A DNA stretch of 64,000 nucleotides. Origin: Nymphaea colorata. Taxonomy: Eukaryota; Streptophyta; Magnoliopsida; Nymphaeales; Nymphaeaceae. Positions within the stretch are counted from its first letter, which is position 1, and every line of letters starts with the position of its first letter. Location: contig NC_045139.1 in NCBI RefSeq assembly GCF_008831285.2, positions 2,736,704 to 2,800,703 of the forward strand, given 5' to 3'. The notes below the pieces were generated by a model, which saw nothing but the letters and a program-made list of their open reading frames with translations, had not been told where the DNA came from and searched no databases. Of the stretch, positions 1-64,000 are shown in pieces. The position numbers and the translations under genes are program-made.

Positions 1-111
1 TCATTGGTATGGGTTATAGGGGTCGTAGGTACAGGATTAGTCTCACAGTCTTCAAACACCACTTTCATCATAGCATTTTCTCTTTCCTCATCTGACAACG
101 TGACTGCAACA
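1..111 (-). pseudogene. Fragment of a second Myb/SANT-like gene (cut by window edge)
   Basis: On the minus strand this segment reads as an open exon of about 36 codons after a plausible acceptor (CAG at 112-114). Positions 1-54 are nearly identical to 737-790, inside exon 2 of the neighbouring Myb/SANT-like gene, and encode the shared motif PVP-TPITHTN. The upstream part (SDEERENAMMKVVFEDCE) differs from the neighbour, so this is a diverged paralog rather than a simple repeat. The rest lies outside the window, so I cannot say whether the copy is intact. Confidence 0.55.
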
Positions 112-324
112 CTGGGTAGCATAGAAAAAAGGTTTTAACATAACAAATCATACCATTTATAAACAAAACATTCTAATATGGAAAGGCGAAAGGAATTAAT
201 TGTCATAAAACAAACATATATGTATGAAATATAAAGAAACTTAAGTAGCATGTTTTGAATTGTATAGAAGTTGGAACCAACACAGCATTGAATTTATAAA
301 GATATTTGAAACATATAGTACTTA

Positions 325-1334
325 CTATTGATGATTGATATTTTGAAGCAACCAAGGCACCCGTTCATCGGGCTTAAGGTTGAGGAAGGTGAGCGGCTTA
401 TTTCCATGCTCCATTAGTGTTAGGGCTCTTATGTGCAAGCTCCTATCAATCTCTCTCGAGTTGAGCATTTCACGCAATATGAGTGCACATTTGTTGTTTG
501 TTTGTGCTCTAGATGTGTTTGTCATTGTTCGAAAACTATCGGCTATGTCATGCAATAGCATTCGATAGTCCTCATCAATTGTACTTAATCTTGCTCTTTT
601 GTTGGATGATTTGGTGGTCCTACTTTCTGATGCAGTAGGTTGTGAATTTTGTTGACTGTGTGCTGGTGATGGTATAATAGAATTATTGTTCAACATTTGT
701 GTGAATGATACATTTTCATCAACATTCAGCCCAAAATCATTGGTATGGGTTATAGGGGTCTCAGGTACAGGATCAGCCTCAGAGTCTTCAGTCATCATGT
801 GTGGAGTACAATTATAACTGCCACGACCTGTGGCAGTTGACTCGCCATACACTTCATGTAACTCCTCATAGTGTTTCCAGTTTTGTCCTCCTTTGAATTT
901 GCGCCTGTCTGGGAATTTCTGCAATTTGGTTCTTAGTCACATATGTTGGATCTAGTAATTGACATGATGATCAGCAATCTTCAACTAAATGTTCTCATAC
1001 TTACCTGAATGTAGACGGCCCAAACTTCATTATCAACATCTACACACTTGTTTGTTGGGTCCCAACCAAACCCGCTTGTTGCCAAAATTTGCTTGCATAT
1101 ATTGTAGTCGGCTTTTGTGCTCTTCAACTTGTTCTTAATTTTTTCTGTTGTGAATTCTTGCCCAAACTTTTCCATCATCTTTTGTCCAATTGCCTTATAA
1201 GCTTTTCCCTTTAAATTGCCGCCTGACTTCATGCTAGGTAGTCGTGATTGCTGAACTAGAAGATGTATAAGATATTCTAGTTGAGCATCACTCCATATGA
1301 GACTGTCATTTCTTGAGTTGCTTGAACATTCCAT
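325..1334 (-). CDS. Myb/SANT-like DNA-binding domain protein (Harbinger-associated type), two exons
   Basis: Exon 1 is 1334-1005 and exon 2 is 918-325; a CAG|GTAAGT donor and TTGCAG acceptor join them in phase 0, giving about 307 residues. Residues 12-105 fit the Myb/SANT-like domain (Myb_DNA-bind_3): W at IWSDAQLEYLIHLL, then a lysine-rich stretch around KNKLKSTKADYNICKQIL, then SGFGWD and EVWAVYI. Exon 2 continues with the family's NWKHYEELHEVYGESTATG segment, a low-complexity Ser/Thr/Asn stretch and a basic NKRARL, possibly a nuclear signal. Proteins of this family accompany PIF/Harbinger transposases or are domesticated from them, and are expected to bind DNA in the nucleus. A partial paralog lies at 1-111 and a broken relative at 55.4-55.9 kb. 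Whether this copy is a host gene or a transposon gene is open; no transposase is seen beside it. Confidence 0.8.
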
Positions 1335-2537
1335 AACTACTACAATACAATTTCAAGAAGATAGTATGCATGAATAGTAAGTAGATACAAGAATTTGGCT
1401 AAAAGTCATACACCATAAAACAACTGTTCATACATATGTGCTTTATCTTATAAAGTAAACAAACTTCTAAATCACTGTAAGTGCTTTCTCTTAACTATTG
1501 ATAGTAAAATAGTTTGCGATAGACGAAATATATTAGGTAGAGCAATCAACTGCATTCTCTTAACTATTGAATCAACTTTTTGCCTCCTTCGCATTGTGGA
1601 TCCAAAATATCCAAATTCTAGTAAAATTTAACAATGCAAATAGAAAAACAGTACAGCTAGAGAGAGACGAATATACTTTAATCTCAATCTTAATTGATAA
1701 TTTTTACAAACAATGAGATCGTTGGATGACAAAGCATGAAACCCACAAAGCAGCCACGCCACCACCACAATAAGCCAGTCTACAAAATCAAATCAGCGTT
1801 TTCATATTCATAAAATAGACACCATAAAACGTGTACATTCGCTTATGAATTGTAACTGCTCAACCTCAACAATTAGAATCCTCTTGAGCTCTAAGAGTTC
1901 CTGCTCATAAAGGAGGCGATGACATCCATTATGAGTTCGTAATAAATAATAATATCTTCTAGGTTCAAAAAGGACATCAAATGGTTTCATTCACCACATT
2001 TTCAAACAAGTTAGAAACGAAATCAGTAATCATCTGTAACCAAATCTGATACTTTCTTAATATCTCCCAGCATCCATATGACCTCCGGATTAAGTAAAAC
2101 ATAATCTACTGAACGTGAAACTTCAAAAATCCCTGAGCGCAGACTATTCAATTATCCTACACGCACAATTTCATGAAAGAACGAGCCAAACAGAAGGCCC
2201 AAAATCTAGGTACATAGTAGACACAAATGGCTTTCGTAGGATTAATGGGAAAGTTCATGCTCTCTTTCTGCTGTGCGAATCCAACTTATGTTAGACAAAA
2301 TAAATAAAATCCTATAAATCGACCTACTATCTGCTGTGCCAAATGGAGAGAAGATGATAAACGGCGACTGGGAAAAGGGCGAAAAAACAGGACGCCCTTA
2401 CCTCTACGAGAAGCTGCTGCTGGGCTGCACCGAAAGCTACGGTTGGGCTGCTGCTGGCCTGAAAATGATAAACAGCAATGGAAAAAGGGCAAGAAAGAGG
2501 AGTAGGGCTGCGATCAGGGAAAAGGCAAAGAGGAAAC

Positions 2538-2574
<37 letters not shown>

Positions 2575-2703
2575 GAGAAGCAGCCTGCGCCTAACCTCGG
2601 AAGAGTCCCTGGCTGCGGAGGGGAGGAGGAGGCTGAGGAGCTTGGGAGACAGGGCCTAAGGGGCAGTTTTTGATTTGTTCCGGAAATTTCTTTCCACACT
2701 CGA
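1335..2703. other. Intergenic region, no gene seen
   Basis: AT-rich sequence up to about 2.3 kb, then a purine-rich stretch with a (GA)n microsatellite at about 2539-2580. Short open frames here overlap on several strands and have no recognisable domain. I see no gene. Confidence 0.6.
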
Positions 2704-3222
2704 GGGACAAGTATTTTCCCGAAAAGGACAAGTATTTTCCCGAAAAGGCAAAACCCAATTTCACCGACATAACGAAACCCAAATGACATCAAAAAAAGGT
2801 TTCTTAGTTTCCCATGATCAACAACTCATCAAGAAATATAGTAAATAATCCCCAAACATCCATCAAGAAAAGGCATTGAGCAAAACCCCAGAAAACATCA
2901 AAAGAATAAAAGTTTGCATTTTGGCTTTGAATGATAGACAGGACTTCTTTCGTTTACGAAGCTCCCTGACCTACCTGCCGACGTCAGATTTGTTGAATTT
3001 CTAGGTACCCTTCAACCACCGGCCGAGCGCCCTGCCAATGCTTCAGGAGGAACTGCCGTCGTTGAAGCGTGGCCGGTGAAGCAACTATCGCCACCACTGA
3101 GGCCGCCGGCGGCTTCACTGCAGTCATGCCGTTTATCCGTGAAGATGATCCTTCTGTAAGACGCAGATAATGGGGTTTATCGTTGAGCCCGAGGGTTATG
3201 GAAACAGGGAGAGGATGCTGGG
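2704..3222 (+). repeat. Diverged duplicate of the PPR exon 1 region at 22976-23497
   Basis: This 519-bp segment aligns in the same orientation with 22976-23497, about 20 kb away, at clearly reduced identity. Matching landmarks in order are a GTATT-C-CG block near the start, ATCCCCAAACAT, the run ACTTCTTTCGTTT-CGAAG, CTTCAACCACCGGC, and GAGAGGATGCTGG at the end. It covers the promoter or 5' UTR, exon 1 and the start of intron 1 of the PPR gene. The local doublet GACAAGTATTTTCCCGAAAA (2706-2747) is private to this copy. Confidence 0.85.
2926..3127 (-). pseudogene. Pseudogene copy of PPR exon 1
   Basis: The segment is homologous to exon 1 (23176-23403) of the PPR gene on the same strand. The start codon survives at 3127-3125. 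A 2-nt deletion in the segment matching GTGGTGGCGAAGCAG shifts the frame, and a CGA codon has become TGA in the segment matching TCCTCCCGAAGC. Further sequence is missing near the start of the copy and before the block ACTTCTTTCG. The GT donor that ends the real exon reads GC here (CAAA|GCCAAA). No copy of exon 2 is found nearby, so this is a dead fragment from segmental duplication and not retro-copied, since flanking promoter and intron sequence came along. Confidence 0.85.
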
Positions 3223-3885
3223 TCTAAAGTATGTTTAGTGGGCATCTGGTTTTGCATTGATGGCAAAAAATACCATCGACTATCGTAGGCTTAAACAGGT
3301 CTCTTGTCCCAAAGGAAAAGGGAAAACAAATGATCACTTACATGCTATTTTGAATGTATGTCATTCGATCGAATTAAGAACCAGAACTACTCGGATGTTA
3401 GGTCAGAATTGGAATTTACATAAAATTGAAGGTGACAAATGTGTATGACTTTCATTTACTGTGGGGATGTGATGCGTCCGCTTGACTTTAAAAACATATA
3501 CTTCTTTGCATGAAGTCAGCTTTATATGCTGAAAAACTCAAAACAATCGATCATAATGAGACAAAAAAATTGAGTTACACTTCTCTTTTCGCGTTTTGAT
3601 GCCTTTAGCTTTATTTATATCGTTAGAGAAGCAGCAAAGCAATACTCTCATTCAGTTTTTCCTCTAAGAGGAGCTGCATCATGGTGTTTTTCAAATTTCA
3701 AAGATGAAAGCGCGGGAAATGAGCGGCCCTAGGATGAAATTGGCAAAATAAAAGGACGAACTTGCTCTAAGTAGGTTTTGCTATGTTGTGTTGATGATGA
3801 CTCATAAGTTGGCGTGTTTGAATTGTCAACCAAATCACATCTCAATGCTTTAATGGACATATCTCTCGTCGGAATAAATGATTAT
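3223..3885. other. Intergenic region, no gene seen
   Basis: AT-rich sequence with only short open frames lacking recognisable domains. Nothing else can be supported. Confidence 0.6.
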
Positions 3886-4585
3886 GGGCTCGTTTGATGG
3901 CTGAAAAATGAAAAGGAATGAAGTTTGAATTGGTGAATGGGAAATAAAATTTCATTTCTTCAAAACTTGTCTTTGGTAAGTTGGATTTATATTTCTGAAC
4001 AAATTTATGGTTTGATGGATTTATATTTCTGAAAACAAATTTATGGTTTGATGAAAAAATGTTGGAATCGGTGGAAACGAAGGGGAAAGAAGAAGAACGA
4101 AGGGAAAAGAGGAAGAAAGATGAAAAAGGGAAGGAGGGAAGAAGAAGGGAGGCAGAGGAAAAAGGGAAGGATGGAGGAGGAAGAAGAAGATGCGGCTGGA
4201 AGAGGAGGAGGCGGAGCGGCCGCTGGAGAAGATGAAACCGACGATGCCCTTTCCCCTTCATTCTTCCTCTTTCCCCTTCGTTCTTCCTCTTTCCCTTTTT
4301 GCTGCTAGACGCTGCGCTGGTGAGGAGATGCCCAATCAAGCCGCTAGTGATAACGTTATGCAGGAGGGCATGAGGAGAGGAAGATGATGATGGTGCTGAG
4401 CGTGAGAAAAAGAAGATGAGCGACGTGTTTGATAGCATGGGTGGAAAGATGTTTCCGGAAATATATTCCCGAATTCTCGGGAAATGGTCGATTTTTTTTT
4501 CCATGTTTGATAACATGGAAAAATTTTAAAAATTTGAAATAAATGTCATGTTGAACAGTATATTTCCTGTGAAGCAAACGCTCCC
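3886..4585. mobile_element. Probable non-autonomous DNA transposon (MITE-like, about 700 bp)
   Basis: The segment begins GGGCTCGTTTGATGGC and ends CAAACGCTCCC, so the ends are inverted copies matching at about 9 of 11 positions. The left end resembles 25051 (GGGGCGTTTGATGGCC) and the MITE at 62335. The interior is a purine-rich tract (about 4080-4300) and carries two further GTTTGATA-CATGG motifs near 4430 and 4505. TAT flanks both ends and could be a 3-bp target duplication, but this is weak. No coding sequence is credible; the open frames in the GA tract are low complexity. Confidence 0.45.
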
Positions 4586-5298
4586 TATATAGGAGTTACT
4601 ACTGAAATGTAGTACGACCATATTCAACACATGAGAAAGAAAATAGGTGAAGGCTGATGCCTTCCAAAATCCATGGATGTAACACTTAAAAAAGTTAGTT
4701 TTGTATATGGAATCTTCAATGACTTGGGTTTATTAAATATATAATTGTCTTAGTTTTTAATAAAACTAAAATTATTATGGGGTAAGTTGAGATCCAAGCT
4801 CGAGTTCAAAAATGGGTCAAATTGTGTGTGCTTGAAAAAGATGTGGATTGTAATACCAAAAGAAAATGTAGTAATACCATATTAATGAGATGATTGTGTG
4901 TAACTGTTTTTTTTTTATTAAAACCAATAAAACTATTGGGTCTAATTGTTACCAAGAACGCAGCGACAGGATGTGAAAGAACGAGATATTGGATGTACTG
5001 CAAAACTGAGGAGTAAGAGCTATCACTTCAATTATTATACACCGCTATCGACTAGACACTGCTATGGAGGGCATTGGTATGCTTGGGGCCTAAGAGGAAC
5101 CGATGCTCGCCCGCGAACAGTGGATGCAAGCTACGGCCAATCCCTGCTTGGACGACAACTGCACAGACATGGAGGCGACTACTACTCGGGTCCCTGCGGC
5201 TTCCCATGATACCATTCCTTGCCCCTACCACTGAAGGGGCCATTTCTGGCCACCAACACCGAGTCTGTTTCTGGTCGGCTTTCTAAGTTTGTGGATCT
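4586..5298. other. Intergenic region, possible LINE leader after 4.95 kb
   Basis: No conserved gene seen. The last 350 bp, just before the LINE start codon, hold overlapping open frames on both strands and could belong to the LINE 5' region, but no domain is recognised. Confidence 0.4.
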
Positions 5299-5930
5299 AT
5301 GAAACTTCTTTCTTGGAACACTCGTGGCCTAATTGGGCATTCTGCGCAACAGGACCTTTTTTCTATTGTTAGTGATCAGGGTGTTGATGTTTTGGTTCTT
5401 CTTGATGCTTACATGTTTCTGGGCCCTTCGACCGCTGGAAGTCTAGCTATAAGCATTTTGCTGTTGCTTCTAATATCGAGATGCTTGGCATTGGATGAGA
5501 TGCCCTCCAAATGAAGGTGGAGTACTGTAGCTTACTGAAGGGAAAGATCTCCAAAAAGCTGGCTGGATGAAAAGGAAGGCTTTTATCATATTTTGGTAGA
5601 ATGTATTTAATAAAACGCGTTATCAACCAGATTATTGGATATTGGTTGATGTGCTTCTTGCCTAATACAGTTATTTGCTCCCTAGAGGCTGAATGCAGTA
5701 AATTCTTCTGTGAGATGCAGAAAATCATAGAAGAATTCATCCCATCAGTTGGAAAACTCTCTAGGCCAGAAGAGGAAGGTGGTGTTGATGGCAAAACTTT
5801 GGGGGATATGAACAGATGGACAGCATACTTAGCAATGACGGGGAGAGACCTCACTAATGATAAGATACAGAGAAGTGAAATCAGCATGGAAAATTGCCGT
5901 CATATGTCTAGATCTTCCGAAGAAACTTGA
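5299..5930 (+). mobile_element. Deleted LINE (non-LTR) retrotransposon remnant
   Basis: An ATG at 5299 opens with MKLLSWNTRGL, the usual start of the plant LINE ORF2 endonuclease, with DVLVLLDAY following where the family has D-L-Q-ET. By about 5500 the sequence has jumped to the thumb region after the reverse transcriptase: KVEYCSLLKGKISKKLAGW, then VINQIIGYWLMCFLPNTVI and, with frame changes, RPEEEGG and TLGDMNRWTAYLAM. The catalytic reverse transcriptase core is absent, so the copy is internally deleted and crossed by stops and frameshifts. Sequence to about 6770 may hold degraded 3' parts of the same element, but I recognise no domain there. Confidence 0.7.
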
Positions 5931-6959
5931 GCGCATGCATGCTTTCCCGCGATATAAATACGTTTGCTCTAGTTAGAAAAAGATTGCAAATAAATGCAGC
6001 GCCTTTTGAACAAAAGCGGACTGTGAGAGGTTCGTTTATATGGTGATGGGGGGAAAAGTTTAAATGTCATTGGGCAAGAAGATGTTGACAGATATCCTTC
6101 TTGCTAACTATATGATACTTCTGGAAGGAAGGCACACCAAATTCATGATCAAGAGGATGGGACAGGCAGGAAAATAGGCAAAGGATTTGCACAGATGTTA
6201 AAACATTTGTTAGTTCGGACTTCTGCCAAATGGTCTATGAAGGTCAAAAATGATTTGGTTATTTTGGTAGCAAACAAGGATACGACCTGATCCTGGCCTT
6301 CGGTTGGAAGAGAATTCTGTATTGTTCAAACTTCAAACTGCCTGTTTATATCTGCAGGAAGGTCAGAAGATAGTGTTTTGCTATTAGATCAGGTGATGGA
6401 ATGATCAATCATGCTGGTGTTAGCTTTTATGAGAAGGCCTGGGCTTGGACTGTAGATCACTTCTATCGAAATGTTATGAAACTCATCCCTGCCAGTCCGA
6501 GAAGCATCTGTATGGTATGTGTACCTGACTCGCAGAGGTTCCAGCTACGGAAGTCTTGAAGGCAGCATTGCAGACTGGGTCGTGAGAATTCCTTTATTTT
6601 CTCATGCAGAGATCAAATTGTTTTCAGGAATTGTAATCCAATTAGGCAAGTTGTCAGCTTACTGAGTTACAATACCCTTGTTAATTCTTTTTACATTTGG
6701 AATTCTTTACCTGACTGTTAAGATCATCATCCGGCCTAAATATTAGGCTTCTGTGAGGTTTCAGTTTTTTTACATGAATTTCTAATTCATAGACGGGAGC
6801 CCACTCTCCCACAAGGCTTGCATTGGAAATCTGTCATCCATAATGCCCTAAACTCTTTCGCTACATTCACCAACAAGCAATAGAATTAGTAATTGTTGTT
6901 CAACAATGAAGCTGATGGTCCAACATGTAAGGACGTAAGTTTTGAAGGGTATACTGAGC
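5931..6959. other. Probable 3' remainder of the LINE, no gene seen
   Basis: Short frames with frequent stops and no recognisable domain; placed here mainly by position after the LINE fragment. Confidence 0.3.
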
Positions 6960-7090
6960 TTATGCACCGGCGGGGCCAGGGTTTTTTGTTAGGGGCCAAA
7001 CTATATTTCTTAAAGTTTTTACTCAAGCCGAACCATATTTCTCAAAACTTTTCAAAGGACCAACCAAAAATTTTGATAAGTTATACGATG
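6960..7090 (+). repeat. Dispersed GGCCAGGG...AAAATTTT repeat, copy 1
   Basis: A GC-rich GGCGGGGCCAGGG is followed by GGGGCCAAACTATATTTCTTAAAGTTTTT and an A/T-rich tail ending in CAACCAAAAATTTT. The same layout recurs at 24005-24215, 29330-29530 and 60095-60270, so this is a dispersed repeat family, probably a decayed transposon end. Confidence 0.5.
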
Positions 7091-7277
7091 AAACTTATAA
7101 GTTAGCAATCGTTTTCTTATAAAAAATATTAAAATAACAACATAAAAGACAACCTCACCCTTTGAAGTAAGCTTGTTTCAAAAACTAATGACAACAACAA
7201 AATAACCTCGCCGCCGGCGACGGTTGACAGCAGACAGCAGATCGTTGCCGCCTAGTACAAAACCTCGCTCGGCATTT

Positions 7278-7860
7278 TGTTGCGCAACCCAACAGTGTTG
7301 CAGGCGAATGCAGGCAGAAAGTAGAAAGGAGGAAAGAAGCGATTTTCCGGGCGGCAGCCCTGCCTTCTTCTTCTTCGTCTACTGCAAGCAATGGGGAAGG
7401 CCGACAGCCCTCCCTCCTTCACGGCTCTCTGGGACGAAGTAAGGGGAAAGGGCACTTCTCCCTTCCCTGCCACTGACAGCAAGGGACCCGCAGGTCCCCC
7501 TTTCAGGCAAGACCTTCGTAAAGAGCAAGGAAAGAGGGGCCCTGTCAGAACACGACAGGGGGAGGGCTTCTGCCCAACCCCCAGAAGCATCTGGTGCCTC
7601 CGCTTGCTGCGTGAAGGGAAAGAGAGATCCCTGTCGATGGAAGAGAGACCTGTTGTTCACATGGCAGAAGACTAGGGTGAAGTACCCTTTCCCCTGTCCT
7701 GTCCAGGGAGACGAGAGGAAGGTAGGGCCATCCTTCCCTCCCTGTCGCCAACAGAAGACAAACAAGAAGAGCGCGGAGCCGCCGCTCTCTCGCTCCCACT
7801 TCCTTCTCCTCCTTTTTCCCTGCACGTACCTGCAGTTCCATTGTGTTGCACAACAGAACA
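7278..7860. repeat. Long imperfect inverted repeat (foldback-like)
   Basis: The left arm starts GTTGCGCAACCCAACAG near 7280, and the reverse complement of the right arm starts GTTGTGCAACACAATGG near 7855. Reading inward, both share TGCAGG, an AAAGGAGGA-AG stretch, GCGGC, CTTCTTCTT-GT-T, GACAG-GGAGGGA and GGGGAAAGGG-ACTTC-CCC. Arms of about 200 bp surround a central spacer of about 150 bp. The interval is much more GC-rich than its surroundings. Overlapping frames on both strands show matching translations only because the arms are copies; I see no credible protein. Confidence 0.6.
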
Positions 7861-7999
7861 GCAACAATGAGAGTCGACAGCTCCTTCTTCCGCTTCTTCT
7901 TAATTTCCCTTTGCACCCACTTGCTCACTCCTTTGGTGGCACTGCAGAATCCGTCCGCCATTGCTGGACGGCGAGGGCTGCTTTCTTCCTTCCATTTTT

Positions 8000-8860
8000 C
8001 TTCGTTGACTAAAAAAACAGAAAAATCTTTGGAAAGGGTGAAGTTGTCTTTTTGTTTTATTTTTTAAAAGTAACTAAGTAAGTAGTTGTTTAAGACTTGA
8101 AGTTGATGTTGGTGCATCTATTGTAATATTTTTCCTTTCAAATATTAAAAACTTACTTGTGCATGGTGCACGTTGAGCACGACTTTCTCTATTAAATGAT
8201 CAAAACTTCCCAGTCCCACAGCACCACCTGCGTATTTTGGCTCTTTTTAAAGCAAAGTGAATATTTTATAAATTTTATTTTCTGCCTTGCCCACGAGGAG
8301 GAGATTTTCATTTTCACAGACTAGGGGCATGATAATCATTGACGAAATATTTTACAAGGAAACTTCGGAGTCAACGGTGCCATGGGGAAGGCACCTCCGC
8401 CATGTCCTGCCGAGATATCTCATGCCTCCATCAACTCCAAAATCAAAAGACTTGGTTTCCTCCTTGAAGTTCTTAGATTGATAGAGCACTGATACACCTC
8501 TCTCTCTCTCCTACGATCCGCCTACCCTTCTCCCTTCTTTGTCTTCACGAGCTCGTAATTAAACGAGCACCACAGAGAGGATCAGAACATCGTGTGGGCA
8601 AAGTGCATGCCATAGAGCCAGGGGCCGAAGAAAGCTGGCTGACCAGGGAAGAAGGGACGGGAAGCAAGCAGGTGGCGTTCAAGCGGATCGCTTTGAGTCG
8701 GAAAGGCAAAGCAACCATGTGCTGGCAAAGGGAATTACCAAAGCGATGTATGAGATGGACGGAACTAACATGGCCGGAGAGGAGTTAATACCGTGGAGAT
8801 CTGGAAAGGCTCTTTTAATTCTTGTTTGTCTTTCACACTTTTTCTGCATGCATAGATCTT
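8000..8860. promoter_or_regulatory. Upstream region of the TIR-NB-LRR gene
   Basis: Gene-free sequence holding a CT-rich stretch (about 8497-8540) typical of plant 5' leaders. The transcription start cannot be placed by reading. An in-frame upstream extension from about 8822 lacks a better start than the ATG at 8861. Confidence 0.35.
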
Positions 8861-9842
8861 ATGAAAAGATCAAGGTCTCCACGATATTCCGAGAGGTTTG
8901 ATTATGAGGGTGATGAAGGAGAGGGTTCTTCACCTCCTTCATCATGCTCACCACGGGTGAGGGAAGATGGGTTTCAGTATGACGTGTTTCTGAGCTTTAG
9001 GGGAGCAGACACTCGCAAGGGTTTCACGGGCCACCTCTATTATGCATTGGATGACAAGGGTATCGCTACTTTCATCGATAGTGAGAAGTTGGAGAAGGGG
9101 CAGAAAGTGGAGGAGCTGTTTGGATACATTGAAAGATCCAAGATCTTTGTGCCCATCTTTTCCAAGGCTATGCTGATTCAAAGTGGTGTTTAAAAGAAAT
9201 AGCCAAGATTGTGGACTGCAAGAGGCTTGTCATACCGGTGTTCTTTGATGTGGAGCCAAGAGATGTCCGCCATCAAACTGGCCCTTTTGCCAATGCATTT
9301 AGAGGCTACTTTCAAAAGGAAAACACACACAAAGAAGAGGTGAGCAAATGGAGTTCAGCTTTGACAGAAGCAGGGCGAATCTCCGGATATAACTTGGCCG
9401 ATACAGATGGGTAAGTAAATAGCTTACCCTAATCTGTTCTCTTTATCGGACATTTAACATTTTTTTTTATATGATAGATTGTTTAGATCTACATGTCCAG
9501 TCCTTGATCCCATTCAATTCTCACATACGTAAATAAATGAAAAAGGCACACTTAATAGTTTAATCACCAATTTTTTGAGAACTTAAGTTGGATGGGCCTC
9601 TAAGCCGGTTATATATGCTGTCCTCATGTATGAAATTTTCTGTGTTATTTTAATAATGATAAAAAATGTTCACGATTAATACAAAAAAAAAATTGTAGAG
9701 ACAAAAAAAAAAACCACAAGAAAAAAAAGCATTTGGAGATTTGATAAAGGTAAAGAATGTTAGCCCGTAAATATATATAGTTATGACCAATATACTCATT
9801 TATGTAGTAAAGTGTGTTTTCAATTATTTGTCCTACTCATAG

Positions 9843-10150
9843 TGTTATCTCATTATCTCAAATATTTTATTATCTCATGCTTATGTTTAGTGTTATCTCA
9901 TTATCTCATAAATATTATCTCATACTTATGCTTAGCGTTATCTCATACACGGTTCCTCATTTTATTATCTCATAAATATTTTATTATCTCACAAACATTA
10001 TCTCATGTTTATGTTTAGCGTTATCTCATACATTCATCCTTTATATTATAAATCTTTTATATCTCATAAACATTATCTCATGTTTATATTGCGTTATCTC
10101 ATACATTTATCTGTTATCTCATTATTTTAAAAGTATTTTGTTATCTCATA
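9843..10150 (+). repeat. Degenerate TTATCTCA repeat array in intron 1 of the TIR-NB-LRR gene
   Basis: The octamer TTATCTCA occurs about 15 times in some 300 bp, often as GTTATCTCATAC or ATTATCTCATAA, with irregular spacers and variants such as TATGTTTAGCG. On the minus strand each copy reads TGAGATAA and so contains a GATAA core. Surrounding sequence is simple AT-rich DNA with a (TA)n and TTTA run at about 10387-10425. Confidence 0.8.
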
Positions 10151-12878
10151 CTCATTAAATCATATTTATTTGTTGTTTCATACCTATTTGTTATGCCATG
10201 CACATGTGTATGCAATCTTTGGGCATGAAAGTAAATGTGTGTACTGGTAGTAGAGTCCACATACGGCGTATGCTCATTACGTACACAATAGCAGCATAAA
10301 AAACTCGATCCACCAAAAACTACTTCCCGATGTGTATATATATACATCTCTACTTAAAAACTACTTTCCGATGCATGTGAATATGTATATATATATATAT
10401 ATATATATTTTTATTTATTTATTTATTTATCTGTGTGTGTGTGAAAAGGTCTTTCCTCACACCAAATACCAGCCAAGCAAATCGTTCGACTGGTATGGAC
10501 CGATCATGTGGACGGTTCATTCTTTGATTTATAAAATAAAAATAAAAACATTCACCGAACATTCGAGAGGGTGGGGTGGTAGCCGTGATGTGACGGGTGC
10601 GTCAATCAGACAGATGTAGGCTCAATTGAAAAGAAATGAAGGGAAGGTTTGTTGAATTTGACGATTTGGCATTGGGAGAATGTTGCGGACCGACTGTGTG
10701 TGGCCCGGCCAAGCCAGTAGAAGGAGATGCTGTTTGGCCAGCTTAGGCATTGCTCGGGAAGCATGTGAGATCCAATCGGACGCTACATCAAGCAGAAAGC
10801 AATGCACGTGGATGTGCAACGTGGTGGTGCAGCGACGAAGTGTATAAATGCATCATGGTCATCAGTCCTTTTGAAAATGCAAGTCCATACTTGGGGAATC
10901 AATTGGGTTCCCTACAGGGATGCGTGTGGGTTAGGGGCAATTCTTCTGGTGGGACTAGATGAGGAGTGCTACGCACTCGGCATACCATCACCCAGGTTTA
11001 TCTCATAGTAGACCATCGGCAAGCCGTGGTCATGACGCCTTGTCAGAACATCGTCATTATTTAAGTATTTATCTAATTCCATACGAAATCTGAGTGGGAA
11101 TAGACTTCTCTTGAAAGAAAGTCGCAGCATTGCCTCCCGTCCTTCAGCAAGGGGGAGGCCATTGAAGAGGAAGACAGCCTCCCTCTTCGTTTTTTCATTA
11201 CCAAAAACCACAAAAAAAACTCACGAGTTACCTAACCAGCTCACGTAGTGAGCTTACTTGCCCAAGTCTCCCACTCACTTGTGCCCTTGACACACACTAG
11301 GTTGACAGACATACAGCTTGAGTCACCGAATCCCACATGTTTTTTTATAATATAAAATGATTATTTTTATTTAAGGTGGGACCCTTTTTATCCCACTGAC
11401 CTACCAAAGGGTGCGTGCTTAGTTTTGTGTCGCTTCTATTGGTATAATTTCATCTTTTTTTCTTTTTGATGTTTCGGTTTACTGTGATCATCTGTACACA
11501 ATTTTGTGAAGCAAAAGAAGAACTACTATTGCAGATGTGATGCCTCTATTTGGAAAGCTATGAATTGCTTCTAAAATCATGTTTTTGGTTGCATAGACTA
11601 AGCTTTATATGCTATTAATTCCAAAGGGTAATAAGTTTGACTATTTAACTTTTTGGTCTTGTTGCAGAAACGAGGCAAAGCTCATCCGGCTCATGGTGAA
11701 GAGGATTCTGACGGAAGCAAGTAAGACCTCTCTATTGGTGGCCAAACATCCAGTAGGACTCTATTCTCGCATGGCAAATGTGATGGAAATGCTTGACATT
11801 GAAGCTCAAGGTGATGCTAGAACGGTTGGGATCCATGGAATGGGTGGCATCGGCAAAACGACACTTGCTAAGGGTGTCTACAACCAAATATCTACTCGTT
11901 TTGATGCATGTAGCTTCATTTCTAACGTGAGAGAAGCAGCTGAGCAACCATCAGGACTCATTTCCCTACAAAAACAGCTGCTTGGTGATATTTCCAAAGA
12001 TGAAAATATAAGTCTCAACAGCACCAGCCATGGAATTGTTATGATTAAACAGCGGATTCGAAGTAAGAAGGTTCTGCTAGTTCTTGATGATGTTGACGAT
12101 GAATCACAACTAGAAGCATTGGCCGGTGGCATAGACTGGTTTTGCTTGGGGTCAAGAATAATTGTTACTACTAGAGATAAGCTGATATTGAGGGCACAAA
12201 AAGTGACCCCGTATGAGCTCAAGGGGTTAGATGCTACCCAATCACTTCAGCTTTTCAGTTGGCATGCATTTGGTAAAGAGGAGCCGACTGCCGAATTTGC
12301 AAAGCTATCAAAGGAAGTTGCTGCTACTGCTGGTGGGCTACCATTAGCTCTTGAAATATTTGGGTCCCATTTCTTTGATTTAAAAACAGTTTAAGAATGG
12401 AAAGGTATGTTGGAAAAGTTGAAGAAATATCAAAACAAGCATATCCATGAAAAATTAAAGATAAGTTATGATGTACTTGATGAAGAACAGAAAAAAGTAT
12501 TTTTAGACATTGCATGCTTCTTTATTGGGCAAGAAAGAGAGCATGCTATTCTCATGTGGGAAGGTTGTAGGTTCTTTCCAGAGATAACAATCAAAGTCTT
12601 AATGCACAAGTCTCTAGTCAATATAAATGATGATACTGGAGAGTTTGAAATGCATGACCATATCCGGGACATGGGAAGAAAAATCGTCCAAGATGCAAGG
12701 AGCAGGTTGTGGGAAGATGATGAGACTCTAGATATACTTCAAAACAAGAGAGTAAGAATCTACTGCACATGCCTGCCCATATAAGAAAACTAGTTGTCAC
12801 TACCAATGCAAACTTTCTTGGTATGAAAAATAAAATGCCCGAAATTGGTGCCTGTAAAACTCATGTATCTCCTCCAAA

Positions 12879-12913
<35 letters not shown>

Positions 12914-13732
12914 ATTGTTGTTGATCTCACTGACTAAATTTGAAATGCAGGGAAGGGAAAATGTTGAAGCAATTCAACTCGGTTGGCGTGGAATTGAGGA
13001 TTCGATGTCTGTGGAAGCAGAGTCTCTGTCAGCAATGTCTCAACTTAGGATGCTCCGGATGGGAAGAAATGTGAGATTGGAAGGTGAATATGAACATTTC
13101 CCCAGGACTATCAGATGGTTGAAGTGGCGTCTATATGACTTGGCTTCATTGCCTAGTGCCCTTCATCTTAAGAATATTGTTGTTCTTGACTTATCTGGCA
13201 GCTCCATAACTCGAGTTTGGAGCCAGCAAACATCTGCAAGGACCAAGGTAAAAGACAACCCTTTTTAAGTATATGCCCACTACCTATGTTTTTTTTTTTA
13301 GAAAATTATTTTTTTATTGGCAAGACAAAGTTATGCGGATCAATGTTGCCAATGTTGTGCCGTTACATGCATCATATCAGCCACAAAAAGGAGTTAAATA
13401 AGTAGATTTTTTATTTTATTAAACATTTTTTAGATCACTAGTGGATTTTCCTTTAAAAAGAAAAATAGAGAAAAAGCTCCCTACATGAGGTTGACGTGTA
13501 TCTGTCTTACTAACTTTTTCCCAATATTTTTTTATGAAACTGAGATTTACAACATTACGACGATTGTGAGAGAGAGAGAGTGAGGTGCACACACACACAC
13601 CCCATACGTGGTTGTTGATTTTTATTTTTTTTTACTTTCCTTGGGCTAAAGATGTAGTTAGGCAAGTGTATAAAACTTCATTTTTTGGATTTTATGGCAT
13701 TCATCTGACAAAACAACTTTTTTCCTTTATAG

Positions 13733-14983
13733 CTCTTTGGGAAATTGAAGGTTCTAAAACTCGACGGTTGTGAGAACCTCACCATCTGTCCAAATTTTAT
13801 GAGCATGCCACATTTAGAGAAATTGTATTTCAACGGATGTGTGAAGATGACTGAACTTCATCCGTCTATTGGGCTCCTCAAGAACTTGACTCACTTGGAG
13901 TTGTGTGACTGCACATTACTAAAGGAACTACCTGAAGAAATTTATGAATTGACCTCACTTGAAGAGCTTGACCTCAGTGAATGCTCTCACATTACCACTT
14001 TTCCATCAGTATTGGGGGATTCGAAGTCACTGGAGCAGCCTTTGCTTGGTAAATTGAAAATACTTTACCTCTGTAGTTGTGAGGGACTCACCAGCTGTCC
14101 GGATTTTATGAGTATGCCACATCTAGAGAGATTGAATTTTGAGAGTTGTGAGAATCTAAGTGAACTTCATCCTTCTGTGGGTCATCTCAAGAGCTTGACA
14201 CACTTGTATTTGACAAGCTGCCATTCGCTAAAGGAACTGCCTCAAGAAATTTGGCAATTGACCTCACTTGAAGCACTCGACCTCAGTTATTGCTCTCAGA
14301 TTACAGCTTTGCCGTCACAGGTTGGAGATTCTAAGTCATTGAAGCTGCCTTTGCTTGGCAAATTGGAACACCTAAGTCTCAACTATTGTGATAACTTCAC
14401 TATTTGTCCAAATTTCACTAGCATGCCACAATTAGAGATATTGGGGTTCAGTTCTTGTGAGAAGATGGGCGAACTTCATCCATCTATTTGGCTTCTCAAG
14501 AACTTGACTGACTTGGATTTGAGCAACTGCAAATCACTAAAGGAACTTCCTCCAGAACTTTCTCAATTGACCTCACTCAAAAGGCTTACTGTCGATGATT
14601 TGTACCAAATTATAGTTCTGCCTGAATCAATAAGACACTTGAAGCAACTGAATTATTTGTCTCTAAAGGAGTGTTCCTCATTGATAGACGTACCGAAGTA
14701 CATTGCCTCACTGGATCAGCTTGAAAACCTAATAGTTGCTGGTTGTGAGCAGCTCAAATTTTTACCTCAGCTGCCGCCTTCCCTCACCTTTCTTGATGCC
14801 TCAGATTGCTATCAATTAGAAATCATAGCAGAAGTATCACATCTAGAAGGATTACAGGTATTGGATCTAAGTGGTTGCAAAAGGCTTGTGGACGTTCCTG
14901 GCATCGAGCAGTTGAAATGCTTAAAGAAGCTAAAGCTTCGAGGCTGTGGAAGCCTCCATGTCTCATTTTTGGAAGGACTTCAG
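13733..14983 (+). repeat. Triplicated LRR module inside TIR-NB-LRR exon 4
   Basis: Exon 4 holds three successive copies of a module of about 103 residues: 13733-14041, 14042-14350 and from 14351. Each starts L-GKL, passes through CPNF or CPDF-SMP-LE, ELHPS, L-NLT or L-SLT, and LKELP-E. Copies 1 and 2 end in GDSKSL; copy 3 runs on into a different end of the domain. Exon 5 (15771-16547) repeats the layout of copy 3 and its downstream part, down to the same final motif LRGC-SL before its donor. Confidence 0.85.
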
Positions 14984-17900
14984 GTAAGCGACATATTCAA
15001 GAACGTATGGTATCTCTTTTTCCATTAGCTGAGCTTCATTTACTTGGTAGGAGCAACTTGTGAAGATTACCAAAATAGTGGGATGTCGAAAGTTCAAAAC
15101 TTGTGGAATAAACAAGATACAGATGAATGCAGCCCCACAAGGAAAATGTTCTTTATAATTTAGCCTTAAGATCTATTTTTACAAGCCTCAACACTAAAAG
15201 CCTTATCTGCAATATACTGAAATGAATTTCAAGGATATAAATGTAATTATGTTTGTCTATAAGATTTTAAATAACATATTATTGATTTTTCTTAATTTTT
15301 TCATAAGTTGCAGACGCTAGCAAGTGGAGTTGCTAGTCTTGCTCAATGTAAAGTTGCTTTAGTATTGAGAAGCCTGAAGGAAGGTCTCGTTCATGCTCAA
15401 GGTTTCACTAAACGCAGAGCCTGAAACGAACATTAGAATTAATACAAGTGCTTGCTTGATTTATACAAGCTTTTAAGGAATTAGTGCAAGTGGTTGCATG
15501 AGTAAGTTAAGCAGATATTTACTTATCTTATTGAGTATTTTAAAATATTTAATAATTTTTTAATAAATAAAAGTCAATAAGGGCCCATTAGGTATCTGCA
15601 ATAGGTGTTCCTTCTTCAAACTATAGCTCGTACAGTTTTGGTTGATCCAAGATTCCAAATTCCTTACAATATTAGCTATATAAGAATAAAACTTTTAGGC
15701 CCCTATGCTTCAACTCGTGCTCAGGTAATTTATTCTTACATTTTTTCTCCTTTTTCTTTTGGGGGACAAGGTCCTTGATACATTGGAAGTACTGGATCTC
15801 AGAAATTGTGACAACCTCACCAAGAGTCCACATTTTAGGAGCATGACACAACTGCAAAGACTGGATTTTAGAAGTTGTACTGAGATGGCTGAACTTGATC
15901 CTTCTATTGGGCATCTCAAGAGCTTGACTGACTTGGTTTTGAGCAACTGCAAATCACTAAAGGAACTGCCTCAAGAAATTTCTCAATTGATATCACTCGA
16001 AAAACTTGACCTCACTGGTTGCCACCAACTTACAGCTCTGCCTAAATCCATGAGACGCTTGAAGCAACTGAACTGGCTGTCTCTACGGCAGTGTTCCTCG
16101 TTGACAGAAATACCTGAATGCATTTGTCTGTTACTCAATCTTCAAGAACTAGATGCTTCACACTGTGAATCTCTTGCATCTTTACCTGACTCACTTGGCA
16201 ACTTGGAGAGCTTGAGGAAGCTTGATTTGAGTTGGACAGCCATTGAAGAGTTGCAAAGCTCCATTGCATCACTAGATCAGCTTGAGGCCCTATCAGTCGC
16301 TTGTTGTGATCGTCTCAAATCGTTGCCTCAGTTCCCACCTTCCCTCACAGGACTCAAAGCAACATCTTGCACCGAATTGAGAACGATATCAGATGTCTCA
16401 AGCGCGAAGAGACTAAAGAAATTGCATCTATGTGGCTGCACAAAGCTTGTGGACCTTCCGGGCATTATGCAGTTGGAATTCTTACGGACATTAGACCTTC
16501 GAGGATGTACAAGCCTAATTGATGACTCATTCTTGGATAGACTTCAGGTAAAACAACTTCTTCTAAGAAAACCCCTATATGTCTGTTCGCCCATTAGCTA
16601 AGCTCCACTCATTTGGTGGAGGTAACTCGTGAAGGTTACCAAATTACTGGGAAATCTCACGTTCAAAAATCTTTTGTGGCAAACAAGGTCCAAGACTCGA
16701 AGTTCATGAGGAAATGTCTCTTTTCTGGGAAAATCAATTGCACAAAGTATGTCTTTTTTCCACGGTTCTTATTCAAGAAGAATACAGAGCACGTTCCTGA
16801 GAATGTGAATGCATCTGATTTGAATTGCGAAGCTGATCTTTACTGTTATTGCTGAATTCGAAAGGAAACTGTAATCAGATTCAAGATGTATGTAAAAGTT
16901 AATTGATTCTTGTAGGGTTAAGTGAGACAGTTTCTCTATCTTGTGTTTGTCTTGTCAAATTATGCAAGAGCAACTGTGTGAATTGGTGAGAAAAACCTCT
17001 GCAATATTTTTCCTATAACTCGAGGGAAATGAAAATCCCTTGGGGTGCATCTGAGAGCCCTTTTATGTGGGACTCATTGTGCAAACAAACATAGATTTAA
17101 CCATTATGTGAAAACAAGGATTTGAACTCCTCAGTTTATAGCCAAAACCTCATATTTAAGGTTGGATGGGAGGGGGGGCTGACCTTAAATCTTCTGACGT
17201 GATATTTTCATTGATCTCAAATCACCTCTGATCTCAAAGTGAGGCAAACAAATGGCCCCTTGAGGTGGCATGTGTTTACTGAAGAGTGCATCTTGGTGAC
17301 GGGCATGCGTGCTTGCTCACTGACATCTCCATGCTCTGTTTCCTCAGGAAGCAAATTTTCAAGATCTGCATGAGTTCTCCATCTCCGGAATCCTGACCAA
17401 CATTGGCGAGCCATCATGTCCACAATCTCTGTCTTTCCTTCTTCCCAAGCAGTTCAAGGCAGGCGCCTTGTATTTGCAAACAAACGAAAGCGGGCTGGGC
17501 AGCAGTCTCTCGGAACTAGACGAAAGTAACAGCGCTTCGGAACCAGATGAAGGCATTAATCACAGTGAGGAAGATAGAGGCCTCGATACCATTGGCTGGG
17601 AACCAACTGATGAAATCATTCCAAGCGACGACGATTGCAGCGTGGACAGCGTTGGCTCGGAACAAGAAAACAGAAGCGTAGAAAGTGAAGAAGACACTCT
17701 CCCCGTAGACAGCCAAGGCAGAGTCGTTCGAATAGAGATCACGACAGATGATGTTCAATTTCACTTTTCAGCTTTAGTTAAACGGAATGCAAGTAGGACG
17801 TTCCCCACGGCTACATTTGGGAGGGATAGCGAGCTGATGATGATGATAAGACAAGGAAAATTCATGGGAGATGATGATGCTAAGAAAAGGACGATGATGA

Positions 17901-18183
17901 AGATGATTGTATCCATCGATGGCTGCGTCCTACTTGATGGTGATCTATTCACTAATAAAAACCATCATATTTATGAAGGTGAGCTAGACCTTTGTCCTTG
18001 TGAAGTTTGTCATAAGAGTGTTATGGTGAAGTTTCATTGACCGTGCTGCCTTTATTTTTATGTTTTCACCATTAATAGACAAGTAGCTAATGAATAATGG
18101 CTTTTTATTTGTAATTGCAAGTAAGAAAAATGAGCAAGTTTATTGTGGGCATTTGCATAATTTATTGATGTCGAAGCTCAAGG

Positions 18184-18430
18184 TGTAACACTATATTTTG
18201 AAAAGTTTAATTTTGTACTGAAGATTGTAAGAGATTTTCAAACGTTTGTAAAGTAGATTGTGAAGTGATTAGTTATCATAGTACTTAACTTCTTTTTTTA
18301 TCAAAACCGAAACTGCTAAGAGGTGAATTGGTGTGGGAGCAGGTTGAGTGGTTACACATAGAGTCATGGAGACATCAGAACACTAAAAAGTTTGATTCAA
18401 GTCTGGAGGCGCAAGGCATAAACAAGCAAA
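18184..18430 (+). repeat. LTR- or SINE-like remnant, paired with 63252-63420
   Basis: The start GTGTAACACTATATTTTGAAAAG and the later AAAACCGAAACTGCTAAGAGGTGAAT match, with divergence, TTGTAACACCTCACTTTGAAAAG and GGAACCGAAACTATGAAGATTCATAGGTGAAT near 63.25-63.4 kb. The segment after 18330 also holds AGGTTGAGTGGTTA and GTTTGATTCAAGT, which loosely resemble polymerase III A and B boxes. The class of element is uncertain. Confidence 0.4.
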
Positions 18431-20442
18431 AAAAAAAAAAGTTGCCAATTAAATTCCTTAGAAGCAAAAATTTTGTATAAACAAAAAAGTTCATAGGAAA
18501 AGTAGGAGACCTAATGAAGGTTGAATATTTTTTGAAATTAGAAACACATGGTAGGCCTCATCATGAAACAATCGCCTGAAATTGAAAAAAGGAAATTGAC
18601 AGAATGGCCGATTTCTGTAAGCCAGTGATGAGCTTCTCCGAGCTTTTGACAGGCAAGAATAATAAATAATCAGAACTACTTTCTGTTCATATATATTTAT
18701 ATTCATCATTAAAAGAAAACTGTGATGTGTCATAAATCAAACTTAATTTCATTTAGATATAAGGTTATAAACTAAGCAAAAGTTTGCTTGAACCTGCAAC
18801 ATCATGAAAATGCGAACCTAGAATAACGTTTTAAAAATGTCCATTTTATTCTTGCCAGCATGAGCTTTTTGAGGCGTTTGAAGTTGATGTTCAAGCCCCG
18901 CTCATTAAGGGCCAGGGCCGGTTTCCCATAGGCCCGATAATACAGTCAAATTCATCAAATTCAAATAGTTTAAAAGAATGTTATGGGTCAGAAGCTGATT
19001 CTTATGCCAAAGAAGAAGGTGAAGCTGGTTATGTATGCTATACTGGTGTATGAATTTTTGGTGTATGAATTTTTTGTGCCAGTATGGCTAATGACAAAAA
19101 TACAATATTCAATAATCTTTTGCAATATTTTGGCTGAATATTGTCTGAACATTTGGCTGGTTAATTTGGAATCGGCAATAATTTGTCGGCCCTGCTTCAA
19201 CGGAGTTTAGGTAGATTAAATTGTTACACATGAACCCTTTGAAAGTATACAAACTATTCTCAAGTCCTTGTGTACTTAAGAGTTATAATTTACTGTCTTT
19301 ATATGCGTATCTGCCCTAAATCAATCGAAGCAACTCAGGTTTAAGTTGACCAGACGGACTGGTCAGTGGGTCCTGACCTGCCCCGTATCTGGCTCCACTT
19401 CATACTTGAGATAGTGCATACCTAAATAATGGTAATATGAGTACACCAATATGTACTAATCTTTGATGTAAAACTAATGCCAAGTCCTTTCTCAGGCAGG
19501 TAAATGCTTGATCTGTCATAGGCAATCTCATGATGTTTAAGAAGTAGAGCAAAAGATAAGAGAATAGGACGGAGCATATCTCCGAAATAAAAGATGCATG
19601 GCCTCATCCCCAGCTCAAACTTTTGCTGTTTTTAGGTGTACGTTTACAAATACCAAGTCCTTAGCAAGATGTAGATGTTATTGGCGACTGAAAGCCAGTG
19701 CATGGCAATATAAGACCTGATTTACATTGATATAAAGAATAGTCACAAAAAATGCATTTTTTTTTTTTAAAAAAAGGAACAGATAAATTAACTGACTGTT
19801 TAAAACTATAAAAAAAAGCATCTCTTTAACAAAACATCAAAAAACAAAAAAACGTGTTTTTAAACGGTTTTTTCAGTTTTTTTAATGTCAAACAGTTTTT
19901 TTTTTCATTTTCTATTTTTTATTTGTTACAAAACGTTTATCTTTTAATGTTTGAGTTATTAGTTTCTCACTTATTTTATTTTTTCCTCATTTTTAATTTT
20001 TTAAAAATTTATCGTATTATTTCTGTTTTTTTTTTTTCAATCTCACCTTATTATATCGGAGGAAAACTTGTTGTTTAAAACTCAAATAATATTATTTGTA
20101 ACTATGATATTATAAACACATGTAACATGTTATGGTGCACTGGAATAGAAAAAAGGAAAGAGACAGACAGAGAGAGAGAGAGCTCCATATCACTGTGGAC
20201 GTAGGGCTCTTCCCCAACCAAAACCACATTAAACCTTGTTTCTTCGCCTTTCTCAGATTTTCTTCAGACATCCCACTCAAGAAAAACATAAAGAAGATGT
20301 TCTCATCATTCAAACGCCGACAAATTCTTTAAAATTACACGACGATCAGAACAGAAGCTCACCTCATCCCATCTGAGGAGTGAGGAGCTACTTGAAAGAG
20401 CTTACCTGCAGAGAAACAGCATCACAGAAAAATAAAAGATCA
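18431..20442. other. Intergenic region, no gene seen
   Basis: AT-rich DNA, with homopolymeric T and A stretches especially at 19750-20050, then a short GA tract (about 20155-20182) shortly after the 3' end of the minus-strand PPR gene. Open frames are short and without domains. Confidence 0.6.
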
Positions 20443-23403
20443 CTACGTAGAAATTGATTGAAGCATCTTTTCGGTCTCTGGATTCACTTTCAAATTGTCG
20501 GTTTCCAGCCTCTGACGCATGTCTGGACTCTTTTTCCCAGCTGCAACGTAAGTTCTAATCAGTGACTCGTAAACTGCAGAATTAAGACTGCCTGCCTTCT
20601 TCAGGATCTGAACCAAATTTTCTGCGCCATCTACATCACGCTGCTCTTCAAAATGGGTCATCATAGACTCCACGGTTTCTTGAGCCGGCGTCCATTTGTT
20701 CTTATCCCTCTTCCCAGTTGCAGCGATTGCATTCTCCATGCACTTAACAGAAATGTTGAATTGCTTGGTTGCAAAATAGTAATTAAAGAAAATTTCCCAT
20801 GTTGTTGTGTTCAGCACTGCACCCCGACTGACAGCTTGTTCACGCATTGCCTCTGCCTTCTCTATCTCACCACCCTTCACATATGCACCAATCAGCACGT
20901 TAGGCAATCTTACATCATATTTTGGGCAATCAGCTTCCCACTCTTTGAAACATTTCTCAGCACCAGGAAGGTCACCAAGATTAACCAAGGTCTGGATCAT
21001 AATCAAGTAGTTCAAGTTGACTGTCTTAGGGCATGCCAATTTTAAAGAACGCCAAACACGGTAAACCTCTGTCAAATTACCAGTTCGGCCATACAATGAC
21101 ATCAGAAAATGAAAAGCAGGAAGACGATGCACATCCATTTTACTCTCAAGTTCTTTAAGTGCATCTTCTGCCTTTTCCTTCAAACCTGCATTCACATAGA
21201 TCGAAGCAATATTACTGTAGGTGGTCCAATCAGCAGTAACAGAGTTATCTCCCTTCATCTCATCTAAAATCTTTTCTACTCCAGGAATGTCACCCAAAGC
21301 AGCAAGACTCCTCATCCAAACATTATATGAGAAGACGTCTAGCATGACCTTGTTAGCCTTCATATCCTGAATTACAGCAGGAACCTTTTCAGGCTTCCCA
21401 CCTTTTGAGTAGAGGGCCATCAAGCTATTGAATGCCAAGGGGTTAGAGACAAACTTCTGCTCCTTCATTTTCTCCATAAGGGTTTCAGCTTTCTCGGTCA
21501 TTTTCCCATTGCAGTAACAGTTGAAAAGAGCTCCATAAGACTGATGGTTTTTTGATGGTTCAGGAAGATCAGTAAAATACTTCTCAGCAACAACAATCCC
21601 CTTGATTTTGGAAAGAAGATCGATCTTAATTGCTTCATGGCTTGCCGTCAAATCCATACCTCTCTTGGAAGCTGTTTCAAGAAGCTGCATCATTAATAGC
21701 ACAAATTAGTAAATTATCTGTGAAAACTTTTACAACTAAAAATGGAGAAAAATGCTCAAGGTTAAGCAAACCACTATTGTATGTTCTACAATAGCCCAGA
21801 ATATTTGAATGTTTACGATTTGACATCTGCAATGTAACACATTTCTCACAAGCATTCAAAATTTAAGTGGTTATGGCGCTATTAGTCAATAACAAGTGAA
21901 GAAAGCATAAAACTGAGATAAGAAGATACAAGCTTTTTCTGGAGTTACAAACATAATTTGTGTCTATGGACAGAGGAATGTGGCTCAACCTTGAGAAAAT
22001 ACCTACTGAACATTCTCAAAACAAAGAATCTGCAAGAAAAACGCCCTTTAATTCTCTTAATCAAACAGATCAGCCACTCTATACACCATAATGGCAAGTT
22101 TTCTTGAACAATTCAAGCACCAAAAGAGCAAATAATAAACCAAAGCAACCCCCCCAAAGCAGACAACCATAGAAAAAAATATCATGAAGTGTACCCAAAA
22201 CAGCTGAAGAAACAACGAAAATATACCTTGGCTAATCTACAATAGAAGCCAAATGATAATTATCTACTGGAGTAATTCCCATCGAAGTCAGCATAAAGCT
22301 AGTCGTAGAACAATTTTCGAGGCATACTACAAGATTTGGTGATAATATACGTTAAGGATAGAGATTGAATGTTTACGCGCTGTATTATTCATGTGCTATA
22401 ATGTCTTGAAATTTTGAAACTAGGGAGATGTATTATATGCTTCCACCCCAATATCAATTATCCATCACTGTTAGTATTTTATGGTAAAAGGCACGATAAG
22501 AAGCACAGTTAGGCACAAGAGGTCCAGGCGACGAAGGCTTGAAAATTTGAAATATAAAAACTTTGTAAAGTTTAATGCCATTTCAGTTTTCCATGTTTCA
22601 AATTGTGGCAGCTTGCGGAGCATAACTCAACAAGACTTCTTAGATCCCTTTGAAAAAGAAGCACACCAAAGCACCTCAATACCATGATTAACTATGTCCT
22701 AAATTACCAGCATCTCTTCTACCTTAACAAGCCAGGCAAGATTAAGGCCACCATTGTAGTAACTATGTTCATCAATGACAGTTGAATTACCAACGTTCTC
22801 CGTGTTTTAAGTACTTATAAACTTAAGTAAGAGCACCGCTTGATCACCAGGCAAGAGGAATCGCACAAGGAAAATGCGAAGAAGTCAAAACTGCAAGAAC
22901 ATAAAATAGAACAGGGAGATAATAACACGCCCAATCCATCTCCTAATCCTAATATATCATTTTTTTTCGAGACAAAGGGACCAGTATTCTCGCCAAATGG
23001 CAACACCCAACTTCATCAACATAATGAACTCCCAAACTGCATCAAGAAAAGGATCTAAGTTTCCAATAACCAACAGCCGTTATACAAAAGAATCCCCAAA
23101 CATTCATCAAAATGAGAAAGGGAAATGAGAAAGGCTCGGCAGAAAATAATGAGACAAAGAATTTGGGTTTCTTACTTTGAGGGCTAGAGAGAACTTCTTT
23201 CGTTTGCGAAGTATCCTGACCGACGTCCCGACCTCCCATTGGTTGAATTGCTTGGTATCCTTCAACCACCGGCTGAGCACCTTGCCGACGCTTCGGGAGG
23301 AGCTGCCCTCCTTGAACAGTAGACGGTGAAGCGACTGCTTCGCCACCACCAGTGCCGCCTCGGCTGCCGGCGTCGCCACCGTTTCGGCTACCTGTGCAGC
23401 CAT
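20443..23403 (-). CDS. P-class pentatricopeptide repeat protein (At1g60770-like), two exons
   Basis: Exon 1 is 23403-23176 (76 codons) and exon 2 is 21684-20443; the CAAA|GTAAGA donor and ATGCAG acceptor join in phase 0, giving 489 residues. The layout matches the Arabidopsis At1g60770 group, which I recall at about 490 residues. Typical motifs are present: FSLALK into LLETASKRGMD at the junction, SYGALFNCYCNGKMTEKAE, AFNSLMALYSKGGKPEKVP, YSNIASIYVNAGLKEKAEDAL, EVYRVWRSLKLACPK and LPNVLIGAYVKGGEIEKAE. PPR proteins of this kind bind organelle RNA and usually act in mitochondria or plastids; the short Ala-rich N-terminus could be part of a transit peptide, but that is inference. The intron is 1,491 bp. 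Reading frame is clean throughout. A dead copy of exon 1 and its flanks lies at 2704-3222. Confidence 0.9.
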
Positions 23404-23497
23404 TCCGTTTCAGTGAAGATGAATCCTTCCGCGAACGGACGGCAATGGGGTTTATGGTTTGAGCACAAGGGTTTTGGAAACAAGGAGAGGATGCTGG
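22976..23497 (+). repeat. Source copy of the segmental duplicate at 2704-3222
   Basis: Contains the start of intron 1, exon 1 and the leader of the PPR gene; the coding frame is intact here, so this is taken as the parental copy. Confidence 0.85.
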
Positions 23498-24004
23498 AGC
23501 GAGAGCAAGCTGGATCCGTATCGATCAACAGGATCCTAGATCCGATCACACGAGCAAAATGCTTGTCCCTCTTTGAACTTCGTTTTCAATCAAAAAATGA
23601 GAATTTCTCATGACAAGGTTTTGCATTTAATTAAGGACATTAAATCTGATTCAATAAGTTGGTCAGTTGGGGCTTCCTCTGAAGTAATTCAAGCCCATTT
23701 AAGCGGTCTGGTTTTTGGAGAATTCCTTCTCATATATAATTTGAAAAACTAACTTTTATTTTAAGATGTTTTAAGTGTATTTCCAATGTATAGTTTTATG
23801 TCAAATGCATCATTCTTCTACAAGGTAGTTTTTACTAAGTATAACAAACAATAAGTAAGGAAATATAAAAGACTTAATACTAATAAATGATAATTTTTTT
23901 CTTTTTCATTAATTTTTGAATGAGGTTGGGGCTACATCTATTTTAGGTTACACAAGGAGTTTATGATTAATAAAATCAAGCCAATGATTCCCACTTTACC
24001 AGTC
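23498..24004. promoter_or_regulatory. Upstream region of the PPR gene
   Basis: Lies before the minus-strand start codon. No clear core promoter can be fixed by reading, and no other gene is visible. Confidence 0.3.
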
Positions 24005-24215
24005 ACTAGTCCAAGGGCAATGCCAAGGGCGACACGGGTCATGGTCCACCCTCAAAGTTTCAAAACAAGGAAATTTTACATGTAATTTTACCAATTTTTT
24101 GTTTAGCATATATACAAATTTTGAAAAATATATTTGGACCTATGTTAAAATTTTGAAACTATATTTTGGTTCTCCTAATGAAAAATTTTTGGCTCTGTCC
24201 TACCTTAGCCCAACC
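24005..24215 (+). repeat. Dispersed repeat, copy 2
   Basis: CCAAGGGCGACACGGGTCAT leads into ATTTTGAAAAATATATTTGG, ATTTTGAAACTATATTTTGG and GAAAAATTTTTGGCTCTG, the same order of blocks as at 6960, 29330 and 60095. Confidence 0.5.
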
Positions 24216-24823
24216 AGGGACACTGCCATTTTCATGGAATTCATGGAAAATTTTGTCCTTATTTTTTTCATGTGGCTGCATTTGACATTAATATTTAATT
24301 CCAACTTTTTTCCTTGATATTGAAATAAGCAGGTTTCAAAGTACATTATATTCAAATATAAAAGTGTGTGCTAAGGCAGAGTTGTTAATGGGTCATTGTA
24401 AAGAGAAGAAGAAAGAAGAGGAGGTGTTGACCATCTAGCCTGAGCCAGTGCGCCAAACCCGTTGCAGTAAATATTTGCCCGTTCTAGCGAAAAGGATCTA
24501 ATAAAGTAGGAAATTTTAAATTGACATTTTGGATCTTCTATTGAATATGTCCAATGATCATTTGTTCACACTCTCAAAACATTTAATGAAAACTTTTTAT
24601 GCATGCAGCATTTAACATCGACAAATCAGTTCACACGCCAACTCCATTCAATAAGGCAATTTCTGTTATATACTTTGGTCGAGCATGAAGAGTATTTCAT
24701 CTTATCACTCACAAAAAAACTAAAACTCTCAACAAACCTTTCATCCCTTAGGGTGAATTTATGTGATATATTTTATATCTTCATTAGTTTCCAACAATAT
24801 GTCCTTGCATTTACCTAACTAAA

Positions 24824-25000
24824 GTTAAAGAAATATGAAAGAAACAGAAATAATAAGAAGAAGAAGGCAACAATTAACGTGGTTCAACTAGAGTAGCCTA
24901 CATCCACGATGGATGTTCTCTCACAAAATAAGGGAGAGTATGCTTCGTTGTATTCTGCTGTTGAGATCCTTAAAGCTTGGATCTAGTCTGCTCGACAAGT
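24824..25000 (+). repeat. LTR-like repeat, pair member A (other at 26386-26530)
   Basis: Shares AGTTAAAGA, AACAGAAATAAT-AGAAGA, GTGGTTCAACT (ATGGTTCAGCT in the other copy) and AGCCTAC-TCC with 26386-26530 in the same orientation. Similar sequences are common in plant copia elements. Member B lies beside a copia remnant. Confidence 0.5.
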
Positions 25001-25050
25001 TGTGGTTCATTTAGAGGGAAGTGAGAAGCACTAGTTGGCGGTTCTATAAC

Positions 25051-25185
25051 GGGGCGTTTGATGGCCTTGAATTTTGATTCTAGAATTAAAATGTTAGGAA
25101 CAAAATTTCACTTCAAACTGAAATTCCAATGAAAATTCAGTTCTAATTTTCCATTGTATTTGATAGCATGGAATTTTGATTTCAA
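25051..25185 (+). mobile_element. Solo end of a GGGGCGTTTGATGGCC-type MITE
   Basis: GGGGCGTTTGATGGCCTTGA and the following ATTTTGATTCTAGAATTAAAA match the inverted-repeat ends of the element at 62335-62701. No matching opposite end is found nearby, so this is probably a truncated copy. Confidence 0.5.
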
Positions 25186-25789
25186 CTGTGCATGCAACTC
25201 AAACTCAAAAAGATACACTTGAGTTTTGGGTGAAAGACATTTCCGGCGACTGCTGGGGTCGGACAACAGCCGGCAGCATCGTGCGATGGGTCTTCGAGTG
25301 GAACAAAAGAGTTCTTTGCTCTGCATCTTTTTCAACTTTATTTCCTACAAAACGGCTGTTTTTCTATCTATTTTTTGCTTGATTCTGTGATCTACACTTC
25401 CTCATTGCATTCTTGAGTTTTCAAAGATCAGCATGCAACAGTTCAAGGGATTTAAAAGCATGAAAATCGAAGCTGGTTATATACAGGCCCATGTGCATGA
25501 CATGTACTTTCTAAGAATAGCCGGAGGGCCTCTAGGAGTAGACCAAGGTGACATGTTTTGCACCGAGGGGCTATGCATGGTGCACATAATCACCTCTCCA
25601 TGAAAATCTCCTTTTTAAAATGGTAGGTTATGCATTTTGCCTAAGACGTATGCCGAACAGAAACCAAGTTTATTTTTATGCTCAAATGAAATCAAAGATA
25701 CATTATTCAGAGTCTCTAACATCTCTGAAAGTGAGCATGCCCTAAACATAAATGCCATAAAAAGAAGGACCTAACGAAGCGTCTTTGAG

Positions 25790-26240
25790 AACAGAATAAA
25801 CTTGAACATCAGGGTTGCAACTCCCATTCTTGACTTCACTATCCAGCTTGCCATGGAAGACGCCAGCACCAGTCGACCATTTACAAAGACCACCATCCAT
25901 CAGTCCTCTGTGAAGAGTCTTACGCGTCTGCAGGTCCTTGACAACAAAACCATGAATTCAATGGAGCACTGGTTATCATCTTCCCTGCCCGTGGCCGCCA
26001 TTAAAACCACCACATCCTCTCCCTGGCTGAGCCATGAAGGCAGTGACGATGGCATCAACATGAGTGAACCAGACAGGAGCAAGCATTCCAAGACACTGCC
26101 CTTAAGTGATCAGCATATCATTAATTTCCGTCCATGAAGGCAGATTCTTGAAGGCAGTCATGGCGGTAACGAAGGTTTCATACTCGGCAGCAATACCATT
26201 CAATATATGTGGCACCAAATCACATGGAATGTAACAACAC
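25790..26240 (-). mobile_element. Ty1/copia retrotransposon remnant (gag and pre-integrase pieces)
   Basis: Reading the minus strand from about 26240, the gag-like motif HILNGIAAEYETFVTAMT is followed by LPSWTEINDMLIT, which fits the copia gag family. A Gly/Arg-rich GRGCGGFNGGHGQGR comes next, then FVVKDLQTRKTLHRGLMDGG, which resembles the pre-integrase segment. The zinc knuckle and protease between them are missing, and stops and frame changes intervene, so it is an internally deleted dead copy. The plus-strand frame 25802-26137 is a shadow of it. Confidence 0.6.
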
Positions 26241-26385
26241 GCAGGGAGTCATTAATAAACTTACATCCTGCAAATATTCGGTCATTTATTTATCTCCCTT
26301 TCTAACATTTTAGAGATCAAGTTTAAGTTGAATGATGCGCAAATTGGACTGAGGCATATTGGTTTTCCATTGTCATCAACATACA

Positions 26386-26530
26386 AGTTAAAGAGACAGG
26401 AGGGGAACAGAAATAATCAGAAGACAAGAAGCACTAATATGGTTCAGCTACAATAATAGCCTACGTCCGAGTGTTTCTCATTATATCGTCGTTGGTTATA
26501 GTTGATATGCTTAAAACATGGATTACATTG
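26386..26530 (+). repeat. LTR-like repeat, pair member B
   Basis: Diverged copy of 24824-25000. It lies about 150 bp beyond the copia remnant and may be part of its LTR or leader, which is inference. Confidence 0.45.
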
Positions 26531-26701
26531 AATCATATGAGAAACATATTTTTTTTCACTTTGGATGACAAATCCTCTAGATTTGGATAATCTGTCACAT
26601 TTGGCAAGCTCCTCAATTATTGCCTTCTTAATCGTCGCCTCATGATCTTTACTGTTCATCCTGACTATTAAACCGAGTTTAAGGCTTCGAACTTAGGAGT
26701 G

Positions 26702-27154
26702 TCAAAACTTTGATGTAAGACGTGATTTTAGGCATAATCTAAAGGGAATGCACTTTGAATTGAATTCATTACTAAAGGGAATGCACTTTGAATTGAATTC
26801 ATTAATATGATCTATAGCTAATGCACTTTGAATTGAATCCTTATCAAATTTGGTTCCACATCTCATCAAAATCTCTACTTCTGGGTCGACTTCAGAAATT
26901 TTTGCGAATACCAACACAAACCCAAATGCAAAATTCAAAGTTGGTGCAAGAACACTGTTAGCACTAACATATAGAACTGTGTAAACTTTTTTTCCACTAC
27001 TTTTCGAACTATAAACAATGTTATCTTCCTTACAATGTGCAAAAGTAAGCTTCTGGCCCGAAGTGACGCTAGTGAGCTCTTGGAAGAGCAACAATGAAAG
27101 AATAATGATAAGAACATTAAAATAAAGAGAAGATGGGGATTGCTTTTCCTGCAT
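26702..27154 (-). CDS. Hypothetical secreted protein with internal repeats (weak)
   Basis: An open frame of 150 codons starts at ATG 27154. The N-terminus looks like a signal peptide: polar residues, then LYFNVLIIILSLLLFQEL, then TSVTSG. The mature part holds few cysteines and no domain I recognise. The C-terminal end repeats NEFNSKCIPF twice because of a DNA tandem duplication around 26737-26790, with a third DNA copy of the same unit at about 26818-26840. No homolog comes to mind and there is no sign of introns. It may be a real small secreted protein or a chance frame. Confidence 0.25.
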   Translation of the reverse strand: MQEKQSPSSLYFNVLIIILSLLLFQELTSVTSGQKLTFAHCKEDNIVYSSKSSGKKVYTVLYVSANSVLAPTLNFAFGFVLVFAKISEVDPEVEILMRCGTKFDKDSIQSALAIDHINEFNSKCIPFSNEFNSKCIPFRLCLKSRLTSKF

Positions 27155-30100
27155 GAAAGGACATTAATGGAGACACAAAAACTGTATGAACCACATAAAC
27201 GCCTATCGTGCATTGTCTTTTAGGCAACATTCTGGGTGGCCATTAGACACAACCATGCTGCCCATCTAGTGCCCAACATGGCTGGAGCTAGTTCACCTTG
27301 ACCATCATGTATTTGGCATGTTATCAAATGGCCAACTCTTCCAGTTAATGTTCTCCTTCATTCCTCCAATTATATATGTTTTGGAAGCTGAGATCATCCA
27401 AAAGTAATGCACTTGAACGCTTGACATGAGATGGTTTGGAGCTACATGCAATGTAAGATGGGTATTCTTTAAGTGTTGGCAGGGCCACATATATAAAAAA
27501 CGGTATTCACTCTCTAAACTTTGCAAAAAGCGATCTCTCCAGATCAATTGTTTGCCAAATCATGAGAGCCAAAGTCTCTCCCCCTTTCCCCTACCTCCGG
27601 GGTCCAAGGCTGCTTTAGGACTGTAATAGGGAGTGAGGCACGTGTAAACTAAGTGTCACATATCCATCATTTGCAGTTTAGAGGAGTGGCGCTAGCTTTA
27701 CCAAGATCAAACTGATGACCAGTCAGACTGCTTCACCGGTCCAGCCAGCTATACTATGCCTCTTAGAGGAGGGCACAGACATAGGAAAGAGAGAGATAGA
27801 GAGAGAGAATAACTCATGGCCGGTGACCGACATTAGTAAGAAAATGGCAAAAGGCAAAGAGACTAAGAGAGAGAGAGTGGTGCGGTGCCCAATCTTTTCT
27901 CCCAAGTATATATTAGATTTTTCGAATCCAAATTTTCTAGATCCCTACTCTTTTGAGATGTAGGGTTCTTGGACTTGATTAAAATTCTCTAAGATATATG
28001 CAAACACTGCGTTAGGTGTAACTGGGAAGTATATATTGGCTTCTTGCCTTGATGAGTTTGATTGCTCTAGGTGATCCATGAACCCCATGAAAAGACCTTA
28101 CCTTCCTATTTTATTGTTTCATCACAGCAGATATTCTCGTATCCCAGATTATCTGAACAAGTTTCCCTAACTCTAGCGTGCTGAGTTCATAAATTTTAGC
28201 ATCAACTTCAGCATGTTACTATAGATAAATTTACGAGGAGTACAAGAAACCTCATGACTTGTGAGTGAGCTAGACTAGAGTACAGTTGCATAATATTGTC
28301 AAGTTGGTGACCGAGCTAGGCCGCGCGCCCCCATCGAGCCAAGCACATACCATATTTTGTCTTGTTTATGGAACTTCTATACATTTTGGATGGACTTTGG
28401 GCGTCTGCTAAGCTAAGTTCATGAACCTATCCTCACTATAAGGCCATATATAAGCTTAGATGGCAACCTAGACCGTGAACTCAAAGTATGTCCTTTCATC
28501 TATCAATGATGTATATTCAGGAAAATAAGCTAGAATAGTGACGGAAATGGTGATGAAAGAGAATGAATGGTGTCATATCAGTGATACAGTGCTTTGTAGT
28601 ATTAGGAGACCGTGGTCAAGACCTAACAAATGAGACCGCATTTGTCCTCGCCTTAAGAAACATATGTAGTTGCTCTCTAAGTGGTAGGTGGTGTCTACGG
28701 GCTAGGATTGCCAAACTCCTCATTTTATTTTTAAAAATATCTCTTGTTAATGCGTTCGGTCTAAGTCCCTTAGAGGCTGTTTGGCATAGTGTCTGTCCAA
28801 CGGCTCTTAAGGATCTTTTGGCACATGGAACAGTATGCTGTTTTATAAACATGACTCAAAAATTGCCTTAAAAAGTGTTTATGAAATTGACGGAATAGTT
28901 ACATAAGTACTTGCTTTAGAGAGCAAGAGCTTGAGTATTTGCTACCATCTAGAAGAGAGCCAAAGTTTGATCACATCCAACTCTTTGTTTCCTAGAGTAT
29001 GGGGCATGCTTTTGGTGACTTGAGGTGTCACTTTTGCGGTGCTTCAATTTACACGCCAATGAACTTTTTTTTACAACACAGAAAATTGACGCCATAAGGA
29101 TTCACAACCATGCACCAACCCCCTCAAGTACTAGAGAACAAGAGTTGGGACTATGATTTTCTGCAGGTGCTTGGATTATCTGTAGTTCGCTCAAGAAATT
29201 AAAACGTAGTCGAATTCGATGAGGCAACCAGAAGATTGAGCTTTTTTGTGTAACCATCTCTCTCTCTCTCTCTCTCTAGACCTGCAGTTATATATATATA
29301 TATATATATAAAAGCATTTTGAACAATGCTAGTGGCAGAGGCGAATGAGTAGAGGTCATGCTCTCCTCCTTCCCCCAACCCCCTTCAGATTTAAAAAGTA
29401 AATAAAATTTTATTTATAAATTTAAAATATTTTAAATCACTTATATAAAAAAATAAAAATTATACTTCTACATTTATTAAAATTTTGAAACTATAGTTTG
29501 GTCGCTGCAATAAAAAATTCCCAGGATTTTGGTCATTGTTGTCCCCGATGCAATGAACCTTGGGTAGCCGATCCAACCCGAACAACTCAAGAACTCCTTG
29601 CTATCTGACGTGGAACTAAATAAAGAAAATCTAGGTACTTCATGAGAAGATTAATTGATTTTCACAGTGAAGCATTTAGTGAAGAAAGATAACTGATTAT
29701 GTGTCACAAATTATGATGTTGAACAACTCTTCCCCCTAAGGGCAATAGGAACAGTTCCCTTAGGCCATTGGTCTTCTTAGCAACCATAGAGTTGCATTGT
29801 CAAGGGTAATTTGAACATCAGATATATATATATAAATATACACAAAGGAATTGGCATGTTCCATATTCCTGAGTCTTCTTACTCTTTTTGTTAAAAAATA
29901 TTTCAAGCAAAATATAAGTATGATTTTATTATATGTACTAACTTACTATAAAGCATGTTTGAATTCAAAAAAACTTGAAATTACAGCAAGAGCCACTAAA
30001 TTTGTAGCATTAAAAAATGTATTCAAACTCAAAAAATTGTTAACATGATAATTTTCATTGTATGGCTCTTAAGATCACATTTTATGAGGTTAGAATATAC

Positions 30101-30464
30101 AAAAAATACTTTACAAATAAATTTTAAAGGATTTGTAGGGGAGAAGGAACTTTATTCAAGGAAACTCATGTGTTTTCCTCTCTCTATCTCTCTCTTTTCC
30201 TCTCTTCCTCCTTTTGGGTTATCTCAAAACTCTTAAAAAACAGGTTGACTTCTATCTTTAAAGCTTAATTTCTACCATCTAATCTCCTTAAAATCAACAG
30301 CCTAGTTGGTATTAGAGGGTCAAGTAACTACATGTTTTCCTATATGTATATATCGTCTTGGATTCCTCTAGCCATCCGGATTCTCCAATACTCTCTCACA
30401 GCATGCAGTCCGATCCAATAAATCAGACTAAGTGTAAGAGGCCAGATGGACAGAAGGCTATAGG

Positions 30465-30531
<67 letters not shown>

Positions 30532-31070
30532 CATTTAAGAATAGTTTAGTGCTGGACCCTATCTTTGTTTACCAATGACTATTTCTTTGACTTGGGAAGA
30601 AATCCTCTTTTCAATATCTCCTTGTTTTCCCTTGTATCTCAAAAACGCTTGCTTTCACCTATTTAACATTTTTCTTACCAAATCAGCAATGCCTTATTGG
30701 AAAACATATATTTTTCTAAACATATTTCCATAGTGCACAAGTCTTCATGAGAAAGTTTAAGGAGCTTTATCTTTGGTCTCCATATACATTCAAAATTGAA
30801 CTTTTTTGTGGAAACAAAATAAACCAAATAAATTATATAAAAAATAATGTTGGCACAGCCTAAAAGAAATGAACACTTCTGAAAAAGGTGAAAGTTGATG
30901 ACCTAGGCTCCAAAAAGATGTCTTGATGCTTGTCCCTTAAGTCTTTATAGCACTTTAAATGGGGTGAACAATTTCTGTACCTGCTGTTTCACACGTAGGG
31001 TTAGGGTTAGCCCGGCGGACTCTAAAGCAGAACCTAACTTGCAGTCAAAATCCCTAAGACTGAGTAGCTC
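27155..31070. other. Gene-poor region with microsatellites
   Basis: No credible gene. Open frames are short and unrelated to known domains. There is a (CT)n plus (TA)n tract at about 29258-29312 and a (TA)n tract with one GA break at about 30467-30531. A dispersed repeat copy at 29330-29530 is listed separately. Confidence 0.6.
29330..29530 (+). repeat. Dispersed repeat, copy 3
   Basis: GTGGCAGAGGCGAATGAGTA and a CCCCCAACCCCC block lead into A/T-rich sequence with ATTTTGAAACTATAGTTTGG and AAAAATTCCCAGGATTTTGG, in the order seen at 24005-24215. Confidence 0.5.
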
Positions 31071-31328
31071 TTGAACAATTTATCACCTAAATGCATTCTA
31101 TGTGACTTTCTATGACAATTTTTGGATCTTCGCTTATGCAAGTGCATATATGGTGTTGCCCCCATCTATATAGCTTGGTTAAATCTTACTATTATGTTAT
31201 ATATAAAGTTTATCACCTAAATGCATTCTATGTGACTTTCTATGACAAATTTTGGATTTTTGCTTCTGCAAGTGCATATATGGTGCTGCCAGTATCTATG
31301 TAGCTTGGTTAAATCTTACTATTATGAT

Positions 31329-31396
<68 letters not shown>

Positions 31397-31520
31397 AACA
31401 GTTTATCACCTAAATGCATTCTATGTGACTTTATATGACAATTATTGGATCTTTGCTTATGCACGTGCATATATGGTTGCCTCTATCTACATAGCTTGGT
31501 TAAATCATACTATTATGTTT
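31071..31520 (+). repeat. Three tandem 120-bp units separated by AT-rich spacers
   Basis: The block TATCACCTAAATGCATTCTA begins at 31081, 31211 and 31404. Each copy runs through ATGTGACTTT-TATGACAA, GCATATATGGT and TAGCTTGGTTAAATC-TACT before ending at ATTATG. Copies 1 and 2 are separated by about 10 bp of TATATATAAA; copies 2 and 3 by a (TA)n tract of about 60 bp (31332-31392). Copies differ at a few positions only. Confidence 0.9.
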
Positions 31521-32001
31521 CTTTTTAACGTTAAATATGTTTTAAAATTGATCATTGACCTGAATTGATGGAGAATGGACATAGTATGAATTTGATGTAT
31601 TGTCATCTTATCAATTTTTTAGGTGAACAAGAAGAGTATTTTATCCTACCGCTCAAAAAAAGAGTTGAAGTCCTAAGATGCAAAATCTTCTTTGGTGATT
31701 CGGGGTTTTGCCTTTGCCTCACTTCAACTTGGGAGTCAGTGAGTCTATTTTTGCAGCACAGATATCCCGGGGATTTGAAGCTGACTGCTTACCAGCTCCT
31801 ACCCATCGCACCAACTCCTCAAGACAAGTTATGATCATTTTCAAATCAATGTAGATAAATGTTGTACGTTACTCATATACGTTCTAGGTGGTTGCCAGTA
31901 CATATTCATCGAGTCAGCTAAATTAAATATATAACGGTACTACACCAATTATACTGTCTTTCTTGAAGCAGGCTTGCTTCCCAATGGTTTTCTCAGGTAA
32001 C

Positions 32002-32036
<35 letters not shown>

Positions 32037-32444
32037 GCACAGTTAGCCCGTGTGGAGAACGTTTGGTTCGTTTTTTGCTTCATGATGATATTGAAAGCGT
32101 GCTCATTCATGTGATTTAGCTTGTCGCCATTGCTTTTAATGGTCTGGTGTATGTTGTCTATAAAGTGAGTCGAGAAAGCGGAAAAGATGAAAATTACAGC
32201 AAATGAGTCGTGTGAAATTATGTTGTTGGCTAAAGCATGGTAAGTTCGAAGCAGAAGGGGAGAAAATTACAGCTACAAAACATCTTTACTTTTGAACAAT
32301 GTCGGTAATATAGACTTAAGTTTGCTAGGCTGAGAATTTCTAACGCTGTTCTTTCTTTCAAGGTTCTTTCTTGCTCTTATTCTGACCTAACGTCGGGTGA
32401 TATCATTCTTTTTTCCTTCTCTAATAGAAGGAACCTTCCCAGCT

Positions 32445-32720
32445 AAGTTTGGGCATCAGGCCGGCCGACACACAAAACTTGAGCCCAGGCTCGACCTCAC
32501 AATTATAACTCGGGCTCGAGTCCAGCTCGATTCAATTAAAAATATTTTTTATATAAAATAATATATAAATATAAGTAATTTTAATAAAACACTATATATA
32601 TATAATATTAAAAATTTTAATCGGGCCACCTAGGCCGGCCCGATAAATTGTCGGGTCGACCCATTGCACTTTTTCATAGGCCCGAGCCTGAGCTGAGTCA
32701 GGTCACATACCGGCTAATCG
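32445..32720 (+). repeat. TGGGCATC-type dispersed repeat, copy 1
   Basis: TAAGTTTGGGCATCAGGCCGG starts a segment whose GC-rich flanks (GGGCTCGAG, GGCCCGAGCC) surround an AT-rich core. The sequence at 39913-40270 starts TAAGCCTGGGCATCGTGCCG and has the same GC-AT-GC plan, so the two are diverged members of one family. Confidence 0.5.
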
Positions 32721-32925
32721 CCCGGTGGCTTATCCTCATCCCACTTTCATATTGAAAAAAGTTGGGAGCAAAAGGAAGCTACTTTATGAATAGGCTGCTA
32801 AGAAGTAGCAACGGACTTTACCCTTCAGCTTGATTTGAAAGGATCATATTTTTACAAAATAAATAAATAAACCTCATGCTAATCCGTGCAGTTCATCTGT
32901 GATCACCATCTACTTGCCCAAATTC

Positions 32926-32935
<10 letters not shown>

Positions 32936-32998
<63 letters not shown>
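32936..32998. repeat. (TA)n microsatellite
   Basis: About 30 uninterrupted AT dinucleotides; similar tracts lie at 32005-32032 and 33377-33421 (the last preceded by CT repeats). Confidence 0.95.
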
Positions 32999-33001
<3 letters not shown>

Positions 33002-33360
33002 TCGGTAGATCCCAAAGCATTAAGATATTATTTATATAATTTAACCGTTTAGATGTGATTTTTTTCAGAACATCTTGACGAGAATTCTACATTAAGTTGA
33101 TCACTTTTTTAGTTTAACATATCGCCATAGTAAATCTGAAAATAAACCTCTACTATGGCATCAAATTTTTAATGATAGAAAAATCAATGTTTTTCTTAAA
33201 AAACAACTAGATCTAGGACATGTTTTATGTTGAATTAGTATTTACAAACACATGATTGCAATGTTCACATGCTGCTTAAAATATTTTTTTAATAAGAATT
33301 TATGTGGTCGATCTGGTTTTTTTCTCTGACCTATGTGGTCTGGGACATATCAATTTTGCC

Positions 33361-33421
<61 letters not shown>

Positions 33422-33422
<1 letters not shown>

Positions 33423-36400
33423 CACAGGTAGCACAGATCAGCCTTTTGGAACCATACCTAATGTATAAAACATATCCATTAAGCCTTATAAAGCGTCATG
33501 AATCAAAACTACTATTTATTTTATATCTTTCTTTAACCAAAGCAAATGCGAAACTTAATTAAAATTCAGGCCAAGCTTTGATCATGCATAAAATACATGA
33601 AAAAGATGTTACAAAGCTAAATCAGTCAAACTTTCGATCGGTCTACAGTCCAACCAAATCCAGATTCGTCGGTTCGGTACGGCCAAGATCTATATCGTAT
33701 CCGGCCCATTTGACGCCCCCACTAGAGAATACAAAAATGGATCGTAGCAAGGGAGCCCCAATAATTAAGCTAAACTTGTATCTTAGCACTGAAGTTGTTG
33801 GCTGCTCGCGTTCTTAAAGGTCCCATAATTTGTCTAAGGCATATAATAATGGAAAAGTATTCTACAAAGCAAACTTGATTTGGATTTCTTCTAGGGTTGG
33901 ATCTTGGGACTTTTACAATATGAACGCAAAGATTTGGTTCAAATTGAATCCCGCCGATGCCGGCAAGCATGTACCTAACCGATCAGAGGTGCGGACATCT
34001 TACGCATTCACATGTGCGGAGCTAGAAATTTTTCTTTTTTTTAGAGTAGTGGAGAAGGGGGAGGGAGGGCATGAGAGATAATTAGGGGTGAACAACAAGT
34101 CCAGTTACCCGAGCTCGACTCGTGAACGCATTTGAGCCGAGTCATTTGCTTAATGAGTCGAGCTCGAGTTCTTGAATAGACTCATTCAAATAATCGAGTA
34201 GAGTTAACTGAACTGAAAATTCAAATAATCGAGTAGAGTTAACTGAACTGAAACTATTAAAGTTGGACTTGCCTCGAAAATGCTGTGTAGTGATTTTTTA
34301 AATATCCAACTCGTTTTTCCAATTTAAAAACCGGTATATTGACTTTAATTGATTATGTAAGTATTTACAAAAGCTTCTTCAAGTTTGTTGAGTCTTAATC
34401 GAGTCCAGCTCGATTTATTGCAAACTAATAATCTATATATTCAAACGAGTTTGTCGAACCTTAATCGAGTCGAACTCGAGTTGCTTCTGTCGAGCTATTC
34501 TCGAGCTCGAGGTTTCATTAGTCGAGCTAAGCTCAAGCCTACAGAAGTCAGGCTCAACTCGGCTCGTGTTCACCGTTAAAGATAATATTTTCAAAATTTG
34601 TACTGTTGGAACTTCTATATACAACAAATCAAAATTTTTCAAAGTTATAAGTTTCTTTTGCATGCAAGGGGGCCTCTGCCCCCCCTTCCCTCTACCTTTA
34701 GGTGTTCGGGCTCAGACACTTGTCTGTTTGTTTGGCCACCCATATGAGACTGCCCAAAAAAAATCTCTCTTTCCATTTTGACCTTGCAACGGGTTTTTCT
34801 TCAATTTGTTCACGTAACGGCAGTCTTTTTAAGTCCGAATAGCCGCCCATCCTGCATTCAAAGTCTCAACTTATAACCTGCTACAGGTTAACGGTGTTGA
34901 AACGCAAGCTCTTCAAGTTGAAGGAGGTTTTAGTGAGGAACGATCGGAGGATGGAGGTTAGATCCCATTACACAAAGGGTCGACGCTCCGGAGAATCAAA
35001 CCAAAGACTGGCTTTCTAAGAGTCACTGGTCGAACCAGCTATGCCCAATCTCTTGAAGCAAGTCGATGGAGGTTCAGAGTTCAATATCATAACTTAACTC
35101 CTTCCGGTAAGAGTTTAATACATAACGTGTGAGAGTGTTGAAGTTAAAACTCTAAATTGAAGAAGATTAGAAGTTTAATGTCATAACGTATGAGCAAAGT
35201 CTCCACAACTTCCGCTTATCTATTTATTACATGGAGAAGGAGAAATGTCACTTTCACCGTCCATTGTAGATCTAACACCTTGTGCACGAGTTGATGATGG
35301 GTCACGTGCATCTCTAAAGTTCTTCTCCCTCTCTTTTGGGAGAATTTATTTCATTTCAAGCACTCATGAGGATGGTTTCTTTTCTTTTCATTCATCCATT
35401 CAAATTTGAATTCATTTAGTTGAATTTAGTAAAAAGAATTTTGAAGTGATTATTAATTATATTGAAGTTGGGATTCTATATGCAGTTTGATTACTGAATT
35501 TGTACCTATGTCTGGCATCCAATTTGTTGGAGTGTGGAGCCTGATCTCAACTTAATAGATTTTCCTAGTTTCTGTAGATCCCAACTTACTGTAATTTTTT
35601 TGTTTTTGGGCCAACAACTTTTGTATTCTTGTTAGGAGACGGTGCAGAATACCCATGTGCTGCCGTAGATAAATAAGAACTTTGGTCTCCAAATCAGGTA
35701 AATCTTGTGTATTTTTCTTTTCTTCTTTCTCTTGATATCATGGGTGAGAAAGGGCCTCGTTCCTGACATTGAAATCTGATAATTATCTGACCTGATCACA
35801 TATAAATGTGATAAAAAAAAATCCTAATCCTATTAATGTGCATAAACTAAAACCCTTGATCTACATTTGAATCCTATTAATGTCACGTAGTGAACATGAG
35901 ATCAAGAGTTGCGTAAGCAAAAGATCACACAGACAAAACATGCAAAAAAGACAAGTTTATTTGTAGTTTATTAAGGGGAGATGATGATTCAGAACTCTAA
36001 TTTTGAATCCTTCTGCAGGTTGCATTGGGTGGAAGTGCAGTGAATGGATTGGTGCCTACTTTTCTCTTTTCCTCCTTTTGTTTCCTTCTGATTATTTTTT
36101 CAGTAATTGATGCTTTTGTGACCATTTCTCTAAAGGTGCATGCCCAATGTTTGACAAAATGATCATGGCTGCTTGTCAAGAAGGGAACCAAGTGGCCCCT
36201 CCAGTCTATTTGGTCACACCTCCTAGGCTCCTACTGGCTTGCTCATGTCAGTTCTCAGAGTTTGGGCATGGGGTCCACTTGCCATCAAGAACCAACTGCA
36301 ATGCTATAAAATGGTGATAAAAGAGAGAGTGAGTGGTGCATTTTTGTGTGTGTTTTTTTTTTTCCTTGTGCTTCTTCTATGCAAGTTTACGTTGGCTGTG

Positions 36401-36435
36401 GTGTCTAGAGACTCGCCTGTTCACACTTTAAGCCC
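33422..36435. other. Gene-poor region before the dehydrogenase gene
   Basis: No credible gene. Contains the MITE listed at 34085-34575. A short G/C-rich block near 34670-34690 resembles the dispersed repeat ends. Sequence after about 36.0 kb may include the 5' leader of the dehydrogenase gene. Confidence 0.5.
34085..34575. mobile_element. Tourist/PIF-Harbinger-like MITE
   Basis: The element starts GGGGTGAACA and ends TGTTCACCG, inverted copies apart from the outermost base, and is flanked on both sides by TTA (34082-34084 and 34576-34578), the usual 3-bp target duplication of PIF/Harbinger elements. Its interior is rich in GAGCTCGA-type palindromes and a 34-bp direct repeat (around 34185-34250). 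It has no coding capacity, and its size of about 490 bp fits a non-autonomous element. Confidence 0.65.
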
Positions 36436-37453
36436 ATGAAGGAAACACTAAAGTACTTGTTGGGGACTGCAGGACCAAGTGGCTTTGGATCCAACTCCAC
36501 AGCTGAGCAGGTCACTGAGAAATGCTGCCTGTTTCCAAACCAGTTAACAGCCATTATAACTGGTTGGTTTCTTTCTGCTTGTGCACAGTGCAAAGGATCT
36601 TAGTTTTCTTTTTTCTCCTTTCCATGTGCACTTTGGGTGGATCCTGTCTGTACTAGTCTTGTTATGGGTTTTTCCTAAATTTTTAAGTAGTCTTGTAGAG
36701 AGTTTTAAATTGATGTTGCAGATCCTAAATCATTCAAAAGCAAAGGTGTTGAGTTATGCAACTCCGGTGTCCATATGTTTTTTACTGTCTTTCGTATTAA
36801 ATAGGTCTGTCCAAAATCTGTGAGTGGTCCTGCAGAGAGTTTTAAATTGATCTTGCAGATCCTATCTCATTCAAAATCAAAGGTGTTGGCTTTTGCAACT
36901 CAAGCATCTCTTGTGTTTCTTCTTTTTATCCTGCCAAAGAACAGGTGGATTATATTCTTTCAAAGATTTGGAGGGTCATCTTCCTGTTGAATCTCTGTAG
37001 TTGTTTATTCACAATATCTTGATTGCCAAGAAGAGGCTGTCCAAGAATATTGTCAGACAAAAGTGATCAGATTTTTACCGCAGTGGTGTTTGTTCTTCTT
37101 CGGTCTGTATTAACTTCTTGCCTGTATTTTTCTGCTACAATATTACTTTGCAGCTATCATTTGATTTCATGAGCATGTCATTTGAATTATTTATGGTTTT
37201 CTTGATTCCTTCCTTTTATAGGAGCCACATCAGGGATTGGAGCAGAAACTGCAAGAGTGCTGGCGAAGAGAGGGTTGAGGATAGTAATTCCTGCAAGAAA
37301 CGTGAAGAGTGCAAGTGAGATGAAGGCCAGGATTCAGAAAGAGAATCCGGAGGTAGAGATCATTGTCATGGAACTTGATCTTGGTTCGTTTGCTTCCATC
37401 AGGAGATTCTGCTCCGCTTTTCTCTCCTCCGGCCTCCCTCTCAATATCCTCAT

Positions 37454-37502
<49 letters not shown>

Positions 37503-38966
37503 AAACGACAGCTTGTCTTTTGCCAAATTCTCTTGAGAACTTGAACTCTTGTCATCCAGCTTTAATCATGATTAAACTACTGTTAAAAAGAGATATATTA
37601 TGAATAAACCAAAACAATCCTTGTGATGAAGCCAACAAACATTAGACATTTAGAACCTTCAGCAAGAAATCCAAAACAGATATCATCATATTTTCTGTGG
37701 CGTGATCGACTGAGAAAATATCATAAATTCATAATGCTTTTCAATTTTTATGTACATGGAAGATACAAAAAAGTTACATAAATTCCCAGCATTAACAACC
37801 GCGTGAGAGAAATGCATGTTTCTGAGTTCTCCTGCAATAATAATGAAGCCTTGAATTGGTTGCAGAAACAACGCAGGCAAGTACTGCAGGAAGCTACAGT
37901 TCACAGAGGACAATTTTGAGATGTGCTTCGCCACCAACTACTTGGGTAATATCTCACTATCAAGACTAAGTAGATAGCTTGATCATTATCTGGACAAAAG
38001 GCCAAAAACATGGAAAAGCCCTTATTGGCTTATACTTACTGGAGTTAAGATATCTAGTGCTCAGTGGACAGGGTTGGTAACTTGCTAAATTAACAGAATA
38101 TTCGGACCCCTTCTGGCACGCCATGTGTCGCCGACCCCATCGGTGCTAGCAGCTACCAAAATGCAATGAATGTAACGTTAACATCTTTTAGTTGCTAATT
38201 GAGACTAAAGCTCAGCACAACTTAGGAGACTGCTGGTTGGTAGTGATGGCCATGAGTTCAAAACTCATAGTTGCTTCTTATTCAGTAGAAACTAGAAAGC
38301 CTTTGAGGGCACTGGGTGAGAAAAACTCTGTTCTTAGAACACATGTTAAACTAATATTTCAAAAACACTGTATTTTTATTTGAAACAACATGGGGTGACT
38401 ATGGATTTTGTTTTTATATTCAACAATTAAACGCTGAGTATATTCACATTATATTTGTTGACACGGAAACATTATATTCACATTATTTATATATTCTATT
38501 CTTTGAATGCCCCTTTTTATAAGAGATTTTAAAGGTCACCCAGCAGTGTAGCCTTGGACCTAGCTAGGCCAAGCAACAGGGAGCTGGGTCTTGTCAGACT
38601 TGTTTGCCCAAATCAAGGGCTGGTCTTAGGCTTTGGCTGTTTGGCATTACATTTCACATTTCAAAACGACAACATGGTAGATGAGAAACTCTTTGGAAGG
38701 TATAATTGATTGATAATATGTCTTATTTCTCAATTTCCATTTCTTTCTGCTCTTTTTCAGGACATTTTCTGTTGACAGAGATGTTGGTAGGGAGGATGAT
38801 GGAGACAGCCGCAGAAACAGGGGTGGAGGGACGCATTATTAACGTGTCCTCAGTCATCCACAGTTGGGCCAAAAGAGAAGGATTCAACCTCCATGATATG
38901 CTCACTCCCCGCAGGTGTTTCTCTTTTTCTCTCACCCCACATGTGTTTCTTTTCTCTGTCTCCAAA

Positions 38967-39003
<37 letters not shown>

Positions 39004-42000
39004 ATTTATAGATTTCTTCGTCCGGGTTTGAAAGGAGAAATTTTCTGATCTCTCACAGGCCCAATGAGTGAATCTATGGTTTGTTTAATCACATCCGTTT
39101 GATGCATTGCATCGAGCTGCAGTCATTGGATGGTGTTGGAGATGGCGCTTTATTTTTAATACAGTGAAAGGGAAAAGATGGAATTTACTGAAGAGAATAT
39201 ACCATTTAAAGTGCATGGACATGACCTTATTTTAAAAAACAATCTTATCATCCCTCCACTAGCTGGACCAGACGCCGGCATAAGATAAGAACTTTTAGAA
39301 GTAAAAAAACTTTACGTGTAGTTGAATTATAATAATGTCCATAAGGAAACTGGAGACTGTCGACTGCTTATAATTATTAGAGGAAAATTTTGCGGTGCTA
39401 ATGGAGTTTTGGAACAAATTTAATCGGGCTTCTAGAAAAGAAGGGAAGAACAGAAGGATTCCAGAAGAAAGCTGCAATGTTCTTGATTTGTTTAAAGTTG
39501 AGACTTCAACTTTTATGGTGTATTTGTCCATGTCATGGCATTTTATTTTTTTTTTGCAAAAAAAAAATATATATTACGAAAATTTAAAATAACAAATGTG
39601 TTCGTAGCTGTGCGAAATGCTCCCATATTAACTGTTTATACGTAGGTTTCAGTTCGTTACCTAGTTTTTTTTTTCTTTCCTTCCCATTAAAAGTAACAAA
39701 ATAATAGAAGAAAATATGGGCAACGAAAAATTAGCTTTTATTAGTATTTTATTACTTAAAAAAGGGAAAAAAATATTTGTCTTGATTATCAGCAGTCACG
39801 GTAAAGTTTTAACTTTTAAGAACTTAGAGGTTCAAATCGTCAAGATGGACCTTAATCTGGTTCTCAACTGGGACCCACGGTATATTTCAGTTTAGAGAGG
39901 CGTGGTCATATGTAAGCCTGGGCATCGTGCCGACCAGGCTACCCGACACCCGAAACCCTGGCCCGGGCCCAAACCGACAATTAAAACTTGATCTTGAGCC
40001 CACCTTGGGTTCGGGTTGATTAAATTTAAAAAATATGATTTTAATATAAAATATTAAATTAATCATAATAAAAATATTATAATTATATATATAAATTAAT
40101 AAATTATTATATAAATATAATTAATCATAATAAACTATTATAATTATATATATAAATTAATAAAATAAATATTAACAATTTTTGTCAAGCCCACCTGGGT
40201 TAGCCCCGTGCCTTTTTTTTCCAGGCCCGGACCCAGGACCCAAGTTCAAGTCGAAGCCACTTACCAAGTACCCGATAGTCATGTGGCATAACAATTACAA
40301 GGTAAATATATACAGTTGGATGCTTCAAAGGGCATTGCATAATTAATCATGATGGAAATAGAGGACTGTATCCCCACTTTAATTTTTATGGGTGTCACTT
40401 ATTTACGCTGTGAAGAGTAAAGTGTGCTCCATGGAGATGAAGATGCCCATTATTCACTCAGGTGCCGATGCAACTCAGAACCTCCTAAGCAAAAGGAATG
40501 AAAGGAGGTCATCGGACTTAGGGGCGAAATCAAAAAATTTTCATGATACATAGTTGGTCACATATCTCTACCCTCCAAATCTGGATCTAAATAATAAAAC
40601 AAAAATAAACCAGGTTTGAGAATTTTCAATTCAAGTACCAATCTTTTCCTCAACCTACCAAGAAGTGCCTTGTTTTTCTGAATTTCTAATCAACTGCCAA
40701 ATTTGAAATTCCGTAGCTGTTGCCACATAAAGATGCTTCGAAATGTTCATGTCCGTGCACCAAAGCTGAAAGACTTCACTAGAAGAGAGAAGGGTACTAC
40801 TAACAGTAGAGATAGACCCTTGGCAGTTGTCATTAATGACATCAGAAAATCGAAGACGCAACACTTATTTTCAATTGAGATCAAAATGTTGGATTTAAGT
40901 AAAATTCTTTTTGAAATTTTTTTCTGATCTAGTGAAGTTGCTTAGGAATACACCATATTTTCATACAAGCCATTGGTAGACTCACTAAACAGGGTATGTT
41001 TTCCCTCTTTTTTCAGCTACAACGGAACCCGTGCTTATGCTCAGTCCAAATTGGCAAACATCCTGCATGCAAAAGAATTAGCCAGACTGCTAAAGGTAAA
41101 AACAAATAAAAATTTGAAAAAGAATGATGTTTATGAATTACTCCGTTGTGTATCATTGGATTCGGATTTGTCTAATCAAGTTGATTGTTATGAACTGTTA
41201 TCAGTTTGAATTCGTTCCATTTTACGCCGTTACTGCATTTGATTAATCAGTTTTCTTGACTAAGTGAAGTTCCAAGTGGAGTTTGGATCACATGTAAATA
41301 TGTCATGCAAAATTTGAAATTGAATTTCAATATCTACTAGAATTGGATGAACAGGATCAATTGGAAAAACTGTAGTTCCGAATGTTAAGTTGCTTCAGAT
41401 TTTCCCTTTCATTAATGGGATGCACCATAATGGGATGTGAGAATTCATTCTGCTAACGTTCATAATTGAGAAGCATTTTGATGGTGAGGAGAATTTTGTG
41501 CACAGGCAAATAATGCAAGGGTGACCGTCAATTCTGTCCATCCCGGAATTGTCAAGACCGGCATTATTAGAGAAGAAAAGGGACTCGTTACAGGCATACC
41601 TCTCTCTCTCTCTCTCTCTCGCTCTAAGATGAAGAATGTAAAACTTGGCTTACAGTTCATATCTGTGTCTCATATTATTTTCTTTTGCAGATGTCCTTTA
41701 TCTGCTTGCAGGGAAGCTGCTGAAAACGACATCTCAGGTTAGATTAGTGGGTATGAGTCAAATGCAAATAGTTCTTGTTGTCTGCAAAAAGCCAATCACT
41801 TTTCACTGGAATAGCGCATCCCCACACTTAGTTGATCTCTTTTTCGCCATTCGCTCACTGTAGTCACCAATTGTTCTTAATGGTAACTCTCTGTCATGAA
41901 AATGGATCAAACTCTTCAAAAATATGAATTTCGCAGATGACATGGTGCACCTGTGGATCAAATGCTCAAAATCACCAGAATTTTCAAAACCCACATGTAA

Positions 42001-42942
42001 GAGAGAGCAACTTTAGTTCCACACTGTAGCCAATGCTGTGCAGAGTCTGCCGACCCATGCCATGGATCCAGCAAACTTTATGAACAAGTATCCTTATCGG
42101 ATGTTTGATAGGAAGAAATGCACAGAATGGACACACCGTTACGTGACGTTCCACGCATTCCGTGGTTCACTATGGAACAAGAAGGAACACCATAAATGTG
42201 TTCGGCGCGTATTAATTTTGGCAGGTCACTCCATGCTTTGGTGTCTGCTGTCTACATGTGCTAGGAGACACCAGCACCTCTTCTGTTCTCACTTCTCAGC
42301 ATCTTAAGAAGGCTAATCAAAGAACAACCTCTTAAGATATTAATGTTTTAGGTTGTCGATGTCAGTACTCAAACTAGGTAGTCTTAAAATGAACCAAGTT
42401 CAGTGGAACCAGTGAATCTGTTTGACACGAATCAAGCAGCACGGCCTGAGATTTTCAAGTAGAGCTAACTGCTAGGCTATTCAAATCCAAATGTTTTGTC
42501 TAGATTTTTCCTTCTGCTACTTTCCGTCGCCTTTCACCAGCTATTGTGATCTTTTCTAAATCACATATCTCCTACACTTGTGTAGGAGAAGGCTAAACTG
42601 GGGCCCCAGTTAACCTCCCCCTACAAAGGAAGGAACACTTGAACTTTACAGGAAAATTCATGTTCTACCTTTACTGTAAACACATTATTCTCTTTTAATC
42701 TCATGGTTGCTTTTAAAAGAGTCCTAAATAAACGAGATGAACGTCTTCGTTGCATACAGGCAGCATCAACAACATGTTATGTAGCCCTGGACCCAAGCAT
42801 CAAAGGAGTTAGTGGAAAGTTTTTTGCTGACTGCAATGAAAGTCCATGCTCGAGTCTTGCAGATGACCAGTCAGAAGCAACAAAACTTTGGAGGCAAACC
42901 CATGAGATGATTCGCAGAAAGTGCAGTCAAGATGGAAGCTGA
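36436..42942 (+). CDS. TIC32-like short-chain dehydrogenase/reductase, eight exons
   Basis: Exons are 36436-36562, 37222-37453, 37866-37945, 38761-38914, 41017-41095, 41506-41593, 41691-41737 and 42760-42942; phases agree throughout and give 329 residues, close to the family's usual length. The first junction completes the nucleotide-binding motif TGATSGIG. Other hallmarks are NNAG, the catalytic serine in NVSSVIHSW, YAQSK (YxxxK) and HPG after the active site. The N-terminus (GPSGFGSNSTAEQV) and C-terminus (AASTTCYVALDP, KGVSGKFFADCNE) match plant proteins annotated as TIC32-like. TIC32 is an NADPH-dependent dehydrogenase at the plastid inner membrane import complex, but many paralogs have unknown substrates, so the precise role is open. 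All introns are GT-AG except 41594-41690, which appears to be GC-AG. Intron 4 (about 2.1 kb) holds a dispersed repeat. Confidence 0.9.
36688..36910 (+). repeat. Short tandem duplication inside dehydrogenase intron 1
   Basis: GAGAGTTTTAAATTGAT-TTGCAGATCCTA, TCATTCAAAA-CAAAGGTGTTG and a following GCAACTC occur twice, about 140 bp apart (near 36698 and 36836). The copies are imperfect. No coding meaning is seen. Confidence 0.75.
39913..40270 (+). repeat. TGGGCATC-type dispersed repeat, copy 2 (in dehydrogenase intron 4)
   Basis: Starts TAAGCCTGGGCATCGTGCCG, has GC-rich ends with GGCCCGGGCCC and CCAGGCCCGGACCC around an AT-rich centre, and pairs with 32445-32720. Confidence 0.5.
41594..41690 (+). 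other. Apparent GC-AG intron of the dehydrogenase gene
   Basis: The exon must end in GTTACAG to keep frame, and the next bases are GCATAC, then a CT microsatellite and TTTTGCAG. The CAG|GC context is that of the minor GC-AG class. The only nearby GT (CTC|GTTACA) would break the frame of the conserved KLLKTTSQAASTTCYVAL segment. Confidence 0.75.
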
Positions 42943-43607
42943 AGACACAGACCTTCAATCACCTGTGTCCATGTAAATGTGCTTTTCTATGTAACTACCT
43001 GTAAGAAGCAAATTGAACCATAATATAGAAGAAAGCTTTTAGGCAGTCACTAGAACAAGCTTTAGTTCAACTTATGTACAGGAAGAAATGTATTTCTCAA
43101 CCAATAAAACAATAACATCCCAAGATTGTGTAGCGATTAATCAAACATTGAGTTCCTTAGGTATTGCATTCCTTAGGTATTGCACGCCCAACCCAGCATG
43201 CACGTCGAATCATATTCTCATAAACAAATTTAGTAATGATGAAGAACCCTGGGAGGACCAGACCACTTAATTTGGTCTGCTCCTTGAGAGAAAACGGCAG
43301 CCTGCAGGTCAGCTCCAACCACCATGGCTTATGGGAAACACCATGAGAAAGCTCAAGGTGCAATTTTAAGGGTCCTCACTTGAACACCTTCCGCGTTCCC
43401 TTCTGACCATCTGCTTTACATAAGTTGCAGTAATCAAAGAATAAGCGCAGGACGTTGAGAATCGACCATTCAATAGAAACCAACCATGGCATTCAAGTCC
43501 CCACTAATGGCACTTTATATGGTGCCATAATTCAACCTCTGTACGTTGACAGCAAGTTGGAAATACTGCTCTTAAATGGCCACTTCAGGCACATAAATTT
43601 CACAGTT

Positions 43608-43710
<103 letters not shown>

Positions 43711-43765
43711 ATATGCTCTATTTAACCACCAGAGAGAGAGTGGAGGAGGGGGAGGAGGGAGAGAT

Positions 43766-44006
43766 ATGGCATGGAGAGGAACCATTTTCATTGTAGCTTG
43801 CCTCGCGATGGCTTTGTTTGCAGTGGCTGAAGAACCGAAAAATAAGCAAGCGTTTTTAATATAATACCATTGGATGCTTAAAGGATTGCATCGAAGTCTT
43901 CGCTCAAGAAGAGAACTGCAGTAATCTCTGCGGCAAGGTCTGTCGGTCACAAGGCCCAGATCTGTTGCAACCGGCAGAAGACGACAACACAGAATCAGAA
44001 TTTTGA
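43766..44006 (+). pseudogene. Candidate small secreted cysteine-rich peptide gene, frameshifted
   Basis: An ATG at 43766 opens a 32-codon frame that is nearly all signal peptide: MAWRGTIFIVACLAMALF, AVAEEP, then polar residues to a TAA at 43862. In the +1 frame, directly after, runs GCLKDCIEVFAQEENCSNL followed by CGKVCRSQG and an acidic end, stopping at 44004-44006. The cysteines follow C-x3-C-x9-C-x3-C-x3-C, a compact spacing like plant secreted cysteine-rich peptides. A signal peptide next to a Cys-rich segment suggests one ancestral gene broken by a one-base shift around 43853-43868. No short intron with GT-AG ends rescues the frame. The family is not identified. Alternatively both halves are chance frames. 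Confidence 0.4.
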
Positions 44007-45246
44007 TGCTGAAAATTAGAGAACAACCCAAAAGCTTCCTCCTTTATTGGGCCACAATAAAAGCTGCTGAAAATATAGTAGATTTCTCATTTCATAACTC
44101 TTGTGCCTTTGATCTTATTTCTGTATATTCTTCTTAAGGGTGTAGACCAATTAGTTGAACAGTTTGGTGAATTATTACTCTTTATACTTCAAAATTTTGA
44201 TTATTTTAAATTAGTTATTTTTTTATTATATACAACAACGATAATTAAGCCAATGTCTGCTGATTGGATACAGTTTGAGTCTAATTCTTTGAATCTTTGC
44301 GTCATTCTGTAAAATGATTCAGCTCCAATACCCTATCGACAAGATCGGCCTCAACCATTGAGAATGACCGGAGACAGGATTTAGGTCTCAATTGTATAAA
44401 CAGAAAAAGCTCGTCAATGGACATGGATCTCGTTTTGATTGAACGCCATGCACAGCCTCGCTCCTGTTTTGAGTGCCAGTGCGCCACGCCCGACACTCTT
44501 CTCTTCTTTTTCTCTTTTCTGCACTGCAGTAGGTAAAAACCTGTTCAGCAGACTTCTTCCAAATGTTAAAATCTAAACCTAAAGGCTTTTTCTTTACTGT
44601 CCTATACAGACAATACAAGAAATACACTGTTTGGGATAGCTGGCAACTTGGCATAAATAATATGTATCATCATTTCAACGTGGACTATTATTGCATCTAT
44701 TTTCTTAAAAAATCAGAACAATTTCCGGAATCAGCCTTCTCCAGGTGCATTAAACGTGACCCAAGAAGACCTCCTTATCCGCTGTTCTCATAACCCAAGT
44801 TTGCATCTGTTTGTTTACTCATGTCCACACCGATAGTCAAATCAGTACACGATTTTATGAATGGATTCATCACAGCAAAGGGCACGGTTCAAAGTAGCAA
44901 AAATCTAATCCACATGCACAATTTTTCATGTAAAAATCAATGAATAAATTGTGATGTTCTACAAATATTTTTGTTTTTGAAAAACAAAAACATATTCAAA
45001 TGCATTTTAAAGCTAAAAAATTGAAAGCAAAGACTAACATTTACCAATATCACTTTTCTTAAGAAAACACATGAACATATTGCGATTTTATAACAGTACA
45101 AAATTTCTCAGAAGAGTTTAAACAATAGAAAGATTTCTCTATACTCGATATATGTACAATGTTTTAGTAACAAATTACTTGGATCCTATAGTGATTAGTT
45201 ATACTGATACAACACACTCTTCGCCCTACAGACAGGAGGGATTGCT
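44007..45246. other. Intergenic region, no gene seen
   Basis: AT-rich sequence with only short frames lacking recognisable domains. Confidence 0.6.
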
Positions 45247-45405
45247 GGAAAGTGTAATATATAGCAGTCATGGAGGAATTACCAAAAGAAGCAGGCCGGT
45301 GGAGAGTACTACCTATAGCATGCATGGAGGAATTACCGAATGAAGCAGGTCAGGAAAGTGCAATTCCTAGCAGGTATTGAGGAATTGCAAAATGAAGCAG
45401 CGAAC
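45247..45405 (+). repeat. Three tandem units of about 53 bp downstream of the PPR-E gene
   Basis: Units start GGAAAGTG or GGAGAGTA at 45247, 45301 and 45353. Each contains CTAGCA or ATAGCA, then ATGGAGGAATTACC (ATTGAGGAATTGC in the last) and GAAGCAG. Unit lengths are 54, 52 and about 53 bp. They lie 3' of the PPR-E stop codon and may be in its 3' UTR. Confidence 0.8.
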
Positions 45406-45640
45406 CGTAGACAGCATAAAACACTCTCCAGGTAACCCAACAAAACTCAACGTGCAGATTGTAATTGCATCTATACAAGAACATTCGCAGTGACAGGCGC
45501 AGCAGGCAGGAAAGTGGCTCCCATTCTTTTCCTTGCAAGACCACGGTGCTGAGTACAGTTCTCAACCATGTTAACGTGAGACAGGATAAAGATGATGGAA
45601 AAATCGCTGACTTTGTGAGCTGGGCACACATTCCGAAACC

Positions 45641-47437
45641 TCATACGCCTAAATCCCTTCCCATTTGCATATCATTTAATTCTTCAAAAGGCCGCTGATT
45701 GATTGGTTCACTGTCTATTTCAATCCAGCTACACCCAGGAATCCTTGCCAGCCTCTGCTCCTCCACAGCCTTTCTCATCCTTTTGGCATCATCCCACCTC
45801 CCTGCAGATGCATAGATGTTACATAGAAGAACATAATACCCACTTGCCTCAGGTTCCAGCTTAAAGCACTGATGAGCAGCAATCTCGCCAAGCTTAACGT
45901 TACAATGAATATTACAAGCAAGAAGCAATGCACCCCATACACCAGTATGCGGAGTCATAGGCATGCTTCTGATGAGCTCGTATGCCTCATCCAACCTCCC
46001 AGCACGTCCAAGCAGATCAACCATACAGACATAGTGATCAGCAGATGGATGAAGCCCATAAACCGCACTCATGGAAAGAAAATATTGAAGTCCTTCATCC
46101 ACTAGACCACAATGATTGCAAGCAGTCAAGAGTCCAATAAATGTAACAGAGTTTGGCTTCACATGAGCAGCAACCATTTCGTTGAAGAGCAGAATGGAAT
46201 CACCTGCACGGCCATGCATTGCACATCCCAGGATTATTGCTGTGTATGCCACAACATCTCTGTTTCGTAATTTCAAGAACAGAGAGTAAGCATCATACAC
46301 GTTTCCACATTTTGCATATAGATCAACCAATGAGGTAATGAGATGATCGTCCATTTCCATCCCAATTTCACGACAATAATTCTGGATCCATAGTCCAAAG
46401 GAGAAATCACCCAACTGAGAAGATGCAGAAATAGCACACACTATGGTCATCTTGTCAGGCTTTATCTTCACATCGCACTCCAACATTCTATTAAACAAGT
46501 TAATAGCCTCTCTTGGCCGACCATTCTGCGCGTAGCAAGCAATCATGGCATTCCATATGGTTCTATCTTTTCCACAAGCCCAATCAAATAACTCTCGAGC
46601 TAAATCAACAACACCGTGCCGAGCATATCCAGAAATCATTGTAACCAAAGACACATTGCTTTTCTCTGGCATGCTATCAAATAACTGACGAGCTGTCTCC
46701 AGATTACCTGAATCAATATAACCACCGATGAGAGTATTCCACGAGGCAGGATTCCTCTCTGGCATCTCATAGAACAACGCCATTGCAGAATTCATATCCC
46801 CGCCTTTCACATAGCCCAAAATCAAAGTGTTCCACGACACCACATCTTTCCCAGGCATGTCGTCAAATATTTTACGTGCAACTATCAATTCCCCACATTT
46901 CACGTAGCCAGAAATAACAGAATTCCAGGACACTACATTTCTCTCAGGCATTCCATCAAATACTTGCTGCGCGGATCGCATGTCTCCAAACTTCGAGTAC
47001 ATATCCACAAGGGAGGTCTGTGCATAAACATCGCAATCAAATCCAAACTTACAGACCTGAGAATGCAGTCCCCATCCGATCTTCTTCTCAAGAATCCGAG
47101 CGCACGCCTTGAGAACGGCGGCGAACGTGAAGGAGATGGGCAGAACGCTCGATTCTCGCATCTGAGCGTAAGCAGAAATGGCGTCTCTGAACAACCCATT
47201 ACGGCATAACCCTCTGATCATAGAATTCCAAGCGAAGACGTCAGGATTCTGGGCTTTTTCGAAGATCTTCTTGGCGTAGTCGGTGTTCCCATTGGCGTTG
47301 CAAGAGTTGAGGAGGTTGGTGAGGACGAAATTCGACCACTGAATTCCACTGGTAATAATACGCCCATGTACCCTCCTCGTTTGCTCGAAGTCTTTACATC
47401 TCTGCAGCAACGAAACCAGCTCTTGAGTGGGGAGCAT
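45641..47437 (-). CDS. PPR protein with E domain (PLS class), single exon
   Basis: An intronless frame of 598 residues starts at ATG 47437; the GTG just before it is not a plant start. It opens with LVSLLQRCKDFEQTRRVHGRIITSG, the usual lead of PLS-class PPR proteins, followed by about a dozen PPR motifs such as VVSWNSVISGYVKCGELI, VVSWNTLILGYVKGGDMN and TIWNAMIACYAQNGRPREA. The C-terminus has the E domain (GVWGALLLACNIHCNVKLGE, then YYVLLCNIYASAGRWDDAKR and PGCSWIEI) and stops without a DYW domain. It resembles Arabidopsis At4g22760, although that assignment is from memory. Such proteins specify sites of C-to-U editing or other RNA steps in plastids or mitochondria. The frame is clean. It is transcribed away from the OCRE/G-patch gene across a gap of 185 bp. 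Confidence 0.92.
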   Translation of the reverse strand: MLPTQELVSLLQRCKDFEQTRRVHGRIITSGIQWSNFVLTNLLNSCNANGNTDYAKKIFEKAQNPDVFAWNSMIRGLCRNGLFRDAISAYAQMRESSVLPISFTFAAVLKACARILEKKIGWGLHSQVCKFGFDCDVYAQTSLVDMYSKFGDMRSAQQVFDGMPERNVVSWNSVISGYVKCGELIVARKIFDDMPGKDVVSWNTLILGYVKGGDMNSAMALFYEMPERNPASWNTLIGGYIDSGNLETARQLFDSMPEKSNVSLVTMISGYARHGVVDLARELFDWACGKDRTIWNAMIACYAQNGRPREAINLFNRMLECDVKIKPDKMTIVCAISASSQLGDFSFGLWIQNYCREIGMEMDDHLITSLVDLYAKCGNVYDAYSLFLKLRNRDVVAYTAIILGCAMHGRAGDSILLFNEMVAAHVKPNSVTFIGLLTACNHCGLVDEGLQYFLSMSAVYGLHPSADHYVCMVDLLGRAGRLDEAYELIRSMPMTPHTGVWGALLLACNIHCNVKLGEIAAHQCFKLEPEASGYYVLLCNIYASAGRWDDAKRMRKAVEEQRLARIPGCSWIEIDSEPINQRPFEELNDMQMGRDLGV

Positions 47438-47622
47438 CACAGGTTAGAGCATCCTGAACTTTCATGGCGGGAAGGCGAGGAGGCCTACTTATCAGGGCGA
47501 CGTCAAACGGTTCCAGTTCGGGTCACGTACTTGTTATACAGCACGGAACCGGAAAATAGACCTTTGATAGTTTGATTGCCGTCATTTGATCGGAGCGTTT
47601 CCAGTCCTACGGTTTTACACAA
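47438..47622. promoter_or_regulatory. Compact bidirectional promoter between PPR-E and OCRE/G-patch genes
   Basis: Only 185 bp separate the two start codons, on opposite strands, so both 5' leaders and the core promoters must share it. It is less AT-rich than the surrounding DNA and has no clear TATA box in either direction, which fits a housekeeping-type shared promoter. Transcription starts cannot be placed by reading. Confidence 0.6.
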
Positions 47623-50600
47623 ATGCCGCCAGAAGAAAATTCAGAGGCGGAGCTGGAGATGGCGGGAATCGGGAAACGCGAACAGGAGAAGGAACCGGAA
47701 AGAAGCGAGTCGTTCGTCTGGGATGAAGAGTCGAAATTGTATTTCCACGCGGGGTTCGTGAATTGCGCTCTTCGATTCAATCTCGTCTGTTGCGTCTTTT
47801 GTAATTTTTAATTCACTTCACGAAATCTTTCTATTCTTCAGAATTTCTGCATCTCCGGTTTTATTTCTGCTCGGTTTGTTCTCCTTTCTTAGGGCTTCTC
47901 TTTTGATTCGCTGTAGATTTTGTGGATTTGTCGTTGTTTTCCTGTTTTTCGTAAAGCTTATGGAAACGCTGGGGTATCCTTTGAGCTATATCCTTGACTG
48001 TCTTCGTTTATTTTCGGCTGAAATTATGAGGAGACTTTCATCGTGTATTGGACTTGAAATTTTTGCTTTGTAAAATTCGATTAGCATTTCTTTGAATCCG
48101 TTGTTTATTCACAACAAGTCCGCCGTCTCGTTTTTTTAGACATTTTCTTGGAATTAGGTCTGAAGAAGCTCGCGTTAACTAAACCAGGTTCTAATTATCA
48201 TATTGGTTGTCTATGTGCGTTTCTTATGCAGGAAAAGCTTGGGTTTATTCTTAAGTCATCTAAGAAGTTTCATGCTTTGGAATGTGTTGAAATTATTAAC
48301 TATTGATAAGCTACAGATTTGTTGCTCGACTCTCCTGATTGGGCACTCTCCGTAGATGATTTCCCCCCCTTGGGTTTATGTTTCTCATTACTTGAAATGG
48401 ATTATGTTTCATATTTTGAACGGGCTTCAATGTATATTTCTTTCTAATGGTTTTGTTTTCAGAATGACTCTCTCATGTGAATGAATACGTTGTTGTTGTT
48501 TTATGGCTCGTGTGAATGAAGTATTTGAGCATCAATTTTATTTGTTTACTTATCCAAAATTTGTTAAACTGCATTACTGATGCATTTCTTTTTTGTCCTT
48601 TTTTAATTTTTTTATAATTGGGTCTAGTTCTGGATTTTATTATGAACCCAACGCAGGTTGGTACTTTAGCAGTAGAGACGGTCTCTATTACACATATGAG
48701 GATGGGAATTATGTCCTGTTGGAGTCCAGCAAGGTATTTTCTAGAGAACACTGAACTTATTGATATTTCTTCTGTCTCATTTTCGTGTCACTATGACAAA
48801 TTTATGATGTCCTTGTCTTTTTCTGCATGGTTATTGATGATCAGCAACCCATGTCTGAGGAGTCAGCTGAACCAAGCGGAAATCAACCATGTAATGAGCA
48901 TACATTTTGTAGTTTGATTTATATTTCACCTGCAGTCCCATGTTTTTTTTGTTGCTTTAAAGCCAGTAGTTCATGCGCTTTCTGATGTGCGACTATTTTA
49001 CTTGTCAAAAAGGCAGTTCAGAGCCTTTGCATGATGAAGAAGAGAATGCACGCCCTCCATCAGAGTGGTATGCTAGAGTAAATTTGATCTGCATGATCAT
49101 TCTACTGGGGTTGTGTTTATGTGGCTGCGTTTGAAGGCTTTACTTAACCCTTCTCCTTTTGATGGTGTATTGGTGTTGCATTTGTATTGGCAGGTTAGAA
49201 GATACACTTATCAACCTTTACCTAATGGGTTACCCCAACTCTGAAGCCCACAGGGTTGAAACTGGAGAATTGGGCACTGATATTGATGCTCCATCTGATT
49301 CTGAATATCTTGCAGAGATTAATGAGAGTATTTTATCCAATGCTGATGGTAAGCAAGCTTGGTTGCAGAAGATGAGAAGAATGATGTTTATTATATTATT
49401 TTCTACTATGTACTCTGTCAAACTTTTCAAGTACCATTCATTTTCAGCACAGTTAGAAAGTTCAGAACATGGAGAGTTGTTTTCTCAAGTAGAGGAGTCT
49501 GGAACTGTGGCAGAGAACATGCGAAGCAGACCAGAACCTAGCGATGAAGTTGCTAATGAAGGTTATCTAGCTTTTCACTCTTTTTTGTAAATTTTCTTTT
49601 TCTCCACTAGCATGATATAAACACGGATGTGAAATTTTGAGCAGCTACAGAATCTGATGAAGACAATTGGCGAGCTCAGTATGGTCAAGTAGAACATTCA
49701 ATAAATGATAGTGCCTTTGGATTCCCTGTAGTTGATCTATGGGATTGGTCACTTGTGGTTGACGATGCAAGTGGAAAGAAACATAAACTAGTAGGCAGGC
49801 TTACGAAGAAATCTGTCAAGTTGCATCCTTCTATGCCAGCTGGTGGTGGATTGTTCAAGACTGCAGCAATATCAGAAGTACATCTTGATCTAGTGCGAGT
49901 TTCATCAGGTTTGTATCTTTTCAGAAGCCATCATACTAATGGATACGAAATTTTTTCCCCCTTCTTGCTCTTTATAATGCAGCCTCTTAAGTTTTGTACG
50001 AGAATTGAGAAGTTGCTATGTTGAAGATAATATCATTGCAGGAAATTAATGATTTCAGGGAGAGAGACTATGTTACTTGGTATGGATTGAATCATATACT
50101 AGCATTGTGCTAATACTTGCTTATTTGAAAACAAATCATGAAGAGTTTGGTGTTCAATGTGTTTTTACATTCCATTTGTATATGAAGCTACAAAATGGTG
50201 CTTTTGCCTCAAGAAGGAATCCAACCACATAGCTATCTGGCTTTTTTATGAAACAATGCAAGTAGTGGAGAAAGGGATAGAGCACTTGACTGAAGCGCCT
50301 AACTGGACGGCAAAAAGAGAGGGGCAGAGGGTCGGTCTGGGAAACTGAGAATTGTTGGTTTTCCCAACTTGAGTTGATGATGACCTGACATTAAAATGTC
50401 TTCATTTGAGCTGTAAAGATCTTTACTGCCCTTTTCAGTTAAGTGGGACTTGAGAAACAATGGACATGGCTGGAAGAAAAGAAGAGTCTTGGAAGGAAAA
50501 GAAAATGTGCAGTTTTCTCAAAACCAGTGAATCTAAAGGGACAAGGGAGATTATTTTTTCAGATATAACTCCCCATTAAATGCTGATGATCAGCTTGTAT

Positions 50601-53600
50601 TGCCCAACAGCTTTGATGGGTCAGTGGCAGTAGTAGGTACAACCGTACAAGAACTGAAATCAACTCTTTGTATCATTTCCTGTTGTCAAGTTTAGAACAT
50701 TTATTTTTCATCAATTTTGAGTAGTGTGCTAATGTGGCTGCTACTCGTACTTCTAAGAGATAGTTCTTTATTTCGGTGTTAGATTAAGTTATCACGATTC
50801 TTGTATTTTTATGTGGAACTTGATCTATCCCGAAGGGTAAGAAGCAGCATTTACCTCCATTGTAGTGATGTTTTCATGTCCTAGCTTGCTATTCTTGATG
50901 CAGAAGTCAGAGAAAATGGTGTTAGAAACTGTCATAGAATCTTCTGAAGTTCCCTGTTTTATTCCGGCCATACAATGCAAATGTGCATCTGTGGGTAGGG
51001 GCCTGCTTGTACTGCAATGGCAACACTCAAACTGTAGGTGATATTGCTTTGCTGTTAACCCGCTGCTTTCAGAGACGTCCACTTTGTTCAGATTTCAGAG
51101 TGATGCTGAATTGCTTCTTTTCAGTCATATGTATAGGCATTAGGCAATCTGGTTTATGGGCAATGTCATTTCAATGTGGGAAAATGGCTTTCCAGCATCA
51201 CCATTTATTATACTTAATATGGACAGCTATTTTACATATTGCATATTAGAGGTGAAATTTGCAGACTTTTCCAGTCGATATTTTGCAAATAGTTATATTG
51301 CTGTTTTTCTTGTTGTAGGTCGAATCTACAGATTAAGACAACCTAGTGGAGCATACTTAGCTTCAGTGACAAAGTACGATTCATCTGATCCCACCAAGGA
51401 CTGGGGGTTCCGTGATTTGTTTCAGACAATTGATAGCGTAGCTGACTATGAGCCATGCTCCTCTTCTGGAGGAAATGCATCAAAAATGCCAGATCATTCT
51501 GCCAATGGAGCTTCACTGGAGTTACCTGATGATGTTGATATCTTGAAAAAGGTACTTTGTTTGCCTTATGTGGCTGTCCATACATGTGTCTGCCTTCCAT
51601 GAATCAGTGAACTTTAGATATTATCCATTAGAACAACTGAAATTAAGTTCATAAAAAAAATACCAACACAATTCAAACAAAAGATCTCATCAAAGAGATG
51701 TTCAGGAGTACGCCCGGTTCACCAGGTTCTACCTTTAGCAGGCCCAATCCGCCTCAAAAGAAGAGTTTGATCCTGGCTCAGAACGAACGCTAGCTATATG
51801 CTTAACACATGCAAGTCGAACGTTGTTTTCGGGGAGCTGGGCAGCGCTTTTTAGCTTGATTCAGGATTTGGCCCGAACTGTTCGGCACTTCATTCATTTT
51901 AGTAAGAATATTAGGGCAAGCAGCATACAACAAAATCCAAGTCATATTCAGTTGGGCCAGTAAATTGCTGGATGTACCCAAAAACCATCCGAAGGCATCT
52001 ACAATTACTTCTAGATTTGTCTTTTTCATTGTCTCTGCTCATTTGAATACTTTTTATCATTGTTATGGGTCACTACCACTCTAGACAACACGTAGGTACT
52101 TTCACCAATCTGATCTACCCCAGATGGGAGACACCTGCTTTATGCAGTTGCTTACTAAAGCAAGACTACAGTGAACACAAAAGTCTCTTGATCAGTGGGT
52201 TCTCTCTTTCTCTCTCTCCCACTCCCCATGCCATCTCTTTCCTATTTGACCAATCCCAAGGCTAGTTTCATTCCAAGGCAGAGACCTGGCAGCCTGCTTT
52301 ACTCTGCCCCATTTTTTTAGTGGCTCTTGTTTGCTGCACATGAATGTATGATTCTCTATCTTCCTTATACTTGAGCTTTTCTGTGTTAATACAAGTTATT
52401 GCTGAGAGCTTGTTATAATTTCTCTTAATTTGACCTCTGTTGGAAGAATGGAAACTTACTCCCCTACTATTCAATCAGAAAAAATGCACTTACAGAGATA
52501 GAGCTGCTGAGAGACGAAAACTGCACGGAGGTTTTGGTGTGGGCCTTGGACATAAGAATGATGAATGGGAGTCTTCTTCTCCTGAGTACTCAGAAGAAGC
52601 TTCATTTGGATCTTCATCCTCAACATTTGCAGCTGGTAGTTATGGTAGACAACTCTTAGAGCGCATGGGTTGGAAAGAGGTAAACATTATGGCCGTCTAC
52701 ATAACCCTTTTGTTTTTTTATTTAGCTTTAAGCTACCTTGGAAGTCTGGACACACTTGAGAACCTTGATATCTTGATTCCAAGGACGGGTAAACATTATG
52801 GCCGTCTACATAACCCTTTTGTTTTTTTATTTAGCTTTAAGCTACCTTGGAAGTCTGGACACACTTGAGAACCTTGATATCTTGATTCCAAGGACCTAAT
52901 GTGGCATCAGCTCCACATTCACATCCATGCTTTATCTAAGGATTATAGATCTTAGCTTCTATCCAAAAAGTTCACTTTTTCAGCTTTGCATTGTCAAAAA
53001 GTTTGATTTATGAATCATGAACTTAAATCTGAAACACTCCCATTTGAGGATCTCAATCAGATTAGATCTTGGAGGTTAACTGTCAACTATTGGGCTGAGT
53101 TCACCTCACAGTTGAGCTTTGAAATATTACTGTTATAAAATATATTACCCCTAAATGTAGCTTTTAGAGACAGCTACTTGTGCTGCTTCTCTTACGTCAG
53201 AGCGGTAATTCAGTTTATGTCAAAAAAATCTTAAAATAATGAGTTCCACATATGACTAAGATAAAATCCGATTACATAATATCAGTAAATTCACAGAATC
53301 TAAATTTTTCTCTTCATCCATGTGATGCATGGATTTGCGGGACTATCTCTTTTTTGCCTTGGAGTAGGTTTAGTTACCTGTGTTGCCACCTGCAGTTTTT
53401 TTCCTTTTGTGATTACTATTTTACCCTGTTTCTAGTGTTCAGTTTCAGGCATATCATACTTAGATCTGGGGACTCTGAAGCATGCATACGATAACTAGTA
53501 CAATACTTACACTGTTACTCTTCACATAAGTTATGAGTGCAGATGTGTAACAGATGGGTACTGTTGATATGAAAGCTAGGCATGCAGCTATATATGCACA

Positions 53601-54017
53601 TCTATTTTATATATGAACCGCAGATTAACATTTCAAAGCTAAAAACCTGCAACATGTAAAGGATATGTAACAACAAAGCACTACCAACAAAAAAAAAAAA
53701 AAGTAATAAGAAGTAGACACCTTTTATCTCAAATCTGAACTTCAAATGCCACATATTAATAAGTACCGTTGTGGCTGCAGAACAGAATATGACCCGGTTA
53801 AATCCGGCTGGCATTATCCATGTTACATATCTTCTGCTTTTTCATAATGATCTCCCCAGATACTCCATATACATGACGCTCTTTGCTGCTATTTCAGGGA
53901 GAAGGTCTTGGGAAGACGCAGAAAGGATTGCTAAAACCACTCCAAGCTATTGGAAATAAAGGATCGGCAGGGCTTGGATGGAAGAACGACAGAGTATGGC
54001 CTCATGTAAAGTTCTGA
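47623..54017 (+). CDS. OCRE and G-patch domain protein (AGGF1/At5g26610-like), ten exons
   Basis: Exons are 47623-47753, 48628-48733, 48845-48890, 49013-49067, 49194-49348, 49448-49561, 49645-49908, 51319-51551, 52479-52679 and 53898-54017. All junctions are GT-AG, phases agree, and the product is 474 residues. Exons 1-2 encode an OCRE domain: FVWDEESKLYFHAG, then SGFYYEPNAGWYFSSRDGLY and YTYEDGNYVL. A conserved middle region (DLWDWSLVVDDASGKKHKLV, GRIYRLRQPSGAYLASV) precedes RDRAAERRKLHGGFG. The G-patch spans exons 9-10: GRQLLERMGWKEGEGLGKTQ, then IGNKGSAGLGW. OCRE and G-patch proteins are nuclear and linked to spliceosome components and DEAH helicases; a role in splicing is inferred from the family. 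The intron 8 acceptor at 52478 was chosen to keep the RDRAAERR frame. Intron 8 holds mitochondrial rRNA sequence and intron 9 a tandem duplication. Confidence 0.88.
51754..51844 (+). other. Nuclear mitochondrial insertion: 5' end of 18S rRNA (rrn18)
   Basis: The segment holds AGAGTTTGATCCTGGCTCAG, then GAACGCTAGCTATATGCTTA, ACACATGCAAGTCGAACG and TTGTTTTCGGGGAGCTGGGC. The CTAGCTATATGC variant and the TTGTTTTCGGGGAGCTGGG continuation are those of plant mitochondrial rrn18, not of plastid 16S (which has CTGGCGGCATGC) as I recall them. Similarity stops after about 90 bp at GGGCAG, so it is not a functional rRNA gene. It lies inside intron 8 of the OCRE/G-patch gene. Flanking sequence (about 51690-51753 and 51845-52030) may be more mitochondrial DNA but is not recognised. 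Confidence 0.85.
52680..52896 (+). repeat. 109-bp tandem duplication at the start of intron 9
   Basis: GTAAACATTATGGCCGTCTA begins at 52680 and again at 52789. The two copies (52680-52788 and 52789-52896) appear identical except at the last couple of bases, so the event is recent. The unit starts exactly at the intron's 5' splice donor, so a second GTAAAC donor now lies 109 bp inside the intron, preceded by GGACGG instead of AAAGAG. Confidence 0.95.
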
Positions 54018-54900
54018 TAATGTCTAAGAATCAGTTGTATAGGCAAATCAGATGTTTCTACTTTGTACCAGTATCTGCTTTAATGAGCACCGCTAGGTGT
54101 ATAAGAATCAGTTGCATCGGCGAATTGGATATTTCTATTTTGTATTAGTATTTGCTTTAATGTGCATCGCTATGCTTCGGTTCGTCTGCTCGCGGCAATT
54201 TTTCATGAACATCGCGATGGTTGGCAATGAGCAACTTTTTGTAGTGACGAAAATTTGAGCTTATATTTTTGGATCGTATATGAACTTTAAAGAAAAAATT
54301 AAAAAGGAGGCGCTTAACAATCCGCCGCTCAAGCTCAACCATTGCATTTAACTCTTAACATCCACGTGTCAGTGATGAGTGTTTCTTTTTATCATCATCA
54401 ACCAATGCAGATATCTCTGTAGCATCACCAACAAAATCAAAAGTCGCAATGCTGTTTATGTGATATTCTTTTACGTTAGTTGATTATCCTTTGCGTGCCA
54501 GGCTATTTGTAAAGTGGCCTGTGTAGTTGGAGTTGCGGGGCTTGTCTACATAATAACACACCTAACGTACGTGCAATCTTCACTATTTAACGATTTGTTT
54601 GGATGTAGCGAAAGGGAACCAAAGGGAGGGATGAAAAAGAAAGGGAGGGTAAAGGAATAGAAATTTAAGGAAAGAAGTGATTATAAAGCTTATTTAGATA
54701 AAAAAACAAGGAAATGTTTAAAATCATGTTTGATTAGGTTATTTTTCTTAAGGATAGAATTTATAATACTTTACAATATTACCCTTAACATTCAAAATGT
54801 TTAAAAAAATGAAAAGTTTCCTTTCTAATAAAGTCCCGATCTTGTGTTCAACAAAGAGTCCATGCTCCATACCCTTGAAGCCCTATTTTTCCTATTTTTT

Positions 54901-54998
54901 ATTGGCTCAAGCCCTATTTTTTTATTGGCTCAAGCCCTATTTTTTATTGGCTCAAGCCCCGATCTCGTATTCTTTTATTGGCTCAAGCCCTATTTTTT
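54901..54998 (+). repeat. ATTGGCTCAAGCCC repeat, four copies
   Basis: ATTGGCTCAAGCCC followed by TATTTTTT occurs at 54901, 54924 and 54946, and again at 54977 after a short interruption (CGATCTCGTATTC). Unit length is about 22-23 bp. A partial unit precedes the array at about 54877. Confidence 0.9.
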
Positions 54999-55360
54999 CC
55001 TCAAAAAAATATCTTCATATAAAAAATTGCAGCTGTCAACTTTTAAATTGCTAAAGAATCCAACCTTTAAAAACCTTTTTGTTTTTTGCCCACCTTTCAA
55101 AAAATTAATATTGACCATCAAAAAACAATCACTATATGGGCATTATTAGTGATGGTTTATCAAAATTTGTTGCTTAGGAAAAATATTTTTAATTTGATTT
55201 CCTAATTCAATAAAATAAGAATCACACTTGCACTCGACATTTCATTCTATAGTAATAAATCTAATAAAAATGTAGATCAATCAAACAAAATATTGGTAAA
55301 CATAATAATTTTCTAAAGACAAAAAAATCACAGAGCAAAATAAAAAATAACATTCATGTC

Positions 55361-55945
55361 TTAGATAACCCCAGCTATGCTAAGCATCCTAAGTAAAACA
55401 TTATTTCGCTTAGAAAAAGGACAAGCAAAAAATGTTTCTATCCTTTCTTCATCATAAGTAAGATAAAGATATGCTTCAGTTTGTAACTCTTCTTCAAGAC
55501 CAATGGCTTCAAATGCTGGAAATATGTCTTCTTTAGAATATTTATTTGAGTGTCTTGGCTCTGGTACGGCATTACTTTTTTCAATTGCATTAACAACTCT
55601 CTCAATGGCATCTTTCATTATTTCAATTCATTTTAAATCATCTTCATTTGCACTTCTCCTCCTTTTACGCTTTGACAATGAACCTGTGTGGGGCTCAACT
55701 TGGACTTCATATTCATCTCCTAGGTTGATAAATGGTTCTAATACTGTTTGATTTTGAGAAACCATTTCATCAATAAGCTAGATATTATCACCAGTACTCT
55801 CACACACTGAAGTCATTCTATTGCGCTTTTCTTTCGCTATCGTCGATCCTTCCCCTGTTGCTCTATCATTACCAAATAAATTTTCTAACTTCTCATAGTT
55901 CGGAACAGGTGTCATCATCTACCTTTTTGCCATTGGATTTGCCTA
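55361..55945 (-). pseudogene. Myb/SANT-like (Harbinger-associated) gene remnant
   Basis: On the minus strand from about 55945 the frame reads the family's linker motif PNYEKLENLFGNDRATGEG, equivalent to HYEELHEVYGESTATG in the gene at 325-1334, then STIAKEKRNRM and a basic SKRKRRR. It ends with IFPAFEAIGLEEELQTEAYL and a C-terminal tail stopping at 55361. Three in-frame stops interrupt it: after MAKR, after GDNI and after NEDDLK. The N-terminal Myb/SANT-like domain is not found upstream. The intact C-terminal 85-codon frame (55361-55618) is therefore only the last piece of a dead gene. Confidence 0.7.
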
Positions 55946-56140
55946 TAAAAAGCACAAAGAAGATAACAAAGGCAAAGAAACTCATATTTAACATAAAAAT
56001 TTGATTATAAAAAAATAATACTTAAATTGCTGAAAAGAAAAATAGGTACCTCTATTACTGGCTTCCATACAACGGCAAAGAAACTCATATTTAACATAAA
56101 ATTAAATTGTTTTTATGAATGGAAAAATGCTGAAAACAAC

Positions 56141-56272
<132 letters not shown>

Positions 56273-56830
56273 ACGATTGAAGGAAGGAATTCTATAGCAC
56301 GACAAGAAGTTAGGGGGCATGTGCTCCCCACATCTGCAACTCTGTTTATCCACAGGTGGTGCGAAGCCAGAGTGTCATTTATCCTACTGCTGCCATTGCT
56401 GCAGCAGCTTGGAACCAGATATATGCTACATTTTCTAATGTGTTGCCAAAGAAGCTTGAACGCTTTTGGCTTGGCGATAAAATGGTGTTGGTGGATTCGT
56501 AATGACTGAACCACCAAGGTCATGTGAAGTAAATGTTATGTGCTCCCCACTTTGTAGATGGACATCTATGCACTATTTTGCTATTGCCCTGTAGAAATGT
56601 TACCATAAAACGTCAAGATATTATAAGGAACTTCAATTGTTGAATAGCTTTTCAGGATAAGAGTCAGTCATCTGCGAATTGCAGAAGATCTGTAAAATGG
56701 AAGAAAGAAAGAGATATTTTTTAGTTGGTGCTTCTTTCATTACCTTAGTACAAATTTAATTTTTTATCCAAATTTTTAGGGCATCTTTTGGAGAGACCGA
56801 GCTTCAACTTTGTAACTCTATCATGTGTCA

Positions 56831-56938
56831 GATGATATCCATCCATGGTGGATTTGGGGTTTCTGGGCATCTCATGCAACATATGCTCAAAATGCTATAG
56901 CTGTTAATGAGTTCCTGGATGAAAGATGGAGCATGGTA
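56831..56938 (+). pseudogene. Fragment of a PDR-type ABCG transporter
   Basis: Read in one frame, the segment gives [20 protein letters not shown] followed by [13 protein letters not shown]. This matches the end of the first transmembrane region of plant PDR (full-size ABCG) transporters, where WWIWGYW-SP-MYAQNAI-VNEF is highly conserved. The conserved Ser-Pro is replaced by SH. No other transporter segment is visible on either side, so this is an orphan exon piece and not a gene. Confidence 0.75.
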
Positions 56939-56999
56939 ATTGAGATTTTTTTTTTCTGTTGCAGTTAAATCACCTGCAAATTATTACAAACTGCATAGC

Positions 57000-58814
57000 T
57001 CGAGTCTCTTGCACATTTAATGAGCCTGCTTGTCTAACAGAGTATGGGGATGGGATTACTACTGCAATCAGGGGTAGTAAACAAGTTGAACAAGCTAAGC
57101 ATGGCTGCTTATTAGGATTAAGCCCTGACTGCATACTCGGGGTTGCAGAAAAAACTGCTTCTAGGAGAGAAAGGTGGATGAGATGATTGATTTGGCTAAG
57201 GGAGTGTGCAATGGAAAAAAGGTCATTCATAAAAAAAATTAAATAGGAACTAAGGTAATGAAAGAAGCACCAACTAAGAAAGAACAGGCTAATTACTCTT
57301 CTACTGAGCAAGATTGCAGAGAAATTATTGCAGAAGCTTCTGCATCACATGTATCGGCTAAAATAATGAGAAAGTGTCGAAAAAAAAGAGACGTAAATCA
57401 CAAACTATGAAAATGCAGGTGGATCACAATGTTGAAAAACTTGGATCTCCAGAAAACATCAGCTCACACTACCTGAAGGAAAACAAAATTCTCAATGAAA
57501 CGACTCAATCTCATGAATGATGTGAAAGCACAGAGGTCGTTTAGTAAGGTTTCGCAACTGAATGATGCTTCAGATTTTAGTAGCGCAGTTGCTGATGATG
57601 ATTTCCCTGAGATCATGCCTTTGAGGAAAGGGGTGAACAGGTTTATGGTTAGCACTAGAAAAACACCACTTGAAAGAAGGCTGGCAAATGCTCAATACAG
57701 GAGGAACCTGCGTAATGGTGGCTTTGCTGAAGAAAACATACATCAGAATGATGGGTCTGTGGGGAAAATTCTGGACAAAATTCTTGGACCATCCTCTCCA
57801 TCACCATCACCATATGAATCTAGGAGTAGGTTGGCTGAGGTGGGAAATGATTGTGGGCATCTTCCCTTTACACCTCTTCCTAATGAACCAATGAATGCTT
57901 CTCCTAAGTCTAACCTGGAAGTAGCTGATCAAAACAGAGATGGCATTCCAGTTGGTGGGATAGATGATGTTTCTGCCCGTGGAAATGTGGGAGCGAGAGG
58001 TCACTTTGATGCATCATCTGGATCAGGGGAACTGTCTGGGAAGGTTGAGTCTGAGTCATCTGATTCATCGGAGAGGTGGTTCAAGAAAGTTGCGGAGCTG
58101 CATGATGTTAGCGACTTGGCCAGTGCAATTCCAGATGATGAATTTCCAGAGATAATGCCACTTAGGAAAGGGGAGAACCGTTTTGTTATTAGTAAGAAAA
58201 AGGATCATTCGTTGACATCCCCACAGTACAAAGTACAAACGGCGGATTGCAATGGAGCAAGCCAACAACTCTAACTTTGTTCCATTTGTTCCATTTCCAC
58301 CGGACTAGTTTGCTAAGGACAAGGCTGTAAGTGAAGCATCAAATAGCAGTAGCACGGATGTGACTGGTGCAAATTCATCCAGTTCTAGCATGCTGTCAAT
58401 GTCGAGAAAGTTATGCCAAAAGACCAACGAGGCCTAACAACGCAGGGCAACGTCTGTGATACTAATGGATCCACAGAGACAATTTTGAAGGGTTCATCTA
58501 TGAATCAAGGACACCGTGGGCAAAATGGAAGTTCACAGATCAAGCAAACTCAGAATTTAATTGGCAATGCTCATGAAAATGGGAACAAAGGTTTGTTCAC
58601 AGGAAAGAGTTTGGAAGGTTCTGCAGTTAGAACCTGATCCGTTGAGGAAGCGAAGGCTGAGAGGTGGTTCAGAAGAGTTGCTCAGATAAAAGATATTTCT
58701 GAACTGAGTAAGATACCTGATGAAGACTTTCCTGAAATCATGCCAATGAGGAAAGGTGTCAACAGATTTGTCGTGAGAAAGAGGAAGACTCCACTGGAAA
58801 GACGGCTGTCATGA
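57000..58814 (+). pseudogene. Broken gene with three FPEIMP/RKG-NRF modules
   Basis: The coding trace starts near 57000 (SCTFNEPACLTEYGDG, KHGCLLGLSPDCILG) and ends at a TGA at 58812-58814. Three modules share the pattern F-KV or WF-(K/R)V, D-(S/A)(D/E), I/V-(P/A)D(D/E)(D/E)FPEIMP-RKG-NRF and mostly KTPLERRL: 57534-57700, 58072-58230 and 58660-58811. I recognise it as a conserved plant protein type but not by function. It is dead. Frame changes lie near 57172, 57515, 58250 and 58400, and in-frame stops include TAG 58306-58308 and TGA 58635-58637 just before SVEEAKAERWF. No exon boundaries are evident, which allows a processed or captured copy; the open pieces on their own are not real genes. 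Confidence 0.75.
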
Positions 58815-59340
58815 AAATGTTACTGCCTTGCACAGGGGCGTGAAGATAGCAGGCACAGGGACATGAAGATAGCAGGCCCAGCAGGATACCACACCACAGT
58901 TTCTTTGATTCGGCCCCAAATTGGAAGAAAAGCGAAACATAACAGAAAAGAAGAAAGCCTAGGAAACAGCAAAAAGCATAAAAAAGATGCACACAACGCC
59001 ATACCTTGAGATAGAGAGAATCGTTTGGAGCAGAGAAAGATAGAGGTCTAAAACGTGCACTCCCACTAGAGAAACTGAAGAGATGGAATTGCCGACTGGT
59101 GGGTGGAAGGGTTCTAGACGGTAGAAAGGAGGCAGAGTTTTCTTTCCTTCCTAAATCCCAATTCCTCCAATTTTGGCGGGATTCGTTCGTTTTCTTCTTT
59201 TCCTTTCTAATTAATTAAACTGAACAATCCTTCCCTGGATTGTTCTTCCCTTTCCCTCCATTCAAACATTGATTATTCTTTCATTTCCCTCTATCCAAAC
59301 ACTGATTGTTCTTTCCTTTTCCACCATCCAAACATAAACA

Positions 59341-60593
59341 TAGTGTAAAACTTGTCTACCCACTCAACTACCACCTAATCCCAACTTGACTAGTTGGCTA
59401 CATAACTTTTTTACCTTTCCCTAAGGCCATAGTTATATCACTTTAATCCTAGATTTTTTTTTACCCAAAAGATTTTAATAAGAGAAGAAGCTTTATTTGT
59501 TATGACAATGAGTTTGTTTGATTTCTGGTATGCACCTTCCTAAAAGCTGCATTAAAATCCCTACTGTTTAGGGACCGAGGGAGGGCTCATCTAGACAGTG
59601 ACCCCACCCCAGTTAATAAAAAAAAAAAAAATACATTAACAAAATTAAAAAAAAATTAATTGCATAATGTATTTTTTATTCGGGTTTAGTTTGGTGCTAA
59701 CCAAATAAATTCATTGGACCGTTTGGCCTAACCCTGAAAAAAATCGTCGGTTGACCCCCAGTTGTTTGTTGTTTCCAAATATACTCATCAAAAGTAGGAC
59801 TGGATCTCCACCTATGGTTCTCGTTATACCTGCGATTCTTTGACTGTTAGTTGCCATCTTGCCAGTGTAAACACTAAAAGAAAGGAATTAATAAACCATT
59901 CTCTTTTCGTTTACGAATCAACTAATTTCATAAAAGAATGCAATTAATATTGGATGCAAATGGGTCTGGTCTGGTTTCTTTTTCAGTTGGATCATTTTGT
60001 TTCAGCCTATGCGTGTTTGACGATTGGAGACTTTTCATCCATGGCATGTTTTATCCTGGTTTATTTCTCCACTTGAAGTGGCAGCCTTGAGAAACAGGAG
60101 CGGAGCCAAGGGGGGCCATGAGCCATGACCCATTTCAAAAAATTTTTAAATTTACATAAATTTTAAAAAATTTTATTTGTCTTATATAAAAATTTTCAAA
60201 AATGATATTTTGACCAGAGTCAAAATTTAAAAACTTTGGCTGAAAAATTTTTGGTTTCGCCCTTCGAGAAACTATGTCAATGGCATGTGTGATGTTTAAT
60301 AAGTGGTTCTCTTTTCTACCATCTTGCTAGAGTTTCCTCTTACCACGTTTTTGTAGACGTTGTTTACTTACTCGTTGGATTTTGGTGAAGGATTTTTTGC
60401 TGTGAAAGATTAGTTTCGTAAGTATCGAGTAGACTAGATGGAACCAACCGAACATTATTTTTTTGGTCCAAGTCAACTGCACACTAATCAATCAATAGTA
60501 TAACATCCCTCCACCAAATCAAGAACCCATCTATAGTAAGCGTAACCAAGTCACCTTTCAATATATGACTGGTTCCAAGGAAATAAAAAAAGA

Positions 60594-60636
<43 letters not shown>

Positions 60637-61783
60637 TCAATAACATGAATGACTCGCTATTCACTTGGCTTCTGGGTCACAACCTGCTTTTACCATGATC
60701 CAAACAGGTTGTGTGATCTTAATTATTAGAAAGGCCTTAAATTGGAGCATTTTACTATTAAGAAAAGGAGGCAAAGTACTCTTTTTATGAGTCTTGGTCT
60801 ACTATGTCAAAAATGCAAACTTAGGTTGAGTCTAGGTTTGTTTAGTAGCATCAAGATGGTTAAACTTAGTCCAAAAACGACTTTAAATTAAAAGATTGTT
60901 ATTGATGGCTTAGTAAATTTCAAAATTCACCCTCGTGGATTCATTCAGAGGATGTTTGGTAACATCTTTTTAGCTACCAAATGCCCTTTGGGAGTGCACG
61001 GGCTCTATTTTGAATATCAATGGTGTCAACATCCTATGTTGCAAAAGTAAGGTCACTGATACGCAAGTTGAAGCATAGTAGAAGAAGCATCCCAAAACAC
61101 TGAAATCATATCGTGTACCCTGTAACAAGAAGGTTGTGTGGAAGATTCAACTCTTTGTCGGGCGGGCAGTAGTTCTCTCGCTCATCTCAACCGAAAGATA
61201 AGTTAATTGACCCATCAAACCAGTAGTTGTTATTGAAAGCAAAATGAGTCCAATACAATCCAAACTTGCAATAAAGGAGTACTACAACAAGAAAGTGTCA
61301 ATACAATCCAAACATGTAACAACTGTACTATAAGACAAAGCGCTTCCACATAGATAAAGACAAAGTTCAATGTAAGGCAAATCTTTATCTAAAAAAATAA
61401 ACTTGTAGTCAGCTACTCAATAATCTCTAATATCTGTATTCTTCCTCCTTTCATATTCAAAGACAAAAAATAGAGTTTAAAATTTAAATAGTGTTTTGGT
61501 TGTCAAATTCAATAAGTTTTTCACTTAAAATGGATCTTACAGTTTGAATCAATGGAAATGGATCATATCGTTTGAGTCATTAACGTCATTGGCACAGTGT
61601 AGCTTGTCGGATTGGTAGGCCAATGAAAATCCGATAATAGTTCAATTCCTTTGTGCATTGTTCCTCTAAACTGCAAATGGTAGATGTATGGTACTCTAAT
61701 TGGCGAGTGTTTGACTCTCCAAATCTTGAAGCAGATATAGACCCCAGCAGCAAAGGGAAAGGGAACCAGCATTTGACCTCTTT

Positions 61784-61818
<35 letters not shown>

Positions 61819-62334
61819 GTGATGTCATAAACCCTAGTGATTGTCAATTTATTGGGTCATCTTGTCGGTACACAAATATGTTCAGCCATCTCAACTCCCA
61901 ATTGTCAAAATCAAAGTTTATATGAATGCAACTAATGTCTTTTTTTTTTCTCTTTTCTTTAATTTTCATCTAAAACTAGCTCCAAAGTAATGCTTCTTTG
62001 GACTTTATAATTGGTATGAACAACAAGAGTTGTATTTCTCTAGTTAGGGTTTGAACTAGCCTAAGCTCAATGTCTTTGTCTCTTGCATGGGGCATAAAAC
62101 CCACATTGCCATTCACCTGCACCCCAAAGTTTAGGCATGCTTTTGGCTTGTGCAAAGGCTGGTGCCTTAGAGATTTGAAACAGAGACTGGCTGCCTACCA
62201 CGTGTATATGTCAAACATTCTAGCATCAAACTTTTTAAAATTGGAAAAAAGATAAATGTTGCAGATTACCATTTAATTCTTGCAGATATATTCCAGTTAT
62301 ATGAAAATTTGAGTTACATTGCCATTTAACTTAA
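59341..62334. other. Gene-poor region
   Basis: No credible gene. Holds a dispersed repeat copy (60095-60270), a (TA)n tract at about 60597-60634 and a (CT)n tract at about 61790-61815. The 90-codon frame around 61653-61925 has no recognisable domain and crosses the CT repeat. Confidence 0.6.
60095..60270 (+). repeat. Dispersed repeat, copy 4
   Basis: GGAGCGGAGCCAAGGGGGGCC is followed by AAAAAATTTTTAAATTTACA, AAATTTTCAAAAATGATATT and GAAAAATTTTTGGTTTCGCC, the fullest copy of the family seen at 6960, 24005 and 29330. Confidence 0.6.
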
Positions 62335-62701
62335 GGGGGGCTTTGATAAGGCCAGAATTGTTGAATTCTAGAATTAAAGTTCTTATTTTTTATGATGCAA
62401 AAATTGTGTCATCAAACAAAGAATTTTAATTGTTGAATCATAGGCTCATTCTTCAATCAAAATTCTAAAATCGCGATTCTACCCTAGAGGTGGAACTATG
62501 ATTCCAAAATTATAAAATTATTTCAATCTCTTTTTAGGACACCTGTCATGATAGTTTTGATTCATCAATTCTGGAATCAAACTTAGAGACTATCAAACAT
62601 AAAAAGGATTTAGAACTAAATTTTTCATTTCAATTTTAGTTAAAATTTTGATTTTAGAATTTTAATTCTATAATCAAAATTCAAGGCCTTTAAACTCCCC
62701 C
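62335..62701. mobile_element. MITE with about 45-bp inverted ends
   Basis: The left end GGGGGGCTTTGATAAGGCCA and following GAATTCTAGAATTAAAGTTC are mirrored by the right end, whose reverse complement is GGGGGAGTTTAAAGGCCTTG and then ATTATAGAATTAAAATTC. The 367-bp interior is A/T-rich with many GAATT and AATTC motifs and no coding capacity. No clean target duplication is seen. The solo end at 25051 belongs to the same family. Confidence 0.65.
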
Positions 62702-63251
62702 AAAAAGAAGGTTTAATTTTTTCACAAGAAATGTTGCATCCAGAAGCACCGCTTGAGTCTTCCTTGGGGACATGGTATGGTAGACTTTCCAGTCTGCGCG
62801 CTACCGAAACTCCTCAATAATTTTTCAAAAAGCAGAAAACCAATAAATAAATAAATTTCACAGGGAACGCCCGTTTTAGACCAAATTTCAAGAAACATGC
62901 TTACCTTTTCAGATTTTCTGGATGATCCACATGTTAAGTTAGGTTACCCAACAGCGACATTTTTTTTGGTGCCCATGGTTCATGGTGATTGATTGGGACA
63001 GCTTCAGAAAACATACCGAGTAAAACTTGTCCAAAATAAGTTGTCTTTCAGGTTGACAGGATCCTCATATTATTATTTGCCTAAATATGTGCTCTAATTA
63101 AGTTTCTTAGTGTCTTAAACTGTTTTTTGTAATCTAATTATGTGAATAAATGCAAAATGTGGGAACATATAAAATTTAGAAAATGAAAAAATTTATTTTC
63201 AAATAGAATATGAGAGTAGGTATAAATTAGAAATCTTGTTTGAGGATACAA
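62702..63251. other. Intergenic, no gene seen
   Basis: AT-rich sequence without recognisable features. Confidence 0.6.
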
Positions 63252-63420
63252 TTTGTAACACCTCACTTTGAAAAGTTTCATTTCGTATTAAAAATTATGA
63301 GATAGTTTCAAGAGCTTATAAAAGAGGTTTTTAAGAGATTGTATGTCTTAGTTCATATTCTTTTTGAAGTTGGAACCGAAACTATGAAGATTCATAGGTG
63401 AATGAGAATCCGTCGAACCA
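63252..63420 (+). repeat. LTR-like remnant, partner of 18184-18430
   Basis: TTGTAACACCTCACTTTGAAAAG and GGAACCGAAACTATGAAG with ATAGGTGAAT match the earlier copy in the same orientation with clear divergence. TGTAACAC is a common start of plant gypsy LTRs, but assignment is uncertain. Confidence 0.4.
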
Positions 63421-63870
63421 AAGCCCCCTAGTCTAGTGCCGGATTAGCTCGGAAAATGGTGACACTTTTCTCAGCTATCAAACATGAGATTAAAAGTATC
63501 AATAGTTTTAAGGTACAATTTTTTGTGTTGTCAGAATAAAGAAGAGATTTATCAGTTTCCTAAAAAAGGTATAAAGTTTCGGAAATTTTGTAGTGGAAAA
63601 TTAAGAAAAGTGACAAACTTTTAGCCGTGAGGTTTATATTTTCCGCACTTTAAGAATGATGTACCGCTGATTTAATATTTTAATATGGGTGCTTTCAAGA
63701 TAAGCTGTAAAGTAACGGACTAAAATAAATATTTCTCAGCAAAGAAAAGAGAACGGCATTACTGAGAAAGATAAGGGCATAAGTGACAGTTGGTTCCACA
63801 GGGATTTATTTTCCCCTCGAATTTTCTTTCCTTCCAAGAAAAAGCCAGCTTTGGATTTTCTACCACGTTC

Positions 63871-64000
63871 CTCTCTCTCTCTCTCTCTCGCTCTCTCGGT
63901 CATACCAATCGACTGGGAGATTTCATCTCTGAATCTACTATTGCGACGGTTTCCACACTGGACCTACGAATTGGGTAGCGATGAATTCGTCGCAGTTTAT
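63871..64000 (+). CDS. Possible start of a gene running off the right edge
   Basis: A (CT)n tract at 63871-63900, typical of plant 5' leaders, is followed by about 80 bp of non-repetitive sequence and an ATG at 63981 reading MNSSQF before the window ends. Only six complete codons are visible, so neither family nor frame can be confirmed. Confidence 0.3.

Follow-up and report, generated by a model that had tools for sequence, protein, structure and literature searches.

The window, a 64,000-nucleotide stretch of Nymphaea colorata DNA, carries a TIR-NB-LRR (TNL) gene of six exons and five introns on the + strand at 8861-18040. The exons were positioned by reading frame together with consensus splice sites, and are laid out as follows:

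8861-9410, + strand: exon 1, an N-terminal leader and the TIR, spread over two frames; ATG at 8861, donor GTAAGT past 9410
11668-12751, + strand: exon 2, NB-ARC and winged helix (Pfam NB-ARC 1.2e-28, WHD_ROQ1 7.6e-15)
12951-13247, + strand: exon 3, a linker up to the start of the LRR, in phase 0 at either end
13733-14983, + strand: exon 4, LRR, containing three units of 300 nt in register, from 13736, 14045 and 14354
15771-16547, + strand: exon 5, LRR, much of it duplicated from the 3' half of exon 4 and since diverged
17348-18040, + strand: exon 6, a C-terminal region of 230 aa past the LRR, open to the stop at 18038-18040

The intron donors read, in order, GTAAGT, GTAAGA, GTAAAA, GTAAGC and GTAAAA, and the acceptor is AG in all five. 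With phases of 2, 0, 0, 0 and 0, the five GT-AG introns are mutually consistent, and the exon model thereby bears out the original prediction that every intron keeps its phase. The retention of five introns also rules out a processed (retro) pseudogene. The summed exon length, 4652 nt, is a multiple of three minus one. Beyond a frame break at 9166-9168 and a TAA at 12392-12394, the translated exons hold no further stop or frame break; the count of just two breaks in about 1,550 codons was thus correct, with 1548 codons counted here.

By descent, the gene belongs to the TNLs, a class whose presence points to a plant outside the grasses. An N-terminal TIR is present (PF01582, positions 1-68 and 66-141 of 179, in two frames), followed by an NB-ARC with winged helix (PF00931, 7-204 of 248; PF23282 WHD_ROQ1, 1-74 of 76) and a C-terminal LRR that is matched by several Pfam LRR families, LRR_4 being the best (1.2e-47). 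The TIR, NB-ARC and ROQ1-type winged helix stand in the same order as in the TNL ROQ1 (PDB 7jlu/7jlv), which is the best PDB match of the gene's middle piece (E 3.1e-64). ROQ1 is an intact protein, whereas the N. colorata gene is broken twice and ends in an exon 6 for which no PDB match was found at E<=10 and no Pfam match at E<=1. The single-sequence fold model of this exon reached a pLDDT of 39, too low for use. A post-LRR C-JID/PL domain occurs in many TNLs, not in all.

The first interruption falls in the TIR exon:

9166-9168, + strand: lesion 1, a one-base frame break, recognised by translating both frames
9184-9198, + strand: WCLKE segment with the catalytic Glu codon at 9196-9198, out of the ATG frame

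In the frame of the ATG, the TIR starts with YDVFLSFRG and continues to FSK at 9166 (102 codons), after which eight foreign residues lead to the stop codon at 9191-9193; the TIR resumes at GYADSKWCLKE in the other frame. When each frame was searched alone, the Pfam TIR profile was matched at 1-68 (8.5e-17) and 66-141 (3.1e-15), respectively. Because these parts of the profile adjoin, each frame carries one half of a single domain, which a chance overlap would not explain, and conserved motifs do lie on both sides of the lesion, as had been claimed. The "missing G" proposed at 9166-9167 holds only in part: a single base is missing from one codon at 9166-9168, yet naming it as G was a guess, since the sequence does not tell which base was lost.

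Both TIR halves match the TIR structures of L6 from flax and of RUN1 and RPV1 from grape, and GYADSKWCL is letter-for-letter identical with L6. Unlike in these proteins, the TIR halves of this gene are in different frames and the catalytic Glu lies behind the break. The WCLKE segment aligns with WCLDE of RUN1 (6o0w), and another RUN1 entry, 7s2z, has Ala at the same Glu. According to passages of the respective papers, the putative catalytic Glu of RUN1 is E100 (PMC7282519), and the equivalent Glu of RPS4 is required for both NADase activity and the cell-death response (PMC7414095). A functional TNL would be expected to encode this residue in frame; here its codon is found past the stop at 9191-9193, in another frame.

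The second interruption lies in exon 2, among motifs designated as follows:

11837-11863, + strand: P-loop of the NB-ARC, its codons undamaged
12065-12097, + strand: kinase 2 of the NB-ARC
12149-12178, + strand: RNBS-B of the NB-ARC
12335-12352, + strand: GLPL of the NB-ARC
12392-12394, + strand: lesion 2, an in-frame TAA between GLPL and RNBS-D
12500-12523, + strand: RNBS-D of the winged helix
12650-12658, + strand: MHD of the winged helix

The TAA is in frame with both of its flanks, the NB-ARC profile (7-204 of 248) being matched before it and WHD_ROQ1 (1-74 of 76) after it, in keeping with the earlier description of a stop within the NB-ARC flanked by conserved motifs. A functional TNL would also have a single uninterrupted coding sequence, and that of this gene is interrupted at both 9166-9168 and 12392-12394.

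As the gene stands, the unmodified spliced exons contain three ATG-initiated open reading frames of at least 80 codons, encoding 110 aa (8861-9193), 233 aa (11693-12394) and 1120 aa (12407-18040). The lesions sit within domains and not between them, and none of the reading frames encodes a complete TIR, or a complete NB-ARC together with the winged helix. In the 110-aa product, the TIR match begins at residue 39 and covers about 65 residues; the remainder is the N-terminal leader and the eight out-of-frame residues. The original prediction of a TIR of about 111 residues without WCLKE was right in that the product ends ahead of the catalytic Glu, but the length is 110 aa and only the stretch of about 65 residues matches TIR. 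With so short a TIR portion and without the catalytic Glu, the product would be predicted not to hydrolyse NAD+; the claim that it would be incapable of NADase activity is accordingly well founded as an inference, given the need for the Glu in RPS4 as described in part of PMC7414095. Exon junctions more than 55 nt 3' of the stops number five for the first stop and four for the second, a configuration typical of nonsense-mediated decay. Transcripts of the gene, stopping at codon 111 with five junctions downstream, are probably degraded by nonsense-mediated decay, a process whose control of NLR transcript levels is among the topics reviewed in PMC6032283.

Two lesions in the 1548 counted codons correspond to 0.21-0.58% neutral divergence (best estimates over nine rate settings), the widest 95% limits being 0.06-2.1%. 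The nine settings vary the transition bias together with the indel rate, on the assumption of 0.05-0.2 indels per substitution, of which 80% are frame-shifting. The gene's own LRR duplication is much older. This intragenic duplication relates 14354-15099 to 15774-16668 (+ strand), with a likeness that extends into the following intron: exons 4 and 5 are 76, 71 and 75% identical in three blocks, and the intron part comprises 87 nt at 75% (JC 0.308). The pooled exon 4/exon 5 block, 193 codons from three alignable stretches with the intervening parts of exon 5 that have no counterpart excluded, gave dS 0.459, dN 0.281 and dN/dS 0.61 (bootstrap 0.40-0.92), with no stops, indicating that the LRR has on the whole been constrained since the exon duplication. 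Six comparisons of single LRR units returned dN/dS values of 0.40, 0.70, 0.43, 0.66, 0.65 and 0.65, the limits of which reach or pass 1 in four of the six pairs (R1/R3, 0.41-1.26; R3/R4, 0.37-1.19; R1/R4, 0.40-1.10; R2/R4, 0.38-1.01); constraint is demonstrated for the pooled block and, among the unit pairs, only for R1/R2 and R2/R3. The lesion-based divergence is far below the age of the LRR-exon duplication, and, provided that the lesions are genuine, the loss of function would therefore be confined to the latest, short part of the gene's existence.

Upstream of the gene, the window holds the remains of a related sequence:

3592-3807, + strand: old NB-ARC relic, from the RNBS-A region to kinase 2, about 5 kb 5' of the TNL ATG
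3834-3897, + strand: perhaps a winged-helix remnant, a collinear continuation of the relic; marginal, its score being reached in 16 of 1000 simulations

The relic was found by tblastn (E 0.001), and the matched stretch contains two in-frame stops. Aligned with exon 2 at 11897-12109, it is identical at 148 of 199 aligned bases (74%), with nine gaps, seven of them frame-shifting. The local alignment score was 127, whereas the highest score among 200 first-order Markov simulations was 54 (exon 2 versus 2800-5400); this comparison and the winged-helix part were the ones controlled by simulation. Against the rest of the window, exon 2 scored 127 for the relic and 43-57 in the other five comparisons, and the best local scores of exons 1, 3, 4, 5 and 6 on both strands were 30-48 (30 comparisons). 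The relic, which the original prediction does not mention, shows that a related sequence had already decayed upstream of the TNL at an earlier time, and its heavy decay is unlike the state of the TNL gene, where just two isolated lesions are seen. Searches of the protein pieces against the window at E up to 10 returned the gene itself, the LRR repeats and the relic, but no second NLR that could serve as an intact comparator; rows at E 0.87 to 10 were put aside as chance. In prokaryote and virus collections, which contain no plant genomes, pattern matches to the NB-ARC stretch occurred in 14 viral and 47 genome stretches, none of which was confirmed. Rfam returned no matches and ARAGORN no genes.

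Taken together, the locus is best read as a full-length, non-processed TNL that was recently disabled, being either a young fixed pseudogene or a null allele, and we put the probability of this reading at roughly 77%. One lesion would have abolished function and ended the constraint, after which the second lesion could have arisen. Two breaks amid intact splice sites and motifs imply a recent loss of constraint, or else error. The original prediction had named recent inactivation, segregating alleles and sequencing errors. Each of the three keeps some probability; recent inactivation and a segregating allele, taken together, rank well above error at both sites.

An intact gene, with each of the two breaks a mistake of sequencing or assembly, seems unlikely. 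Nothing besides the two lesions is broken in the exons, a lack of further damage that would also be expected if both sites were in error, and the first break, an indel of one base adjoining a short G run, is of a type common among errors in long-read assemblies. The second lesion, however, is a base substitution, which is a rarer type of error, and error at both sites is ranked lower for this reason: a sequencing error may account for the indel and is less likely for the substitution. The window is also free of N, and the two largest open reading frames outside the gene, of PPR type and 600 and 420 aa long, are undisturbed. The latter are a weak control: they were chosen because they are open, and, at the break rate of the gene, about 3.1 kb would be expected to escape damage by chance in roughly one case out of four.

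It is less probable still that the locus was lost as a receptor and retained in another role, either giving rise to phased small RNAs through cleavage at the P-loop sequence or acting as a split gene with separately active products. The undamaged P-loop codons would suit the former, as miR482/2118 target P-loop sequences, and in tomato TAS5, a non-coding RNA derived from NLR sequence by rearrangement, supplies phasiRNAs by which other NLRs are regulated (both from passages of PMC9650292). The same codons would be expected to be intact in any young pseudogene. For the split gene, three reading frames are left, and truncated NLR products can be active, as noted in a section of PMC6032283; the lesions nevertheless fall within domains, and no frame retains its TIR, or its NB-ARC and winged helix, in full. 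TAS5 resembles this locus in carrying NLR sequence without a receptor product, but, in the account given in part of PMC9650292, it is rearranged from several NLRs and backed by small-RNA evidence, whereas the N. colorata locus is collinear and known from sequence alone. The locus might be a null TNL allele, held at intermediate frequency or retained as a small-RNA source, whose transcript, cut at the undamaged P-loop sequence, would give phasiRNAs that dampen intact paralogues elsewhere in the genome, a proposal to which we attach very little weight. Slimmer again is the chance that the lesions lie on different haplotypes joined by a collapsed or chimaeric assembly, each real allele having at most one; NLR loci are highly polymorphic and the two sites, 3.2 kb apart, are unphased, but a single assembled haplotype explains both lesions without it.

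As a single locus, a recently disabled TNL exemplifies the birth-and-death turnover that is ordinary among NLR genes, with the receptor at an early stage of decay and an old relic about 5 kb upstream. Its importance would be greater if the lesions segregate within the species. Loss of TNL function is a usual basis of resistance differences between accessions. NLR pseudogenes with stops or frameshifts are common, and this locus is one more example: 179 of 435 NBS genes in potato are pseudogenes, mostly through a premature stop or a frameshift, and the shares cited for Arabidopsis and Medicago are 8.05% and 14.74%, respectively, all according to passages of PMC3321028. The potato pseudogenes described there are of the same kind, an NBS gene cut by a stop or frameshift, with two lesions in one gene in the present case. 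The locus also advises caution with NLR catalogues, in which automatic annotation could render the three open reading frames as separate truncated genes.

Some further features of the window were observed. Intron 1 contains, at about 9843-10169 on the + strand, degenerate direct repeats rich in TATCTCAT; the many matches in the same intron around 10381-10443, obtained when the DNA of the locus was compared with the window, were put aside as low-complexity. The two PPR-protein open frames lie on the - strand at 20443-21705 (420 aa) and 45641-47443 (600 aa, with an E motif), and neither has an internal stop. At about 5300-5430 on the + strand is a stretch that, judged by eye, looks like the start of a putative LINE endonuclease.
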